A stretch of 45,255 bases of DNA from a virus. The stretch spans positions 1 to 45,255 of IMG/VR virus record IMGVR_UViG_3300021471_000008; one strand, written 5' to 3'. The position numbers and the translations under genes were made by a program. This document shows positions 1 to 45,255 of this stretch, piece by piece (positions within the stretch are counted from its first letter, which is position 1; each line of letters opens with the position of its first letter). The notes beneath the pieces were generated by a model. The model had not been told where the DNA came from and ran no database searches. It worked only from the letters and a program-made list of their open reading frames with translations.

Positions 1-23
1 TAAGAAGAGCATATAAATGTTAG
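1..23 (+). CDS. C-terminal end of a small CDS that crosses the window junction
   Basis: If the window is circular, these bases continue the frame that begins at 45135. They add residues L-R-R-A-Y-K-C and a TAG stop at 21-23. The stop lies against the SD (GAGGTGG, 24-30) of the RNase H gene, as expected for adjacent operon genes. The joined product would be 47 residues. No function is recognised. Confidence 0.55.
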
Positions 24-35
24 AGGTGGAAAAAA

Positions 36-431
36 TTGTTTACTATCTTATGTGACGGTATGGCTAAACAAGGTTTAGGTGCCTGGGCTATAGTTGTTCT
101 TAAAAACGACAAGTATTACTATCAAGAAAGTGGGACAAAGAAGAACGTTACTCACAACTTTATGGAGTGGGAAGCAGTAAGAAGAGCAATAGATTATATT
201 TATAAACAAAAAATAAAAAAGGCAACTATCTATTCTGACAGTCTTTTAGTTGTCAACCAATTCAACATGATTTACGATGTTAAAAACCGTTCTCTTCTTT
301 CCACTTTTACTTACTGTCGTAAGATGATTGATAAAATAGATGGAGAAATAGAAGTGGTTAAAGGTTCTAGGTCTATTACTAAACAGGCTGACACTCTTGC
401 ACGTATAACCTGGAGAGTGGAGAAAGAATGA
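36..431 (+). CDS. rnhA: Ribonuclease H (type I fold)
   Basis: A 131-residue RNase HI-like protein, expected to cut RNA in RNA:DNA hybrids during viral replication or primer removal. The four acidic residues of the fold are visible: D7 in LCDG, E44 in NFMEWEA, D68 in YSDS and D119 in QADTLA. The length is normal for a compact archaeal or phage RNase HI. The start is a TTG at 36, chosen because GAGGTGG (24-30) sits about six bases upstream and no ATG precedes the catalytic DG motif. It is the first gene of a tight run of small genes and overlaps the next by four bases. Substrate preference is inferred from the family. Confidence 0.85.
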   Translation: MFTILCDGMAKQGLGAWAIVVLKNDKYYYQESGTKKNVTHNFMEWEAVRRAIDYIYKQKIKKATIYSDSLLVVNQFNMIYDVKNRSLLSTFTYCRKMIDKIDGEIEVVKGSRSITKQADTLARITWRVEKE

Positions 432-550
432 ACTGGTCAAACTGGATACCTTTTATACTTTTTGACGCTATCCTATTCTCTTTATTCTGTATAATAATAA
501 TTTATATAGGTATTATTTTTAGAGATTTAATAAAATATTATAAGGTGTAA
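428..550 (+). CDS. Small single-span membrane protein, 40 aa
   Basis: This frame starts at an ATG overlapping the RNase H stop (ATGA). It encodes 40 residues: a Trp-rich start (MNWSNWIP), one long hydrophobic segment (about residues 8-31) and a short basic tail (RDLIKYYK). It ends at TAA 548-550, inside the SD of the next gene (AAGGTG). The translational coupling supports it as real. It is probably an inner-membrane peptide of unknown role. A holin-like function is possible but nothing specific shows it. Confidence 0.6.
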   Translation: MNWSNWIPFILFDAILFSLFCIIIIYIGIIFRDLIKYYKV

Positions 551-553
551 AAA

Positions 554-799
554 ATGTCTAAACGTAGATATTATTGTCCAAAATGTAAAAAAATAGTAAG
601 GGTTGTAAATGAAGACTGTTACGGCATTTTACCTAGTCTTGTTAGATGTGAATGTTGTGATAATAATAAAGGTTTACGTAAACTTTCAAGATTTGAACTT
701 AAGGTTTATCGTTTTATGAAATGGTATGAGGAGAAAGATAAAAATGAAAGTTTTGTTAAGAAACATCTTCCCCATCAGGAAGAAAAGAAAGAAGATTAA
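554..799 (+). CDS. Zinc-ribbon microprotein, 81 aa
   Basis: The N-terminal half has CPKCKK and, about 24 residues later, CECCDN, a typical four-cysteine zinc ribbon. The second half is charged and Lys/Glu-rich. The SD AAGGTG (542-547) precedes ATG 554. It overlaps the next zinc protein by 56 bases in another frame. Such ribbons often mediate nucleic-acid or protein contacts. No specific family is recognised. Confidence 0.7.
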   Translation: MSKRRYYCPKCKKIVRVVNEDCYGILPSLVRCECCDNNKGLRKLSRFELKVYRFMKWYEEKDKNESFVKKHLPHQEEKKED

Positions 800-986
800 A
801 GTTAAAAACTTTTTTAATTTACTTAAAAACAGAAAATTAAGATGTGAAGTTTGTGGAAAGAAGGTTAAAGATGATGAAATAGCCTTTGACAATCTTACTT
901 TTATTGAAGTTTGTGGTTCTTGTCTTGCTTGTACTTCTGAAGAGGTCAGTAAAATCTATGTACTGGAGGAAAGAAAAAATGGATAA
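744..986 (+). CDS. Basic zinc-binding microprotein, 80 aa
   Basis: The frame stays open upstream, but ATG 744 follows GAGGAGAAAGAT at the right spacing, so I start there. The N-terminus is strongly basic (PIRKKRKKIKVKN). Two cysteine pairs follow, CEVCGKK and CGSCLAC, a zinc-knuckle pattern. Basic arm plus zinc knuckle suggests nucleic-acid binding, which is inference. It overlaps genes on both sides, as do most genes in this run. Confidence 0.65.
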   Translation: MKVLLRNIFPIRKKRKKIKVKNFFNLLKNRKLRCEVCGKKVKDDEIAFDNLTFIEVCGSCLACTSEEVSKIYVLEERKNG

Positions 987-1104
987 TATATTTTTAATTT
1001 TTTCTTTTTTTGTTCTAGGATTGTTATTTGGTATAGTTATTCCTACTTTAATTATAATAATAGATGAGATAAATTATAGAAAAAGGTGGAAAGAAAATGA
1101 ATAA
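979..1104 (+). CDS. Small membrane protein, 41 aa
   Basis: ATG 979 follows the SD GGAGGAAAG (966-974). The peptide is almost entirely one hydrophobic helix (IFLIFSFFVLGLLFGI onward), followed by an acidic then basic tail (DEINYRKRWKENE). It overlaps the preceding and following genes by a few bases. It resembles its neighbours at 428 and 1097 in size and topology, so this run may encode three related membrane peptides. Function unknown. Confidence 0.6.
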   Translation: MDNIFLIFSFFVLGLLFGIVIPTLIIIIDEINYRKRWKENE

Positions 1105-1255
1105 TATGCTTTTATTTTTCTTGCCTTTTATAGTCTTCTTTATTTTAGTTGCTATAACTTTAATTCTTGCTATATTTTTTGAAAGGATTTCAACATATAT
1201 TCATATAAATAATATATATAAAAAATATATAAAAAGGAGTGATAAACATGACTGA
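1097..1255 (+). CDS. Small membrane protein, 52 aa
   Basis: ATG 1097 overlaps the previous stop and is preceded by AGGTGGAAAG. A hydrophobic segment spans roughly residues 4-28. A basic C-terminal tail with several Tyr and Lys follows. The stop TGA lies at 1253-1255, just inside the next gene. Third tiny membrane protein in this cluster; function unknown. Confidence 0.55.
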   Translation: MNNMLLFFLPFIVFFILVAITLILAIFFERISTYIHINNIYKKYIKRSDKHD

Positions 1256-1424
1256 TGAAATAAAATGCAGAGAATGTGGATTAATAATAGAAGAAGGAGA
1301 AGAAGTAATGGTAGTATATGAATGGACTGCAAAGTTTGATAATGAAGATATACCTATTCTTGACTTACCATCTAATATATGGTATCCATATTATTATCAT
1401 GAAGAATGTTTTTATAAAAAATAG
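1248..1424 (+). CDS. Zinc-binding microprotein, 58 aa
   Basis: The start is ATG 1248, six bases after the SD GGAGTGAT. An in-frame GTG at 1239 lies inside that SD and is unlikely. CREC near the N-terminus and HEEC near the C-terminus make a likely Cys3His or Cys4-type zinc site around an acidic, aromatic core. No family recognised. It overlaps the preceding membrane peptide by eight bases. Confidence 0.65.
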   Translation: MTDEIKCRECGLIIEEGEEVMVVYEWTAKFDNEDIPILDLPSNIWYPYYYHEECFYKK

Positions 1425-1436
1425 TATGTGATATAT

Positions 1437-1712
1437 ATGAAAGGTAAAATACTTTTAGATATACATGGTAAAGAATTTTTTGTAAAAATAGTAGCATTAT
1501 ATGGTTATGAATATTACTCACGTAACTGTGTTACTTATATGATTGAAATACATAAAGATAAAAGAGCAAAAAGTAAAGTTTGGTTCAAGTTTTTTTATAG
1601 CCATATTATAAATATAAATAAAAAAACAGATTACGACGAACTTATTGAAGTATTAACTAATGCAATAAAAGACGAACTATGTAAAGAACTTAAATTAAAA
1701 ACAGCTAGTTAG
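1437..1712 (+). CDS. Hypothetical protein, about 91 aa
   Basis: A mixed alpha/beta-looking soluble protein beginning MKGKILLDIHGKEFFVKIV. The start is uncertain: ATG 1437 follows a weak GTGAT, while GTG 1428 is also in frame. It is the last gene before a clear promoter (TATA 1720-1731), so it closes the first small-gene operon. No motif or family recognised. Confidence 0.55.
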   Translation: MKGKILLDIHGKEFFVKIVALYGYEYYSRNCVTYMIEIHKDKRAKSKVWFKFFYSHIININKKTDYDELIEVLTNAIKDELCKELKLKTAS

Positions 1713-1719
1713 TAAAAAA

Positions 1720-1731
1720 CTTTATATATAT
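1720..1731 (+). promoter_or_regulatory. Archaeal promoter (TATA box) of the fibre cassette
   Basis: CTTTATATATAT sits 30-41 bases before ATG 1761, which predicts a transcript start near 1750 and a leader of about ten bases carrying the SD AGGTGG. It separates the microprotein run from the fibre cassette. Confidence 0.6.
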
Positions 1732-1760
1732 CTTTCACACTTTACTATTTAGGTGGAAAT

Positions 1761-2429
1761 ATGGCAGCACCTACAATCGTTTGGTATATAAATACTTCAA
1801 GTAATGACACACCTAGTTGGACAACTATAGGTGGTTCAGATACTTTGAGGTTCACTGGTCCTGACACAGTAGCAGACAGTTCTTTTGACCCTGTTACCGC
1901 TCCTACAAGTGGTTATAAGGTTGCAGAAGAGTTGTGGTTAGACGCTACTTCAGACGCACAATGTGGAAGATATCAAGGTGGAGGAGCTACGGCTAGTTAT
2001 GGTTCTGCTCCTAGTTGGTCTTTGACTAATACAGGAGACTATATAGCTATACAAGCTCAAACCAACCCAGAAACTGCGGCTGGTAACTTAACTGCTTGGG
2101 ATACTGCTTCTCACTCTACTACAGCTAAAGAGATACTTAATGACATGAACGGAAATACTTATTCTTGGTTAAGGGCTGGAGAAACAGCTAGTAACGTAGC
2201 CCATGCTACAGATAGCACAGGCTCATCTTTACCTAGTGGTTACTCTACTCAAACAGACGCTACTACAACCTTTCAACTTAAAGGTTCAACTTATTCTATA
2301 ACCAACTCCGCAGCTTGTTCAGCAGACAATGAAACACGTTATATTATTCATTGTTTTATTCCACATGACGCTAGTGCTGGAACAACTGGTCACGACCCAG
2401 TATTGACATATACCTACTACTATACATAG
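1761..2429 (+). CDS. Virion surface or fibre-like protein, 222 aa
   Basis: A Thr/Ser/Ala-rich, low-lysine sequence dominated by predicted beta strands, with no catalytic motif. Composition and style (MAAPTIVWYIN start, many GxTxS turns, aromatic beta C-terminus ending TYTYYYT) match virion adhesin or decoration proteins. It heads a plus-strand cassette (1761-5647) that ends with a BppU-like gene, apart from the main structural cluster on the other strand. SD AGGTGGAAAT precedes ATG. Exact role (fibre tip or head decoration) cannot be told. Confidence 0.55.
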   Translation: MAAPTIVWYINTSSNDTPSWTTIGGSDTLRFTGPDTVADSSFDPVTAPTSGYKVAEELWLDATSDAQCGRYQGGGATASYGSAPSWSLTNTGDYIAIQAQTNPETAAGNLTAWDTASHSTTAKEILNDMNGNTYSWLRAGETASNVAHATDSTGSSLPSGYSTQTDATTTFQLKGSTYSITNSAACSADNETRYIIHCFIPHDASAGTTGHDPVLTYTYYYT

Positions 2430-2457
2430 AAAAAATTAGAAGGTTTTCTAACCCGAG

Positions 2458-2469
2458 ATGGTCGACCAT
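2458..2469. repeat. 12-base perfect palindrome ATGGTCGACCAT
   Basis: It lies in the 54-base gap between two cassette genes, just before the SD-like GGGGGT. A second short inverted repeat (TAGAAGGTTTTCTA) lies immediately upstream. Together they could form a small RNA hairpin or be a protein-binding site. Confidence 0.5.
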
Positions 2470-2483
2470 AGGGGGTAAAAAAT

Positions 2484-2900
2484 TTGTGGATTATACATTA
2501 TAAAAATGGTTTAACTATTAATGAAAAGATGGGTATAGATTATTTAAATATAGACCATGCAGATGTTGTTTCTGCTCAGATACTTTTTAATGGCACATAC
2601 TATACTGTTACTCGTGCCAATGACAGCCAGAGAATTATTCAACTCAAGTCTGGTTTATCTATGCAGAAAATGTCAGGCTTACATTTCGATATTAAATTAG
2701 CCAAAAGGTTACTTTTTTGTGTTTATAATCAAGAAGGAGACGCTATGGGCTGGGAAGTAGACTATATAACTAACAAGGCTTACAAGATTTCTTTTAACAC
2801 TAAAGATATGAAACTAAATAACGAACTTTTTGATTTAGATTATAATAAAGTAGTTTTTGGCACACCTAAACTTGAAAGTTACAGAATGAAGAGTTTTTAA
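2484..2900 (+). CDS. Hypothetical protein of the fibre cassette, 138 aa
   Basis: Starts at TTG 2484 with GGGGGT eight bases upstream; no ATG gives a full-length product. The sequence is mixed, with possible beta hairpins (WIIHYKNGLTI, QILFNGTYYTV). No family recognised. It lies between a fibre-like protein and a methyltransferase, with one base before the latter, so it is probably co-translated. It could be a baseplate or fibre adaptor, but nothing proves it. Confidence 0.6.
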   Translation: MWIIHYKNGLTINEKMGIDYLNIDHADVVSAQILFNGTYYTVTRANDSQRIIQLKSGLSMQKMSGLHFDIKLAKRLLFCVYNQEGDAMGWEVDYITNKAYKISFNTKDMKLNNELFDLDYNKVVFGTPKLESYRMKSF

Positions 2901-2901
2901 G

Positions 2902-3480
2902 ATGATTTTTGATGAGGAGTTCTATAATGGAGGAGCTGGTTACCCTAAATACTCTGAGTTTTCTCATTTTAAAACACGTGCAGAGTGGTTAAGTAAAAAT
3001 TTTCCAGATGAAAAAATTATAGTTATAGGTTGTGCATATGGTTATTTACTTAACTATTTACCAGACGCTGTAGGTATAGATAAAAGTGAGTATGCTTATA
3101 AACAGAAAGTAAATGATAGGGTTTTTCTTGCCGACGCCTCTAAATATGATTATACTGATTTTACTCTTATTGTTTCTTATAATGTCCTTGATTGTATGAC
3201 TGATGAAGAAGTAAAAAATTTTATTTCTTGTTCTTCTAAACTTAAACATTATCACGTTCTCTGTTTTTACGAAGATGACAATATGGCAGAAGAGTATAAA
3301 AAATATGGTTATTTTATACAGGATAGGCAATGGTGGTTCGACCTTTTTTCTGTTGTTGAACAAGATGTTTATCTTGTCGAGTTTGCTACTGGATACGTCT
3401 GGTTTAAAGCTGCAGGAGAAAAAGAGTTTACTAATACTTCTCTTAAAAGTCCTATTACTGAAGTTAAGGTGAGTGATTAA
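2902..3480 (+). CDS. Class I SAM-dependent methyltransferase-like protein, 192 aa
   Basis: Motif I is visible as IVIGCAYGYLLNYLPD, followed by an acidic ribose-binding position in VGIDKSEYAY. A motif IV-like region is at LIVSYNVLDCMTDEEV. This arrangement is typical of Methyltransf_11/SAM-binding Rossmann proteins. No DPPY-type motif is present, so it is probably not a DNA amino-methylase. Small molecules, sugars or protein are likelier targets. It overlaps the fibre gene at 3480 by one base, which hints at modification of a fibre or of its glycan receptor (inference). Confidence 0.65.
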   Translation: MIFDEEFYNGGAGYPKYSEFSHFKTRAEWLSKNFPDEKIIVIGCAYGYLLNYLPDAVGIDKSEYAYKQKVNDRVFLADASKYDYTDFTLIVSYNVLDCMTDEEVKNFISCSSKLKHYHVLCFYEDDNMAEEYKKYGYFIQDRQWWFDLFSVVEQDVYLVEFATGYVWFKAAGEKEFTNTSLKSPITEVKVSD

Positions 3481-5282
3481 TGGGTAATTATAGTGTTCCA
3501 ACGACTAATAATTCACGTGTAGCTGACAGTTCAAGAAATTGGCTAGCTGCATGTGATACTGGTATAACTGACGCTGATACTTCTAATGAATATATTTTTG
3601 CTACTTTTGTTCATGAAGATAGTGCACATGCTGGAACAACAATAAATTTTAAACTCCAATGGAGAAGGGTAGGAGGAACTTGGGCAGATGTAGGTTCTGA
3701 TACAGAAATCTGTTGGGGTATAAATACTGTATTAGTTGATGGTACTAGTCCAGTAGGTTCTAGTGCGGGCTGTCAAACCGCTGATTACAGTCAGGAGAAT
3801 GAGGGAGATAACAGTGTAATCTATGGAAGTAAGTTACTTAATGTATATGTTGAGATACAGTGGGCTATAGGTTTTGGTTCTGGAGTACAAGGAAATCAAG
3901 AATATGAACTACAGATATATGACAATGATGAAAGTGTTGGTTTAGGTGCTTTTTCTGCTACTATAACTACTGCCGCTGTTCAACAAAGTGCTACAGATGA
4001 TAGAGCAGTAAGTGTGGAAATAGAAAAAACTGGAGTAGAAGACAGTTCTGTAAACATAAATATAGAACTCTCTGCTACTCAAGATAGAGAAACTTCTGTA
4101 GATATAATTTATTTTTCTACAGATGATAGAGATATAAGTTCAAATATAGAACTTTTTTCTTTTATCGACAGAAACCTTTTATTAGATATTGAATTACCTA
4201 TCCAGAGCGGATTAGTAGATATAGATTTAGTTGCTGAAATAGAAAATTTTTTTACAGAAGATAAAAATATAAACATAAATATAGAAAATTTTTCTACTGT
4301 TGATAAGAATATTTTTTTAGGTATAGAACAATTAGATTATTCTGATAAAGATATTTCTTTAGAAGTAGAACAATCTCTTTTAGAAGAAAGGTCTATAAAT
4401 GTAGAAGTAGAACTTACTAATATAACAGATAGAGCTGTTTCTGTAAATATAGAAAAAACTTTTACTTCTGACAGAAATCTTTCTACCTTTATCAATTTAC
4501 CTATTTCTAGCGATTACTCTAACAGAAATTTATCTATTGAAATAGAGACTTCGTCATTATCTGATAAAGCTGTAAATATAAACATCGAACTTCTAAATAC
4601 AGAAGATAGAGTTTTAGAAGTAAACATAGAACGTTTCTCTTCTGATAATATAAGTCTTTCTACTAATATAGAAAACCTTTCTTTTTCTGACACAAATGTT
4701 TCTATAGATATAGAACTTCCTAGTTTGTCAGGTTCGGAAGATAGAAGTTTGATTACAGAAATAGAAATAGAAACAGAAGAAGATAGACAGGTAGATGTTA
4801 GTATAGAACAATTATCCTCTTCTGACATTAATCTTTCTATTGATATAATCTATAAATCTATAGATAATAGAAACTTAAGTTTAGAAGTAGAAAAAGTTCT
4901 TATAACAGATAGAAGTTTATCTTCAGAAATAGAGAAAAGTTTAACTGAAAATAGAAATCTTTCTTTAAATATAGAAGAACTTTCTACTTTAGATAGAAAT
5001 ATCTCTTTAGATATAGAACTTTTTAATTATTCAGATACAGGTTTATCTGTTGATGTAGAAAAACTTTTAAGTGCAAAAGAAGATAAGAATATAAGTCTAA
5101 ATATAGAAGTTTACAATTCAGAAGATATAAACCTTTCTATTGATATAGAAAGTTCTCTTGAACGAGAGGCAGATAGCGCTTATATAGTTATAGAAGATAG
5201 TTATATAGCTAAAGTATATTTAGAAGATAGTCTAACAGCTAGTTTAGTTATAGAAGATAGTTATGGAGGTAGAGAAAAATAA
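3480..5282 (+). CDS. Repeat-rich tail fibre, 600 aa with about 25 copies of a 14-residue repeat
   Basis: The N-terminal ~165 residues form a beta domain related to the modules of the large minus-strand fibre (both have a W-L-A-A core after a Ser/Arg-rich start). From about residue 170 to 565 the protein is a tandem array with consensus D-R-N-L-S-L-x-I-E plus five variable residues. Alternating hydrophobics suggest one beta strand per turn, as in a beta-solenoid or intertwined fibre shaft. The C-terminus has Tyr/Asp-rich repeats (VIEDSY). It starts at ATG 3480 overlapping the previous stop, behind GGTGAGTGAT. Probably a receptor-binding fibre shaft. Confidence 0.7.
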   Translation: MGNYSVPTTNNSRVADSSRNWLAACDTGITDADTSNEYIFATFVHEDSAHAGTTINFKLQWRRVGGTWADVGSDTEICWGINTVLVDGTSPVGSSAGCQTADYSQENEGDNSVIYGSKLLNVYVEIQWAIGFGSGVQGNQEYELQIYDNDESVGLGAFSATITTAAVQQSATDDRAVSVEIEKTGVEDSSVNINIELSATQDRETSVDIIYFSTDDRDISSNIELFSFIDRNLLLDIELPIQSGLVDIDLVAEIENFFTEDKNININIENFSTVDKNIFLGIEQLDYSDKDISLEVEQSLLEERSINVEVELTNITDRAVSVNIEKTFTSDRNLSTFINLPISSDYSNRNLSIEIETSSLSDKAVNINIELLNTEDRVLEVNIERFSSDNISLSTNIENLSFSDTNVSIDIELPSLSGSEDRSLITEIEIETEEDRQVDVSIEQLSSSDINLSIDIIYKSIDNRNLSLEVEKVLITDRSLSSEIEKSLTENRNLSLNIEELSTLDRNISLDIELFNYSDTGLSVDVEKLLSAKEDKNISLNIEVYNSEDINLSIDIESSLEREADSAYIVIEDSYIAKVYLEDSLTASLVIEDSYGGREK

Positions 5283-5647
5283 CACAATTTCAAAAAACAA
5301 GAATAGATAATTTCTATATTGTAGCAACTTATGACAGAACATTAAGAATTACAGTACAAAAATATAATCATACAACCGAAGAATACGAAGATACAGATAT
5401 ATTTGGTGGAACAGTTACTTTACACGTTTTTGAGTCTTATGATGAAGAAAACGGTTTTACTAATGAAGTTACTAAATGGCAAAAAAATGCTACTATTATT
5501 GACGCAGCCAACGGTTTATGTACTATAACTTTTGAAGACACAGATACAACCACTGCAGATATAGGAACTTACTATTACTATATAGATTTTACAGATGGAA
5601 CAGGTAATAAATACCAAGTTGTCATGGGTAAAATAAAGGTTGTTTAA
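5279..5647 (+). CDS. BppU-like baseplate or fibre protein, 122 aa, probable AUA start
   Basis: The frame is open from 5273 to TAA 5645-5647. The product resembles the N-terminal beta domain of phage baseplate upper proteins: a strand after the start (RTLRITVQKY), a central Ig-like core and a closing strand (GNKYQVVMGKIKVV). The SD GGAGGT (5265-5270) points to ATA at 5279 as the initiator, giving M-T-Q-F-Q-K. No ATG, GTG or TTG lies near. A sequencing error changing ATG to ATA is the alternative. It closes the fibre cassette. Confidence 0.65.
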   Translation: MTQFQKTRIDNFYIVATYDRTLRITVQKYNHTTEEYEDTDIFGGTVTLHVFESYDEENGFTNEVTKWQKNATIIDAANGLCTITFEDTDTTTADIGTYYYYIDFTDGTGNKYQVVMGKIKVV

Positions 5648-5652
5648 CAATT

Positions 5653-5663
5653 ATTTTATAAAC
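5653..5663 (+). promoter_or_regulatory. TATA box for a leaderless transcript of the XPF-like gene
   Basis: ATTTTATAAAC is centred about 26 bases before ATG 5684, so transcription would start at or next to the ATG. No SD precedes this ATG. A T-rich stretch (5672-5678) between may also terminate the upstream cassette. Confidence 0.6.
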
Positions 5664-5683
5664 AATTATACCTTTTTTTATTC

Positions 5684-6316
5684 ATGAAGAAACTAATAAT
5701 GGACAATCGTGAGCCACCTATACTTCTTTCTTTACTTTCCGAAAAGTTTGAAGTAGAGATAAAAAAACTTCCTACCTTTGACTATATTGTTGGTGGAAAA
5801 GTTGGAGTGGAAAGAAAAACCTTCCCCGACCTTGTTGGTTCGGTGGTGGATAAAAGGATTTATGAACAGGCTAGAAGAATGGTTGAAAGTTCTTATAATC
5901 CGCTCATACTTGTCGAGGGGAGTATATCTAGCAGTTACTCTATTCATCGTTATATACCAAACTTTAAACAGGACGCTAGGAAAACAGCTATGGGAGTTCT
6001 AGTAGACCTGGCTCTGAACTTTTCTATACCAATCGTTTTTTCTGAGAACCATGAAGATACAGTTTATGTTTTAGAAAAGATTTCTAGGTCTTTAAACTCT
6101 TTTAAACATCATACACCTAGGATAAATGTTTCTCTTTCTCCTACTGTTCGTCTTCTTACTCTTGTTCCTGGTATAGGACCAACTACTGCACATAAGATAG
6201 TTAAAAGGTGTGGAAAAAAGGTTACTTATTATACTTATAAGAAACTTCTTTCTGTTAATGGTGTAGGTAAGAAAAGTGCAGGAAGGATAATGAAATTTAT
6301 AGGTGAACTAATCTGA
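5684..6316 (+). CDS. xpf: XPF/ERCC4-family structure-specific endonuclease
   Basis: The 210-residue protein has an N-terminal ERCC4 nuclease domain with the family signature: DNREP (7-11), FDYIVG (32-37), VERKTFPDL (42-50) and a following DKRIYEQ. A C-terminal tandem helix-hairpin-helix domain follows (PGIGPTTA near 163, NGVGKKSA near 192). This is the compact nuclease-HhH2 layout of short archaeal XPF without the helicase domain. It should cut 3'-flap, fork or branched DNA, as in recombination-dependent replication. It starts at a leaderless ATG and overlaps the next gene's likely CTG start. Confidence 0.9.
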   Translation: MKKLIMDNREPPILLSLLSEKFEVEIKKLPTFDYIVGGKVGVERKTFPDLVGSVVDKRIYEQARRMVESSYNPLILVEGSISSSYSIHRYIPNFKQDARKTAMGVLVDLALNFSIPIVFSENHEDTVYVLEKISRSLNSFKHHTPRINVSLSPTVRLLTLVPGIGPTTAHKIVKRCGKKVTYYTYKKLLSVNGVGKKSAGRIMKFIGELI

Positions 6317-6570
6317 ACAACCGCAAACGTGTCTGGTCTGCCCTTTTTGAGTTGTGGAAAGGTATAAGCTTACGTGAGGCTATGCGCATACATAAAGCAG
6401 ACCTTCTTGCTTATCTTGATGGTAAACATCCAAAGGAGTTGTATATACCAGCTATGAATATAATAATTAATAAAGAAGATTATATACTTTTAATAAAATT
6501 GAATAAAGATTTAATTCTTGAAAATAATAAAGTAAAGGTGATAAATTATGAAACAAACTTTTCTGAGTAA
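6313..6570 (+). CDS. Hypothetical HTH-like protein, 85 aa, probable CUG start
   Basis: The first conventional start in this frame, TTG 6352, would cut into a helical region. The frame is open back to 6307, and CTG 6313 lies six bases after AGGTGA (6301-6306), overlapping the XPF stop. With CTG the protein begins N-N-R-K-R-V-W-S-A-L-F-E-L-W and continues KGISLREAMRIHKADLLAYL, which resembles a helix-turn-helix. The C-terminal half is beta-like and hydrophobic. A DNA-binding role beside the nuclease is plausible but unproven. It overlaps the methylase start. Confidence 0.55.
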   Translation: MNNRKRVWSALFELWKGISLREAMRIHKADLLAYLDGKHPKELYIPAMNIIINKEDYILLIKLNKDLILENNKVKVINYETNFSE

Positions 6571-7444
6571 AGGTTTACCTAACAATCCTAAACCTTTTCC
6601 TGTTCTTTTCTGGATGGGTAGTAAAACTAAACTTCTTCCTCTTTTAGACCCTTTTCTTATAGAAGCGAATGGTCTAAACTACTATGAACCTTTTGTAGGT
6701 GGAGGAAGTGTTTTCTGTTACCAATTCAGAAAAGAAAGGTTGAAAAAAGGTATAGTCCTTAACGATAAAAACATTTATCTTATATCTTTTTATCGTTATC
6801 TTAAGGAACAACCTTATACTTTTATACAGGAAATTTTTAAATATGATAACAAAAACAATAAAGAAGATTATTTAAAATTAAGAGAACGGTTTAATAAACT
6901 AAAGGATAATATACATTCTAATCTTGAACTTCGAGAAATGGTAGGATTGTTCTATTATCTAAACAAAACTTGTTTTAGAGGAGTTTTTGACCTTGACAAG
7001 AAAAACAATTTTAGAGTGGGTTTTGCTTACAGACCTAAAGCTAAAATAGTAGATATAAAAGGTTTTGTCCATCTTTCTGGTGCTTTACAAAAAGCTAGAT
7101 TGATTAATGCAGATTTTGAACATATTCTGCCAATTGAAGATAGTTTTGTTTATTTAGACCCTCCTTATCATTTGTTACACGACAACTATACTTATAGTGG
7201 TTTTAGTGAAGAAGACCATAAAAGATTAAGAGAATATACAAAAAAGTTAGATAAAAAAGGATGTAAGGTAGTTATGAGTAACTCTTTAACAGAACTTATA
7301 TCTGACCTTTATGATGACTGGTTTATATATAGTTTTGAAAACAAGTATAATGTGAATAAGAAAACTGTAAAGGAGTGTATAATAAGCAATTTTGAACCAA
7401 CAAAAAGTTTAAATAAGATGGAAAAGTATAATTTTAGTAGGTAA
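6548..7444 (+). CDS. dam: Dam-like (D12 class, alpha) DNA adenine-N6 methyltransferase
   Basis: A 298-residue D12-class methylase. Motif X is seen at WMGSKTKLLPLL (near 22), motif I at YYEPFVGGGSVF (near 50) and catalytic motif IV at YLDPPYH (near 205), in the order of alpha-class enzymes. It should transfer methyl from SAM to adenine N6 in a short target. Dam relatives recognise GATC, but the target cannot be read here. GATC is almost absent from this genome, which makes the true target interesting. SD AAGGTGAT precedes ATG 6548, overlapping the upstream gene. Confidence 0.85.
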   Translation: MKQTFLSKGLPNNPKPFPVLFWMGSKTKLLPLLDPFLIEANGLNYYEPFVGGGSVFCYQFRKERLKKGIVLNDKNIYLISFYRYLKEQPYTFIQEIFKYDNKNNKEDYLKLRERFNKLKDNIHSNLELREMVGLFYYLNKTCFRGVFDLDKKNNFRVGFAYRPKAKIVDIKGFVHLSGALQKARLINADFEHILPIEDSFVYLDPPYHLLHDNYTYSGFSEEDHKRLREYTKKLDKKGCKVVMSNSLTELISDLYDDWFIYSFENKYNVNKKTVKECIISNFEPTKSLNKMEKYNFSR

Positions 7445-7450
7445 AAAAAA

Positions 7451-8296
7451 ATGGATTTAGAAAAATTTTGCCAAAAATTTGATTTACAAATCGATGAGTT
7501 GAAGAAAGAATTATCCAAAATAATGGAAAATGAAGGTATAACTGAACAAGCTGCTCTAAATGTTTGGAAAAGCGAGAATATGTCAATGTTACGTATAAAG
7601 AAGAAGGGAGAAAAACTCCGAGCTATCTATCTTTTTACTGAACAAGTTATTCCTTACCGTGCCGAAGAGACAGGAGAAGAACCCTTTTTCCGAGCCTTTT
7701 TTATGGTTCTACCAGGAAGAGAACCTTTAATTGCTTTTGTAAAATTGACTAAAGAGCAGATTATAAAACTTTTCCCAGAAGAACCAGAAACGTTTAGTGG
7801 ATATGTTTTTGAAGCAGGATATGTAACAAAGGGTAAAAGACTAAACTGGATTAACTGTTTAAGAGATGAAAATGGCTTACCTCTTCTTTCTCCACATGAT
7901 GTAGTTATAACTAACAAGGACTTACATGACTATTTAATCAAGTGTTCTAGAAGTATAGAAGAATGGTATGACGAAAATTTGGAAGAAGAAATAAGTTATA
8001 AATACAATCTCGACTGTTATCTTCAAGTTCTCTCTACTGATGATTTTGAATGGACAGATAAACAGACAGGAGAAAAGTTTACTGCCTATAGATACTATCT
8101 TGTAGATTTAGTAGATGACTCACTTGTAAGGGCTATACTTACAGATTGGAGAGGAGAACTGCCATTATATGACAAGTATGATAATTTGTATATCTATGGT
8201 GGTTATACCAAACAAACTGCAGAAAGTGATGACATCTTAACTATTTCCTGGTCAGCCAACTGTCCTATCTTCATTCTTCGTTCCCCTTCCATATAA
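7451..8296 (+). CDS. Probable RPA-like single-stranded-DNA-binding protein, 281 aa
   Basis: Assigned on general layout. The N-terminal ~45 residues form helices ending in GITEQAALNVWKSE, as in the helical N-terminus of archaeal RPA. Residues ~190-270 look like an OB fold (LVDLVDDSLVRAILTDW, then LYIYGGYTKQT). Its place beside the RadA-like ATPase, helicase and nuclease fits replication or recombination. An open -1 frame continues past its stop with protein-like sequence, so the gene may be frameshifted or have a separate partner. The alternative is a virus-specific protein of unknown function. Confidence 0.45.
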   Translation: MDLEKFCQKFDLQIDELKKELSKIMENEGITEQAALNVWKSENMSMLRIKKKGEKLRAIYLFTEQVIPYRAEETGEEPFFRAFFMVLPGREPLIAFVKLTKEQIIKLFPEEPETFSGYVFEAGYVTKGKRLNWINCLRDENGLPLLSPHDVVITNKDLHDYLIKCSRSIEEWYDENLEEEISYKYNLDCYLQVLSTDDFEWTDKQTGEKFTAYRYYLVDLVDDSLVRAILTDWRGELPLYDKYDNLYIYGGYTKQTAESDDILTISWSANCPIFILRSPSI

Positions 8297-8571
8297 TAGA
8301 AGGTTTTAAGTATGAAAAGGGTCAAACCTTTTCTCTTTCTTCTTTTGGAGATACAGATAAACTTATTTACCTTATAGAGATAGATTATATAGAGGAATTA
8401 AAAAAAGGTAGGCTTTTCAGATGGAAAAAGGAGATAGATAAATATGAGTTGGTTAGAAAAAACAACAACAAACAAAAAATTTACACCAGCGACAAAAGAA
8501 CTAAAATGGGGAAGCATGGAAAGGTTAAAATATTCAAAGGTTATACCGACTGGCATACCTTCCTTCGATAA
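8233..8571 (+). other. Open alternative frame covering the gap after the RPA-like gene
   Basis: The gap 8297-8443 has no conventional gene, but the -1 frame is open from 8233 to 8571. Between about 8290 and 8460 it encodes a believable protein stretch (IIEGFKYEKGQTFSLSS, then LIYLIEIDYIEELKKG). There is no ATG/GTG/TTG start and no SD at its head. It may be the end of the upstream protein reached by -1 frameshifting, a gene with an AUA start at 8293 or 8296, or a remnant split by mutation. Confidence 0.35.
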
Positions 8572-9319
8572 ACTTATAATTGAACCTTTTTCTTCTCCTC
8601 CTATGGGTGGTTTACCTATAGGTAGGGGTAAGATAACTATTCTTGCAGGTAATCCTGGTTCAGGAAAAACTCGTTTCTTTACTAATCTTGCTTGTAAATT
8701 ACTAAAAGAAGATAAAAGTTTTATGTATATAACTTTTGAACGTGATGGAGACGAGTTTGTAGGACAGGTAGAACAACTATATAAATTTATGTATGGAGAG
8801 GATTGTCCAGTAGAGAAGATAGCTTATCTTGACTACTTCTGTTCTCCATTTTCTTCTGCACAGATAAAGGTTATAGCTGATAAAGCTAAAGAGTTCTACT
8901 CTTTAACTAAATCTCCTTTTGTTGCTATAGATAGTATAACCGAGATGGCTAAAATGGAGACTATGCTCCGTAGAGTAATGGATGACTTACAACTTCATCT
9001 ATATAATCAAGGAGTTGATCTAGCTGTGGTTGGTACAAGTCAGTTCAGAGGGGCATATGAGAAAGGTATAGCTGGTGGAAAGGGTATGGCTCACAAAGCT
9101 GACGCAGTTATACTTATAGAGAGTGAGAAGGTAGATAACTTTAACAAAAAATACTACAGTTGGTTAAATTACGGTGATTTAGTTAGAACCATTTCTGTTA
9201 TAAAAACTGCTAACTATGCTCACTCTTTACATAAATATCCTTTTACAATAAGTGATAAAGGAGTTTTAACTATAAGTGATGAACCTCTTTCTATAATGGC
9301 TAATAAAACAGCTATCTAG
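8444..9319 (+). CDS. RadA/KaiC-like RecA-fold ATPase, 291 aa
   Basis: Walker A is GNPGSGKT (69-76) and Walker B is VAIDSI with D163. Between them is a strand ending MYITFERDGDE, where the catalytic Glu of RecA/KaiC proteins sits. The N-terminal phrase VIPTGIPSFDKLI (33-45) is the usual KaiC/RadA lead-in. It lacks the RadA N-terminal HhH domain, so it is a minimal core ATPase such as a viral recombinase or helicase-loader. It begins at ATG 8444 after GGAGATAG and is followed 10 bases later by the helicase-like gene, suggesting joint work in replication. Confidence 0.8.
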   Translation: MSWLEKTTTNKKFTPATKELKWGSMERLKYSKVIPTGIPSFDKLIIEPFSSPPMGGLPIGRGKITILAGNPGSGKTRFFTNLACKLLKEDKSFMYITFERDGDEFVGQVEQLYKFMYGEDCPVEKIAYLDYFCSPFSSAQIKVIADKAKEFYSLTKSPFVAIDSITEMAKMETMLRRVMDDLQLHLYNQGVDLAVVGTSQFRGAYEKGIAGGKGMAHKADAVILIESEKVDNFNKKYYSWLNYGDLVRTISVIKTANYAHSLHKYPFTISDKGVLTISDEPLSIMANKTAI

Positions 9320-9329
9320 GTAGATAAAA

Positions 9330-10787
9330 ATGAAATATATTATAGAAGAACCACAAACTGAACCTTTTACTCCTCACGCTCTTTCATCTAGCGAATGGGA
9401 AGTACTTTTCTCTCTTGGTAAAATAATGAAAAGAAAAAGTATAGGAGACTACGAGGCACGAAAACTTTTTCGTGATTGGTTAAACGATAAGATACTTTAT
9501 CATAACCAGGTAAAACCTCTTATCCTTTATACTATTGTTTCCAACATTATTAAACATCGTAGGATAATTATAGGAGCTAGTTACCAGGACCCCCGTGTTC
9601 CTTTACTCATTTACATGCCTTCTGGTTCTGGAAAGTATGTTATACTTGAAGCTATGTATGAACTAAACGAAGAAGTAAAAAAGATTATAAAAGAGAAGAT
9701 AGATGATAAGTTTGTAGCTCATAAAATAATTAACAGAAGATTTAACTATGATAAAAAACAGAAAGTTACAGCAGAAGCACTTCTTGGAACAGTTATACGT
9801 TCTAGTGAAGGTTGGGTAGCACAAATGGGTGTAGAAGCAACTGCAAGTGTACTAGTTATTAATGAGGCTTCTACCTTCTTTAATTCAGAAAACGAGAATA
9901 TGAACAACGTTTTTCCTTATGTTTGTGAGGCTCTAGACCCTATAGGTTCACAGGCTAATATTGTTTCTAAACAACTTACTGGTAGACCAGCCTTACTTTA
10001 CCGCACAGAGACTAACTTTGTTCTTTTCTGTCAACCTGAAAGGGCTAACCTTAATGAGGGTATAATTACTTCAGGAACTTTACCTCGTTTTCTTATTGTT
10101 TATTCTCCTGTTTCTGAACGTTACCACCATGAAGTTTTAGAGTTTAGAATGTCTCATACACCCACTGTTTCTCCTTCTATGCTTTCAGAACTTGCTTCTT
10201 TTCTTCTTTCTATTTTAAGTGAAAATAGAGACTTTGTTCTTTCCAAAAAGGCTAAAAGTAGAGTTATTTATGAGATGACAAAATTAACTGATTTTGTTAG
10301 TGATGATAGAGTAGCTAAACTCTATATTTCTACTGCTTACCAACGTGTTTCTAATATGATTATCAAAATGGCTGCAGTTAACTGTTCTATGAGATACGAC
10401 TATGTTATAAGTGAGTTAGATATTAAACGTGCAGCAATAGATTTCCGTTCTGCTTTTATAACAGCTATGGCTTTCTTTACCAACTTTGTTAACTTTGTTC
10501 ATATACGTAAACAGCGTATTTACGAACTTATGGAAGTTATTCGTCATCTTTGGGCTATTTCTCCTACACATGGGGTTATAACTATCAACTCTCTTTACGA
10601 CGAACTTAAAAAGGATAAAAAGTGGACTATAAGTGAGAGAAGTATACGTAATCTTCTTTCTGCTATGGAAACAGCTAGATTACTTAAATATGATAGAGGA
10701 GTAGGTAGAAAACCAGGTTATATTATAGACATACAGGAATTTACAGAAGATGAGTATTATAGATGGTTAAATGAAAAGGTAGATTAA
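9330..10787 (+). CDS. AAA+ replicative helicase-like ATPase, 485 aa
   Basis: Walker A is PSGSGK (97-102) and Walker B is VLVINEAS with E179 in the hydrophobic-D/N-E pattern. A sensor-like Asn region is at ETNFVLFCQPERAN and an arginine-finger candidate is in SGTLPRFLIV. The C-terminal ~90 residues form a winged helix (SINSLYDELKKD, then SERSIRNLLSAMETARLL). The layout recalls phage DUF3987/primase-associated helicases and distantly MCM. The Asn in place of the usual Walker B Asp is odd. Likely the viral replicative helicase; no primase domain is visible. Confidence 0.65.
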   Translation: MKYIIEEPQTEPFTPHALSSSEWEVLFSLGKIMKRKSIGDYEARKLFRDWLNDKILYHNQVKPLILYTIVSNIIKHRRIIIGASYQDPRVPLLIYMPSGSGKYVILEAMYELNEEVKKIIKEKIDDKFVAHKIINRRFNYDKKQKVTAEALLGTVIRSSEGWVAQMGVEATASVLVINEASTFFNSENENMNNVFPYVCEALDPIGSQANIVSKQLTGRPALLYRTETNFVLFCQPERANLNEGIITSGTLPRFLIVYSPVSERYHHEVLEFRMSHTPTVSPSMLSELASFLLSILSENRDFVLSKKAKSRVIYEMTKLTDFVSDDRVAKLYISTAYQRVSNMIIKMAAVNCSMRYDYVISELDIKRAAIDFRSAFITAMAFFTNFVNFVHIRKQRIYELMEVIRHLWAISPTHGVITINSLYDELKKDKKWTISERSIRNLLSAMETARLLKYDRGVGRKPGYIIDIQEFTEDEYYRWLNEKVD

Positions 10788-10788
10788 A

Positions 10789-11004
10789 ATGACTGACTAT
10801 GTAGATAGAAAAATAAAAATACTTAAAGAGAGGGTAAAAAAATATCATAAAAAGTATGGTATAGTAAATGATTTAGTTAATTCTATATTAGAGTTTATAG
10901 CAGACAGTTTAGAACTTTTATACTCTACTGGATATATAAAATGCTATATAGATATAAAGGGTTTAGAGGAAGATAAAGATGAAAAAAACGGAGATATTGA
11001 CTGA
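10789..11004 (+). CDS. Hypothetical helical protein, 71 aa
   Basis: Begins one base after the helicase stop, so probably translationally coupled, with AAAGGTAG at the end of the upstream gene as SD. A basic amphipathic helix (RKIKILKERVKKYHKKYG) leads into a second helix and an acidic tail. No family recognised. Confidence 0.55.
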   Translation: MTDYVDRKIKILKERVKKYHKKYGIVNDLVNSILEFIADSLELLYSTGYIKCYIDIKGLEEDKDEKNGDID

Positions 11005-11197
11005 AGAAGGTAAAATAATGGTAGGACTATCTATACTTCTTTCACTTTGTTGTATCTTTCTTATAGTTTACTTTTATATATATATATTCTCTGTTGGTAT
11101 GATTGTTTTCTGGTCAATGGTCTTATCTGTATGTATATATGACCTTATAGATACATATATTAAGTATATAAAAATAAAAAGGTGGTTAAATAAATGA
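10979..11197 (+). CDS. Two-span membrane protein, up to 72 aa
   Basis: Two hydrophobic segments (about residues 15-36 and 38-55) and a basic tail. ATG 10979 has a strong SD (GAGGAAGAT). An internal ATG at 11018 after GAAGGTAAAATA would give a 59-residue form starting right at the first span. Both are possible. Function unknown; hairpin membrane proteins of this size include holins, but there is no supporting motif. Confidence 0.55.
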   Translation: MKKTEILTEEGKIMVGLSILLSLCCIFLIVYFYIYIFSVGMIVFWSMVLSVCIYDLIDTYIKYIKIKRWLNK

Positions 11198-11355
11198 AAA
11201 AAAAACAGTTAATAGATTGTTATGCCGTTAATTGTATATATTATGACAAAGGAGAATGTAAACTAGAACTAGTAGTTATTGCTGAGGATGAAGTAACAAA
11301 ATTACCTACATGTCAAAATTTTTATAGTAAAGAGGAGGTAATAAATAATGAATGA
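11194..11355 (+). CDS. Cys-rich microprotein, 53 aa
   Basis: ATG 11194 follows AAGGTGG and overlaps the preceding gene. Cysteines at residues 9, 14, 22 and 40 (DCYAVNC, GEC, PTC) resemble small zinc-binding DUF1540-like peptides. It ends at TGA 11353-11355, overlapping the next ATG. No function known. Confidence 0.6.
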   Translation: MKKKQLIDCYAVNCIYYDKGECKLELVVIAEDEVTKLPTCQNFYSKEEVINNE

Positions 11356-11650
11356 ACTAAAATATTATTTTAAAAAAAGGGAAAAAATAATTATTAATGA
11401 AGACGAGTTAGAAGTTATAACCCTTTCTTGTTCAATTGAGTCTCATAGAGGTTTTAATGAAAAACCTTTTATAATCAATGAACAAAAGGTTTGGTTAAAA
11501 GAAGGTCCTAGTTCTTATAAACTTATCTTTTATAGAACTATTAATAAAAAGGCTGATAAAGATAGACTTTCTTCTCTTCATGAAGGATTGAAAGAGGCTG
11601 TAAAGAAAAACTATGAGTTTTGGAGAGACACAGAATGGCTGACGAAATAG
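11348..11650 (+). CDS. Hypothetical protein, 100 aa
   Basis: Strong SD GAGGAGGTAA precedes ATG 11348. A soluble, charged, mixed protein with a helical C-terminal half (LSSLHEGLKEAVKKNYEFW). It overlaps neighbours at both ends within the microprotein operon. No family recognised. Confidence 0.6.
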   Translation: MNELKYYFKKREKIIINEDELEVITLSCSIESHRGFNEKPFIINEQKVWLKEGPSSYKLIFYRTINKKADKDRLSSLHEGLKEAVKKNYEFWRDTEWLTK

Positions 11651-11835
11651 AACTAATTAACCCTATTACTGGCTTACCTATAACTTTAACTTTTGATGAA
11701 TACGACTGGCACAACAATCTGGCTTTTAAAGCCTTTACCCTTTTCTACTCTTTTGCTTATATCTTTGTTAAAGACGAAAATGGTGAAATTAGTATTCTCT
11801 ACTTTGAGCAAACTTTTGGTGATGAAGATGGATAA
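11635..11835 (+). CDS. Hypothetical acidic protein, 66 aa
   Basis: The frame is open from 11620, but ATG 11635 follows GGAGAGACACAG with suitable spacing, so M-A-D-E-I is taken as the start. The product is acidic and aromatic with a possible beta hairpin (FAYIFVKDENGEISILYF). It overlaps the previous gene by 16 bases and the next by eight. Confidence 0.5.
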   Translation: MADEIELINPITGLPITLTFDEYDWHNNLAFKAFTLFYSFAYIFVKDENGEISILYFEQTFGDEDG

Positions 11836-11992
11836 AAAACCTTATTATTGTCATATATGTGGAAGACTTTTAGGTTATACTTCTGTTAGTTGGATACTAA
11901 AAATTGAACATACATGTGAACAGTGTAAGGAAAGATATAAAAATAACACTTTTTTAACAGACTTTATTGGTGAAGAAAAAAATGGTAGTTAA
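11828..11992 (+). CDS. Zinc-ribbon microprotein, 54 aa
   Basis: ATG 11828 lies behind GGTGATGAAG inside the end of the previous gene; ATG 11822 is an in-frame alternative. CHICGR near the N-terminus and CEQCKE about 26 residues later form a four-cysteine zinc ribbon. Possibly nucleic-acid binding. It belongs to a set of about a dozen Cys-rich small proteins in this genome. Confidence 0.6.
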   Translation: MDKKPYYCHICGRLLGYTSVSWILKIEHTCEQCKERYKNNTFLTDFIGEEKNGS

Positions 11993-12152
11993 ATGTTTTT
12001 TTAGAAGAAATACTAACTGTTTAGTTTATGAAAAAATTAGACGTATGGATATAAAGATAATAGAGGAGCCAGATATGGATAGACCAAAGCCTGACTGGTG
12101 CATTCCTTGTCTTCTCTGGCAGATATTGCAGGAGATGAAGAAAAGTGCGTGA
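11982..12152 (+). CDS. Cys-rich microprotein, 56 aa
   Basis: ATG 11982 is chosen over the upstream in-frame start because GGTGAAG precedes it. Four cysteines occur as C-x8-C (CFFRRNTNC) and WCIPCLL, suggesting a metal site. It overlaps neighbours on both sides. No family recognised. Confidence 0.55.
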   Translation: MVVKCFFRRNTNCLVYEKIRRMDIKIIEEPDMDRPKPDWCIPCLLWQILQEMKKSA

Positions 12153-12339
12153 ATACAAACTTTTCTTACTCCAAGGACTACTTGAAAACGAACTTGAAAA
12201 ACTGTATAAATATATGGATGAATTTACTTTTTTTAATGGGAATATAGAAGAAGTAGAATATGAACTATTTTATATAAATAATATAATAATAAATATGATT
12301 ATACTTATAAAAACTATAAAAGGAGTTAGTATACTATGA
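12145..12339 (+). CDS. Degenerate MazG-like paralogue, 64 aa
   Basis: Starts at GTG 12145, ten bases after GGAGATG. It aligns along its length with the next gene: LLQGLLENELEKLYK against the neighbour's LLSLILSEEVGELVK, then FFNGNIEEV against WKNGSIENV, and a shared ending IKTIKG/VRIIKE. The MazG metal-binding pattern (EExxE, later ExxD) is broken here: the second Glu is Asn and ELFY replaces EVQD. It is therefore probably a catalytically dead duplicate, perhaps a partner subunit. Confidence 0.55.
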   Translation: MREYKLFLLQGLLENELEKLYKYMDEFTFFNGNIEEVEYELFYINNIIINMIILIKTIKGVSIL

Positions 12340-12539
12340 TTAAAGAGGATTTACACTTACTCTCTCTTATACTTTCAGAAGAAGTAGGAGAGTTAGTTAA
12401 AGCTATAAATGACTATAAATGGAAAAATGGTTCAATAGAAAATGTTTATAAGGAAGTACAGGATGTTTGTCCTATTATAGTCTCAATTTTTAACACAGTA
12501 AGGATTATAAAGGAGGAAAAAGAAAATGGAGATAAGTGA
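12336..12539 (+). CDS. MazG-like nucleotide pyrophosphohydrolase, 67 aa
   Basis: A short all-helical protein with SEEVGELVKAI (metal-binding EExxE) and, after a loop, EVQD (ExxD), the pattern of all-alpha NTP pyrophosphatases of the MazG superfamily. At 67 residues it is shorter than the usual ~90-110, so it would need to dimerise or pair with the upstream paralogue. Such enzymes hydrolyse NTPs or modified nucleotides, or alter stress signalling in infected cells. ATG follows AAAGGAG and overlaps the upstream gene by four bases. Confidence 0.6.
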   Translation: MIKEDLHLLSLILSEEVGELVKAINDYKWKNGSIENVYKEVQDVCPIIVSIFNTVRIIKEEKENGDK

Positions 12540-13269
12540 TATACTTTACAGTGGAAGTTATATAGGAGACAGATTACTTGGAGATAATGATAAAGTTTAT
12601 CTTCACGCTACAGATATTTCCCATTGTATAACTAAAACTTGTAGAATTTATGAATTAGTAAAAAATGGTATAAAGGAAAACATAGATATTTATTCCAAGA
12701 ACAGAATGGAACTTGGTAAGGCTATACACTACTATTATCAACATGTTATCTATCCCGAACTTATGATTAGCAACAAATCACATGATTTTGGTAGATACCC
12801 TAACATGAAATCTGAAGAGGTTATAGAGGTTAATCTTAAACTTAATATAGATAACAAACTTTATATTTCTGGTACAATAGACCAGCTTTTAGAGGACGAT
12901 GAAGGTAACCTATTTATCCAAGATATAAAAACTACTAATAGCAGGTCTTTTAATTATATAAGTGGTCCTAAAACTAACCATGTTATACAGTTACATGTTT
13001 ATATGTTACTCTGGAACGTTAATAATCCTCATTTACCTATTTACAGTTCACGTATACTATACATTAACGCTTCTAAACCTCTTGAAACTAAAACCTATCG
13101 TGTAGACTATAACAATGATATAATTAAACATATCTATGAACAAATAGATAAGTTTAAGGAGTTTATTTATAATAATAAACTTCCAGAGCCTTCATATGAC
13201 TATTTAGATACTTGGGAATGTAACCCTAAATATTGTCCTTTTAGTGATAATTGCGAGTTTGGTATGTAA
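12526..13269 (+). CDS. Cas4-like RecB-family exonuclease with 4Fe-4S cluster
   Basis: A 247-residue PD-(D/E)XK nuclease of the Cas4/RecB type. Motifs: GKAIHYYYQH with H68, ISGTIDQLL with D119, FIQDIKTT with D133 and K135, and QLHVYMLLW with Q155. Cysteine C34 plus the C-terminal C232, C237 and C243 (ECNPKYCPFSDNCEF) fit the iron-sulfur cluster of Cas4. Such enzymes degrade or resect DNA ends; viral copies act in recombination. No other cas gene or CRISPR array is present, so a replication or repair role is likelier than immunity. SD AAAGGAGG precedes ATG. Confidence 0.85.
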   Translation: MEISDILYSGSYIGDRLLGDNDKVYLHATDISHCITKTCRIYELVKNGIKENIDIYSKNRMELGKAIHYYYQHVIYPELMISNKSHDFGRYPNMKSEEVIEVNLKLNIDNKLYISGTIDQLLEDDEGNLFIQDIKTTNSRSFNYISGPKTNHVIQLHVYMLLWNVNNPHLPIYSSRILYINASKPLETKTYRVDYNNDIIKHIYEQIDKFKEFIYNNKLPEPSYDYLDTWECNPKYCPFSDNCEFGM

Positions 13270-13535
13270 TGGAGAAAAAAGAAGATTTTGAAAGACTTAT
13301 AAGTAATTGTAAAGAGTGTATAAACTATGACTGGATAGTTCAGACTATCTATAATAAAGGAGAATTTAATAGAAGGTTAAAAATTTATTTTGAAGGTTTA
13401 TGTAAAAAATGTAAAGGAATAAGGTGGACTTATTATGAAGAAAAACCAAAAACTTCTGATACCATATATTTTAATGAGTACGGTACTTTATATCTACTTC
13501 CTTATCGAGACTATAATAAAGGAGATAACTCTTAG
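13269..13535 (+). CDS. Cys-pair protein, 88 aa
   Basis: ATG 13269 overlaps the Cas4 stop (TAATG). It contains NCKECI and LCKKCKG separated by about 35 residues, a probable zinc site, then a beta-rich C-terminus (TIYFNEYGTLYLLP). No family recognised. Its end carries the SD (AAAGGAG) for the next frame. Confidence 0.6.
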   Translation: MEKKEDFERLISNCKECINYDWIVQTIYNKGEFNRRLKIYFEGLCKKCKGIRWTYYEEKPKTSDTIYFNEYGTLYLLPYRDYNKGDNS

Positions 13536-13650
13536 ACCTTTTATTCTTCTCAAGATTTTCTGGGAAAACTATAATGAACGTAAAATTTCTGAAGAGGAAC
13601 GAGAGATGGAAGCCTTACTTCGTGCAGAGAGGGAACTTTCATGGGATTAA
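13525..13650 (+). CDS. Small helical protein, about 40 aa, start uncertain
   Basis: The convincing part is a charged helix after 13540 (LKIFWENYNERKISEEERE) ending LRAERELSWD. AAAGGAG (13518-13524) suggests initiation just after it, but only non-standard codons fit (ATA 13525 or CTT 13531). The nearest in-frame ATG is at 13435, deep inside the previous gene. It overlaps the following zinc-finger gene by ten bases. Confidence 0.4.
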   Translation: MTLRPFILLKIFWENYNERKISEEEREMEALLRAERELSWD

Positions 13651-14063
13651 AAAGGTTTCGTATACAGTGCAAACTTTGTGGTGCATTTATAGGCAAGACT
13701 TCTACTCTTGCTCTTTCTAATCATTTAATTTTCATGCACAAACTTTCTGACTTTGTAGATGAAAAAGGTAACTGTCTTTTCTGCAACTCTTCTATACCCA
13801 ACCATTATACTAAATGGAGTTTTAACTGGACAGAGCATTTCTCTAATAAACACACTTTTAGAGACTTTTTTGATATAGTTCCTAATGAACATCTTGAGTT
13901 TTTAGAGTTTATATGTGAACATTGTTATAGAGGTAAAAAGGGTGTATACGTTTCTTGTTGGTTAGATAGAAAGAGTTATGATACAGGATATGTTAAACCT
14001 GTTTGTCAATGGTGTGGTAGACCCATGCGATTGAAAAGAAAAGTCGACCGTGTTCGGTATTAA
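13641..14063 (+). CDS. Multi-zinc-finger protein, 140 aa
   Basis: Three metal-binding units are visible: CKLCGAF with a distal H-x4-H (NHLIFMH), a second C-x2-C (CLFCNS) with HFSNKH about 20 residues later, and a C-terminal pair CEHCYR/CQWCGRP. The first two are C2H2-type fingers; the third is ribbon-like. The tail is basic (RLKRKVDRVRY). This is a good candidate for a sequence-specific DNA-binding regulator. It lies directly upstream of the conserved TATA/AATTACC element at 14066-14108, which it might recognise (inference). Confidence 0.65.
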   Translation: MGLKRFRIQCKLCGAFIGKTSTLALSNHLIFMHKLSDFVDEKGNCLFCNSSIPNHYTKWSFNWTEHFSNKHTFRDFFDIVPNEHLEFLEFICEHCYRGKKGVYVSCWLDRKSYDTGYVKPVCQWCGRPMRLKRKVDRVRY

Positions 14064-14065
14064 TT

Positions 14066-14108
14066 TGGTGGTATATATGTTATATATGCTTCCATAATTA
14101 CCAATTAC
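14066..14108. promoter_or_regulatory. Shared regulatory element, copy 1 (reverse orientation)
   Basis: The complement carries GTAATTGGTAATTATGGAAG followed by an alternating AT block and CCACCAA. The same core occurs at 18972 and 45002. The AT block (14071-14087) can serve as TATA for the gene at 14142. The upstream-most motif half then falls at the transcript start, in the position of an operator. It occupies most of the 78-base gap. Confidence 0.55.
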
Positions 14109-14141
14109 AAATAAAAAATTAATTAATTAGGTGAATTGCTT

Positions 14142-14291
14142 ATGAAAGATTTTCTTTTAGAACTGTTTAAGGAATATGGAATAGAAGAAGAGAAGGCTAA
14201 AGAGATGGTTTCAAAGATAATAATTAAGGTTTATGAAATTATAACAAGTTTTAGGAAAAAGGTGGTAGATTTTATTGAAAAAGAGGTGTGA
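14142..14291 (+). CDS. Small helical protein, 49 aa
   Basis: ATG 14142 follows AGGTGA (14130-14135). It is fully helical and amphipathic (FLLELFKEYGIEEEKAKEM, then SFRKKVVDFIEKEV). First gene of the packaging operon; overlaps the next by 17 bases. It could be a small DNA-binding or regulatory peptide. No family recognised. Confidence 0.55.
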   Translation: MKDFLLELFKEYGIEEEKAKEMVSKIIIKVYEIITSFRKKVVDFIEKEV

Positions 14292-14703
14292 GTATATAAA
14301 AGATGATGGAGAACAGTGTAAGCAGTTAGCCTTACCAGACCAGGACTTCTGTGTTTCTCATCTGGAGAAGGCTATGGGTTTAACTCCACAGGAACTTGTA
14401 CTTATAAGGGAGTTAAGAGAAAAGTTGGGTAATGAAGAACTATATAAACGACTACTTTTTAAAACTCCAGAAAGTATATTAACATGGTTAGAAGAAATAA
14501 CCCGTAGAGATATAGATAGAGCAACCTTTGCTATGCAGAAAGAAAAAGAAGAAGGAAAGTTAAATAGTAACCTTACTAAGCTTCATGAAACGTTGACTAA
14601 AAGGTTAATCAAGATACTTGAACTTAAGAAGAAGAAAAGTAAGAAGAAACTTACTTACGAAGATATAGACCCAGCTACTTTGAGAATACTTACAGAGGAT
14701 TAA
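14275..14703 (+). CDS. Zinc-motif protein, candidate small terminase subunit, 142 aa
   Basis: Starts at TTG 14275 after AAAGGTGGT. The N-terminus has RCEYIKDDGEQCKQLAL then DFCVSHL, the C-x8-C...C-x2-H finger seen in many phage and bacterial DUF5763-like proteins. The remaining ~110 residues are helical and very basic toward the end (LELKKKKSKKKLTYED). Position at the head of the operon that holds the large terminase, size, helical core and zinc head fit a DNA-recognising small terminase. The sequence alone does not prove it. Confidence 0.45.
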   Translation: MKKRCEYIKDDGEQCKQLALPDQDFCVSHLEKAMGLTPQELVLIRELREKLGNEELYKRLLFKTPESILTWLEEITRRDIDRATFAMQKEKEEGKLNSNLTKLHETLTKRLIKILELKKKKSKKKLTYEDIDPATLRILTED

Positions 14704-14704
14704 A

Positions 14705-14875
14705 ATGAACTATAAAGTCCTTAAGATTGAGGCTTTAGTAAGAAAAAACGGTAAATCTTATATCGAAAGGTTTATTAGTAATCTTGAGGATTTACCTTTA
14801 GTAATTGAACAAATAGATGGTCAAATTATTAATTTAGTTATCTTTCTGAGTGATAAAAATGGGAAAAGAAAATAA
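14705..14875 (+). CDS. Hypothetical protein, 56 aa
   Basis: ATG 14705 follows GAGGATTAAA. A small alpha/beta protein (VLKIEALVRKNG, IINLVIFLSDKNG). It overlaps the next gene by 17 bases; its end supplies that gene's GAGTGAT SD. No family recognised. Confidence 0.5.
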   Translation: MNYKVLKIEALVRKNGKSYIERFISNLEDLPLVIEQIDGQIINLVIFLSDKNGKRK

Positions 14876-15080
14876 AGAGTTTCTGATAGCTCTATGTATA
14901 GTCCGTTATCTTGTGGCAGGAAAGGGGCTCTATGCTACATCTAATACCATAAAGGATAATATTCGTAGATGGGAAAAAGCAGGGTTATTAAAGTTTCACA
15001 CTCCCATCAGTAGTGGAATAAAAAAAGAAAGTATAAAAAAGTTTATAGAAAAATATAGTGATAAAAATGTTGATGTATAA
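14859..15080 (+). CDS. Hypothetical HTH-like protein, 73 aa
   Basis: The open frame begins at GTG 14850, but that lies in the SD GAGTGAT, so ATG 14859 is preferred. The helical sequence IKDNIRRWEKAGLLKFHTPI resembles the recognition region of small winged-helix proteins. The tail is basic. Translation is coupled on both sides. No specific family. Confidence 0.5.
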   Translation: MGKENKEFLIALCIVRYLVAGKGLYATSNTIKDNIRRWEKAGLLKFHTPISSGIKKESIKKFIEKYSDKNVDV

Positions 15081-15321
15081 AGGAAAAGTTAAAACCTATT
15101 CTATCTCTGACCTTTTTGGTTGTAGAAAGGTTGCACAGATGAAGGTTAAGCCTTTTCTTAACAGGTTAGAAGAAAAAGATTATCAAGAAGTTATAGGAGA
15201 ACTGGATGAATATATTGATGAAGAAGGAGAGATAGTTATATATACTAAACTTGAACATGACGCAATTGGAGACGAAGACGTTTTTCTTATTATAGCCAAA
15301 GAGGTGAAGATAGATGAGTGA
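15067..15321 (+). CDS. Hypothetical protein, 84 aa
   Basis: ATG 15067 follows AGTGATAAAA, overlapping the previous stop. The sequence has KTYSISDLFGCRKVAQMKV and an acidic C-terminal half with beta strands (EGEIVIYTKLEHD). It is immediately upstream of the methylase and overlaps it by eight bases. Not recognised. Confidence 0.5.
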   Translation: MLMYKGKVKTYSISDLFGCRKVAQMKVKPFLNRLEEKDYQEVIGELDEYIDEEGEIVIYTKLEHDAIGDEDVFLIIAKEVKIDE

Positions 15322-16114
15322 AAAGTATGAATTTAAGGATATAACTGTTTACTTTGAAGACTGTATAAAGGGTATATATGATAAGGTTAAACGTGGTTCA
15401 GTAGATATGGTTTTTTGTGACCCTCCATTTGGTATAAATTTTATTTCTCGTAGTGACTGGACATATAGTAGGTCTAAAAAAAGTAGGATAGGAGGATATA
15501 AAGAAGTAAAAAAAGATGAGTACAGAGAATTTACTGAGAAGTGGATAAATGCAGTAGACTATGCAACTAAAAACAATGCTACTATTTATATAGTTAGTGG
15601 CTGGACTAATCTACATCATATACTCGATTATGCTATAGAGGGCAAAGGTTGGTTTCTTATGAACCATATAATCTGGTGGTATAATAATCCTTTACCTACA
15701 CTTAAAAAGTTTAGAGCCTGTCATTATCATATAGTTGTTTTTACTAAAAGCAAAAACATTTTTATACAGAACAAACACACTTTTAACATTATTGACAATC
15801 GTGAGTCTCCTTATCTTGATGTTTGGCAGATATCAAGGGATATGCGTAAAAAAGAGTATATACCCAACGCTACTAAACTTCCTCACGAACTTGTTCGTAG
15901 ATGTGTTCTAACCAGTTCTAATGAAGGAGATTTAGTTCTTGATTGTTTTGTTGGTAATGGGACTACACCTGCTGTTTGCCTTGCACATAACAGAAGGTTT
16001 ATAGGTTTTGAGATAAATTTAAATACCAGAAAAACAATAAAATATATAGTTGAAAAAGAGTATAAACTTAAAGAACAAAGAAACAATCTTATGAATTATT
16101 TATCGGGTGAATAG
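15314..16114 (+). CDS. Beta-class DNA methyltransferase (N4-cytosine or N6-adenine)
   Basis: Motif IV comes first, MVFCDPPFG with DPPF at 36-39. The SAM-binding motif I comes near the C-terminus (LVLDCFVGNGTTPAV). This circular order marks the beta class. The 266-residue length is normal. It should methylate one base in a short site; DPPF does not separate N4C from N6A decisively. No restriction partner is adjacent, so it is a solitary methylase, likely protecting viral DNA before packaging. SD GAGGTGAAG precedes ATG, and the large terminase follows at once. Confidence 0.85.
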   Translation: MSEKYEFKDITVYFEDCIKGIYDKVKRGSVDMVFCDPPFGINFISRSDWTYSRSKKSRIGGYKEVKKDEYREFTEKWINAVDYATKNNATIYIVSGWTNLHHILDYAIEGKGWFLMNHIIWWYNNPLPTLKKFRACHYHIVVFTKSKNIFIQNKHTFNIIDNRESPYLDVWQISRDMRKKEYIPNATKLPHELVRRCVLTSSNEGDLVLDCFVGNGTTPAVCLAHNRRFIGFEINLNTRKTIKYIVEKEYKLKEQRNNLMNYLSGE

Positions 16115-17800
16115 ATGAACGAAGATTTTCCTCCTTGGAACTGGGAAGTATATAATCCCAAAGAAGAAGACGAAGAACTGGATTTCTATAAAGAACTTTG
16201 TCCTCTTATAGCTAATAATGTAGAGTATTGGTGTAAATATGAGTTAGATTTTGAACCTTGGAAGTTTGATAAAAAAAGGAGAGAAAAGATACTTAAATAT
16301 ATGAAAAAAAATAAGATAGATACAAATATTTATTATCCTCTTTACGGTTTTGGTCAGTTGGATGGAATAAAGGCTATGGTCAATCCTGACATACGTGAAG
16401 TAGTTATAGTTGCAGGTAGAAGAAGCGGAAAAACCATGAGTTATTTTGCTGCTACAACCTTTCTTGCCTGGAACAACTTTTCTTTTTTTAATCCCCCTCG
16501 TTCTCCTATGGGAGTTATAGTCTGTTCTCATAGAAGAGAACACGCTGTAGATGTTATAATGAGTGAAATAAAGTCTAGATTGAACTATACTAAAAACATA
16601 AAGAACTATATTACTAATGACTCAAAGATGAGTATAGAGTTTGGTCCTATAAACACCACTATTTATTCTATACCCACTTCAAGATATGAACAAGTAAAAG
16701 GTTATACTAACCCTCTTAAGATTTTTATGGATGAAACAGTTCTTATAAAGGATAACAGAGTTTTTTCTGCTATACGTCCTTTACTTAATCAACGTGGAGT
16801 AGTTACACTTGAAGATGGAACAAAAAAAGAGTATAATATAGGTATGGTTCTTACTTCTACTCCAGAGGGTATGAACAACTACTTTGCTTCTCGTTTCTTC
16901 CTTGCACAGGAAAAGGATAGTATGCTTTCTCTTCGTTGGCACAGTCTAGACTCTCCATATGTTAACTATAAAGGAGTTATAGACGAACTTCTTGAACCCA
17001 ATTGTGACCTTCTTATGTGGAGACAAGAGTATGGAGCAGAGTTTCTCTATGTAGCTAACTCCTTTTACACTCCAGAGTGGGTAGATAAAAGCATAAATTT
17101 TGATTTAAGACCTTTTGGTGAACTTACTCCTTCTTACCGACCGCTCTATTGGGGTATAGACTGGGGAGCTGTAAGAGATAGTACAGTTATATGGGTTTGG
17201 GAAGATATGGGTAACAGATTAAGATTTAAATTTGCTGAAGAGATAAGAAATACAGAGTATGATGAGCAGGTAGATAGAATAGTTTATCTTTCCACAATTA
17301 TCAAACCTACCATTATTAAGGCTGACCTTGCTGGTAGAGCACAAAACACTATTCTGGCTAACAAATATGGTTTGCCTCTTTCTCCTGTTGAGGGAGTAAG
17401 TATGAACCTTCAAGGTAAACATCATCTTTATATGCACGCCAAAACCATGCTTCAGGCAGGTTATCTTGAATGTCCGCCTAATCCTAAATGGAGAGAACAG
17501 ATGATAGGTATATCTGCAACAAAATCTATGAACGGAGTATATCTTTCGTTTAGTAAGGAACATGTAGGTTTTGACGATTGGGTAGACGCTTTTGTTCTTG
17601 CTACTTCATGTAAAGAACTTATAGGCGGAGTTTATAAACCACAGAGTTATACCAGTAAAACTTCTATTAAGGATATAGGTAGAAAAGATTTTTCTTCTTA
17701 TCGTCCTGTCAGTCGGACTATTACTTCTCGTTCTCGTAGGCGTAAAACTTGGGCAGAGAAGAAGGAAGAGATGGAGAAAGAAAGAAAAAAAGTGAAATAG
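16115..17800 (+). CDS. terL: Terminase large subunit, 561 aa
   Basis: The DNA-packaging motor. Walker A is AGRRSGKT (100-107) and Walker B is KIFMDE with D206/E207. The coupling motif LTSTPEG (near 247) follows. The C-terminal RNase H-like nuclease has YWGIDWG with D349, KADLAG and DDWVDAF. All catalytic positions appear intact. The C-terminus is very basic. Normal length, start ATG 16115 after GGGTGAATAG, abutting the methylase stop. It is on the plus strand, opposite to portal and capsid, unlike the usual single late operon. Confidence 0.92.
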   Translation: MNEDFPPWNWEVYNPKEEDEELDFYKELCPLIANNVEYWCKYELDFEPWKFDKKRREKILKYMKKNKIDTNIYYPLYGFGQLDGIKAMVNPDIREVVIVAGRRSGKTMSYFAATTFLAWNNFSFFNPPRSPMGVIVCSHRREHAVDVIMSEIKSRLNYTKNIKNYITNDSKMSIEFGPINTTIYSIPTSRYEQVKGYTNPLKIFMDETVLIKDNRVFSAIRPLLNQRGVVTLEDGTKKEYNIGMVLTSTPEGMNNYFASRFFLAQEKDSMLSLRWHSLDSPYVNYKGVIDELLEPNCDLLMWRQEYGAEFLYVANSFYTPEWVDKSINFDLRPFGELTPSYRPLYWGIDWGAVRDSTVIWVWEDMGNRLRFKFAEEIRNTEYDEQVDRIVYLSTIIKPTIIKADLAGRAQNTILANKYGLPLSPVEGVSMNLQGKHHLYMHAKTMLQAGYLECPPNPKWREQMIGISATKSMNGVYLSFSKEHVGFDDWVDAFVLATSCKELIGGVYKPQSYTSKTSIKDIGRKDFSSYRPVSRTITSRSRRRKTWAEKKEEMEKERKKVK

Positions 17801-17801
17801 T

Positions 17802-17936
17802 ATGCGAAGTGAAAAAGAGATAAGAGAAAAATTGAGAGAAATGTATAGAATGAAGGTAAAAAATAATACTATACTAATAAAGTTATTTATAGAAAAAACT
17901 TTAAGATGGGTTCTTGGAGAAGAAGAAACCATTTAA
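17802..17936 (+). CDS. Small basic helical protein, 44 aa
   Basis: ATG 17802 lies one base after the terminase stop; AGTGAAATAG serves as SD. The peptide is a charged helix (EIREKLREMYRMKVK) and then a hydrophobic helix ending LGEEETI. The stop TAA 17934-17936 overlaps the beginning of the longest phosphoesterase frame, which supports a later start for that gene. Function unknown. Confidence 0.5.
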   Translation: MRSEKEIREKLREMYRMKVKNNTILIKLFIEKTLRWVLGEEETI

Positions 17937-17950
17937 ATGAGAGTGATAAA

Positions 17951-18694
17951 TTGTTAAAAAAGGATTTTGATAAATACGAGATAATTGTTCCCCTTGGAGA
18001 TATACATCTAGGTTATGGAACAGTAAATATGGTTAAGGTTCAGAAGGTTATAGAGTTTATAAAGGAGAACAATGCTAAATGGATAGGTATGGGAGACTTA
18101 ATAGATAACACTCCTCCTATACACAGATATTTTGACATGAAAAACGTTACCATGACCCCACAAGAACAGGTTATAAATATAGTTAATCTTTTAAAACCTA
18201 TAAAGGATAACTGTCTTGGTCTTCTCTATGGTAATCATGAGATAAGGTCTATAGAGTATAAAACAGGTTATGACCCTATTATTCAGATGGAAGAAATGTT
18301 AGGTTTAGAAAAAAGAGGATTAGGTTCACAAACTTTTTTTAATATCAATGCTGGTGTTTGTAAATACTCTGTTTTTGCTACACATGGTTCAACAAGGGGA
18401 ATATTCTTTTCTACACGTAAGGGTTATAAAATTAACAAACTTCTTTCTTTACACAACCTTGCTATAGCCGACCTTTATCTTATGGGTCACCTTCATGACA
18501 CGGAGTGGACAACTGCCAACTATCTTGTTGGAGAAAAGGAGATATCTACTTCTTATTTCGTTATGACTGGTGCGTTTGTAGAGTATTTCGGTTCATATGG
18601 AGAAAGGTATGGTTATAACCCAGTAGAAACAGGATGTAATGTAATCTTCCTTGGTAAGAAGCGTAAAAGAATAATAATAGAGAGGCTTGTTTAA
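17951..18694 (+). CDS. Calcineurin-like metallophosphoesterase, 247 aa
   Basis: The full metal-binding set is present: GDIHLG, GMGDLID, LLYGNHE, THGS and MGHLHD, so it is probably an active dinuclear phosphoesterase. Relatives include Mre11/SbcD-type nucleases and phage phosphatases; the lack of extra domains points to a stand-alone enzyme. The longest frame begins at ATG 17906, but that overlaps the upstream peptide and has no SD. TTG 17951 follows GAGAGTGAT with good spacing, so I prefer it (ATG 17906 would add 15 basic residues). A role in DNA-end processing near packaging is inference. Confidence 0.82.
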   Translation: MLKKDFDKYEIIVPLGDIHLGYGTVNMVKVQKVIEFIKENNAKWIGMGDLIDNTPPIHRYFDMKNVTMTPQEQVINIVNLLKPIKDNCLGLLYGNHEIRSIEYKTGYDPIIQMEEMLGLEKRGLGSQTFFNINAGVCKYSVFATHGSTRGIFFSTRKGYKINKLLSLHNLAIADLYLMGHLHDTEWTTANYLVGEKEISTSYFVMTGAFVEYFGSYGERYGYNPVETGCNVIFLGKKRKRIIIERLV

Positions 18695-18699
18695 ATGCA

Positions 18700-18765
18700 C
18701 GACGTCGAGCGAAAAACTTTTTTCAAATGTGATTTATCATGGGAAGTCTTTTTCGCTTGTTGTCG
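18700..18765 (+). repeat. Imperfect inverted repeat (17-base arms, 32-base loop)
   Basis: The arms are 18700-18716 and 18749-18765. They match as CGAC, then a 4x4 internal loop, then AGCGAAAAA against TTTTTCGCT. It spans the gap between the phosphoesterase and the next SD. The longest frame of the next gene (from 18695) would run through it, which is another reason to use the later start. Confidence 0.6.
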
Positions 18766-18787
18766 TTTATTTATTGAGGTGAAAAAA

Positions 18788-18964
18788 ATGTATATTCAAG
18801 GTCTAATTACTTATACTAATCGTCTTTCAAAGGAGTTTTTCTCATTTAACGAAGAAATAGAAGATATACCTTCTTTTATTAAGAAAAAATTTTCTAATAA
18901 AAAGAATATTAAATATATAAGTGTTTATTTAGAAGATGGAACAATCTTAATATTGAACATATAA
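18788..18964 (+). CDS. Hypothetical protein, 58 aa
   Basis: ATG 18788 follows GAGGTGAAAAA. The product starts MYIQGLITYTNRLSKEFF, with a basic middle (IKKKFSNKKNIKYI) and a beta C-terminus (VYLEDGTILILNI). An ATG at 18695 is in frame, but the added residues cross the hairpin and look non-protein-like. No family recognised. Confidence 0.5.
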   Translation: MYIQGLITYTNRLSKEFFSFNEEIEDIPSFIKKKFSNKKNIKYISVYLEDGTILILNI

Positions 18965-18971
18965 TTATCTA

Positions 18972-19010
18972 TAATTGGTAATTGTGGAAGTGTCTACGAC
19001 ATATATATGG
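18972..19010 (+). promoter_or_regulatory. Shared regulatory element, copy 2, with promoter of the TGT-like gene
   Basis: TAATTGGTAATTGTGGAAGT (18972-18991) is followed by a TATA-like ACATATATATGG (18999-19010). This predicts a start near 19030 and a very short leader before ATG 19040. It is the copy most clearly placed as an upstream element of a promoter. Confidence 0.6.
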
Positions 19011-19039
19011 GTAGATATATACACATTATGGTGAAAAAA

Positions 19040-19804
19040 ATGATTTATGAAAAAAAGTTTAAAGATATACTGTTCTTTGCCGACGCACCTTTAGATTACT
19101 ATCCTTACAGGTTAAGAACCTATGATAAATATATGGATAAAGAAACAAAACCTTATGATTATCTAATAATAGATTTAGGTGTATATACTTATCTTGTAAA
19201 AAATAAAGAACATAGATATCCTGAAAAGTTAGAAAGAGGGATGTTCTGTCTTTCATTTGAATTAACAGAAAAAGAGTATGTGGCTGTACCAGACTATCCA
19301 CCTATAAATTTTGAGTTTAACAAGAAAATAGATTACAATAATATAGAGTTAACTATAAAAAATTGGTTAAAGTTTAAAGAAGCAAAAACAAAAAATTGTA
19401 TATTTACTATACAGTTTAGTGAAATAATGAACCATAGTATAATAAAGGATGAAATAAACATGTATCCAGAACCTCCTTCAAAATTTTTGGGTTTAGGAGG
19501 ATTGTGTAGAATTATGGGTTCATTAAAAGAAAAAGAATATATGAATTATGTTATGAGAGAAATAAAAAGAAGTTTTCCTAACCACTTTATACATGTCTGG
19601 GGAGCTAGTATATGGCACTTAAATAGTATGAGAAAAATAGGTATAAATAGTTTTGATAGTGCTAAATGGAGTAGACCAGTAACACGTAAATTACCTAATC
19701 GTTCTGCAAAAACGAAAAAAGAAAGTATACAGTTCTTTAATGCTTATATAGAAAGGATTTATAATATAGAAAAAAATACTAAATTATCAGACTTTTTAAG
19801 ATAA
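19040..19804 (+). CDS. TGT-superfamily base-exchange enzyme, DpdA-like
   Basis: Resembles tRNA-guanine/archaeosine transglycosylases and their DNA-acting relatives (DpdA). YDYLIIDLGVYTY (D45) matches the TDSGGFQ region holding the first catalytic Asp. VAVPDYP and FTIQF follow in family order. LGLGGLCRIMG matches the glycine loop, and HVWGASIWHL...GINSFDSAKW carries the nucleophile Asp (D206). At 254 residues it is far shorter than archaeal tRNA enzymes and has no PUA domain or obvious zinc-binding triad, which favours a DpdA-like role: putting a 7-deazaguanine into viral DNA. No preQ0 genes are present, so the base would come from the host. Start ATG 19040 follows ATGGTGA. Confidence 0.65.
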   Translation: MIYEKKFKDILFFADAPLDYYPYRLRTYDKYMDKETKPYDYLIIDLGVYTYLVKNKEHRYPEKLERGMFCLSFELTEKEYVAVPDYPPINFEFNKKIDYNNIELTIKNWLKFKEAKTKNCIFTIQFSEIMNHSIIKDEINMYPEPPSKFLGLGGLCRIMGSLKEKEYMNYVMREIKRSFPNHFIHVWGASIWHLNSMRKIGINSFDSAKWSRPVTRKLPNRSAKTKKESIQFFNAYIERIYNIEKNTKLSDFLR

Positions 19805-20254
19805 GACGACAGCGTTAAAGTAGGTTATGAGATTAGTATTAGCCTTAACATAAGTATTATTAAGTTCTTGATTTTTAGAAGTGTTAAAACTTATTCTAAC
19901 CTTAACTATACCATCACTATCTATATAATAACTAGGATTAGTAGTTGTTGACCAGTAAAAAGCCTGTGTGGTCAAAGAACCTATATACTCTACATTATCT
20001 CCACTGTCTCTATTTTTATGGAAGAAATGAAAATCAGGCGAACATTCTTCCCAAGAAGTAGTATTATTATTATAAATCATATATTTTATAGCTCCCATAT
20101 CGTAATGAGTTACACTATTATCTCCAGTCCAGTCAAGTTTATATTCTATAATCCATTCTATTTTACTTAAAGAATAACTAGGATAAATAGGTTTAAAATA
20201 AAAAGTTATACTTTTTGTATATTTCATAAGTTGATAAGTTGTTGTATTAGCCAT
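19796..20254 (-). CDS. Small beta-rich tail or fibre protein, 152 aa
   Basis: Last gene of the minus-strand structural operon, two bases after the giant fibre. It begins MANTTTYQLMKYTKSITFYF and is beta-rich with many Trp, Tyr and Asn, like a receptor-binding or fibre-accessory protein. Its end overlaps the end of the plus-strand TGT-like gene by nine bases, so the two arcs converge here with no spacer. No family recognised. Confidence 0.6.
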   Translation of the reverse strand: MANTTTYQLMKYTKSITFYFKPIYPSYSLSKIEWIIEYKLDWTGDNSVTHYDMGAIKYMIYNNNTTSWEECSPDFHFFHKNRDSGDNVEYIGSLTTQAFYWSTTTNPSYYIDSDGIVKVRISFNTSKNQELNNTYVKANTNLITYFNAVVLS

Positions 20255-20256
20255 TT

Positions 20257-23200
20257 TTATACCCCCGTAGGAACATCGTCCTGTGTAAAAAACCTTCCTC
20301 CTGTATCATCCTTACTATCAGGAGGGTTATTAATCATGTCTGCACCAGAGAACGAACTATCCATTTCAAATTTAACCATTATAGGAGCATTAAGCAGTTC
20401 CTGTTCTTTTTTATCTTCAGCCTCTTTGGCTAAAACAGAAAGATAGTCATAGAAACCCTTCTCTTCTCCTCCAGCAGAAAAGGTTATAGTTCTGGTAATA
20501 TAATCAAAAATTATGTTATTAATATAGTAATCTGTATCCTTAAGAACAATATGCATATTAGGATAGTAGTTTTCAAAGTTGAATACATTATCTTCTATAA
20601 GTGTAACCTTAACATTTTCTACTAACTCATTTTCATAAAGATACCTTGCTGCTACAGTAGCAGCGTTATCAGAATAGACCTTAAGCCTTTTTACCATTAT
20701 ATATGTTCCTGTATCTGAAGGTTCTTCAGGATATTTACCATAAGGAATTTTTACTCCTCCTTCAGGATTTTTCTCTCCTATAACCACTACCTGTGCAGGA
20801 ACATTTTTAGCATTATAAACAACTTTAGTTATCTTATCATCATCTAAATCATAGTTAGTTCCTAACCTTTCTCTTATAGTAACACCATTTATACCAGTTG
20901 TATTTACCCAGTCTTCTATTACCATAGTCATACTATGACCAGAAGAAACACCAGTAAAAGTAACCCAGTCATTTACTATACGCCAATCATCATAGAAACT
21001 ATTATAAATATATATTGCACCCTTCCACTCAGAACCAGCCTTATTAAAAACAAGCTTAATAGTATCTAAAGAAGTACTAAAAGTATATGTTTGTAAAGTT
21101 GTTTTTGTGTTATTAGTATATTTATTAAAAATACCACTTAAATCAGATGTTCCATCACCAGATAGTTTTATTTCTACACAGTCCTTAAAACCATTTCCAC
21201 TGTGGTCGAAACCAGCACGAATAGAAATACTTGCGCTAGGTAAACCAATATCTTCTATAATACTATGTGTAAAACCTAATTCTACTTCCCATTCATCTGT
21301 CTCGTTTCTCCATTGAATTTTACTTATATCATCAGAAATACCAGGAGTAAGATTAGGTAAGTCAGAACTGAAGTCTTGTAAATAACAGAAATCCTTAAAC
21401 GCAAGAAAAATTCTTTCCCAACCAGGTGTAGACCAATCATATAGTCCAACCATCCCCATACAAGAAAGACAGTATTTCTCAATTTCATAATTCCACCCCA
21501 TTTGTATCCATTCATCGCATTGTGTACCATCATTCCAGAAAATATATCTTGTAGGAATAGAAGGATGAAAGAACCTTATCTGGTCGGCTATCCACGAGTA
21601 AACAGGTATTTCAAAACCAGTTCTATAAATATTATCTGTTCCACCACCAGAAAGGTTTTTTTCTATATTTACAGGTTGAAAAGTTCTGGAAGGATAAATT
21701 GTTCCGATTTCTATAACTGGATTACCACTTGATACTGTCTGTTTAAGACCTAACATATAAACATTATTAGAAGACATATCTATACCTTCTTCTGAACTAC
21801 CATATCTATTTAACGGATATTCAAATTTTATATCTGAAGTGCTTAAACCAGTTAGAGTCTTATCTGTATATGGAAAGTATGTGTTTATTGTACGTGCGTC
21901 AATCATTGAATATACAAATGTTTGATATGTTGCGTCGTCAACAAGCTTACCAAGGAATAAACCATTACCATAAAGTTTTCTACTATAAGGTGAATAATTA
22001 CGTATATGTGTATAAACATCATTACCCATAGTCTCTCCAGAAGAAATATCATAAGAGTTAGCTATAAGTGCTTCATTGCTTTTAAGTTTAAAAGTTGAGT
22101 CGTAAGCTAGATAACGCCAATTCTGTTGACTGGTTAAATAGTCGAAATACATAGAAGTAAGAATAGGTTTTTTAGGTTTAAAAACGAAAGTTGTCCCTTT
22201 ACAATAATATACATTAGAAGAGTTACTACATAAATCGAGAAGTATTTCCAAAAGGTTTTTATCTACATATTCTTTGTGTAAAATAAAATTACCATCTGTA
22301 ACTAAATTTCTGTTTATAGAAGCAGAAGAACCGTTTTCATCATAATAAATAACCTTATCTAAAAGCTGGTCTACGTGATAATCAGACGTACAAAGTTCTT
22401 CTTTTCCTCCCTGAGTAACTCTTAAAGAAGAAATAAGCCAATAAGCATACTTATTAGCTAAAGTATTAACTATATGCACAGCCTCTACGTCTAAATCATA
22501 TTTACCATCATAGGTACAGTTCTTTTTAGTTACTTTAGTTACTTGACCTTCAAAAAGCAATTTAACGAAACTGGATGAACTTGCTCCTGGTGTACCGCTC
22601 CAGGTAAAATCTGTTCCAAGGGCAACAATTGTTCCCTCCTTTATATCCCAATTAGTGTCATAATCAAAGATGGTAAATTTAAGAGTAGAAAGTTTGTTAA
22701 GTCCTTCATCTTTTTTAAGTTTTATAACCTTATCTATTATTCTAATCCTCGTACTATCATATGAACCATCTGTCCATCGGCTGTTAGTTTCATCATAATA
22801 AGCTAAATCTAAAACTTCATGAGATATAGAAACAGAAACGTTTTTATCAGATTTGTTATATGATTGAACATTTACACTTGTATTTATATTAGAATAAAAA
22901 CTTTGTTCTACCTCAATAAAAAGAGAACGGTCTACTGAACCTGTAAAGATTACATCTACCGAAACTTCTCTATCACTTTTACTTCTTTGTTCTATTTCTA
23001 ATCCTACACTTCTATCCACTCGTGCATGTGCACCTATAATCATGCCTACTTGTCTATCAGAAAACTCGTCTACTTCTATATTTGTAGATATATTTCTATC
23101 TGTTTTTATCTGTTGTTCAATAGTAAAATCTACATTTCTATCTGTAGAAAAAAACCTTTCTATATTAGTTATTAACTGTTTATCTTCTTTTAATATTCTT

Positions 23201-25599
23201 TCTATATTAGTAACTAAAGAAATATTATGTTTACTAAAAAGTTCTACATTTGTGAAAACATCTATATCAACCATAGCATTTGCTATTATCTCAGAAGAAA
23301 GGTTTTTATCTGAATAAAGTTTTTGTTCTATATCATTTATAATTGACCTATCAATTGTTGTAAATCTTTCAACATCAACAGATGTGAAAACATTATATGA
23401 AACTGCTTTTCTTTCTATATTTACACTTACATTTCTATCTTGTGTGGATTTTTTATTAACATAAATAACTGCTGGATTAGTAAACGTCATATAGTTTTTA
23501 CTATAATAAATAAGTGATACATACCAAGTTTCTCCTCTACTAACTCCTGGAGTTTTAATGTAAACCTCTGTTTCTGTTTCTTGTTCAGTAAAACCAGTCA
23601 TAGTCAAATTATTAAGATAATCATTTGCTGTTCCTTCCTGATATTCACCATTTACATCTGTATAACTACCGTCACTTGTTATCCAATAACTATTAACTAT
23701 TGACATTCCGTCATAATCAGATGTAGAACTTACCCCCTGTTGTAACTCTGTAGATGTGCGTGTTAAAGCATTATGTGTCCAAAATGTGTTATCAGTGGAA
23801 TAAGCAAAATAAAAATATCCAGGATTAGAAAAATTTGCTTTATAAGCCTTATGATGAAGTCTTAATCTAAATTCATCACCAGGTTCAATATAAATAGGTG
23901 TATTAATTGCAGCAAGCCAATCATCTTCAGTTCTTGTAGAGATAAGACTGTCGTTAGAAAAACGGTAATCTGTATTATCTATTTTACTATCCCAAACGGT
24001 TACATTTACACTATCACTCGTTTCACCGACGTTTTCGTCATAGAAAGTAATAGTGTAAGTATAAGTGCCTTCGGAAAGAGAGTCTTCTTCAATTTCATAA
24101 GTAACTGGTGTTCCACTAGACCAAGACCCACTGGCAACTTGAGTAGTGCCCCTTTTAATAACATAATTATCAGGATTTTCATCTGTAGCTGTCCAGGAAA
24201 GAGTTTTACTTTCCCAGGTAGACATGGTTATATCGTTAGGAGAAGAGGTTATAACAGGGTCATCTTCTTCAAAAATAGTTATAGTGGGATAAACAATATA
24301 ATTATATGAATTAGTATCAGTATTTACTAATTTAAATCTATAATCAGACTTAGGTGTAGCGTTATATGCCCTTACACACCATTCAAGTTCAGTTTCTTTA
24401 CTACTCCAACCAGTAACATCAACGTTACAAACATTACCATTCTCATTATATTCACCAGTAACATCTACATAACTAGCGTCACTAGCTATCCAATAAGTAT
24501 TAGCTATACTATCTCCATCAGCGTCACCTGTTCCATTAACATCTGACCTAAAATCATTAGATGTGGTTGTTACTTGTGTCCAAGAACCACCGTCTTTAGA
24601 CATATACATAGTCCAAGCATTAGTAAGATAAGCGTTGTTTACTTTTATATGAAAACGAATACGAACAGTTTCACCGTTTTTAAGGGTTATATTAGTGTTT
24701 TTTTCTGCTAACCAGTCATCAGATGAACGATTATGTAAATCACTGTCTTTAGCAAAACGGAAGTCTGTTTGATTAATTTTTATTTCTCTTACATAAACAA
24801 GAGCACTATCATATGCACTATTATCAAAATCATCATATACAGTACAAGAATAGGTATATGTTCCAGCGGTAGTTGGAGCTGTACCGTTATAGTTTATAGG
24901 CGAACCGCTAGACCAAGTTCCACTATCTATTTGTGTTGTATCACGTTTTATGATATAATTATCAGGATTAGCGTCTGTGGCTGTCCAGCTTAAAGAAAGA
25001 GAACCACCAAGTTTAGCAAATGTATTATCTGGAGTGTCAGTAAAAACAGGGTCGTCAAACTCAACTATATTAGCTCTAGCAGTATTAGCATAATAATTAA
25101 AGGTACTAGAACCATTTCTAACTCTAAAATTAAGATAGTCTCCGTCAGCAAGATTACTACTTAAATAAACAACATACTCTACCTCTGTTTCACCAGTCTG
25201 GTCATCTGGAAAACCAGGTCCACCAAGAGTTGTAGAGGCATAATTATCTCCTGCGGCTTCAACTATTTGGTCACCAGTATGTTGAATATCTTCACCAAAA
25301 TTACTTATCCAGTAAGAAGTAGATATACTTCCACCATCGGTAACATAAGAACTATTAGTAAGAAGAACATAAGAGGAACTATCTGTTACTTGGAAATATG
25401 CCCCTCCATTACGACTACACCAAAGTGTCCATTGTCCAGAAGGTAAAGCGTCACCTGTATTACGTATATGAAAACGAAGAATATAAAGAGAACCTTTAAC
25501 AGTATCTATAGCAGTATTTATAGCCGCTTTCCAGCTACGGCTAGAAACACTACTGTTATTACCCCAACGATATGTATCCTGACGAAGATAAGCAGCCAT
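20257..25599 (-). CDS. Giant modular tail fibre / baseplate hub protein, 1,780 aa
   Basis: Residues 1-~690 alternate two modules: A (~180 residues, with Trp-Leu-Ala and YWI...DGSY signatures; three copies) and B (Ig-like, SWTATDANPDNYIIKR; two copies), as A-B-A-B-A. Residues ~700-925 hold about 15 copies of the 14-residue D-R-N-x-S-x-x-I-E repeat also found in the fibre at 3480. From ~930 the protein resembles phage tail hub/endopeptidase-like proteins (IRIIDKVIKLKKDEG, LLEILLDLCSNSSNVYYCKG). A long mixed region with a concanavalin-like patch follows. It likely joins the tail tip to the receptor. ATG 25599 opens MAAYLRQDTYRWG. Confidence 0.75.
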   Translation of the reverse strand: MAAYLRQDTYRWGNNSSVSSRSWKAAINTAIDTVKGSLYILRFHIRNTGDALPSGQWTLWCSRNGGAYFQVTDSSSYVLLTNSSYVTDGGSISTSYWISNFGEDIQHTGDQIVEAAGDNYASTTLGGPGFPDDQTGETEVEYVVYLSSNLADGDYLNFRVRNGSSTFNYYANTARANIVEFDDPVFTDTPDNTFAKLGGSLSLSWTATDANPDNYIIKRDTTQIDSGTWSSGSPINYNGTAPTTAGTYTYSCTVYDDFDNSAYDSALVYVREIKINQTDFRFAKDSDLHNRSSDDWLAEKNTNITLKNGETVRIRFHIKVNNAYLTNAWTMYMSKDGGSWTQVTTTSNDFRSDVNGTGDADGDSIANTYWIASDASYVDVTGEYNENGNVCNVDVTGWSSKETELEWCVRAYNATPKSDYRFKLVNTDTNSYNYIVYPTITIFEEDDPVITSSPNDITMSTWESKTLSWTATDENPDNYVIKRGTTQVASGSWSSGTPVTYEIEEDSLSEGTYTYTITFYDENVGETSDSVNVTVWDSKIDNTDYRFSNDSLISTRTEDDWLAAINTPIYIEPGDEFRLRLHHKAYKANFSNPGYFYFAYSTDNTFWTHNALTRTSTELQQGVSSTSDYDGMSIVNSYWITSDGSYTDVNGEYQEGTANDYLNNLTMTGFTEQETETEVYIKTPGVSRGETWYVSLIYYSKNYMTFTNPAVIYVNKKSTQDRNVSVNIERKAVSYNVFTSVDVERFTTIDRSIINDIEQKLYSDKNLSSEIIANAMVDIDVFTNVELFSKHNISLVTNIERILKEDKQLITNIERFFSTDRNVDFTIEQQIKTDRNISTNIEVDEFSDRQVGMIIGAHARVDRSVGLEIEQRSKSDREVSVDVIFTGSVDRSLFIEVEQSFYSNINTSVNVQSYNKSDKNVSVSISHEVLDLAYYDETNSRWTDGSYDSTRIRIIDKVIKLKKDEGLNKLSTLKFTIFDYDTNWDIKEGTIVALGTDFTWSGTPGASSSSFVKLLFEGQVTKVTKKNCTYDGKYDLDVEAVHIVNTLANKYAYWLISSLRVTQGGKEELCTSDYHVDQLLDKVIYYDENGSSASINRNLVTDGNFILHKEYVDKNLLEILLDLCSNSSNVYYCKGTTFVFKPKKPILTSMYFDYLTSQQNWRYLAYDSTFKLKSNEALIANSYDISSGETMGNDVYTHIRNYSPYSRKLYGNGLFLGKLVDDATYQTFVYSMIDARTINTYFPYTDKTLTGLSTSDIKFEYPLNRYGSSEEGIDMSSNNVYMLGLKQTVSSGNPVIEIGTIYPSRTFQPVNIEKNLSGGGTDNIYRTGFEIPVYSWIADQIRFFHPSIPTRYIFWNDGTQCDEWIQMGWNYEIEKYCLSCMGMVGLYDWSTPGWERIFLAFKDFCYLQDFSSDLPNLTPGISDDISKIQWRNETDEWEVELGFTHSIIEDIGLPSASISIRAGFDHSGNGFKDCVEIKLSGDGTSDLSGIFNKYTNNTKTTLQTYTFSTSLDTIKLVFNKAGSEWKGAIYIYNSFYDDWRIVNDWVTFTGVSSGHSMTMVIEDWVNTTGINGVTIRERLGTNYDLDDDKITKVVYNAKNVPAQVVVIGEKNPEGGVKIPYGKYPEEPSDTGTYIMVKRLKVYSDNAATVAARYLYENELVENVKVTLIEDNVFNFENYYPNMHIVLKDTDYYINNIIFDYITRTITFSAGGEEKGFYDYLSVLAKEAEDKKEQELLNAPIMVKFEMDSSFSGADMINNPPDSKDDTGGRFFTQDDVPTGV

Positions 25600-25610
25600 A
25601 TTTATTTAAC

Positions 25611-25811
25611 CTATTTATTCATTTTTCTTAAAAGTAAGGCAAGATTAGCCCTTTTACGTATAGTTTGATTTTTACTTTTCCTTAATTGAAGAAGAACAGA
25701 ATACTTTATTTTTCCATCCTTATCAAAACCCTTTTTACCATATTTACGCTTTACATACTCCCTTAAAGCACCTGGCTTCTTTATAGCCTTACTTATCCAC
25801 TTTTTTTCCAA
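25611..25811 (-). CDS. Basic 'KKPGALR' protein, 66 aa, TTG start
   Basis: The sequence KKWISKAIKKPGALREYVKR carries a W-I-x-K-A-I-K-K-P-G-A-L-R motif that I recognise from small basic proteins in many phages and large viruses, function unknown. TTG 25811 lies six bases after AAGGTGGT; TTG 25817 is also in frame but overlaps the SD. Very basic, so nucleic-acid binding is likely. It overlaps the upstream gene by 19 bases. Confidence 0.6.
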   Translation of the reverse strand: MEKKWISKAIKKPGALREYVKRKYGKKGFDKDGKIKYSVLLQLRKSKNQTIRKRANLALLLRKMNK

Positions 25812-25936
25812 CCCCAACCACCTTCATTTTCTATAAACTTTTTCCATGCCCGCTCAGCCTTTTCTTTACTAGTATATTTACATTTACCTTTTTTACCTAT
25901 TTTATATTTACCATTTGAACATCTATAAATTGGCAT
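25793..25936 (-). CDS. Small basic protein, 47 aa
   Basis: ATG 25936 opens MPIYRCSNGKYKIGKKGKC, followed by KEKAERAWKKFIENEGGW. The two Cys and Lys-rich beginning resemble small phage proteins often coded next to KKPGALR proteins. It overlaps genes on both sides (25923-25936 and 25793-25811). No function known. Confidence 0.55.
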   Translation of the reverse strand: MPIYRCSNGKYKIGKKGKCKYTSKEKAERAWKKFIENEGGWGWKKSG

Positions 25937-26117
25937 ATCCATCAATTAAACTACTTGTAAATGTATCTTCCCATGTGAAAGTATAAGGTTGACTACAACG
26001 ACATGGATTAATTAATTTGCCTAGAAGTGTAGCAAAACATTCTAAACAAACCTTCTTACCAAAAATCTCTTTTGAATTTTCTTCATTAATAAATTTTAAA
26101 CAATTTGCACAATTCAT
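25923..26117 (-). CDS. Zinc-binding protein, 64 aa
   Basis: ATG 26117 follows GAGGTTTTAAAA at the end of the upstream gene. CANC, CLEC and PCRCS give five cysteines, a likely zinc ribbon. It sits among tail genes between the fibre and a tail protein, so it may be structural or a late regulator. No family recognised. Confidence 0.6.
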   Translation of the reverse strand: MNCANCLKFINEENSKEIFGKKVCLECFATLLGKLINPCRCSQPYTFTWEDTFTSSLIDGYANL

Positions 26118-26120
26118 TTT

Positions 26121-26609
26121 TTAAAACCTCACTAAATCATGATGAGAACTAGAAGTGTAAAAGGTCTCAAAAGTAAAAGTAACCTTATAAAGTGTAGAAC
26201 CTATAACATTAGCAAAGTTGGGAACGTGTTTAACGTTTATATTTTTTATTCTTCCACCCTTCCAATGTCGAATAAGATAACTGCCTTCTGTATCTCTTAT
26301 CCAGACCCTTAAACCCTTTTCTGAACCACTCACCCCTTCGGCAGCTTGATATAGAACATCTAAATCTACTAATCCCAAAGAAGAACTATCTAAACCTGTT
26401 TCAGCCTTTTCTTCTATAAGAAGAGTAAATTTAAGTTGAGGATTTTTAACCCCTATCCAACGAGAAAGAGGTTTACCTGTCCAGGCAGTAGCGTTACGAT
26501 TAATATATGTATGAGCAGAAGAACAGTCAAGAACAACAGTGTTCTTAAGATAAATTCCTGTCTGACTGTCAGTAGGCTCACTATCACTTACATAAATTTC
26601 TAAAGTCAT
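26121..26609 (-). CDS. Tail protein downstream of the tape measure (distal tail-like), 162 aa
   Basis: A beta-rich protein (TLEIYVSDSEPTDSQTG at the start, VTFTFETFYTSS at the end). Position directly after the tape measure with an ATGA overlap is where siphoviruses carry distal tail or tail-tip proteins, so that role is inferred from gene order. No conserved motif is visible. Confidence 0.55.
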   Translation of the reverse strand: MTLEIYVSDSEPTDSQTGIYLKNTVVLDCSSAHTYINRNATAWTGKPLSRWIGVKNPQLKFTLLIEEKAETGLDSSSLGLVDLDVLYQAAEGVSGSEKGLRVWIRDTEGSYLIRHWKGGRIKNINVKHVPNFANVIGSTLYKVTFTFETFYTSSSHHDLVRF

Positions 26610-28864
26610 ATATAACTACCTCTTGTTCTTTTTATTTCCAGAGCAACAGTTTTACCTACCATTTCTCCAAAACCCTCTGAGTCCATCATCTCATCAAACT
26701 CTGGAGTTATATATATATAAACATTTACTGCTCCTTCTCCCATTCCTCCTCCCGTTGTTCCACCAGTAGAACTAGTAGTGGTTGTAGAAGTAGGAGTAGG
26801 AAATTCACTTGTTCCTGCAGGAGGAAGAGTAGAACCCTCTCCACCATAGTCACCTGTATTTATATCCTCATTATCTGTTCCTGTTCCACCTTTATCTTCT
26901 TCTGTTTCAGTTGTTCCTTCAAACTCTGTCTTTGCTTCTTCTGCGGTCATCTCCTGTATTTCTTGAACGTCGTCTTTAAGCAAACCTACCTTTTTAAGAA
27001 ATTTAATTATAAGATTAACCAATTTGATAAAAAGATTAAACACCCCAGCAACTACTTTCCATACAAAATCCATTACCTGTCCAAGTAATTCCATAGCTTT
27101 CTGCCATAAACCTGAAGAAACTATAGCCTCTTTTATATTATTAATTATAGTCCCCATTACTTTACCAAAAAACTTGACAGGTATAAGTAAAATCTTAAAT
27201 ACTATGGCTAACATTCTAAAGGGTGCAAGAGCCATCTTTATCCAGAAAACAAGATATTTAAGAAAGAACCCAGTTATAGGAGCAAGTGCTTGAGCAAAAA
27301 CGTTTATTACATCTGCCAACATTTTAAAAAGGTCTACAAAAGGTTTCATTATTGCCTTTAATCCTTCCATTACTCCACCAAAACCTCCAAACTGGTCTTT
27401 TACTGCATAGATAATAGAACCAAGAATTGTTAGAGCCAGACCTATTGGTCCTAGAGCCTTCATAAAAGTTTTTGTAGCTACTGTAGCTATACGTATAGTT
27501 ACAGTTAAAACTCCATAACTACTAGCTAATATAAAGTTTTTTATAGTAGTTAATGTGGAAACTATTCCTTCCTTTATACGTGTCTTAATATTTCTTATAC
27601 TCACCTTACCAAGTAATATTTTTGCTACAACAACCCAAAAAACAGATAGTTTTTCTCGTATATTAGCTATTGTATTCATTATAGATAAACGCATACTATA
27701 CGTTTTTAAGGTATTAAGTATACCAGTTATAGTTATTTCTCGTATACTTGTAGTTATAAGAAAGTTTTTAGCTGTAATAAGTGCATAAACAGCGGTAGAA
27801 AATAGTCCTGTAATAGTTATAGCTTGTGGAAGAGAACTGAAAGAATATTCACCTATTTTGACCATAAGGTTTTCCAGACTTTGACCAAGTAAAACAAGTT
27901 TACCATAAAGAGTTTCTTCAAAAGCTGTAGCTGCCTGTTCAGCTATTCCACTAGCCGTGTCTATAGAATTGGCTAGTTCATCAAAGCTTCCATTAAGTGC
28001 TTCAAGAACAGGAAGAATGTTTACTCCCCTAACACCAAAAATGTCAAAAGCAACTGCTAACCTCTGACTAGGGTCTTCTATAGCCAGAATATATTGAGCA
28101 AGTAATCTTAATCTATCTAAAGGTATAAGCGAAGAGAAATAATCCATATTTATACCAAGAGAAGTTATAGCCTCCTCTGTTCCTGGAGTTATATCAAGAA
28201 CAGAACTTAAAGCCTTACGTAATATAGTTCCAGCAGTAGAAGCATTTATACCTGCAGAATAAAGTATACCTATAGCTGCAGATAGTTGACCAAGAGAAAG
28301 ACCTGCTTCTGCAGCAGTAGCACCTACCATACTTAAGGCTGTGTTCATATCTTCAGTTGTCATGGCAAAAAGTTGTTCACTTTTAGTCAGAGCGTCGGCA
28401 ACATTTTTTACATCTTGCCCAGCATATGAAAACATGTTCTGTAATCTGACCATAGTCCGTGTAGCGTCATTAAGTTCCATACCTACGGCTGTAGCAAGAA
28501 GAATAGACTGAGAAAGCTGGTCTATAGCACCTGTAGAAGTATATCCTGCACGCATAAGATAACCTAATGCGTCAGCTATCTCATTAAAAGAGTAAACGCT
28601 CTCATTACTCATCTTAAGTATACTATTACCTAAACCAGTCATTGTTTCTTCTAAACCTTCAACATCTCCAGTAGATATAACTACAAGACGGGAAAGGTCA
28701 GCCATGGCGGCTTCAAATTTTATAAATGTAGATATAACTTCATTTACTGCATAGGCTGCACTCAGAGCTGCGCCAGTAAGTTGACGAAAGGCAAAAAGAG
28801 CTCCCTTATTAAGAATATCTATACGTATCCCGAACCCGCCAAAGAACATGTTACGTGCGCTCAT
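26606..28864 (-). CDS. Tail tape measure protein, 752 aa
   Basis: The N-terminal ~300 residues match the TP901-type tape-measure core (LGYLMRAGYTSTGAIDQLS, MTTEDMNTALSMVGATAAEA, AGINASTAGTILRKALS). Several long hydrophobic helices follow in the middle (about 340-560), as usual in tape measures. The C-terminal ~110 residues are Thr/Gly-rich and end with a coil (MMDSEGFGEMVGKTVALEI). At about 1.5 angstrom per residue, the known ruler rule, the tail would be near 110 nm. It starts at ATG 28864, overlapping the frameshift product's stop. Confidence 0.85.
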   Translation of the reverse strand: MSARNMFFGGFGIRIDILNKGALFAFRQLTGAALSAAYAVNEVISTFIKFEAAMADLSRLVVISTGDVEGLEETMTGLGNSILKMSNESVYSFNEIADALGYLMRAGYTSTGAIDQLSQSILLATAVGMELNDATRTMVRLQNMFSYAGQDVKNVADALTKSEQLFAMTTEDMNTALSMVGATAAEAGLSLGQLSAAIGILYSAGINASTAGTILRKALSSVLDITPGTEEAITSLGINMDYFSSLIPLDRLRLLAQYILAIEDPSQRLAVAFDIFGVRGVNILPVLEALNGSFDELANSIDTASGIAEQAATAFEETLYGKLVLLGQSLENLMVKIGEYSFSSLPQAITITGLFSTAVYALITAKNFLITTSIREITITGILNTLKTYSMRLSIMNTIANIREKLSVFWVVVAKILLGKVSIRNIKTRIKEGIVSTLTTIKNFILASSYGVLTVTIRIATVATKTFMKALGPIGLALTILGSIIYAVKDQFGGFGGVMEGLKAIMKPFVDLFKMLADVINVFAQALAPITGFFLKYLVFWIKMALAPFRMLAIVFKILLIPVKFFGKVMGTIINNIKEAIVSSGLWQKAMELLGQVMDFVWKVVAGVFNLFIKLVNLIIKFLKKVGLLKDDVQEIQEMTAEEAKTEFEGTTETEEDKGGTGTDNEDINTGDYGGEGSTLPPAGTSEFPTPTSTTTTSSTGGTTGGGMGEGAVNVYIYITPEFDEMMDSEGFGEMVGKTVALEIKRTRGSYI

Positions 28865-29028
28865 CTTCTTATTCCTCTATATTTTCTTTCCATTTCTTTT
28901 TCTGTTTTTTTAGCTTCTTCTTCTTCTTCTTCAGCTAACTTATTAATAGCATAAATAAGAGCGTTATATTCTCCTATATCCATCTTTTTAAGGTCCTGGT
29001 AAGTAAAGCCTCCTTGGGTGTGTTTCAT
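28861..29028 (-). CDS. Tail assembly chaperone second part (gpT-like), 55 aa
   Basis: Lies between the first chaperone frame and the tape measure, exactly where lambda-type phages encode the frameshifted T part. From ATG 29028 it reads MKHTQGGFTYQDLKKMDIGE and ends in an acidic-basic helix with six Glu in a row. The frame is also open upstream into the -1 frame of the previous gene, so the likely product is a fusion made by -1 frameshifting at 29070-29076. The stop TGA overlaps the tape-measure ATG. Confidence 0.65.
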   Translation of the reverse strand: MKHTQGGFTYQDLKKMDIGEYNALIYAINKLAEEEEEEAKKTEKEMERKYRGIRR

Positions 29029-29045
29029 TATTAAGATATAATCTC

Positions 29046-29417
29046 TTAACTCACCCTCGGCATAAGACCTAAATTTTCTGTTAGTTTAAATAAACCTATA
29101 GCGTCACTATACTTGTAGAAAATCTCGTTAAGTCGCATATCAAACATTTTCTTTATTTGTTCTTTAGTAAGTTTGGGTTTGACAAGCGCTTTAGCCAGAG
29201 TTTCAAGTTGATACATATCTTCATCAAGTGTGCGGGAAACAATATTTCCAGCCTTATCCCGTTTAACAAGTGTACATTTACGTTTTATAGCTCCAGCCTC
29301 TTCGGCTGTAAGTTTGCGTAACATAACATATTTACCATCTGAAAGTTTAATATCTATAAACTCTGCTATCTCATTTTCTAAATCTTCTACAGTTAGATAA
29401 ACTTTTTCTTTAGCCAT
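29046..29417 (-). CDS. Tail assembly chaperone first part (gpG-like), 123 aa
   Basis: Starts at ATG 29417 (MAKEKVYLTVEDL), chosen because AGGA lies nine bases upstream; earlier in-frame codons run into the preceding gene. It is an acidic-to-basic helical protein of the size of siphovirus gpG chaperones, located between tail tube and tape measure. Near its end the codons GAA-AAT-TTA form a slippery heptamer. Expected to bind the tape measure during tail assembly (established for the G/GT family). Confidence 0.65.
   Translation of the reverse strand: MAKEKVYLTVEDLENEIAEFIDIKLSDGKYVMLRKLTAEEAGAIKRKCTLVKRDKAGNIVSRTLDEDMYQLETLAKALVKPKLTKEQIKKMFDMRLNEIFYKYSDAIGLFKLTENLGLMPRVS
29070..29076 (-). promoter_or_regulatory. 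Predicted -1 ribosomal frameshift site A_AAT_TTA
   Basis: On the minus strand the heptamer is AAATTTA in the phase X_XXY_YYZ (codons gaA AAT TTA), eight codons before the zero-frame stop. Slipping back one base joins the frame of the 55-residue T-like part with no stop between. This is the place and direction of the conserved G-GT frameshift. Confidence 0.6.
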
Positions 29418-29428
29418 TTTTTTCATTC

Positions 29429-29806
29429 CTATGTTAATTGAACAGTTTCTGCTTTCCAACTCATTTCTGACTTTACTGGTTCTTCCAGAGAGAAACTTAT
29501 CTCAAAACTTTCATACTTTACATTATTAAAAGTAAGTGTGTAATCTGGCACAGAACCAAACTCAAGGGAAAGGTTTTTGGTTGTTCCATAAGTAAGAACG
29601 TCGTTTATAATATCGTAGGTTGTGTGTATTATACTAAAACTTCCACTTGCGTTTATCTGTGTCCAGGCAAACTCTTTTATAGTCTCAAGTCCTATCTCTT
29701 TTATCTCCAGTTGTCCATTAGCTATCTCAAAACTAACTTCCTGTGTATAACCTACCGTTGAACCAGCAATCTTGAATGTAACATCCTTTCCCGTATAAGT
29801 AGTCAT
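29429..29806 (-). CDS. Tail-tube-like protein 1 (major tail tube paralogue), 125 aa
   Basis: Beta-rich, beginning MTTYTGKDVTFKIAG. It aligns with the next protein upstream (29818) at the start (MTTYxGKDV), at VSFEIANGQLEIKEI and at the end (SLEEPVKSEM). This is the pattern of tube/Hcp-like proteins that stack as hexameric rings. It directly precedes the chaperone. SD and ATG are tight against the upstream gene. Which of the four tube-like proteins is the true tube cannot be told. Confidence 0.6.
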   Translation of the reverse strand: MTTYTGKDVTFKIAGSTVGYTQEVSFEIANGQLEIKEIGLETIKEFAWTQINASGSFSIIHTTYDIINDVLTYGTTKNLSLEFGSVPDYTLTFNNVKYESFEISFSLEEPVKSEMSWKAETVQLT

Positions 29807-29817
29807 CTTTTTTCACC

Positions 29818-30231
29818 CTATGTTAATGTTGAAGCTTTAGCCACAAAAGGCATTTCAAACTCCACAGGTTCCTCTATACCTATAGAACAAGAAATTTGTC
29901 CCCAGGAAACATCTGAAAGAGTAAGAATAAAATCTGGAGTAGAACCAAATTTTAGTTGTATATCATCTGTTGGTTGGCTAGTAGGTAAACCATCGCTAGG
30001 TAAAACAAGGTTGTAAAGAGAGCTTAAAGAAAAGTTACCTGAACTTTGTGGTCTAATCTTAAGAGAACCACTAATTGCTATCTTTGTCCAAACAAACTCT
30101 TTTACCGTATCGCTAGAAATTTCTCTCACTTCTAATTGTCCATTATCTATTTCAAAACTTAATTCTTGGGCGTAAAGAACTTGATTTGCCCCAAGAAATA
30201 TATCTACATCTTTTCCTACATAAGTTGTCAT
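29818..30231 (-). CDS. Tail-tube-like protein 2, 137 aa
   Basis: A paralogue of the 29429 gene: MTTYVGKDVDIFLGANQ, LSFEIDNGQLEVREI, FVWTKIAISGSLKI and an ending GIEEPVEFEM. It has an extra loop of about 15 residues in the middle (PSDGLPTSQPTDD). Two nearly identical folds side by side suggest a tube made of two ring types or a specialised terminal ring. Confidence 0.6.
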   Translation of the reverse strand: MTTYVGKDVDIFLGANQVLYAQELSFEIDNGQLEVREISSDTVKEFVWTKIAISGSLKIRPQSSGNFSLSSLYNLVLPSDGLPTSQPTDDIQLKFGSTPDFILTLSDVSWGQISCSIGIEEPVEFEMPFVAKASTLT

Positions 30232-30234
30232 TTT

Positions 30235-31113
30235 TTATACCTCACTAAAGGTTAATTCTTTGGCTACAAAATCTAAAGAACCTGTAAGAGGGTCTTCAGG
30301 ATTAATGGTTAATGAATATTTTGCTGTAGCCATTGTTCCTTTTATTATATGAGTTGTTGTCCCATCTGTTAACTCGACGTGTATATAAGTAGTGTTATCT
30401 GTGAAAAGAAGCTGAAAAGCCATATCATTAGAGTTAAGTGTTCCCCATCCTGTCCCTGTATCTATCTTCCAACCCCAGTCAGTGTATATATCAGTAGAAG
30501 CATAAGCAAAACTTGCGTCATCACAGTTTTCTATAACTATCCAGTACCAGTCATCCATAGTCAAAGAAGCAGAAGAAAGGTCTACATTTTTCCAACCTAC
30601 ACCTGAACAATCTATTGTTCCACTAGCTAGAGCCGAACCGCTAGGTATACCGCTATTATCTGCCTGTACACTCACTGTTACACTTGTATCTGTTCCTCCA
30701 CTATTATAGATACTTACAGAACTTAATGTTCCTCCTGCAGCTCTAAACTTAAAAGCAAGTTTTTGTCCAGTAGTTAGAGCCTGAGAGTTAGTTTTATCTC
30801 CCTGTATATGCTTTATATCTACAGAGGCTAGGTTGGGAGACATGTTTATAACTTCTGTTTTTGTAGGGTCGACTTCATAGTCTCCGAAAACTAAACCTAT
30901 TGCACCCATATCTTCCATTCTGTAGTCCATAGAACCACTAAAACTTCTTTTTGTTCTTTGCCACCTTTTATGGTTTTCACTTAACACACTTACATCTGCC
31001 AGACCGCTTTCTCCACTAATTGTCAACTCTGAAAGACTAGCTATAGTCCTTCCAGCAACTATAAGTTTTAAATCTTTTGTTGTTACTACCCTTATTAGGT
31101 CTGTCATTAACAA
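30235..31113 (-). CDS. Tail-tube-like protein 3 with inserted carbohydrate-binding-like domain, 292 aa
   Basis: The first ~90 residues and the last ~50 resemble the tube paralogues (FSGSMDYRMEDMG, then YSLTINPEDPLTGSLDF). Between them is a beta-sandwich of about 130 residues (LSSVSIYNSGGTDTS, DDWYWIVIENCDDASFAY) that looks like a CBM/choice-of-anchor-type domain. It would be displayed on the tail surface. The start may be TTG 31113 after GGAG, or ATG 31107. Confidence 0.55.
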   Translation of the reverse strand: MLMTDLIRVVTTKDLKLIVAGRTIASLSELTISGESGLADVSVLSENHKRWQRTKRSFSGSMDYRMEDMGAIGLVFGDYEVDPTKTEVINMSPNLASVDIKHIQGDKTNSQALTTGQKLAFKFRAAGGTLSSVSIYNSGGTDTSVTVSVQADNSGIPSGSALASGTIDCSGVGWKNVDLSSASLTMDDWYWIVIENCDDASFAYASTDIYTDWGWKIDTGTGWGTLNSNDMAFQLLFTDNTTYIHVELTDGTTTHIIKGTMATAKYSLTINPEDPLTGSLDFVAKELTFSEV

Positions 31114-31149
31114 ACATACTCCTTTTTTATTATTTAAATTTTTCCTTCT

Positions 31150-32028
31150 TTATTCCTTTACCCATTCTATTCTTTCTGCGGTAAAAGGTATACTTTCTCC
31201 ATCTATTCCTCCTGCAGAATAGTTTTTCTCTAACGAGCCAAAAACTACTCCATAAAGATAAGCCGTATAACCGTTTTCTATTTCAACCTTTAGATTAAAA
31301 CTCTGTTTATTACTTTGCCAATTTCTAATAATTATATTACTACACCAAACAACATTATCTGAAATATAAGGATAAGTATATGTTCCCAAATCATAAGCAT
31401 AAATTCTCTGACAGTTATTTTCTGCTGTTCCTGCGTCTGAAGTAGAGATAGTTAGTTTAAAATTAGAATAGTTAGAAGTAGTATAATCTATATTTTCTAA
31501 AACTACCCATTTTGCCTCATTCACACTCCAGAGCCATGTATCACTATCTCTTAAGGTTGTATCCTCGTATAGACTAAGTGTATATGTTGCATTGTTTGGT
31601 GTTCCTATACCATCTATATATACAGCTATTTTTTTAAAGGTTATTCCTTCGTTTCCACTTACTGCCTCTGAAGGTAAATCCAAGTTCATAGTTCTACTTT
31701 GTCCATTATAAACAGGTAAATAAGTATTACTTTTTTCTACAAGCGGAAAACCTATACTAAAACTATTATTTTCAGGATATTTAGCTACAAGTTTGTTATC
31801 AGAATTTATCTCTCTATATTTAAAAAAATTTAGAATAGTCTGTAAACCTACATCCCAACTATCTATCTGTCCAGTTATATCTGGTTTAAGAGCGTATCTA
31901 TATATTTTTCCTTTATAATCTTTTTCTACATAGTTTCTTTTCTGTTCTTTAAAGGTTAAACTTGTTATATAATCTATCTCATACTCTCCAAAGTAGAGTT
32001 TAGCGTTTTTTCCTCCATAGATTGTCAT
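31150..32028 (-). CDS. Tail-tube-like protein 4 with inserted beta domain, 292 aa
   Basis: ATG 32028 is preferred over GTG 32040, because AGGTGG overlaps the GTG. It begins MTIYGGKNAKLYFGEYEIDY, echoing the MTTYxGKDV start of the tube paralogues. It carries an inserted beta domain (IAVYIDGIGTPNNATYTLS, WVVLENIDYTTSNYSNF) similar in style to that of the 30235 protein, and ends SIPFTAERIEWVKE. First of the four tube-like genes after the tail-terminator-type gene. Confidence 0.5.
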   Translation of the reverse strand: MTIYGGKNAKLYFGEYEIDYITSLTFKEQKRNYVEKDYKGKIYRYALKPDITGQIDSWDVGLQTILNFFKYREINSDNKLVAKYPENNSFSIGFPLVEKSNTYLPVYNGQSRTMNLDLPSEAVSGNEGITFKKIAVYIDGIGTPNNATYTLSLYEDTTLRDSDTWLWSVNEAKWVVLENIDYTTSNYSNFKLTISTSDAGTAENNCQRIYAYDLGTYTYPYISDNVVWCSNIIIRNWQSNKQSFNLKVEIENGYTAYLYGVVFGSLEKNYSAGGIDGESIPFTAERIEWVKE

Positions 32029-32498
32029 TCTCTTTCCCACCTAAAACTAGCCATTATCATATCATGAAAGAAAAGTTCCTGTGGTTGACTATACCCTTGA
32101 AAAGGAACAATTTTAAGGTCTCTTATACTTACTCCCTCGTAAGTATAACCTACTCCCTTTTCATATTTTGTTGCTACCCAGTCTATTAGTTCATCTATAG
32201 CCTGTGCTACATATAACGCAGCCTTATCTTCATTTGTTCCAAAATCGAAATATATCCACCCTTCATTTATATATTTACTATTTTCTCCTATTCCCTGTGG
32301 ATACATGTTACTTAACATTATCTTTATAGAACACTCTACCTTATTATCTGTACTTTTCTCTGTCCAATGTGGTCTGTAGTTAGCCTTTTGTAAATCTGCA
32401 TTTAGTCTCGTTACTAGCATTTCCATTATAGACTGTATCATAGGTTTATAAACATTTTTTATATCCAATATAATATTTCTGTTTGTTTGACTACTCAT
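32025..32498 (-). CDS. Tail terminator/completion-like protein, 157 aa
   Basis: Gene order (neck protein, this gene, tube proteins) and size fit the tail terminator of siphoviruses. It begins with a helix (SIMEMLVTRLNADLQ) and ends with a beta strand after SQPQELFFHDMIMASFRW. It overlaps the next gene's start. Assigned mainly from synteny. Confidence 0.5.
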   Translation of the reverse strand: MSSQTNRNIILDIKNVYKPMIQSIMEMLVTRLNADLQKANYRPHWTEKSTDNKVECSIKIMLSNMYPQGIGENSKYINEGWIYFDFGTNEDKAALYVAQAIDELIDWVATKYEKGVGYTYEGVSIRDLKIVPFQGYSQPQELFFHDMIMASFRWERE

Positions 32499-33028
32499 TT
32501 TATAGCTCTATACTCCCTTTTTACTTTATCACTAATCAATTTACTTAAATACTTAAGAAGTATAGGAAAGGTATCATATATTCCTGCTCTCATAAACTGT
32601 GCGTAACCGTGTAAAGTTTCATGTGCTAATCTTGTTGCTTGTAACATGTTTAATAAATCATAGTTTATATCTTCTGGAGAACGAACAACACTAGGTCCAC
32701 CAAACTCAGGAGTAGGTACAAGTCTACTTACATCCTTACCGAACACTCCTGCTTCTACAAACTGTGCATATTCCTTCATATATTGAGAAGATAACTGTAT
32801 AGAACTTAAGGCTACTACCTGTATAGAGTTTATATTTGCTTCTGCCACAAGTGAGCTAGATAACGTTCCTGTATCTTTTGGCACGTATTTTCTAACATTC
32901 TCAAGTAGAATTTTAGATAGGTCTTTTAGTTCTCCAGGCATAAACCTGAAAACATTTGCACCCATTTTACGAAAAAATTTACCTATATTGGGTAAATATT
33001 TTCTTCCTTGTAATTTATAGAAACTCAT
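32495..33028 (-). CDS. HK97 gp10-like neck protein, 177 aa
   Basis: KYVPKDTGTLSSSLVAEA followed by YAQFVEAG is the characteristic signature of HK97-gp10/minor capsid neck proteins, which sit between connector and tail. ATG 33028 overlaps the upstream stop (ATGA) after GAGTGG; GTG 33034 would add two residues. The C-terminus is helical and basic. Confidence 0.7.
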   Translation of the reverse strand: MSFYKLQGRKYLPNIGKFFRKMGANVFRFMPGELKDLSKILLENVRKYVPKDTGTLSSSLVAEANINSIQVVALSSIQLSSQYMKEYAQFVEAGVFGKDVSRLVPTPEFGGPSVVRSPEDINYDLLNMLQATRLAHETLHGYAQFMRAGIYDTFPILLKYLSKLISDKVKREYRAIK

Positions 33029-33369
33029 TTCCACTCTTCACTCATAGCCGTAATCCGTTTACCAAAGACACCACCTTGAGCTTCAAGGTGCTGAATAGCC
33101 CTAATCCATGTATTTTCATTATTAATAACAATCTTGTCCCCAATTTCCAGAGAGCAATTATAGTTAGCAAGTATAATGTAGTAAGCAACTTTTTTCTGCC
33201 CCTCCTTAAGTAATTCTTCTCCTTCTATCTTATTTATTATAAGCATTTTTTCTGTAGAGGTAGACTCTGTTTTTTCTTTCCCCCATACTCCTTCACTACT
33301 TACAGTAAAAGAAACTGTAGTATACTCTTTTCCAAATTCATCTATTATCTCTTGCACATCTTCTCTCAT
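33025..33369 (-). CDS. Head closure (stopper)-like protein, 114 aa
   Basis: Between the connector-adaptor and the gp10-like gene, where head-tail joining proteins are coded. A helix at the start (DVQEIIDEFGKEYTT), then a beta barrel-like body (CSLEIGDKIVINNENTWIRA) typical of head-closure proteins. No firm family match by eye. Confidence 0.5.
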   Translation of the reverse strand: MREDVQEIIDEFGKEYTTVSFTVSSEGVWGKEKTESTSTEKMLIINKIEGEELLKEGQKKVAYYIILANYNCSLEIGDKIVINNENTWIRAIQHLEAQGGVFGKRITAMSEEWK

Positions 33370-33382
33370 ACGTGTAAGTCTA

Positions 33383-33835
33383 CTACTCAGTATTTACACT
33401 CTCCTCTTCATAGTAATAATCTTCTGGTCTACCTGCCTGTTTAGTTTCCCAGGTCTTGTAACTTATAACACTTGTATAAGTCGAACCTAAACCACTTATT
33501 ATCACATCTGCAAGTTCGAGTTTTTTGAGTGCAAAGTCTCGTATAGCAAAAGCGTTTTGTGCATGTTCTATCTCTATATCATTAAAACGCCAAGAAACAG
33601 TAGTAAGTGTTTCATCAAAGAAAACGTTTGAAATTATAAGATAGACAGCATAGAGTATAATAGCATGTTTTACTGCTGTAGGTTCATTAGAAAGAGTATA
33701 ATCCTTACCTATTTTACCATTTACTATCTGTGTAGCTTGTTCTATATGGAACTCTATCTCACTATCACTTAAATCAGTAGTAAAGGGTTTTAAGGCTACT
33801 CTTACATCATCTACTGTTGCGTTAGAAGTAGCCAC
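33383..33835 (-). CDS. Head-tail connector adaptor (gp6/gp15-like), 150 aa
   Basis: A helical protein beginning ATSNATVDDVRVALKPF with LSDSEIEFHIEQATQIVNG, typical of HK97 gp6-type adaptors with two early helices. The middle helix (AVKHAIILYAVYLIISNVF) and acidic end also fit. It follows the capsid genes in the expected order. Confidence 0.6.
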   Translation of the reverse strand: MATSNATVDDVRVALKPFTTDLSDSEIEFHIEQATQIVNGKIGKDYTLSNEPTAVKHAIILYAVYLIISNVFFDETLTTVSWRFNDIEIEHAQNAFAIRDFALKKLELADVIISGLGSTYTSVISYKTWETKQAGRPEDYYYEEESVNTE

Positions 33836-33848
33836 TCTTCAACCCCCT

Positions 33849-34277
33849 CTACGAAATCTTCTTATAATAAACTGCGAACTTTAGAGTAGGTGTTCCTGCT
33901 GCCACAGTTATGTCTGCTATCAGGTCTTCTCCTGCGTCTCCTAGCCAGTCTACACTTATCTTTTGCACTTCTCCAGCGTTGGCTGTAACGTATTTTGTTC
34001 CTCCAATCCAGTCGCCTATAGCTACAGTTGTAGTTGTCGTTGCCCCTTCTGTTGCTGCGTCACTAGCCTTAACATAGAAATCTACAACTATATTATTTGT
34101 ATCTGTTGCGTCTGGAGAAACAACTACTATATCTCGTATATACAGTCTCTCGTTTGAAGAAGCAAGTAAAGCTCCTATCTTGGTTGTAGCGGTTTTAGAG
34201 TAACCTATTTTATCTATTAAAATAGGTTCTACCCATACAAGATTGTATCCGTTTGATGTTACACTTTTTTGTGCCAT
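33849..34277 (-). CDS. Structural beta protein, probable head decoration, 142 aa
   Basis: A Thr/Val/Ala-rich protein with beta strands (LYIRDIVVVSPDATDTNN, IVVDFYVKASDA) right after the major capsid gene. Position and composition suggest a capsid-surface or head-tail accessory protein. No family recognised. SD AGGTGAT precedes ATG 34277. Confidence 0.5.
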   Translation of the reverse strand: MAQKSVTSNGYNLVWVEPILIDKIGYSKTATTKIGALLASSNERLYIRDIVVVSPDATDTNNIVVDFYVKASDAATEGATTTTTVAIGDWIGGTKYVTANAGEVQKISVDWLGDAGEDLIADITVAAGTPTLKFAVYYKKIS

Positions 34278-34288
34278 GTTAAATCACC

Positions 34289-35158
34289 TTATATCTCCAT
34301 TTTTGCTACTGCATTACTATCCCAGATGTAGATGTCGAAGTATCCACGTAGTTCATGTGTATAAACATGTCTTTCTTTTACTTCCCATTGGTCAAATCTG
34401 AATAGAGGCTCCCAATACATTGTCTTAAGTGTAGGTCTTTGTCTATTCAAGAAGAACATTACATCGTTTGAAGGTTTGCTATTTCCTAGTTCTCCAGCGT
34501 TAAGTAAGGGTGTACTAACTACATCCATTCCGTAAATTCTACCTATTTGTCCAGCTAACAAAGGAGTGTTATTTCCGAACTTATCTGCATGTATGAACTG
34601 ATCTAGTTGTAAGAGTTTATCTTCCAAGTTTGAAGCAATAATAAGTGTGTCTGCTGGTCTCTTAAGTTGGCTTAAAACTGTTTTTCTTCCTGTAATTATA
34701 TCTATTGGAAAGGTTAATGAACCGCTTACACTTTCTGAAGTTGCAGAAATGTTGTCGTAAAGGTAAGTTCCTAGAGCCTTTTCATAGTAATCTGTAGCTA
34801 GAAGAACCATGTCTTCAAGTATATCTTCTTGTATTTCCCACTTTTGAACCTTTGTTAGTTCAAAAGGTAACTCTACTCCTCCAGTGTATATATCTACTGA
34901 AGCAGTTGTTGCTTGATAAGCGTCTTCTCCGTAACGGGTTAATGAACCAGGTCTAGTTTTGGTTATAGTAAAACCTCTTCCTGTTTTCTCTGCACGGGTG
35001 TAGAGAAAATCTGCTGGTCCTGTACCCAACTGTGAACCCAAACTTGTAGGTCTGGTGAATTGGGCAAAAACGCCTATGTGGTCTAATTCCTTCTTTATTC
35101 TTGCGTCTATATATTCAGTTATTAAATTTGTATCTGCTAAAGGGTCAAATGTAACCAT
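34289..35158 (-). CDS. HK97-fold major capsid protein, 289 aa
   Basis: Identified by order (portal, protease, decoration, this gene, adaptor), size and fold features. There is an extended N-arm, an E-loop-like region (GFTITKTRPGSLTRYG), a spine helix (WEIQEDILEDMVLLATDYY), P-domain strands with DTLIIASN, and an ending LRGYFDIYIWDSNAVAKMEI. No long N-terminal delta domain is present, which agrees with the scaffold being fused to the protease. Main shell protein. Confidence 0.8.
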   Translation of the reverse strand: MVTFDPLADTNLITEYIDARIKKELDHIGVFAQFTRPTSLGSQLGTGPADFLYTRAEKTGRGFTITKTRPGSLTRYGEDAYQATTASVDIYTGGVELPFELTKVQKWEIQEDILEDMVLLATDYYEKALGTYLYDNISATSESVSGSLTFPIDIITGRKTVLSQLKRPADTLIIASNLEDKLLQLDQFIHADKFGNNTPLLAGQIGRIYGMDVVSTPLLNAGELGNSKPSNDVMFFLNRQRPTLKTMYWEPLFRFDQWEVKERHVYTHELRGYFDIYIWDSNAVAKMEI

Positions 35159-35164
35159 TTTTTA

Positions 35165-35554
35165 TCACGCTCCGAATTTAGGTAAGTTGACTATACACTT
35201 TATCACATCTCCTGCAGATGAAGCAGCTTCCATTGCCACTCCTATCTTCTGACATGCTCCTGCAGTTGTATCGTCTACTCTTCCATTATCTACTGCCTCG
35301 AGTATAGCTCCTGCTGTTACAGCTCCTCCAGCCACAAGATAGACTTCCAAGTAACCAGAGGCTACTAGTAACTCTTGCCCTGCTGCCGTAACTGTTTCTC
35401 TTGCTACTCCTATAACATTATTAGTTGAAGCAGTAGCAGTTATTACCCTTCCTGCATTATTTAAAGCTACAAGGTTTCCCTTTGTTATTGCAGCCCCAGA
35501 AGTATATGTCTGGAACTCATTTGTGTGGTGAACTATTTGTCCTGCTGTTGCCAT
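35165..35554 (-). CDS. DUF2190 head decoration protein, 129 aa
   Basis: Ala/Val/Gly-rich small beta protein with ITKGNLVALNNAGRVITAT, VIGVARETVTAAGQELLV and a closing VAMEAASSAGDVIKCIVN, all characteristic of the DUF2190 capsid-associated family. Located between protease-scaffold and capsid genes, six bases before the capsid ATG. It probably trimerises on the capsid surface. Confidence 0.8.
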   Translation of the reverse strand: MATAGQIVHHTNEFQTYTSGAAITKGNLVALNNAGRVITATASTNNVIGVARETVTAAGQELLVASGYLEVYLVAGGAVTAGAILEAVDNGRVDDTTAGACQKIGVAMEAASSAGDVIKCIVNLPKFGA

Positions 35555-35570
35555 ATTTTTTTACACCTTT

Positions 35571-36476
35571 TTATTTATATCCCCTTCTAAAAACGTTATT
35601 TACTCTTTCTTCTAACGTTTCTCTAAAGATTTCTTCTTTAGTCTTTTCTTTCACTTCTTTTACTATGGGTTCTGTTCGTCTAGGTAACTCTTGGTTTTCT
35701 TCGAGCACTGGTTCTTCTTTATTTACCTCTTGCTCTTCTTCTACTATAATTAGTTTTTCTGCGTCTTCTTCACTCATATCATATTCACCCATAAGCTTAA
35801 CTATTTCATCTATATTTTTTGCATCTATGTGTTTCTTTTTAAAAGCCAGAATTTTCAACTCTTTCTCGAGTTTTTCTTTTTCTTCTTCCAATTTTCTAAA
35901 CTCCTCTTTTACACTTGCTTCTTTTACCTTCTCCTTATCTGTTCCTATCACTTCTATCTTTGCTGGTTCGTAACCCTGGTAGTTGACCATAGAAAATTCC
36001 AAAGGTTGATAGTCCTTTATAACAAACTTTTTCTCTTCCTTGTCATAACCTAACTTTTTGGGTTTTATTCCAGCACTTACTTCTACAAGTTTCTTCTTCT
36101 TTACTGCCTCATAAACATCCTTGTTATCTGTCCAAGCAATAAACTTTATATTTCCATCCTGCATCCACGTCTCCTCTATTTTTCCAAGAGGTATCATTTT
36201 ATCGTTATGCCAAAGTAAAAACTTTTTCCCTTTCCACTCTGTTAACTTGTTTTCGTGTACACCCTTCATAAACCTTACTGGTCTGTCGAACTTGTCTTCA
36301 TAACCCAGAAGCGTTCCTGCAAAGTAGTATTTATCGTTTTCCTTTTGTAAAGTTTTCAGTGATAGGTCAGTAAAAGTTAGTTTGCCCTCTTCATCTAATA
36401 TACTTTCAAACAGAAGTTTATTTAACTCTTCATCTATCTCTTCTTCTAAATCTATTTCTATTTTTTCTTCTTCCAT
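35571..36476 (-). CDS. Prohead protease fused to scaffold domain, 301 aa
   Basis: The N-terminal ~180 residues look like the HK97/S78 prohead protease: FLLWHNDKMIPLGKI with the catalytic His and KLVEVSAGIKP with the catalytic Ser. From ~190 the protein is a long acidic-basic coiled coil (KLEEEKEKLEKELKIL onward), as expected of an internal scaffold removed on maturation. The short C-terminal end is basic. ATG 36476 follows GGAGTAGTAAAA. One gene therefore covers protease and scaffold. Confidence 0.8.
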   Translation of the reverse strand: MEEEKIEIDLEEEIDEELNKLLFESILDEEGKLTFTDLSLKTLQKENDKYYFAGTLLGYEDKFDRPVRFMKGVHENKLTEWKGKKFLLWHNDKMIPLGKIEETWMQDGNIKFIAWTDNKDVYEAVKKKKLVEVSAGIKPKKLGYDKEEKKFVIKDYQPLEFSMVNYQGYEPAKIEVIGTDKEKVKEASVKEEFRKLEEEKEKLEKELKILAFKKKHIDAKNIDEIVKLMGEYDMSEEDAEKLIIVEEEQEVNKEEPVLEENQELPRRTEPIVKEVKEKTKEEIFRETLEERVNNVFRRGYK

Positions 36477-36481
36477 TTTTA

Positions 36482-37834
36482 CTACTCCTTCTTTTCTCCC
36501 TTATCCACCTGTACTGTCTTGTCTTCTGCAATTGTTTCCGTGTCAGTGTTAAGATTGGGTCTATCATTTCCAAAATCCTGCCCTGTGTTCTTTGTTCCTT
36601 TCATTCTTTCTATAAGTTTTCTCTGTTCTTCGGTGAAAGGCGCTCTTCCTAGTTCTTTTCTTATCTCGTCGTCTGTAAGAGTTACATTATACTGTTTTAG
36701 TAAATAGTTTATCTCTTTCATTTTCCAGTCTATTGTTTCATTAAACTCGAATTTAGGTAAATCTGTATAATCTATCTCTTCTTTTTCTCCCTTCTTATTA
36801 TAAACCGTTAGACCTAAAATCATGGGTATAAGATGGTTGTTTATCTTCGGTTCAACATGTGTGCGTTGTATATACCTTATCCATGTGTTAAAACTCTCTA
36901 TCTGATTAAGTGAGTCTCCCCCTGCAGCCGCACCACTCCTGTTCATTGTATATGTTTCTGGTATCATCGCAGCCATAAGTAACTTATTCTTAAACCAGTC
37001 TATAAAAGGTTGAAAATTTAGTCCTCTATCTGGTTGTATATAAGCTATTTCCACAAACTTCTCAGTTATAAGGTCTACTCCTGCCTTTTTAGCCTTTGTT
37101 ATATCTTCACCTATACTTTTTAACGCTTCTTCACTTGGACGGGTAAGTATATCGTCTCCTCCTACCTTTGCGTGCATGATGGGTGCAACTGTGTCCTCTA
37201 TAAGTATCCTGAACTGTTCATTCATCCGTGCATAGTCTTCTAATAGTTCCAAAGCTGAACTAAAAACACTATCTCCGTAAGCATAATCCTTTTTTCCTCT
37301 TAACTTAAAATGTATAATATCTCCGTAATCTATCTTTATCTTTTCTCCTGCACTAGCTTCATACTCATAAAAATAAGGTTTCTTCTTTTTAGCAACCTTT
37401 ATATAGTGTGGAGGTATACGCTGTAGTTTACTTATCTGTCCTCCTTCAATGACCAAATTAATATAAGCATTACCATATTTATACAAATCTGCTATTATCT
37501 CTGGTAGGAGTTCATCAAAGTCTATCATTCTGAGTTTGTTATTTAACTCTTCAACCTTATCTGAACTATCCCCTTTTATCCTGTAACCCATCCCAACCAT
37601 GTTACTTACAAAAACATTTGTTGCACTATCTATAAACGGTTCATATTCAGCCAGGTAGTCTATAGCCGAATAGTTAGGTAAACCTATCTCTTCCACTTCT
37701 CCTTTATCCGCAGTGGACTCAGTGGGTAAAGAAAGTTCCTTAGAAGTAAAAGTCCAGAGAGGTTCTCCACTGGTAAAACAAATTATGTTTTCACGTTCTT
37801 TTACCTTATTAATCTCCCAACTACCTATCTTCAT
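36482..37834 (-). CDS. Portal protein, 450 aa
   Basis: Typical phage portal: an N-terminal mixed domain with VFVSNMVGMGYRIKG, a DIIHFKLRG strand, the AYGDSVFSSALELLEDY motif found in many portals, a stem/clip region, and a helical C-terminus with a disordered acidic-polar tail. It forms the dodecameric ring through which the terminase pumps DNA. It lies first among the capsid genes on the minus strand and overlaps the upstream membrane protein by four bases. Confidence 0.88.
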   Translation of the reverse strand: MKIGSWEINKVKERENIICFTSGEPLWTFTSKELSLPTESTADKGEVEEIGLPNYSAIDYLAEYEPFIDSATNVFVSNMVGMGYRIKGDSSDKVEELNNKLRMIDFDELLPEIIADLYKYGNAYINLVIEGGQISKLQRIPPHYIKVAKKKKPYFYEYEASAGEKIKIDYGDIIHFKLRGKKDYAYGDSVFSSALELLEDYARMNEQFRILIEDTVAPIMHAKVGGDDILTRPSEEALKSIGEDITKAKKAGVDLITEKFVEIAYIQPDRGLNFQPFIDWFKNKLLMAAMIPETYTMNRSGAAAGGDSLNQIESFNTWIRYIQRTHVEPKINNHLIPMILGLTVYNKKGEKEEIDYTDLPKFEFNETIDWKMKEINYLLKQYNVTLTDDEIRKELGRAPFTEEQRKLIERMKGTKNTGQDFGNDRPNLNTDTETIAEDKTVQVDKGEKKE

Positions 37835-38058
37835 ATACCTAACACCGCTGTAATTATTAGAGCGCAGGCTATGAATGCAGACTCAAGAAGACTTAACCAC
37901 TTGTTTTTCATATTCTTGGCTAAACTATCTATCTCACTTTTAAGACTATCTAACTTCTTCTCGACTACACAAAGCCTCAAATGAAGATTGTCCAAAAGCA
38001 AAAGGTTACTCTGCTTTAGGTCTTTCTCCGTCGATTTTCTCGAGTAATTCTCTGACAT
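37831..38058 (-). CDS. Coiled-coil protein with C-terminal membrane span, 75 aa
   Basis: ATG 38058 follows AGGTGGAACAAAG; an earlier in-frame codon at 38070 lies in the SD. A coiled coil (LHLRLCVVEKKLDSLKSEID) is followed by a hydrophobic C-terminus (LLESAFIACALIITAVLG). Tail-anchored topology. It overlaps genes on both sides. It could be a holin-like or assembly-site protein; unproven. Confidence 0.6.
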   Translation of the reverse strand: MSENYSRKSTEKDLKQSNLLLLDNLHLRLCVVEKKLDSLKSEIDSLAKNMKNKWLSLLESAFIACALIITAVLGI

Positions 38059-38269
38059 TCTTTGTTCCACCTATCTCTGAAACCAAACCCAGTACAAAAA
38101 AGACCAGGTCGGCAAAAGCCTCTAAATCCTCACTAGTAAATTTTCCATCTCGTAACTTATCTATATCAACCTTCAACCTCTCCCTGTTACGCACAATTCT
38201 TAAAACTATAAGTACAAGTAATAGAACTGCCCATAGAGAAAAGTTGACAATTACTGCCCAGTCAACCAT
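38006..38269 (-). CDS. Membrane protein with N-terminal span, 87 aa
   Basis: First gene of the minus-strand operon. ATG 38269 follows a short leader from the TATA at 38301-38314. One hydrophobic span (IVNFSLWAVLLLVLIVL) and a basic patch precede a soluble helical region (DLEAFADLVFFVLGLVSE). Paired with the tail-anchored protein at 37831, it might form a membrane complex. Function unknown. Confidence 0.6.
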   Translation of the reverse strand: MVDWAVIVNFSLWAVLLLVLIVLRIVRNRERLKVDIDKLRDGKFTSEDLEAFADLVFFVLGLVSEIGGTKNVRELLEKIDGERPKAE

Positions 38270-38300
38270 AAAAACGCCACTAATAAAAGAAGGACTGAAC

Positions 38301-38314
38301 TTCTATTTAAAAGT
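38301..38314 (-). promoter_or_regulatory. Minus-strand promoter (TATA box) of the structural operon
   Basis: The complement reads ACTTTTAAATAGAA, centred about 38 bases before ATG 38269. This predicts a start near 38281 and a leader of about 12 bases. It is the only clear promoter for the 18.5-kb structural operon and is back to back with the plus-strand TATA at 38343. Confidence 0.6.
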
Positions 38315-38342
38315 TTCGTATACTAAAAAGTTAACAAGGCGA

Positions 38343-38355
38343 AAAATTTAAAAAG
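38343..38355 (+). promoter_or_regulatory. Plus-strand promoter (TATA box) of candidate RNA 1
   Basis: AAAATTTAAAAAG, with a purine-rich BRE-like AGGCG just before it, predicts a start near 38375. No gene with an SD follows; the nearest downstream feature is a GC-richer non-coding stretch. Confidence 0.55.
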
Positions 38356-38374
38356 GACTATACCTATAACTAGC

Positions 38375-38605
38375 TTGTGGGACACTCGGGGGGAAAAAAA
38401 AGAGCTGACCAACGCAGAGAGACCACTTCCATCTGCCTTTCTGTCCAAAGGTTTTTCAGTTTTTCCCAGCTAGAGAGCCTTAAACAACCGACTAATGAGT
38501 TGGACTTGTGTAAGAGTGTTGAACACCCGACCAGAAATGCAACAGAGAGAGAGTAGAGCGTGTCTAGCTTTGTGTTTAGTCATCTGTTTATTTTAACTTT
38601 TTTTC
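38375..38605 (+). ncRNA. Candidate non-coding RNA 1 (about 230 nt)
   Basis: Between a TATA box and a T-tract (38598-38609) lies a stretch clearly richer in G and C than the flanks, with no SD-led frame. Possible pairings are GGACAC (near 38380) with GTGTCT (near 38569), CAAC...GTTG around the CGACTAATGA loop, and a GTGTTGAACAC palindrome. No known RNA family (tRNA, RNase P, SRP, box C/D) is recognised. In an AT-rich genome, a GC-rich promoter-to-terminator unit without a frame is a good sign of a structured RNA. Exact ends are inferred. Confidence 0.45.
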
Positions 38606-38880
38606 TTTTCGTCAATTAGTTTTTTAGCCGTATGGTTTTTTCTTTCGTGTCGGGTTCTCTAATTGGATAATTTTTGTTTTTTTGTCGTTCATTTTTTTTG
38701 TTAAAAACCCAATTCTCTCTTTTTCTTTATTCTCCCGTTCTCTTTCTTCATTTTAGATTTTTTTTTGCAAATTGGTGCAACGGTTTTTTGACCGTCTGTT
38801 TATTTTCTTTACACATATGGACTTTATAGTTTAGCGGTTTCTTGTTTGTGTATTCTTCAATTTTGCTTTTTTCTGAACTG
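38606..38880. other. T-rich non-coding stretch
   Basis: About 275 bases of pyrimidine-rich sequence with many T-tracts of six to nine. No frame with an SD, no long inverted repeat and no recognised RNA. It probably acts as a multiple terminator for RNA 1 and spacer before the next promoter. An easily melted origin region is also possible. Confidence 0.4.
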
Positions 38881-38883
38881 TCG

Positions 38884-38899
38884 AAATATATAAATAAAA
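38884..38899 (+). promoter_or_regulatory. TATA box of candidate RNA 2
   Basis: AAATATATAAATAAAA is centred about 26 bases before an A at 38918, the first base of ATCACCTCCTTG. This predicts a transcript whose 5' end is the anti-SD sequence. Confidence 0.5.
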
Positions 38900-38916
38900 T
38901 GTGTGTGTCGTATATT

Positions 38917-39110
38917 CATCACCTCCTTGAAAACAACAACACGGACAGAACATATTTGTTCTGTCAAAGTTTTGGGGAAAAACCCAAAACTCACGTTGTT
39001 TTCAGTTAGAAAACAAGAACTCACGAATAAGGCATTCAACCCCATGAATGCAAAACAGTGCAATTTGGCACTAAAATTGAGTATGCTCTTTTTAGGTTTT
39101 TCATGGTTTA
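38917..39110 (+). ncRNA. Candidate structured RNA 2 or leader with 16S anti-SD sequence at its 5' end
   Basis: The predicted RNA begins ATCACCTCCTT (38918-38928), identical to the 3' end of 16S rRNA. A three-way junction follows: P1 TGAAAACAAC (38928-38937) with GTTGTTTTCA (38995-39004), P2 GACAGAACA (38944-38952) with TGTTCTGTC (38957-38965), and P3 AGTTTTGGG (38968-38976) with CCCAAAACT (38983-38991). Two more hairpins (GCATTCA...TGAATGC and AGTGC...GCACT) and T-rich sequence follow. It may be a separate RNA or the 5' leader of the gene at 39168. The opposite strand has only a 20-codon frame. Confidence 0.55.
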
Positions 39111-39135
39111 GAGTGCCTTAAGTAATCGTTTTCTA

Positions 39136-39170
39136 TTTGGTGATACAAAAATTTTTGGTGATACCAAATG
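39136..39170 (+). repeat. Duplicated TTTGGTGATAC with SD-hiding hairpin before gene 39168
   Basis: TTTGGTGATAC occurs at 39136-39146 and 39154-39164. The second copy is part of TTTGGT-GAT-ACCAAA (39154-39168), a six-pair hairpin that includes the SD GGTGAT and touches the ATG. Translation of the downstream gene may depend on opening this hairpin. Confidence 0.6.
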
Positions 39171-39767
39171 TCAGATGAACAAGCATTTATGGATTATCTC
39201 TCAATCCATAATAAAATACCCAATTTTGAGAGAATTAGCGAATGGGAAAGGCACAAACCTAGTTTTGCTCTTCCTATGGTCAGAACTCTATTTTTGCAAA
39301 CCGTCAATTTCAATTTTGGAAGTGGAAAAGATAGAAAAATGTTAGTTATTGACCACGAAAAAATCAAAGAATTATTTGATTTGAAAGTGCCTAACTACAT
39401 TTCCATTAAAATATTCAACACTAAAAGACCTATTGCTTCAATTTCTTTCATTTTTGAAGACACTTACAATAAGAGCGGTTGTAGTACTGAATTTCTACTT
39501 AATAGTCCAAAAAAGATTTTGAGTCTTTACGGATTTGCTAGACGTGAGATTTCTAAGTCTCTTTGGTCATTGATTTGGTTAGTAAAAATGTTCAATAATA
39601 CATCAATATCTATACTCAACCAAATTAAGTCCGAAAAACCAAAATCAAAGAAAACAACCGTAAAAAGCTCTGACGATGATGAACTAGGCGAAATCAAAAG
39701 CGCTTTAAAACAACTGACTTTGACTGTTCAATTGTTAGCTAATAGCGTTGTAGGTGACGAAAAATGA
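39168..39767 (+). CDS. Hypothetical protein, 199 aa
   Basis: First protein gene of the right control region. Body: a helical N-terminus (DEQAFMDYLSIHNKI), a central mixed domain (NYISIKIFNTKRPIASISF) and a basic linker (KSEKPKSKKTTVKSS) followed by a terminal helix (LGEIKSALKQLTLTVQLL) that may oligomerise. No family recognised. The SD is embedded in a hairpin. Its position near the likely origin and regulatory RNA suggests an early regulator or replication initiator, by inference only. Confidence 0.65.
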   Translation: MSDEQAFMDYLSIHNKIPNFERISEWERHKPSFALPMVRTLFLQTVNFNFGSGKDRKMLVIDHEKIKELFDLKVPNYISIKIFNTKRPIASISFIFEDTYNKSGCSTEFLLNSPKKILSLYGFARREISKSLWSLIWLVKMFNNTSISILNQIKSEKPKSKKTTVKSSDDDELGEIKSALKQLTLTVQLLANSVVGDEK

Positions 39768-39997
39768 TGAAATTGACTATAACTGTTCAAATTGATGAAA
39801 AATTGAAGCCTATCAAACACACATGCACATATGACGATGAAAAAAAATTACTAACTTTCGATATATTTGGTACTAAATTCGTTTTCGATTTAGAAAACTA
39901 CAACTATGACGCTTTAGATACTATTGTATCTCTATTTTTCAGAATAGAGAACTATGCTTTTCCTATTCCACTCAATACGACCGAATTAGCTATTTAG
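39764..39997 (+). CDS. Hypothetical protein, 77 aa
   Basis: ATG 39764 overlaps the preceding stop (ATGATGA). A small beta-rich protein (LTITVQIDEKLKP, LLTFDIFGTKFVFDLENYN) followed by a helix (ALDTIVSLFFRIENYAF). Likely co-translated with, and a partner of, the 199-residue protein. Ends before a long T-tract. Not recognised. Confidence 0.6.
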   Translation: MMKLTITVQIDEKLKPIKHTCTYDDEKKLLTFDIFGTKFVFDLENYNYDALDTIVSLFFRIENYAFPIPLNTTELAI

Positions 39998-40003
39998 TTT
40001 TAA

Positions 40004-40024
40004 TTTCTTTTTTTTTCTTTTTTT
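40004..40024 (+). terminator. T-tract terminator after gene 39764
   Basis: A run with T9 and T7 blocks interrupted by single C, beginning seven bases after the stop. Archaeal transcription ends in such T-tracts without a hairpin. Confidence 0.55.
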
Positions 40025-40094
40025 GTGAGTTCTCAAATGGTTTTTTCGTGAGTTCTTAAAAAATGCATGAAAAGCGCTTGAAATGTGTGACTAG

Positions 40095-40108
40095 GGTGAG
40101 ATCTCACC
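40095..40108. repeat. 14-base perfect palindrome GGTGAGATCTCACC
   Basis: A perfect dyad in the control region. It contains one of only three GATC sites I find in the whole window, so it is probably a functional protein-binding site kept despite strong GATC avoidance. Confidence 0.65.
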
Positions 40109-40557
40109 TTTTCATAAGTTTTACGGCTTCTAATTGATGTTTTTGAAAAATGGTTCAGTATTACCATGCTATCCCACTTCATGAAGACCGTCATGATATT
40201 AAAAACCCTTATTTTTGATGTTTTCGTGAGTTCTACATATCCTGACGTTTTTTTTTCCCCGAAAAAGTTTCGGATAACCGAAAAAATCGGCAGGGTCGCT
40301 ATGTGCTCAAATCGAACACATTGAATTTGAACGTTTTAAGTTCTGAAACTTGTATAAAATGAACTTGACTAATTAATTAACTTTTTTTTAGTTTCGGTTA
40401 GCGGTTTTTTTGACTTTGTGCTATTCTGACACACTTCTTTATTCTTCTTCAGTCACGTAATCCTAGGCTCTGTTTTAAAACAAATCGCTATTTGTTCAAG
40501 TCGTAGACTGATTAAAGCCTTGATATGATATTATATAATTTAAAAAAAAAGTTTTTA

Positions 40558-40605
40558 GAAAAAACAGCCTAAAAACAGTTTTAAAAACAGTTCTAAATAC
40601 AGTTT
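40558..40605. repeat. Four tandem 12-base iterons
   Basis: Units GAAAAAACAGCC, TAAAAACAGTTT, TAAAAACAGTTC and TAAATACAGTTT repeat with exact 12-base spacing. Iteron-like arrays commonly bind a replication initiator or repressor on one face of DNA. Confidence 0.6.
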
Positions 40606-40643
40606 TAATAATCTTTTTTAGGTTAAAGGTGTGTGTATCTGTC

Positions 40644-40681
40644 ATGCACATAACTATTATATAAAATCTGGCTATGTGCAT
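40644..40681. repeat. 9-base inverted repeat flanking a TATA-like core
   Basis: ATGCACATA (40644-40652) and TATGTGCAT (40673-40681) enclose 20 bases with ATTATATAAAATC. A further GCACATAT lies at 40689. This looks like operator half-sites around a promoter. Confidence 0.55.
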
Positions 40682-40797
40682 TTGTCCAGCACATATCTCA
40701 ACCGATGAGCCTTATACATAGTCTATGATTTTTTAAAATTCTTTGCCTATATAAAAGTTATTCTTTTGCTATGATAGGCGAAGTCTCATACAAAAAA

Positions 40798-40807
40798 CTT
40801 TAAATAC
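40798..40807 (+). promoter_or_regulatory. Promoter of the 40.9-kb gene pair
   Basis: CTTTAAATAC after CATACAAAAAA predicts a start near 40829 and a leader of about 125 bases that holds the two palindromes. The core resembles those at 42394 and 44956. Confidence 0.6.
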
Positions 40808-40855
40808 AAAGTGTTTGCGTAAGGATTATTGAAGTTTGTTGTTTCAGTGGTTTTA

Positions 40856-40880
40856 TCATATTATATTGTATATAATATGA
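40856..40880. repeat. 10-base inverted repeat in the leader of gene 40954
   Basis: TCATATTATA and TATAATATGA are separated by TTGTA. A second, near-perfect pair follows (ATATGATGAC / GTCATTATAT, 40892-40920). Either two RNA hairpins or two operator dyads. Confidence 0.6.
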
Positions 40881-40953
40881 TGAGCCCCTTTATATGATGA
40901 CGATTTCCTAGTCATTATATATATGAAACGGCATACCAAAAAAACAGAAGGAG

Positions 40954-41253
40954 TTGATTATTATTAAAAATAAATTACATCTTTATATATATAATTTGTT
41001 GAAAAAAATTAGTGACTGGTATCTTTGGATAGATAGATATTCTGTTTATCCAGACGAACCACTAATAAAAGCAGATTATGAATTTATATTTGTAGCTATT
41101 ACTTGCTCTGGAAAACTAGACACACAAGATTTATTAAAACTTGAACAATTATTAAACAAAAAATTAATAATTGAACCATTGGACTCAAAAATCTTTATAA
41201 CTATTGAAATATTCAACGGATTTAGTGATAAAAATGAACATAAAAATATATAA
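40954..41253 (+). CDS. Hypothetical protein, about 99 aa, paralogue of the next gene
   Basis: GAAGGAG ends one base before TTG 40954, so the true initiator may be one of the following in-frame ATT codons (40957, 40960 or 40963). The body reads ISDWYLWIDRYSVYPDEPLI and DYEFIFVAITCSG, and aligns with the downstream protein (WLIEADANLVYPDDPTI and EYIYISISCTF). The shared layout is helix, YPD-E/D-P turn, strand, helix, strand. No known family. Long palindromic leader. Overlaps the next gene by 20 bases. Confidence 0.55.
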   Translation: MIIIKNKLHLYIYNLLKKISDWYLWIDRYSVYPDEPLIKADYEFIFVAITCSGKLDTQDLLKLEQLLNKKLIIEPLDSKIFITIEIFNGFSDKNEHKNI

Positions 41254-41485
41254 AATATTAAAAATACTCAGTGAGTGGCTCATTGAGGCTGACGCTAATC
41301 TCGTCTATCCAGACGACCCTACAATAAAAATCGATAAAGAATATATTTATATATCTATTTCATGCACTTTTGCTGACTTACCGTCAGCAAATAAACTTGC
41401 TCATTTATTAAAAAACGACCAAATAGCCTTTGAGCCATGTGGACATAGAACAATTATTCATATTGTTCTTGATAATAATCTTTGA
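41234..41485 (+). CDS. Hypothetical protein, 83 aa, paralogue of gene 40954
   Basis: ATG 41234 follows AGTGATAAAA inside the end of the upstream gene; the longer frame from 41204 is unlikely. It begins MNIKIYKILKILSEWLIEA and contains NLVYPDDPTIKI, close to its neighbour's SVYPDEPLIKA. It ends with a strand (HRTIIHIVLDNNL). Tandem duplicates with divergence suggest a two-subunit complex. A weaker third relative lies at 43400. Confidence 0.6.
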   Translation: MNIKIYKILKILSEWLIEADANLVYPDDPTIKIDKEYIYISISCTFADLPSANKLAHLLKNDQIAFEPCGHRTIIHIVLDNNL

Positions 41486-41501
41486 TTTTTTATCCTTTTA
41501 G

Positions 41502-41526
41502 GTCACCTAGTTGTGTGCTAGGTGAC
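41502..41526 (+). repeat. Leader hairpin (9-base perfect stem) before gene 41539
   Basis: GTCACCTAG and CTAGGTGAC flank TTGTGTG, right before the SD GGAGTGAT. T-rich sequence (41480-41500) precedes it. The stem contains an AGGTGA/TCACCT pair that resembles SD and anti-SD. Confidence 0.65.
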
Positions 41527-41538
41527 GGAGTGATAAAA

Positions 41539-41700
41539 ATGGTCAGAACATCACAAGATATTTACTTTGACATTCTTAATAATATTATTAATGTCGAAGA
41601 AAAAATCGAAAAAACTAAATCAGTCAATAAACAATTCGACTTAAAAAAGAAATTAACCGAATTATATGATTTGGCTGACCAATTGGAAAAAGTATTCTAA
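41539..41700 (+). CDS. Small coiled-coil protein, 53 aa
   Basis: ATG 41539 follows GGAGTGATAAAA. A charged helical protein (DILNNIINVEEKIEKTKSV, then LKKKLTELYDLADQLEKVF) with heptad-like hydrophobics, so probably a coiled-coil dimer. No family recognised. Preceded by a strong hairpin and followed by a T-tract. Confidence 0.6.
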   Translation: MVRTSQDIYFDILNNIINVEEKIEKTKSVNKQFDLKKKLTELYDLADQLEKVF

Positions 41701-41702
41701 CA

Positions 41703-41717
41703 TTTTTCCTTTTTTTC
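41703..41717 (+). terminator. T-tract terminator after gene 41539
   Basis: T5 and T7 blocks begin right after the stop at 41700 and precede the next leader hairpin. Confidence 0.5.
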
Positions 41718-41724
41718 ATTTAAG

Positions 41725-41755
41725 GCTCTTATGGAGTGTTCAGTCACTCAAGAGC
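41725..41755 (+). repeat. Leader hairpin with bulge before gene 41777
   Basis: GCTCTT/AAGAGC (41725-41730, 41750-41755) encloses GAGTG/CACTC (41734-41738, 41745-41749). It is followed by AACCAAAAAAAA and the SD AGGTGAT. Same layout as at 42429 and 45082. Confidence 0.65.
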
Positions 41756-41776
41756 AACCAAAAAAAAGGTGATTAT

Positions 41777-42175
41777 ATGAACAAAATAAATAAAATCATC
41801 AATCTGACTCAGCACTCTGCTACTGCTGAGCAAAAGGCTGATGGAATATTCGATATTGAACCATCAATCTTTGAAGAGGTCTTTCGACCTCTGTTGAACT
41901 TCTCTGAGCGACCAAGTGCTCAAGAAGTAAGAATAAGAGCTAGACAAATAGTTCAAGCTCTGAATAGATACCTAGCTAGCAACACTGACTGCTACACCAA
42001 CCATGTCATGATTGGTGGAGCTCCATTCCTCATGGCTGACCTAGAGGATGAGCTCCGTCGAAGCCAATTCGTTCCATGCTACTCTTTCTCTAAAAGAGAA
42101 AGCGTCGAAGTAGTATTTGAAGACAAGGTAATCAAAAAATCTGTCTTCAAATATGAAGGGCTGATAGTCAAATGA
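41777..42175 (+). CDS. Conserved 'NLTQH-GGAPFLM' family protein, 132 aa
   Basis: ATG 41777 follows AGGTGAT; the frame stays open upstream, but that part overlaps a terminator and hairpin. The sequence has IINLTQHSATAEQKADGI, VMIGGAPFLMADLEDELRR and VPCYSFSKRESVE. I recognise these motifs from a family of short proteins in bacteria and phages, mostly annotated hypothetical. Conserved His and Glu residues and the GGAP loop hint at a small-molecule or nucleotide-binding site. It has more acidic and Arg residues than its neighbours, perhaps acquired by transfer. Confidence 0.6.
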   Translation: MNKINKIINLTQHSATAEQKADGIFDIEPSIFEEVFRPLLNFSERPSAQEVRIRARQIVQALNRYLASNTDCYTNHVMIGGAPFLMADLEDELRRSQFVPCYSFSKRESVEVVFEDKVIKKSVFKYEGLIVK

Positions 42176-42354
42176 GCAAACAAGCACCACAAGAATGCTT
42201 TAACTGTTTAGCATTCGACTGTCATATGTGCCCTAATCACGATATCTGGAGAACAGAAGAGTGTGACAACTGTTCTCCAGCCTTTGCCTACTGTGGACAG
42301 TGTTATGTATATCTATCTGCAGTAGCCCATTGGGAGGAGGAAGAAGATGACTAA
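42172..42354 (+). CDS. Cys-rich zinc protein, 60 aa
   Basis: ATG overlaps the previous stop (ATGA). Eight cysteines occur as CFNC, CHMC, CDNC and CGQC, enough for two zinc sites, with an acidic end (HWEEEEDD). Its coupling with the NLTQH-family gene suggests joint function. No family recognised. Confidence 0.65.
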   Translation: MSKQAPQECFNCLAFDCHMCPNHDIWRTEECDNCSPAFAYCGQCYVYLSAVAHWEEEEDD

Positions 42355-42365
42355 CTCCTCTTCTC

Positions 42366-42412
42366 TTTTTAGGGTTTTCGTTGGTCAGAAAACCTTAAAA
42401 ACATCAAAAAAC
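42366..42412 (+). promoter_or_regulatory. Repeated promoter module, copy A
   Basis: TTTTTAGGGTTT, GTTGGTCA and then a TATA-like CTTAAAAACA (42394-42403). It matches, with few changes, the stretch at 44926-44974. GGTTTTC...GAAAACC can form a hairpin. Predicted start near 42424, at the foot of the next leader hairpin. Confidence 0.55.
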
Positions 42413-42428
42413 GTCTACCAAATTGAGA

Positions 42429-42455
42429 GTTGTTGAGAATTCAGTTTCTCACAAC
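42429..42455 (+). repeat. Leader hairpin before gene 42481
   Basis: GTTGT-T-GAGAA pairs with TTCTCACAAC around TTCAGT, with one bulged T. It is followed by GAACCAAAAAA and the SD GAGGGAT. Confidence 0.65.
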
Positions 42456-42480
42456 GAACCAAAAAATAGAGGGATAAAAA

Positions 42481-43362
42481 ATGAGTATGAAAAATTTCCC
42501 CAATATTACTCTTCCCGACGGAGTGGAAGAGATTACCACTGTCTTTCAAATAGACAGTGAGTTAGCGGTGGAAAAACTCTCTAAATATGGAGTTTTTCCC
42601 ATTGACCAACACTCGTTCTATATTAAGAACAGTGGTGGGAATGTTGTTGCTACAGTTGACGTAGAGCGTAGAATAGTCTACGTTCATAGAGGAACAATAG
42701 AACAAGAAAAAGTTAAAGGACATCCAGCTATATTCTTTAAAGTCGGAAAAAGCAGACCTCTTAAAATGGCTTTTATAGCCAAATACCATGTAAAAGAACT
42801 TCAAGATGACAAGAAAATCAAAAGCAATCCTACTAAACATTATTACCAAATTTATCCTCGTGGTCTAGCTTCAGTTCCTAGACCTAGTGTAAAGCAAGCA
42901 GAAAAAGAACAATTGTCCTCTATGGTCAAAAACCTTGAGGCAATGGTAGCTTCACTGACTAAGAAGGTTGAAAACAAACAATCTTCTGACAAACCAAAGG
43001 AAGAGATTTCCTTTGAAGAAGAACAAGTAGAACAAAACAAGGAGGTTCAACCAAAAATGACTTCTGACAGAATAAACAAACTTCGCTCTGTTCTAGGAAA
43101 ACTTTCCCCAGACAGAGCATGGAACAAAATCGGATTAGCTAAAGCCAATAAAGCCAAAATCTTTGCTACCATCACCCCAAAGGGTGATTATGTAGTTGGT
43201 GTCGACATCGGGAAAAGAAATCCCGTATGGATAACCAACAAAGACCAGATTGAAGCGTTAATAGACGCTGTTGCATGGCTTAAAGGCAATCAAGAAATAA
43301 CTAATGTTGTTCTAGCTAGCTCCAAAGCTAGTTCAACAGACGACGACCAATTCCTTTTCTAA
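42481..43362 (+). CDS. Hypothetical nucleic-acid-binding candidate with acidic C-terminal tip, 293 aa
   Basis: Largest gene of the right control region, with its own promoter and hairpin leader. N-terminal domain ~1-130 is beta-rich (SFYIKNSGGNVVATVDVER). A linker carries a coiled segment (LSSMVKNLEAMVASLTKKVE) and acidic patches. A C-terminal domain (~195-275) follows (AKIFATITPKGDYVVGVDIG). The last residues, STDDDQFLF, resemble the acidic-hydrophobic tip by which bacterial SSB recruits partners. A single-strand-binding or replication-scaffold role is inferred; no family is recognised. Confidence 0.5.
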   Translation: MSMKNFPNITLPDGVEEITTVFQIDSELAVEKLSKYGVFPIDQHSFYIKNSGGNVVATVDVERRIVYVHRGTIEQEKVKGHPAIFFKVGKSRPLKMAFIAKYHVKELQDDKKIKSNPTKHYYQIYPRGLASVPRPSVKQAEKEQLSSMVKNLEAMVASLTKKVENKQSSDKPKEEISFEEEQVEQNKEVQPKMTSDRINKLRSVLGKLSPDRAWNKIGLAKANKAKIFATITPKGDYVVGVDIGKRNPVWITNKDQIEALIDAVAWLKGNQEITNVVLASSKASSTDDDQFLF

Positions 43363-43363
43363 T

Positions 43364-43388
43364 CCTTTTTCTTTTTTTTCTTTTTTTT
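43364..43388 (+). terminator. T-tract terminator after gene 42481
   Basis: Three T blocks (five, eight and eight) separated by single C. Ends at the SD AGGTG of the next gene, so any read-through would translate directly. Confidence 0.55.
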
Positions 43389-43399
43389 AGGTGTTAATC

Positions 43400-43633
43400 A
43401 TGTTTTTAGAGAACATTTTGACTAAAATTTCTAAAATTTTAGTCGATAATGATTTTTATTTTAAAGAGATGGATATAATTCTTTTTCAAGACTTTATAGA
43501 AATACAGTTTGTAACTACAGCTATTTTTAATTTGCCTTTGTTAAAAGAGTTTGAACGAGTAACTGACGAGGTAAATATATTCGTCTCTCAGAATGGATAC
43601 AAAGCTACCCTTTGTTTAACTATATGGAAGTGA
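43400..43633 (+). CDS. Hypothetical protein, 77 aa
   Basis: ATG 43400 follows AGGTGTTAATC; an in-frame codon at 43391 overlaps the SD. It begins FLENILTKISKILVDNDFYF, similar in layout to the pair at 40954/41234, then strands (DIILFQDFIEIQFVTTAIF and EVNIFVSQNGYKATLCLTIW). Possibly a third, divergent member of that family. Function unknown. Confidence 0.55.
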   Translation: MFLENILTKISKILVDNDFYFKEMDIILFQDFIEIQFVTTAIFNLPLLKEFERVTDEVNIFVSQNGYKATLCLTIWK

Positions 43634-43638
43634 TAGAA

Positions 43639-43884
43639 ATGGATTATGAAGAACGACAGAAGTTTTATAAAACTTTACTTAAATCAGAAGGGAGTATTAA
43701 AGTTACCAATATTCCATCTGATAACTGGCTTTTCTGTCTAAAATGTGGAAAGCCTATGAAACCACACAAAAACGGTGTTTTCCTTGTTGCCATACGTCAT
43801 GACCAGTTTGCTGACTCAGATGTATGGAAATGTGAAGAGTGTGACTTTAAGATTGCTCTTTCATCAAAAAGGATGGGATACTAA
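43639..43884 (+). CDS. Zinc-ribbon protein, 81 aa
   Basis: ATG 43639 follows AAGTGATAGAA. LFCLKCGKPMKPHK and, about 28 residues later, WKCEECDFKIAL give a Cys4 zinc ribbon. The N-terminal helix (YEERQKFYKTLLKSEG) is charged. Overlaps the next start by one base. No family recognised. Confidence 0.65.
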   Translation: MDYEERQKFYKTLLKSEGSIKVTNIPSDNWLFCLKCGKPMKPHKNGVFLVAIRHDQFADSDVWKCEECDFKIALSSKRMGY

Positions 43885-44039
43885 TGAAAACTTTTAAAGT
43901 AAAAATAAAAACAAATCTTTCTCTTCAAGAGTTAGAAAAGTTTCTTAATGTGACAATTAAATACTTTCTTCCAGAACTTGACGAGAAAGGAATAGTAGAA
44001 ATGGAAATAGAGGGGATTGAAGAAGATGACGAGATGTAG
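43884..44039 (+). CDS. Small acidic protein, 51 aa
   Basis: ATG 43884 overlaps the previous stop (TAATG). It begins MKTFKVKIKTNLSLQELEKF and ends with an acidic tail (EMEIEGIEEDDEM). A beta-helix-beta pattern is likely. Its end supplies the SD GAGGGGATT for the next gene. Not recognised. Confidence 0.55.
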   Translation: MKTFKVKIKTNLSLQELEKFLNVTIKYFLPELDEKGIVEMEIEGIEEDDEM

Positions 44040-44340
44040 TTTTATAATAAACGATGTCATTACTGAAATACATAAAGCAGTTAGTGATTTCCATTTAGTA
44101 GGTTACTCTTTTGATATTACATACAAAACTTTACGTATATTAATAAAATATACTAACCGTAAAGGTTTGAAACAGATAATCGAAAGACATGAAAAGGTAG
44201 AAAAGATTATAGACAAATATTATAATTACAATTTTACTTCTTGTAGAATTGTTCCTTTAGAAGACAAAGTACTTGGAATGGAAATAGTTTTTACTTTTGT
44301 AGAAGAAAAAATAGGTGTAAAAAAGCATGACGAGATATGA
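44026..44340 (+). CDS. Hypothetical protein, 104 aa
   Basis: ATG 44026 is preferred to TTG 44017 from SD spacing. It begins MTRCSFIINDVITEIHKAVS, with a basic middle (RKGLKQIIERHEKVEKIID) and a beta C-terminus (KVLGMEIVFTFVEE). The alpha/beta plan recalls other small proteins of this region. No family recognised. Overlaps neighbours at both ends. Confidence 0.55.
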   Translation: MTRCSFIINDVITEIHKAVSDFHLVGYSFDITYKTLRILIKYTNRKGLKQIIERHEKVEKIIDKYYNYNFTSCRIVPLEDKVLGMEIVFTFVEEKIGVKKHDEI

Positions 44341-44914
44341 TTTCCTGCGAGGCTTACTCAAGAAAGAGTGTTATGGTCAAATTCATCCTCTTTTTTGTAG
44401 AGCTTGCAGTCCAGCTAAGGAGATAACAGAAAGTTTTACAGCTTTCCATCACTTATACGACGTTATGGAAGATATGACCAAATTACAGACCTTTTTTCAT
44501 ATAGGTGATGGAGCTTACTGTAGGACAGGAGCATTATTTACTTTTCTTTTAGGTTTAAAAAGTAAAAGTATCCATGTTTCTGTAGACCCAGCCATAAAAT
44601 ATGATTTTATGATAGAGTGGATAAATGATAATAAAGTTAAAAACTTCTTCTTTCATGCTGACAAATGGCAGGATATAGACCTTTCTTTCTATCCCCCCCC
44701 TTATACTTTTGTCCTTGTCCACTCCCATGTAAATTTACAAGAGATAGCCGAAAAATATCCTTTTGACTTTATCTACACTAACCCTTGTTGTCACTATAAT
44801 AAACAAGTCCTTTCTATTAATTATATAGAAAAAAACCGTATAGGTGTGGTCAAAGCTGGTAATGACTTACGTAACATTTCTGAGAAAAACTTTTTCATAA
44901 TTTATAAATCTTAG
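44327..44914 (+). CDS. Rossmann/methyltransferase-like protein with NPCC motif, 195 aa
   Basis: ATG follows GGTGTAAAAAAG. An FFHIGDGAYCRTGALFTFLL loop, the strand SIHVSVDP with an acidic end, a FFFHAD position and FDFIYTNPCCHYNKQVL appear in the order of SAM-binding motifs I, II, III and IV. However, NPCCH replaces the NPPY/DPPY of DNA methylases. It may be a divergent or non-catalytic relative. An eight-C run at 44693-44700 codes for three prolines and is unusual in this genome. Ends 11 residues after a NFFIIYKS strand. Confidence 0.4.
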   Translation: MTRYDFLRGLLKKECYGQIHPLFCRACSPAKEITESFTAFHHLYDVMEDMTKLQTFFHIGDGAYCRTGALFTFLLGLKSKSIHVSVDPAIKYDFMIEWINDNKVKNFFFHADKWQDIDLSFYPPPYTFVLVHSHVNLQEIAEKYPFDFIYTNPCCHYNKQVLSINYIEKNRIGVVKAGNDLRNISEKNFFIIYKS

Positions 44915-44919
44915 TCCCC

Positions 44920-44932
44920 TTTTTCTTTTTTT
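44920..44932 (+). terminator. T-tract terminator after gene 44327
   Basis: T5-C-T7 begins six bases after the stop. It leads directly into the promoter module TTTTTTTAGGG, the same arrangement as after gene 42172. Confidence 0.5.
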
Positions 44933-44974
44933 AGGGTTTGTTTCGGTCAAAAAAGTTTTTAAATACAAAAAATG
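44926..44974 (+). promoter_or_regulatory. Repeated promoter module, copy B
   Basis: CTTTTTTTAGGGTTTGTTTC, GGTCAAAAAA and the TATA-like TTTTTAAATA (44956-44965). Near-identical in layout to 42366-42412. Predicted start near 44985, well before the gene at 45135. Confidence 0.55.
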
Positions 44975-45001
44975 TTTATTTAATTGAATAAGAATTTTTT
45001 T

Positions 45002-45038
45002 GTAATTGGAAATTGTGGAAGTATATATAATATATATC
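45002..45038 (+). promoter_or_regulatory. Shared regulatory element, copy 3
   Basis: GTAATTGGAAATTGTGGAAG is followed at once by TATATATAATATATATC. This gives a second promoter with a start near 45055, about 80 bases before ATG 45135. Two promoters with different upstream motifs in tandem suggest switching between regulators. Confidence 0.6.
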
Positions 45039-45081
45039 ATACCAAAAAAATTACAATTAATATTTAAACTAAAAAAAATAT

Positions 45082-45112
45082 GTCAGACTGAACTTTAGTT
45101 AGTTCTTCTGAC
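45082..45112 (+). repeat. Leader hairpin before gene 45135
   Basis: GTCAGA/TCTGAC encloses GAACT/AGTTC around TTTAGT. It is followed by ACCAAAAAGT and the SD AAGGTGAGG, the same order as at 41725 and 42429. Confidence 0.65.
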
Positions 45113-45134
45113 ACCAAAAAGTAAGGTGAGGTAA

Positions 45135-45255
45135 ATGGACAAGCATAAAAAAACTTTACTTATACAACTCCTCTTATGGATGGAGGAGGACGGATTGACA
45201 TTCGTTGACATTGCTGTGCCTAGCAAAAACCTTACTTATGCTCAGCTCTTTAACC
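45135..45255 (+). CDS. Small protein running off the window end (40 of probably 47 aa)
   Basis: ATG 45135 follows AAGGTGAGG. The product begins MDKHKKTLLIQLLLWMEEDG and continues to YAQLFN at the last base. Joined to position 1 it goes on L-R-R-A-Y-K-C and stops at 21-23. A helical peptide with two promoters and a hairpin leader before it, so it may open the operon that continues with RNase H. Function unknown. Confidence 0.6.
   Translation, partial: MDKHKKTLLIQLLLWMEEDGLTFVDIAVPSKNLTYAQLFN

Follow-up and report, generated by a model that had tools for sequence, protein, structure and literature searches.

The stretch of DNA analysed here, referred to below as the window, is a linear viral record of IMG/VR with a length of 45,255 bases. 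It is AT-rich and possesses genes for terminase, portal, capsid, protease and tail proteins as well as for a KaiC-type ATPase. Its ERCC4-HHH nuclease is closest to those of Methanobacterium viruses and its terminase shows a weak likeness to that of a haloarchaeal virus; judging the host domain by these nearest relatives and by the KaiC-type ATPase, the tailed virus of the window is likely to be archaeal. Exact-peptide scans with the window terminase and with the protein described next found no kin.

On the + strand, at 19040-19804, lies the coding sequence of a putative DpdA-like protein of the TGT superfamily, designated P0001. It is 254 amino acids long when read from Met12 of the longest open reading frame (19007-19804, + strand, 265 amino acids), and the residue numbers used here (D56, D217 etc.) count from 19007. 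The start at 19040, already given in the preliminary description of this DNA, is preferred to that at 19007, as a GGTGA lies directly 5′ of it and the one relative identified, P0004 (see below), begins nearby, at the equivalent of residue ~22. The gene is the last of a same-strand run consisting of an N6/N4 DNA methylase (15314-16114, +; PF01555, E-value 3.7e-37), the terminase large subunit (16115-17800, +; phrog_2, E-value 5.6e-32), a metallophosphoesterase resembling DNA-repair exonucleases (17906-18694, +; PF00149, E-value 1.3e-4; phrog_7339, E-value 7e-29), a small ORF and P0001 itself, with convergent tail genes lying 3′ of it. Within 15314-18694, the terminase gene starts exactly at the end of the methylase gene and is then followed by the exonuclease-like phosphoesterase.

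There is also a second viral DNA methylase, of the D12 class of N6-adenine enzymes (6548-7444, +; PF02086, E-value 1.3e-43), so that both of the methylases named in the preliminary description are present. A 192-amino-acid ORF (2902-3480, +) with a weak match to SAM-methyltransferases (PF08241, E-value 0.008) is a possible third. Two large ORFs (3480-5282, + strand, and 20257-25599, − strand) carry many degenerate repeats of the DRNxSxxIE type and, though far apart and on opposite strands, are probably structural or tail proteins with a common repeat module. No tRNA genes were found in the window, nor were genes for preQ0 synthesis detected among its 31 ORFs scanned with Pfam; the latter absence, also claimed earlier, is provisional as the linear record may be a fragment.

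Direct searches with P0001 gave no match in Pfam, NCBIfam, PADLOC, the PDB sequences or the phage and plasmid collections. The TGT domain (PF01702), which was positive in 14/14 control genomes, had no match in the window record, while the DpdA domain (PF23859) did not match P0001 in the Pfam scan and was likewise without a match in the record that encodes P0004. Searching PHROGs with P0001 returned two weak and unrelated matches and neither phrog_887 nor phrog_7068, the models which true phage DpdAs, used as positive control, match with E-values of 5e-28 or better. A phage match (MT836543, E-value 8) was rejected as an unrelated protein. Pairwise similarity of P0001 to Escherichia coli Tgt or to DpdA2 of phage nt-1 was not detectable.

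The relative P0004 was found on a viral contig of IMG/VR (L090) by a pattern scan of viral contigs that focused on the last two motifs of P0001. The patterns were not real proteins, being either P0001 aligned with a fragment of the Saguaro protein (pattern A3) or short hand-written motif fragments (pattern A6); the A3 scan found nothing, and it was A6 that recovered L090. P0004 has 31% identity to P0001 after alignment (tblastn E-value 1e-15 among the candidates). With the patterns used, 2.9 million viral contigs and the genome collection (genome_contigs) yielded no further relatives, and a DNA pattern for DYPPxxNxEF returned only L090 again together with chance matches. The contig is 43 kb in size, with matches to a Linocin/HK97-like capsid protein and a TopoVI-A-like toprim domain, and has two tRNA genes. 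It represents a virus unrelated to that of the window, the two having in common only the TGT-like gene and a weak ERCC4 match; two further marginal matches lie on frames antisense to genes. In both viruses the TGT-like gene has DNA methylase neighbours. The P0004 gene (L090:6001-6711) has a start codon that overlaps by 4 nt the stop codon of a C5-cytosine DNA methylase gene (L090:5144-6004; PF00145, E-value 7.8e-39), an arrangement that suggests coupled translation of two DNA-modifying proteins.

With hmmsearch, P0001 alone scored above every control for each of three DpdA profiles, one of the margins being narrow: 8.5 bits against 1.9 for the best control with a profile of seven diverse phage DpdAs (s7), 5.2 against 1.9 with a profile of DpdAs of the 7-11 type (d2), and 5.9 against 4.6 with the profile termed 'all'. 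When rudivirus relatives were included in the profile, P0001 scored 15.7 bits, the best among 200 shuffles and the 23 other window ORFs reaching 4.7. For hhalign, where E-values refer to one comparison and not to a database search, P0001 and P0004 together aligned with phage DpdA at 63% (E-value 7e-5; score 39.4, with 20.7 the highest among 100 column shuffles). The profile check against DpdA that the preliminary description had called for was strongest with a combined profile of phage DpdAs and five TGT-like proteins of rudiviruses and bicaudaviruses, reaching 94.9% with an E-value of 4.4e-8 and a score of 59.8; none of 200 column shuffles scored higher than 24.9. An unrelated protein pair drawn from these two viruses as a control gave 13.3. 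When proteins were compared singly, P0001 reached 39.6 and the runner-up among the 23 other ORFs of the window 19.8. The signal does depend on a diverse profile, since in hhalign neither the d2 profile alone nor the rudivirus profile alone (3%, not significant) was separated from controls. In single-sequence comparisons phage DpdAs ranked highest for P0001 and E. coli TGT came last of 73.

It is to be considered whether P0001 could be some other barrel protein with a coincidental match of motifs. The failure of the blind searches, the low confidence of the structure models (see below) and the two profiles that by themselves do not exceed their controls would fit with this. However, coincidence sits badly with a score so far above all 200 shuffles, and with an ordered series of motifs, spanning residues 49-225, in P0001 and P0004 as two independent proteins; such an explanation is considered very improbable, and membership of P0001 in the TGT superfamily is regarded as highly probable.

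The positions that carry this assignment were examined in an alignment of P0001, P0004 and 38 non-redundant phage DpdAs. Nine residues (D56, G58, D96, G164, H196, G199, S215, D217 and S218) are identical in all 38 phage proteins and in P0004, while N119 is shared with P0004 and kept in 37/38 of the phage DpdAs; D56, G58, D96, H196, G199 and D217 are kept also in the homologues of SIRV2, SBRV1 and STSV1. As sequence positions, the catalytic Asp pair (D56, D217) and the base-binding D96 are aligned in all homologues. The motif IDLGVY (residues 55-60; 19169-19186, +) contains D56, which the alignments place at the Asp of DSGAF/DSGGF and which presumably corresponds to Asp102 of Zymomonas TGT by the common numbering. 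Its D and G are found in 38/38 phage homologues, in P0004 and in the three archaeal-virus homologues. VPDYPP (19286-19303, +) contains D96, which corresponds to the Asp that recognises the base (in NLDVI of DpdA and IFDE of TGT); D96 is present in 38/38 phage homologues and invariant in the archaeal-virus alignment also. GLGGLCR (19490-19510, +) corresponds to the LGG loop of the TGT superfamily, with G164 in 38/38 and the pattern GxGxxCR common to P0004. IHVWGAS (19589-19609, +), equivalent to HGFG in phage DpdA and HVLGMS in SIRV2, holds H196 and G199, invariant in both alignments; its His (H196 in the phage 9g protein too) occurs in 38/38 phage homologues. Finally, SFDSAKW (residues 215-221; 19649-19669, +) holds D217, the equivalent of the nucleophile Asp of TGT; its S-x-D-S is kept in 38/38 phage homologues and P0004, and D217 also in the archaeal-virus homologues. 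Both catalytic Asp regions are thus as originally described.

Two replacements at the active site had been overlooked, and both count against calling P0001 plainly a DpdA. The Ser of DSG is Leu in P0001 (DLG) and Pro in P0004 (DPG). The second lies in FTIQF (19403-19417, +), where Q136 takes the place of the His of FHxGE in the viral proteins, or of the Gln of GIIQG in E. coli TGT. This pairing comes from matching the strand CIFTIQ to IIPVIH, and is preferred because the modelled strand 133-136 ends at Q136 and because P0004 carries VIQS at this point, giving Gln in both members of the family. The automatic alignment sets the His of FHxGE six residues later, opposite Asn142. Under either placement this His (H141 in 9g), present in 38/38 phage homologues, is missing from P0001.

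Also in keeping with the preliminary description, this short protein (254-265 amino acids) has neither a zinc site nor a PUA domain. The zinc motif CxCxxC...H is absent, as no Cys occurs beyond residue 167 (E. coli Tgt has CDCYTC), and there is no C-terminal PUA domain, P0001 ending 48 residues past D217; archaeosine TGT chains are 576-577 amino acids long and a PUA domain would not fit.

The loss of the Ser of DSG and the strong divergence of P0001 could be those of a relic with the TGT fold, or of a binding protein without base exchange. There is a precedent in phage Orion, which despite its DpdA gene shows no detectable modification; of the DpdA-only phages measured so far, Salmonella phage 7-11 has trace dADG at 50 per million nucleotides, and a lone DpdA gene is no guarantee of DNA modification (PMC6884629). 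These phages also tell against the exchange in DNA proposed below for P0001. Against the reading as a relic, P0001 and P0004 agree at the three Asp residues, the His and the glycine positions at an overall identity of only 31%, which speaks for an active site still under selection, and loss of activity is deemed decidedly unlikely.

The same replacements, Leu or Pro for Ser and Gln for His, are common to P0001 and P0004, and a changed pocket might mean another substrate: the enzyme would exchange bases in DNA, but the incoming base would be neither preQ0 nor a known derivative of it, or would be guanine itself, with an action perhaps coupled to that of the neighbouring methylases. The overlap of the P0004 gene with a C5-cytosine methylase gene and the lack of preQ0 genes in the ORFs scanned are consistent with such a role. 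There is, however, no positive sign of a different substrate, and archaea generally make preQ0, for archaeosine, so a special base would be unneeded; this alternative is held to be unlikely. An equally unlikely extension of it is that the two proteins mark a new family of DNA base-exchange enzymes, probably of archaeal tailed viruses, that uses a base outside the known 7-deazaguanines or is paired with an adjacent DNA methylase.

Structure models were of limited quality. An AlphaFold model from the single sequence was unusable (pLDDT 32.6) and matched no TGT, whereas a model assisted by an alignment of 40 sequences, DpdAs among them, was of low confidence (pLDDT 56.5, pTM 0.51). In this second model strands and helices alternate and the motifs lie at or just past strand ends. 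The top Foldseek matches in the PDB were mostly TGTs (E-values 0.01-0.04), and the BFVD matches include phage queuine tRNA-ribosyltransferases. With VIA-align, archaeosine TGT gave Z 8.9 (1J2B) and 8.6, and the DpdA structure 7UI4 gave Z 7.6, values that are near the level also reached by common barrels. A fold of the guanine-exchange (TGT-type) barrel is likely; the model is supporting and not independent evidence for it, as DpdA rows were in its alignment.

These archaeosine TGT matches, together with a Gln at residue 136 as in E. coli TGT where viral homologues of the DpdA type have His, keep an RNA target in consideration. P0001 would then be a TGT-type enzyme whose target is tRNA of the host or the virus and which serves to adjust translation or to protect the tRNA, rather than one that modifies DNA; comparable proteins from rod-shaped viruses of Sulfolobus carry the annotation 'queuine tRNA-ribosyltransferase'. 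The advantage in Z over DpdA 7UI4 is however only about 1, in a weak model, and the sequence of P0001 lies closer to the phage DpdAs than to E. coli TGT. The window is also without tRNA genes. A DNA substrate is favoured because of this kinship, the small size of the protein, its lack of tRNA-binding parts, of a zinc site and of a PUA domain, and the DNA methylase neighbours in both viruses; an RNA target is regarded as possible but rather unlikely.

The explanation preferred, on balance and by a little, is that P0001 is a minimal enzyme of the TGT type which exchanges guanine in viral DNA for a 7-deazaguanine made by the host, and so protects the genome. It would be a (beta/alpha)8 enzyme and a divergent viral relative of DpdA, swapping guanines of the virus's own replicated DNA for preQ0 or a derivative. 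By analogy with the TGT superfamily, D217 would attack C1′ of the target nucleotide and D56 would help the guanine to leave, while D96 and Q136 would hold the incoming 7-deazaguanine and the new glycosidic bond would form. The modified DNA and the viral DNA methylases may together hide the genome from host nucleases. Activity, DNA target, identity of the base, its supply by the host and the protection are all predicted here; the reading of the preliminary description, with host preQ0 placed in viral DNA, is supported in part. The chance that P0001 does perform 7-deazaguanine exchange in DNA is put at about even.

In phages, DpdA is known to place preQ0 in DNA; such modification shields the DNA of phage CAjan from restriction (PMC6884629). 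The archaeal tailed virus HRTV-29 has a DpdA without synthesis genes, and use of host preQ0 has been proposed for it (PMC8651126). Guanine exchange is a known viral route to restriction resistance, and among its carriers those with DpdA alone are the least well understood. For such a virus, a host archaeon making preQ0 for archaeosine would be a natural supply of the base, so that a stripped-down enzyme offers a clean test case. The change from His to Gln also bears on what distinguishes the members of the superfamily that act on DNA from those that act on tRNA.

Among known systems, DpdA2 of Vibrio phage nt-1 is a comparable case of a divergent viral TGT-like protein, being missed by PSI-BLAST from 9g DpdA; phage nt-1 carries dPreQ0 (PMC6884629). 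It is longer than P0001 (464 amino acids) and retains DSGG and FH. Salmonella DpdA (7UI4; PF23859) is also longer, at about 400 amino acids, and is picked up by a profile of phage DpdAs and P0001 with an E-value of 0.0037. Archaeosine and queuine TGTs (PF01702; 1J2B, E. coli Tgt) resemble P0001 in the barrel of its low-confidence model and in the Gln at residue 136, and differ from it in their domain match, zinc motif and PUA domain. The TGT-like proteins of rudiviruses and bicaudaviruses (SIRV2 ORF310, SBRV1, STSV1) are likewise from archaeal viruses and share HVxGxS with P0001 and an Asp at all three positions, with LDxP in place of DYPP; unlike P0001 they retain DSG and the His, and they are longer at about 290-315 amino acids.

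With regard to the phage DpdAs themselves, 14 of 79 phage loci retrieved with a DpdA query have two or more DpdA-like ORFs, which frequently follow each other head to tail and share a single base, some overlapping otherwise. Examples are L106:1474-3308, L110:215-2427, L111:117-1921, L131:596-2532, L152:611-2610 and L153:572-2430. Both copies retain all five catalytic-region residues checked; such pairs may form a heterodimer or represent enzymes that differ in target.

P0001 resembles the phage DpdAs of phrog_887 and phrog_7068 (Enterobacteria phage 9g, Mycobacterium phages Saguaro and Typha) in several respects. Motif order and spacing are the same, the D, G, D, N, G, H, G and S-x-D-S positions agree, and both are single-domain, virus-borne proteins without PUA, often unaccompanied by preQ0 genes. 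Identity is however about 13-20%, and the P0001 family has GxGxxCR and KW[ST]R, which phage DpdAs do not. The earlier term 'DpdA-like' holds as far as homology to viral DpdA/TGT-like proteins and the two Asp residues are concerned, without making P0001 a plain DpdA, given the loss of the His of FHxGE and the Ser of DSG. As P0001 matches neither the phrog models nor PF01702, and has neither these two residues nor the zinc site, its sequence would place it outside both DpdA and TGT proper, in a putative new subfamily that stands apart by its divergence within the viral TGT-like/DpdA-like group and may work in the manner of DpdA.

Follow-up and report, generated by a model that had tools for sequence, protein, structure and literature searches.

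A putative structured leader with a 16S-like anti-Shine-Dalgarno sequence and a duplicated Shine-Dalgarno sequence in what appears to be an archaeal-type tailed virus

The virus and the locus

The window, by which we mean the whole stretch of DNA that was analyzed, is a virus record of 45,255 bases. Its genes include a tailed-virus set (terminase, portal, and major head protein). Other features are archaeal in kind: a nuclease of the ERCC4-HHH type, a KaiC ATPase, and BRE/TATA promoters, for example at 1715 and 38317. The terminase compares with that of the Halogranum virus HGTV-1 at 22%, and against Thermoproteota genomes it finds distant terminases, at up to 33-36% over short stretches and with a best match of 28%. 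Searches with the portal, the terminase, the nuclease, and ORF 39168 brought up no close relative of the virus, just terminase homologues at about 20-30%. We conclude that this appears to be an archaeal-type tailed virus.

The locus consists of a promoter, an anti-Shine-Dalgarno (anti-SD) sequence, two structured domains, a duplicated GGTGAT, and a unit of two genes (Table 1). The protein of ORF 39168 has no match in Pfam, PHROGs, phage records, or viral contigs, and its structure model is unusable (pLDDT 40). Immediately upstream of the leader promoter lies a 290-nt noncoding T-rich tract (38590-38880, 55% T) with eight T runs. Further along the window, three small proteins (40954-41253, 41204-41485, and 43391-43633) look like paralogues by eye.

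Table 1. Features of the leader and of the two-gene unit, in window coordinates.
Feature	Position	Strand	Basis or remark
Predicted archaeal promoter TCGAAATATATAAATA (BRE-like TCGAAA and TATA box TATATAAATA)	38881..38896	+	score scan, 6.6 bits
ATCACCTCCTT, identical to the anti-SD region of the 16S rRNA 3' end; predicted transcript 5' end	38918..38928	+	sequence
P1 5' strand AUCACC, predicted to pair with 39139-39144	38918..38923	+	MFE and pair probability
Three-way junction domain	38927..39005	+	z from -7.2 to -8.5; no fold of the window is more extreme
Junction stem 1	38927-38937/38995-39005	+	11 bp (10 Watson-Crick and one G-U)
Junction stem 2	38944-38952/38957-38965	+	9 bp
Junction stem 3	38968-38976/38983-38991	+	9 bp
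Second structured domain	39007..39135	+	folding of the growing transcript; z -3.9
Second-domain helices	39007-39014/39128-39135, 39028-39037/39111-39120, 39042-39048/39100-39106	+	
12-mer AGAACTCACGAA in the leader	39016..39027	+	exact reverse complements at 40045-40056 and 40223-40234; inverted copy with one mismatch at 40022-40033
GGTGAT copy 1, proposed decoy SD and P1 3' strand	39139..39144	+	no start codon at SD spacing
GGTGAT copy 2, SD of ORF 39168 and alternative anti-SD partner	39157..39162	+	aligned spacing 5
Proposed regulated gene, 199-aa protein of no recognisable family	39168..39767	+	ORF and SD
Second gene of the unit, 77 aa	39764..39997	+	start codon overlapping the first gene's stop; SD AGGTGA
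Probable archaeal terminator downstream of the two genes, a T-rich tract (T9, C, T7)	39998..40024	+	sequence; function predicted

The 12-mer of the leader recurs around the two-gene unit. Its 9-mer core has four copies in comparison with 0.47 expected (0/100 shuffles), the inverted copies follow the unit, each behind a T run, and no other site in the window reaches such identity. These sites could be protein-binding or iteron-like. We considered a pairing between the 5' and 3' UTRs through the 12-mer, at -16 to -20 kcal/mol, and set it aside: the 3' copies start no earlier than the end of the T-rich tract, and it is doubtful that they share a transcript with the leader. Separately, about four copies of AAAAACAGTTCT form a tandem repeat at 40560-40608, inside an origin-like noncoding region of 950 nt.

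The promoter and the anti-SD sequence

The promoter in Table 1 is alone in exceeding 3 bits on the plus strand from 38600 to 39170, where the runner-up scores 2.7. Its TATA site spans 38887-38896, and ATCACCTCCTT begins 21-23 nt past the TATA box, so that the suggestion of the sequence-only reading of an archaeal-type TATA box at the proper distance before the anti-SD is borne out. The score is a middling one, ranking about 138 among all positions of the window on both strands. The transcript is predicted to start at A38918, or at A38921, in which case half of P1 would be lost. The single plus-strand promoter of the region sits upstream of the leader, and leader and ORF 39168 may be co-transcribed.

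The anti-SD sequence has a single exact copy in the window on either strand, and dinucleotide shuffles give an expectation of 0.04 per window. The 11-nt identity thus agrees with what had been claimed earlier, namely that an anti-SD forms the predicted 5' end of the RNA. At the 16S 3' ends of 20 Thermoproteota loci, GGATCACCTC is present in 20/20 and GGATCACCTCC in most. As a separate observation, AAGGAGTTGAT at 40948-40965, ahead of an ORF, differs from the full anti-SD complement at one position; the best-spaced in-frame start of that ORF is the ATT at 40963, a possible unusual start codon.

On the minus strand the same bases read as an SD, AAGGAGGTGAT, which could in principle serve a small gene of its own. 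We found no plausible one. The SD spacing of 19 window genes, aligned to the 16S, is 2-7 nt with a mode of 5, whereas the ATG at 38919, after AAGGAGGTG, overlaps the SD duplex with an aligned spacing of -2, and by inspection no start codon lies where such spacings would place one. From the spacing, a minus-strand gene is unlikely.

A three-way junction

The structural element at 38927-39005 is real. The 104-nt fold has an energy of -37.3 kcal/mol (z -7.2), 0/200 shuffles are as stable, and among 2580 folding windows on both strands none is as extreme as the 110-nt one at 38921. The nested three-way junction noticed from the letters alone is therefore confirmed as the strongest fold in the window, at a z of about -8.

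On which strand does the element act? Without the anti-SD (38928-39004) the junction has a z of -7.95 in comparison with -7.9 for the reverse strand, which folds nearly as well because the stems are almost all Watson-Crick. Since the two strands fold about equally, structure alone gives no verdict on the strand, and the choice of strand has to rest on the promoter, on the geometry of the SD, and on the downstream gene.

The closing helix and the whole leader

The sequence-only reading stopped at 39004, with a junction of 90 nt. That junction is strong, but the element extends further and the RNA is now predicted as a leader of about 250 nt; the reading had not included the second domain or the pairing between the anti-SD and GGTGAT. 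When the growing transcript is folded, an early local hairpin at 39032-39051 forms in the shorter transcript, and both of its strands are later taken by 39100-39120. Displaced early hairpins are common in regulated leaders. The leader also contains a 25-codon ORF (39044-39121) that lacks an SD and would encode the hydrophobic peptide MNAKQCNLALKLSMLFLGFSWFRVP.

For an RNA that begins at A38918, the helix between AUCACC and GGUGAU (39139-39144), which we call P1, is in the MFE structure at all tested 3' ends from 39160 on, with a probability of about 0.73-0.96, and it persists with folding parameters for 60 C. P1 closes a leader of 227 nt that encloses the junction and the second domain, and the whole leader folds at -82.2 in comparison with -48.0 for shuffles (z -7.1). 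Among random native 230-nt segments, 1.4% have 6 bp or more between their ends, so that P1 as a closing helix is suggestive and not proven.

The anti-SD had been described as exposed. In the intact leader it is predicted to be paired with the upstream GGTGAT, while in a transcript ending at 39120 the description holds: AUCACC is then free, and its first five bases have an unpaired probability of about 1.0.

The two GGTGAT copies sit in a 15-nt repeat (39136 and 39154, 93% identical). The duplication makes sense because copy 2 is an SD at the spacing that is modal for window genes, and copy 1, which serves no start codon, is the copy with which the anti-SD is predicted to pair by preference. 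The anti-SD can pair in silico with the SD of the gene in one of two alternative folds; the fold with copy 1 is the MFE, and pairing with copy 2 is less stable by 1.5-2.7 kcal/mol.

Searches for homologues

Neither viral contigs nor 300 archaeal (Thermoproteota) genomes yielded a relative of this RNA, an absence that is weak evidence since these collections may lack near relatives. The covariance search that had been suggested for the stems and the anti-SD was run with a single-sequence model; it returned nothing in 23 related and other records or in the 300 Thermoproteota genomes, and in the absence of any relative it demonstrates no conservation. The TATAAATA version is absent from the 300 Thermoproteota genomes. 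Five exact ATCACCTCCTTGAAAAC sites in viral contigs were rejected as homologues: they lack the junction fold, and their number is at about chance level. As a control, we folded 21 other viral sites of the form TATAAA-N(16-32)-ATCACCTCCTTG, and 0/21 have a comparable fold (best z -3.1).

A proposed switch in cis

We tentatively propose, at a probability that we would put a little short of even, that this is a cis-acting structured 5' leader of about 250 nt for the two-gene unit, with an anti-SD that alternates between two partners, a decoy SD and the true one. Transcription from the promoter at 38881-38896 would start at or beside A38918, and the RNA would begin with AUCACCUCCUU. The junction and the second domain would bring this 5' end beside the two GGUGAU copies. 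With the anti-SD on copy 1, the leader would be closed and the true SD, copy 2, would be weakly hairpinned; with the anti-SD moved to copy 2, ribosome binding to ORF 39168 would be blocked. The balance may be set by a ligand, by a protein (possibly the product of 39168 itself), or by folding kinetics.

Fold stability, the presence of P1 in the MFE structure, the SD geometry, the sole promoter, the strand exchange in the second domain, and the control sites that do not fold all support a cis leader. Its limits are that P1 has just 6 bp, that any anti-SD pairs with any SD, that one sequence with no homologue yields no covariation, that the promoter score is moderate, and that the reverse strand folds nearly as well. 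Moreover, even the default state has part of copy 2 in a local hairpin, and the two states are therefore predicted to differ little.

If confirmed, this would be a structured leader of an archaeal virus that controls translation by means of a copied ribosomal anti-SD and a duplicated SD. Archaeal viruses have hardly been explored for RNA control, and the leader would then give them a compact system in which to test SD-based regulation. In the open-licence literature we found no description of an RNA of such a type in an archaeal virus.

Alternative explanations

What if the structure is real and the anti-SD match is a coincidence? The leader or RNA would then act by mRNA stability (protection from 5' exonucleases) or by protein binding, which we regard as unlikely, if quite conceivable. 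The junction is significant without the anti-SD, the 11-mer was chosen post hoc from a long window despite its low expectation, and a P1-like match between the ends arises by chance at the rate given above. Yet the motif coincides with the predicted start, directly precedes the fold, and has its duplicated partner at the fold's other end.

The locus might also be a DNA element, that is, a viral replication origin or regulatory region made of cruciform inverted repeats, T-rich tracts, and iteron-like repeats, with no functional RNA. The nearly complete Watson-Crick pairing of the stems is strand-symmetric, as such an element would have it; the block sits between divergent gene blocks, close to where the cumulative GC skew is lowest and next to the T-rich 38590-38880 tract, and the region has four copies of the GTGAGTTCT motif and the 12-bp tandem repeat at 40560-40608. 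But GC skew tracks gene direction in the window, no initiator gene is recognised there, and the spacing of the promoter, the anti-SD, and the duplicated SD would all go unexplained. We find this reading distinctly unlikely.

It is quite improbable, in our estimate, that the RNA acts in trans, with the 5' end of the leader or a processed short RNA pairing with host or viral SDs and lowering translation, or competing with 16S rRNA. The 11-nt identity to the anti-SD would suit such a role, as would the free AUCACC of a transcript that ends at 39120, before the GGTGAT copies. The viral SDs at 11348, 15314, 12526, and 40963 pair at -10.6 to -12.7 kcal/mol, where the 1% tail of random sites is at -10.3, but pairing with viral SDs is expected of any anti-SD and hence is no evidence. 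The sequence just past the junction shows no evident terminator, and the anti-SD is concealed when the leader is intact. That a viral RNA has a 5' end mimicking the 3' end of 16S rRNA and, by targeting SD-led messages in trans or by competing with 16S, redirects translation in an archaeal host, we hold to be very improbable. Action on the duplicated GGTGAT or on other mRNAs had both been suggested from the sequence; the first, as a cis target, is paired in the predicted fold, and a trans or decoy RNA found no support.

Finally, control by a minus-strand RNA covering the leader, of the sort that governs plasmid copy number or type I toxin-antitoxin systems, would agree with the promoter-like site near 39102 (GAAAAACCTAAAAA), which at 8.3 bits scores above the plus-strand promoter, with the strand exchange in the leader, and with the hydrophobic ORF at 39044-39121, but that ORF lacks an SD, the TATA of the minus site is weak (CCTAAAAA), and no antisense RNA is known, so that we consider it extremely improbable.

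Comparison with known systems

Rfam 15 has no match in the window at the gathering threshold (the best sub-threshold one, Ocean-V on the minus strand, has 21 vs. 75 bits), no known Rfam aptamer is present in the window, and the element contains no tRNA. With no family match and no known aptamer, we do not file the element as a riboswitch.

In the metastable mRNAs of the hok/sok and AapA1 types, early local hairpins are displaced later and an end of the molecule pairs with the SD. Both traits are predicted for the viral leader, whereas its locus has no recognised toxin, an antisense RNA is hypothetical, and the virus is of an archaeal type. Some bacterial sRNAs, such as RNAIII of S. aureus and those of Campylobacter, carry C/U-rich anti-SD motifs and act in trans, typically via short loop seeds. 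The viral RNA shares with them a CCUCC-type stretch complementary to SDs beside stable stem-loops, and it differs in that its motif would be 5'-terminal with a partner in cis, action in trans being just hypothetical.

By analogy, the element would work like the regulatory leaders that bear an anti-SD, namely riboswitches and autoregulated leaders. The preQ1 riboswitches (PMC10622847) are an example of translational riboswitches with an anti-SD strand. Translational riboswitches and autoregulated leaders share with the viral element a structured 5' leader, alternative pairings, and an accessibility of the SD that is set by pairing within the leader. What sets the viral element apart is an anti-SD that repeats 11 nt of the 16S 3' end and is placed at the predicted 5' terminus, an SD that is duplicated, and a setting that is probably archaeal.
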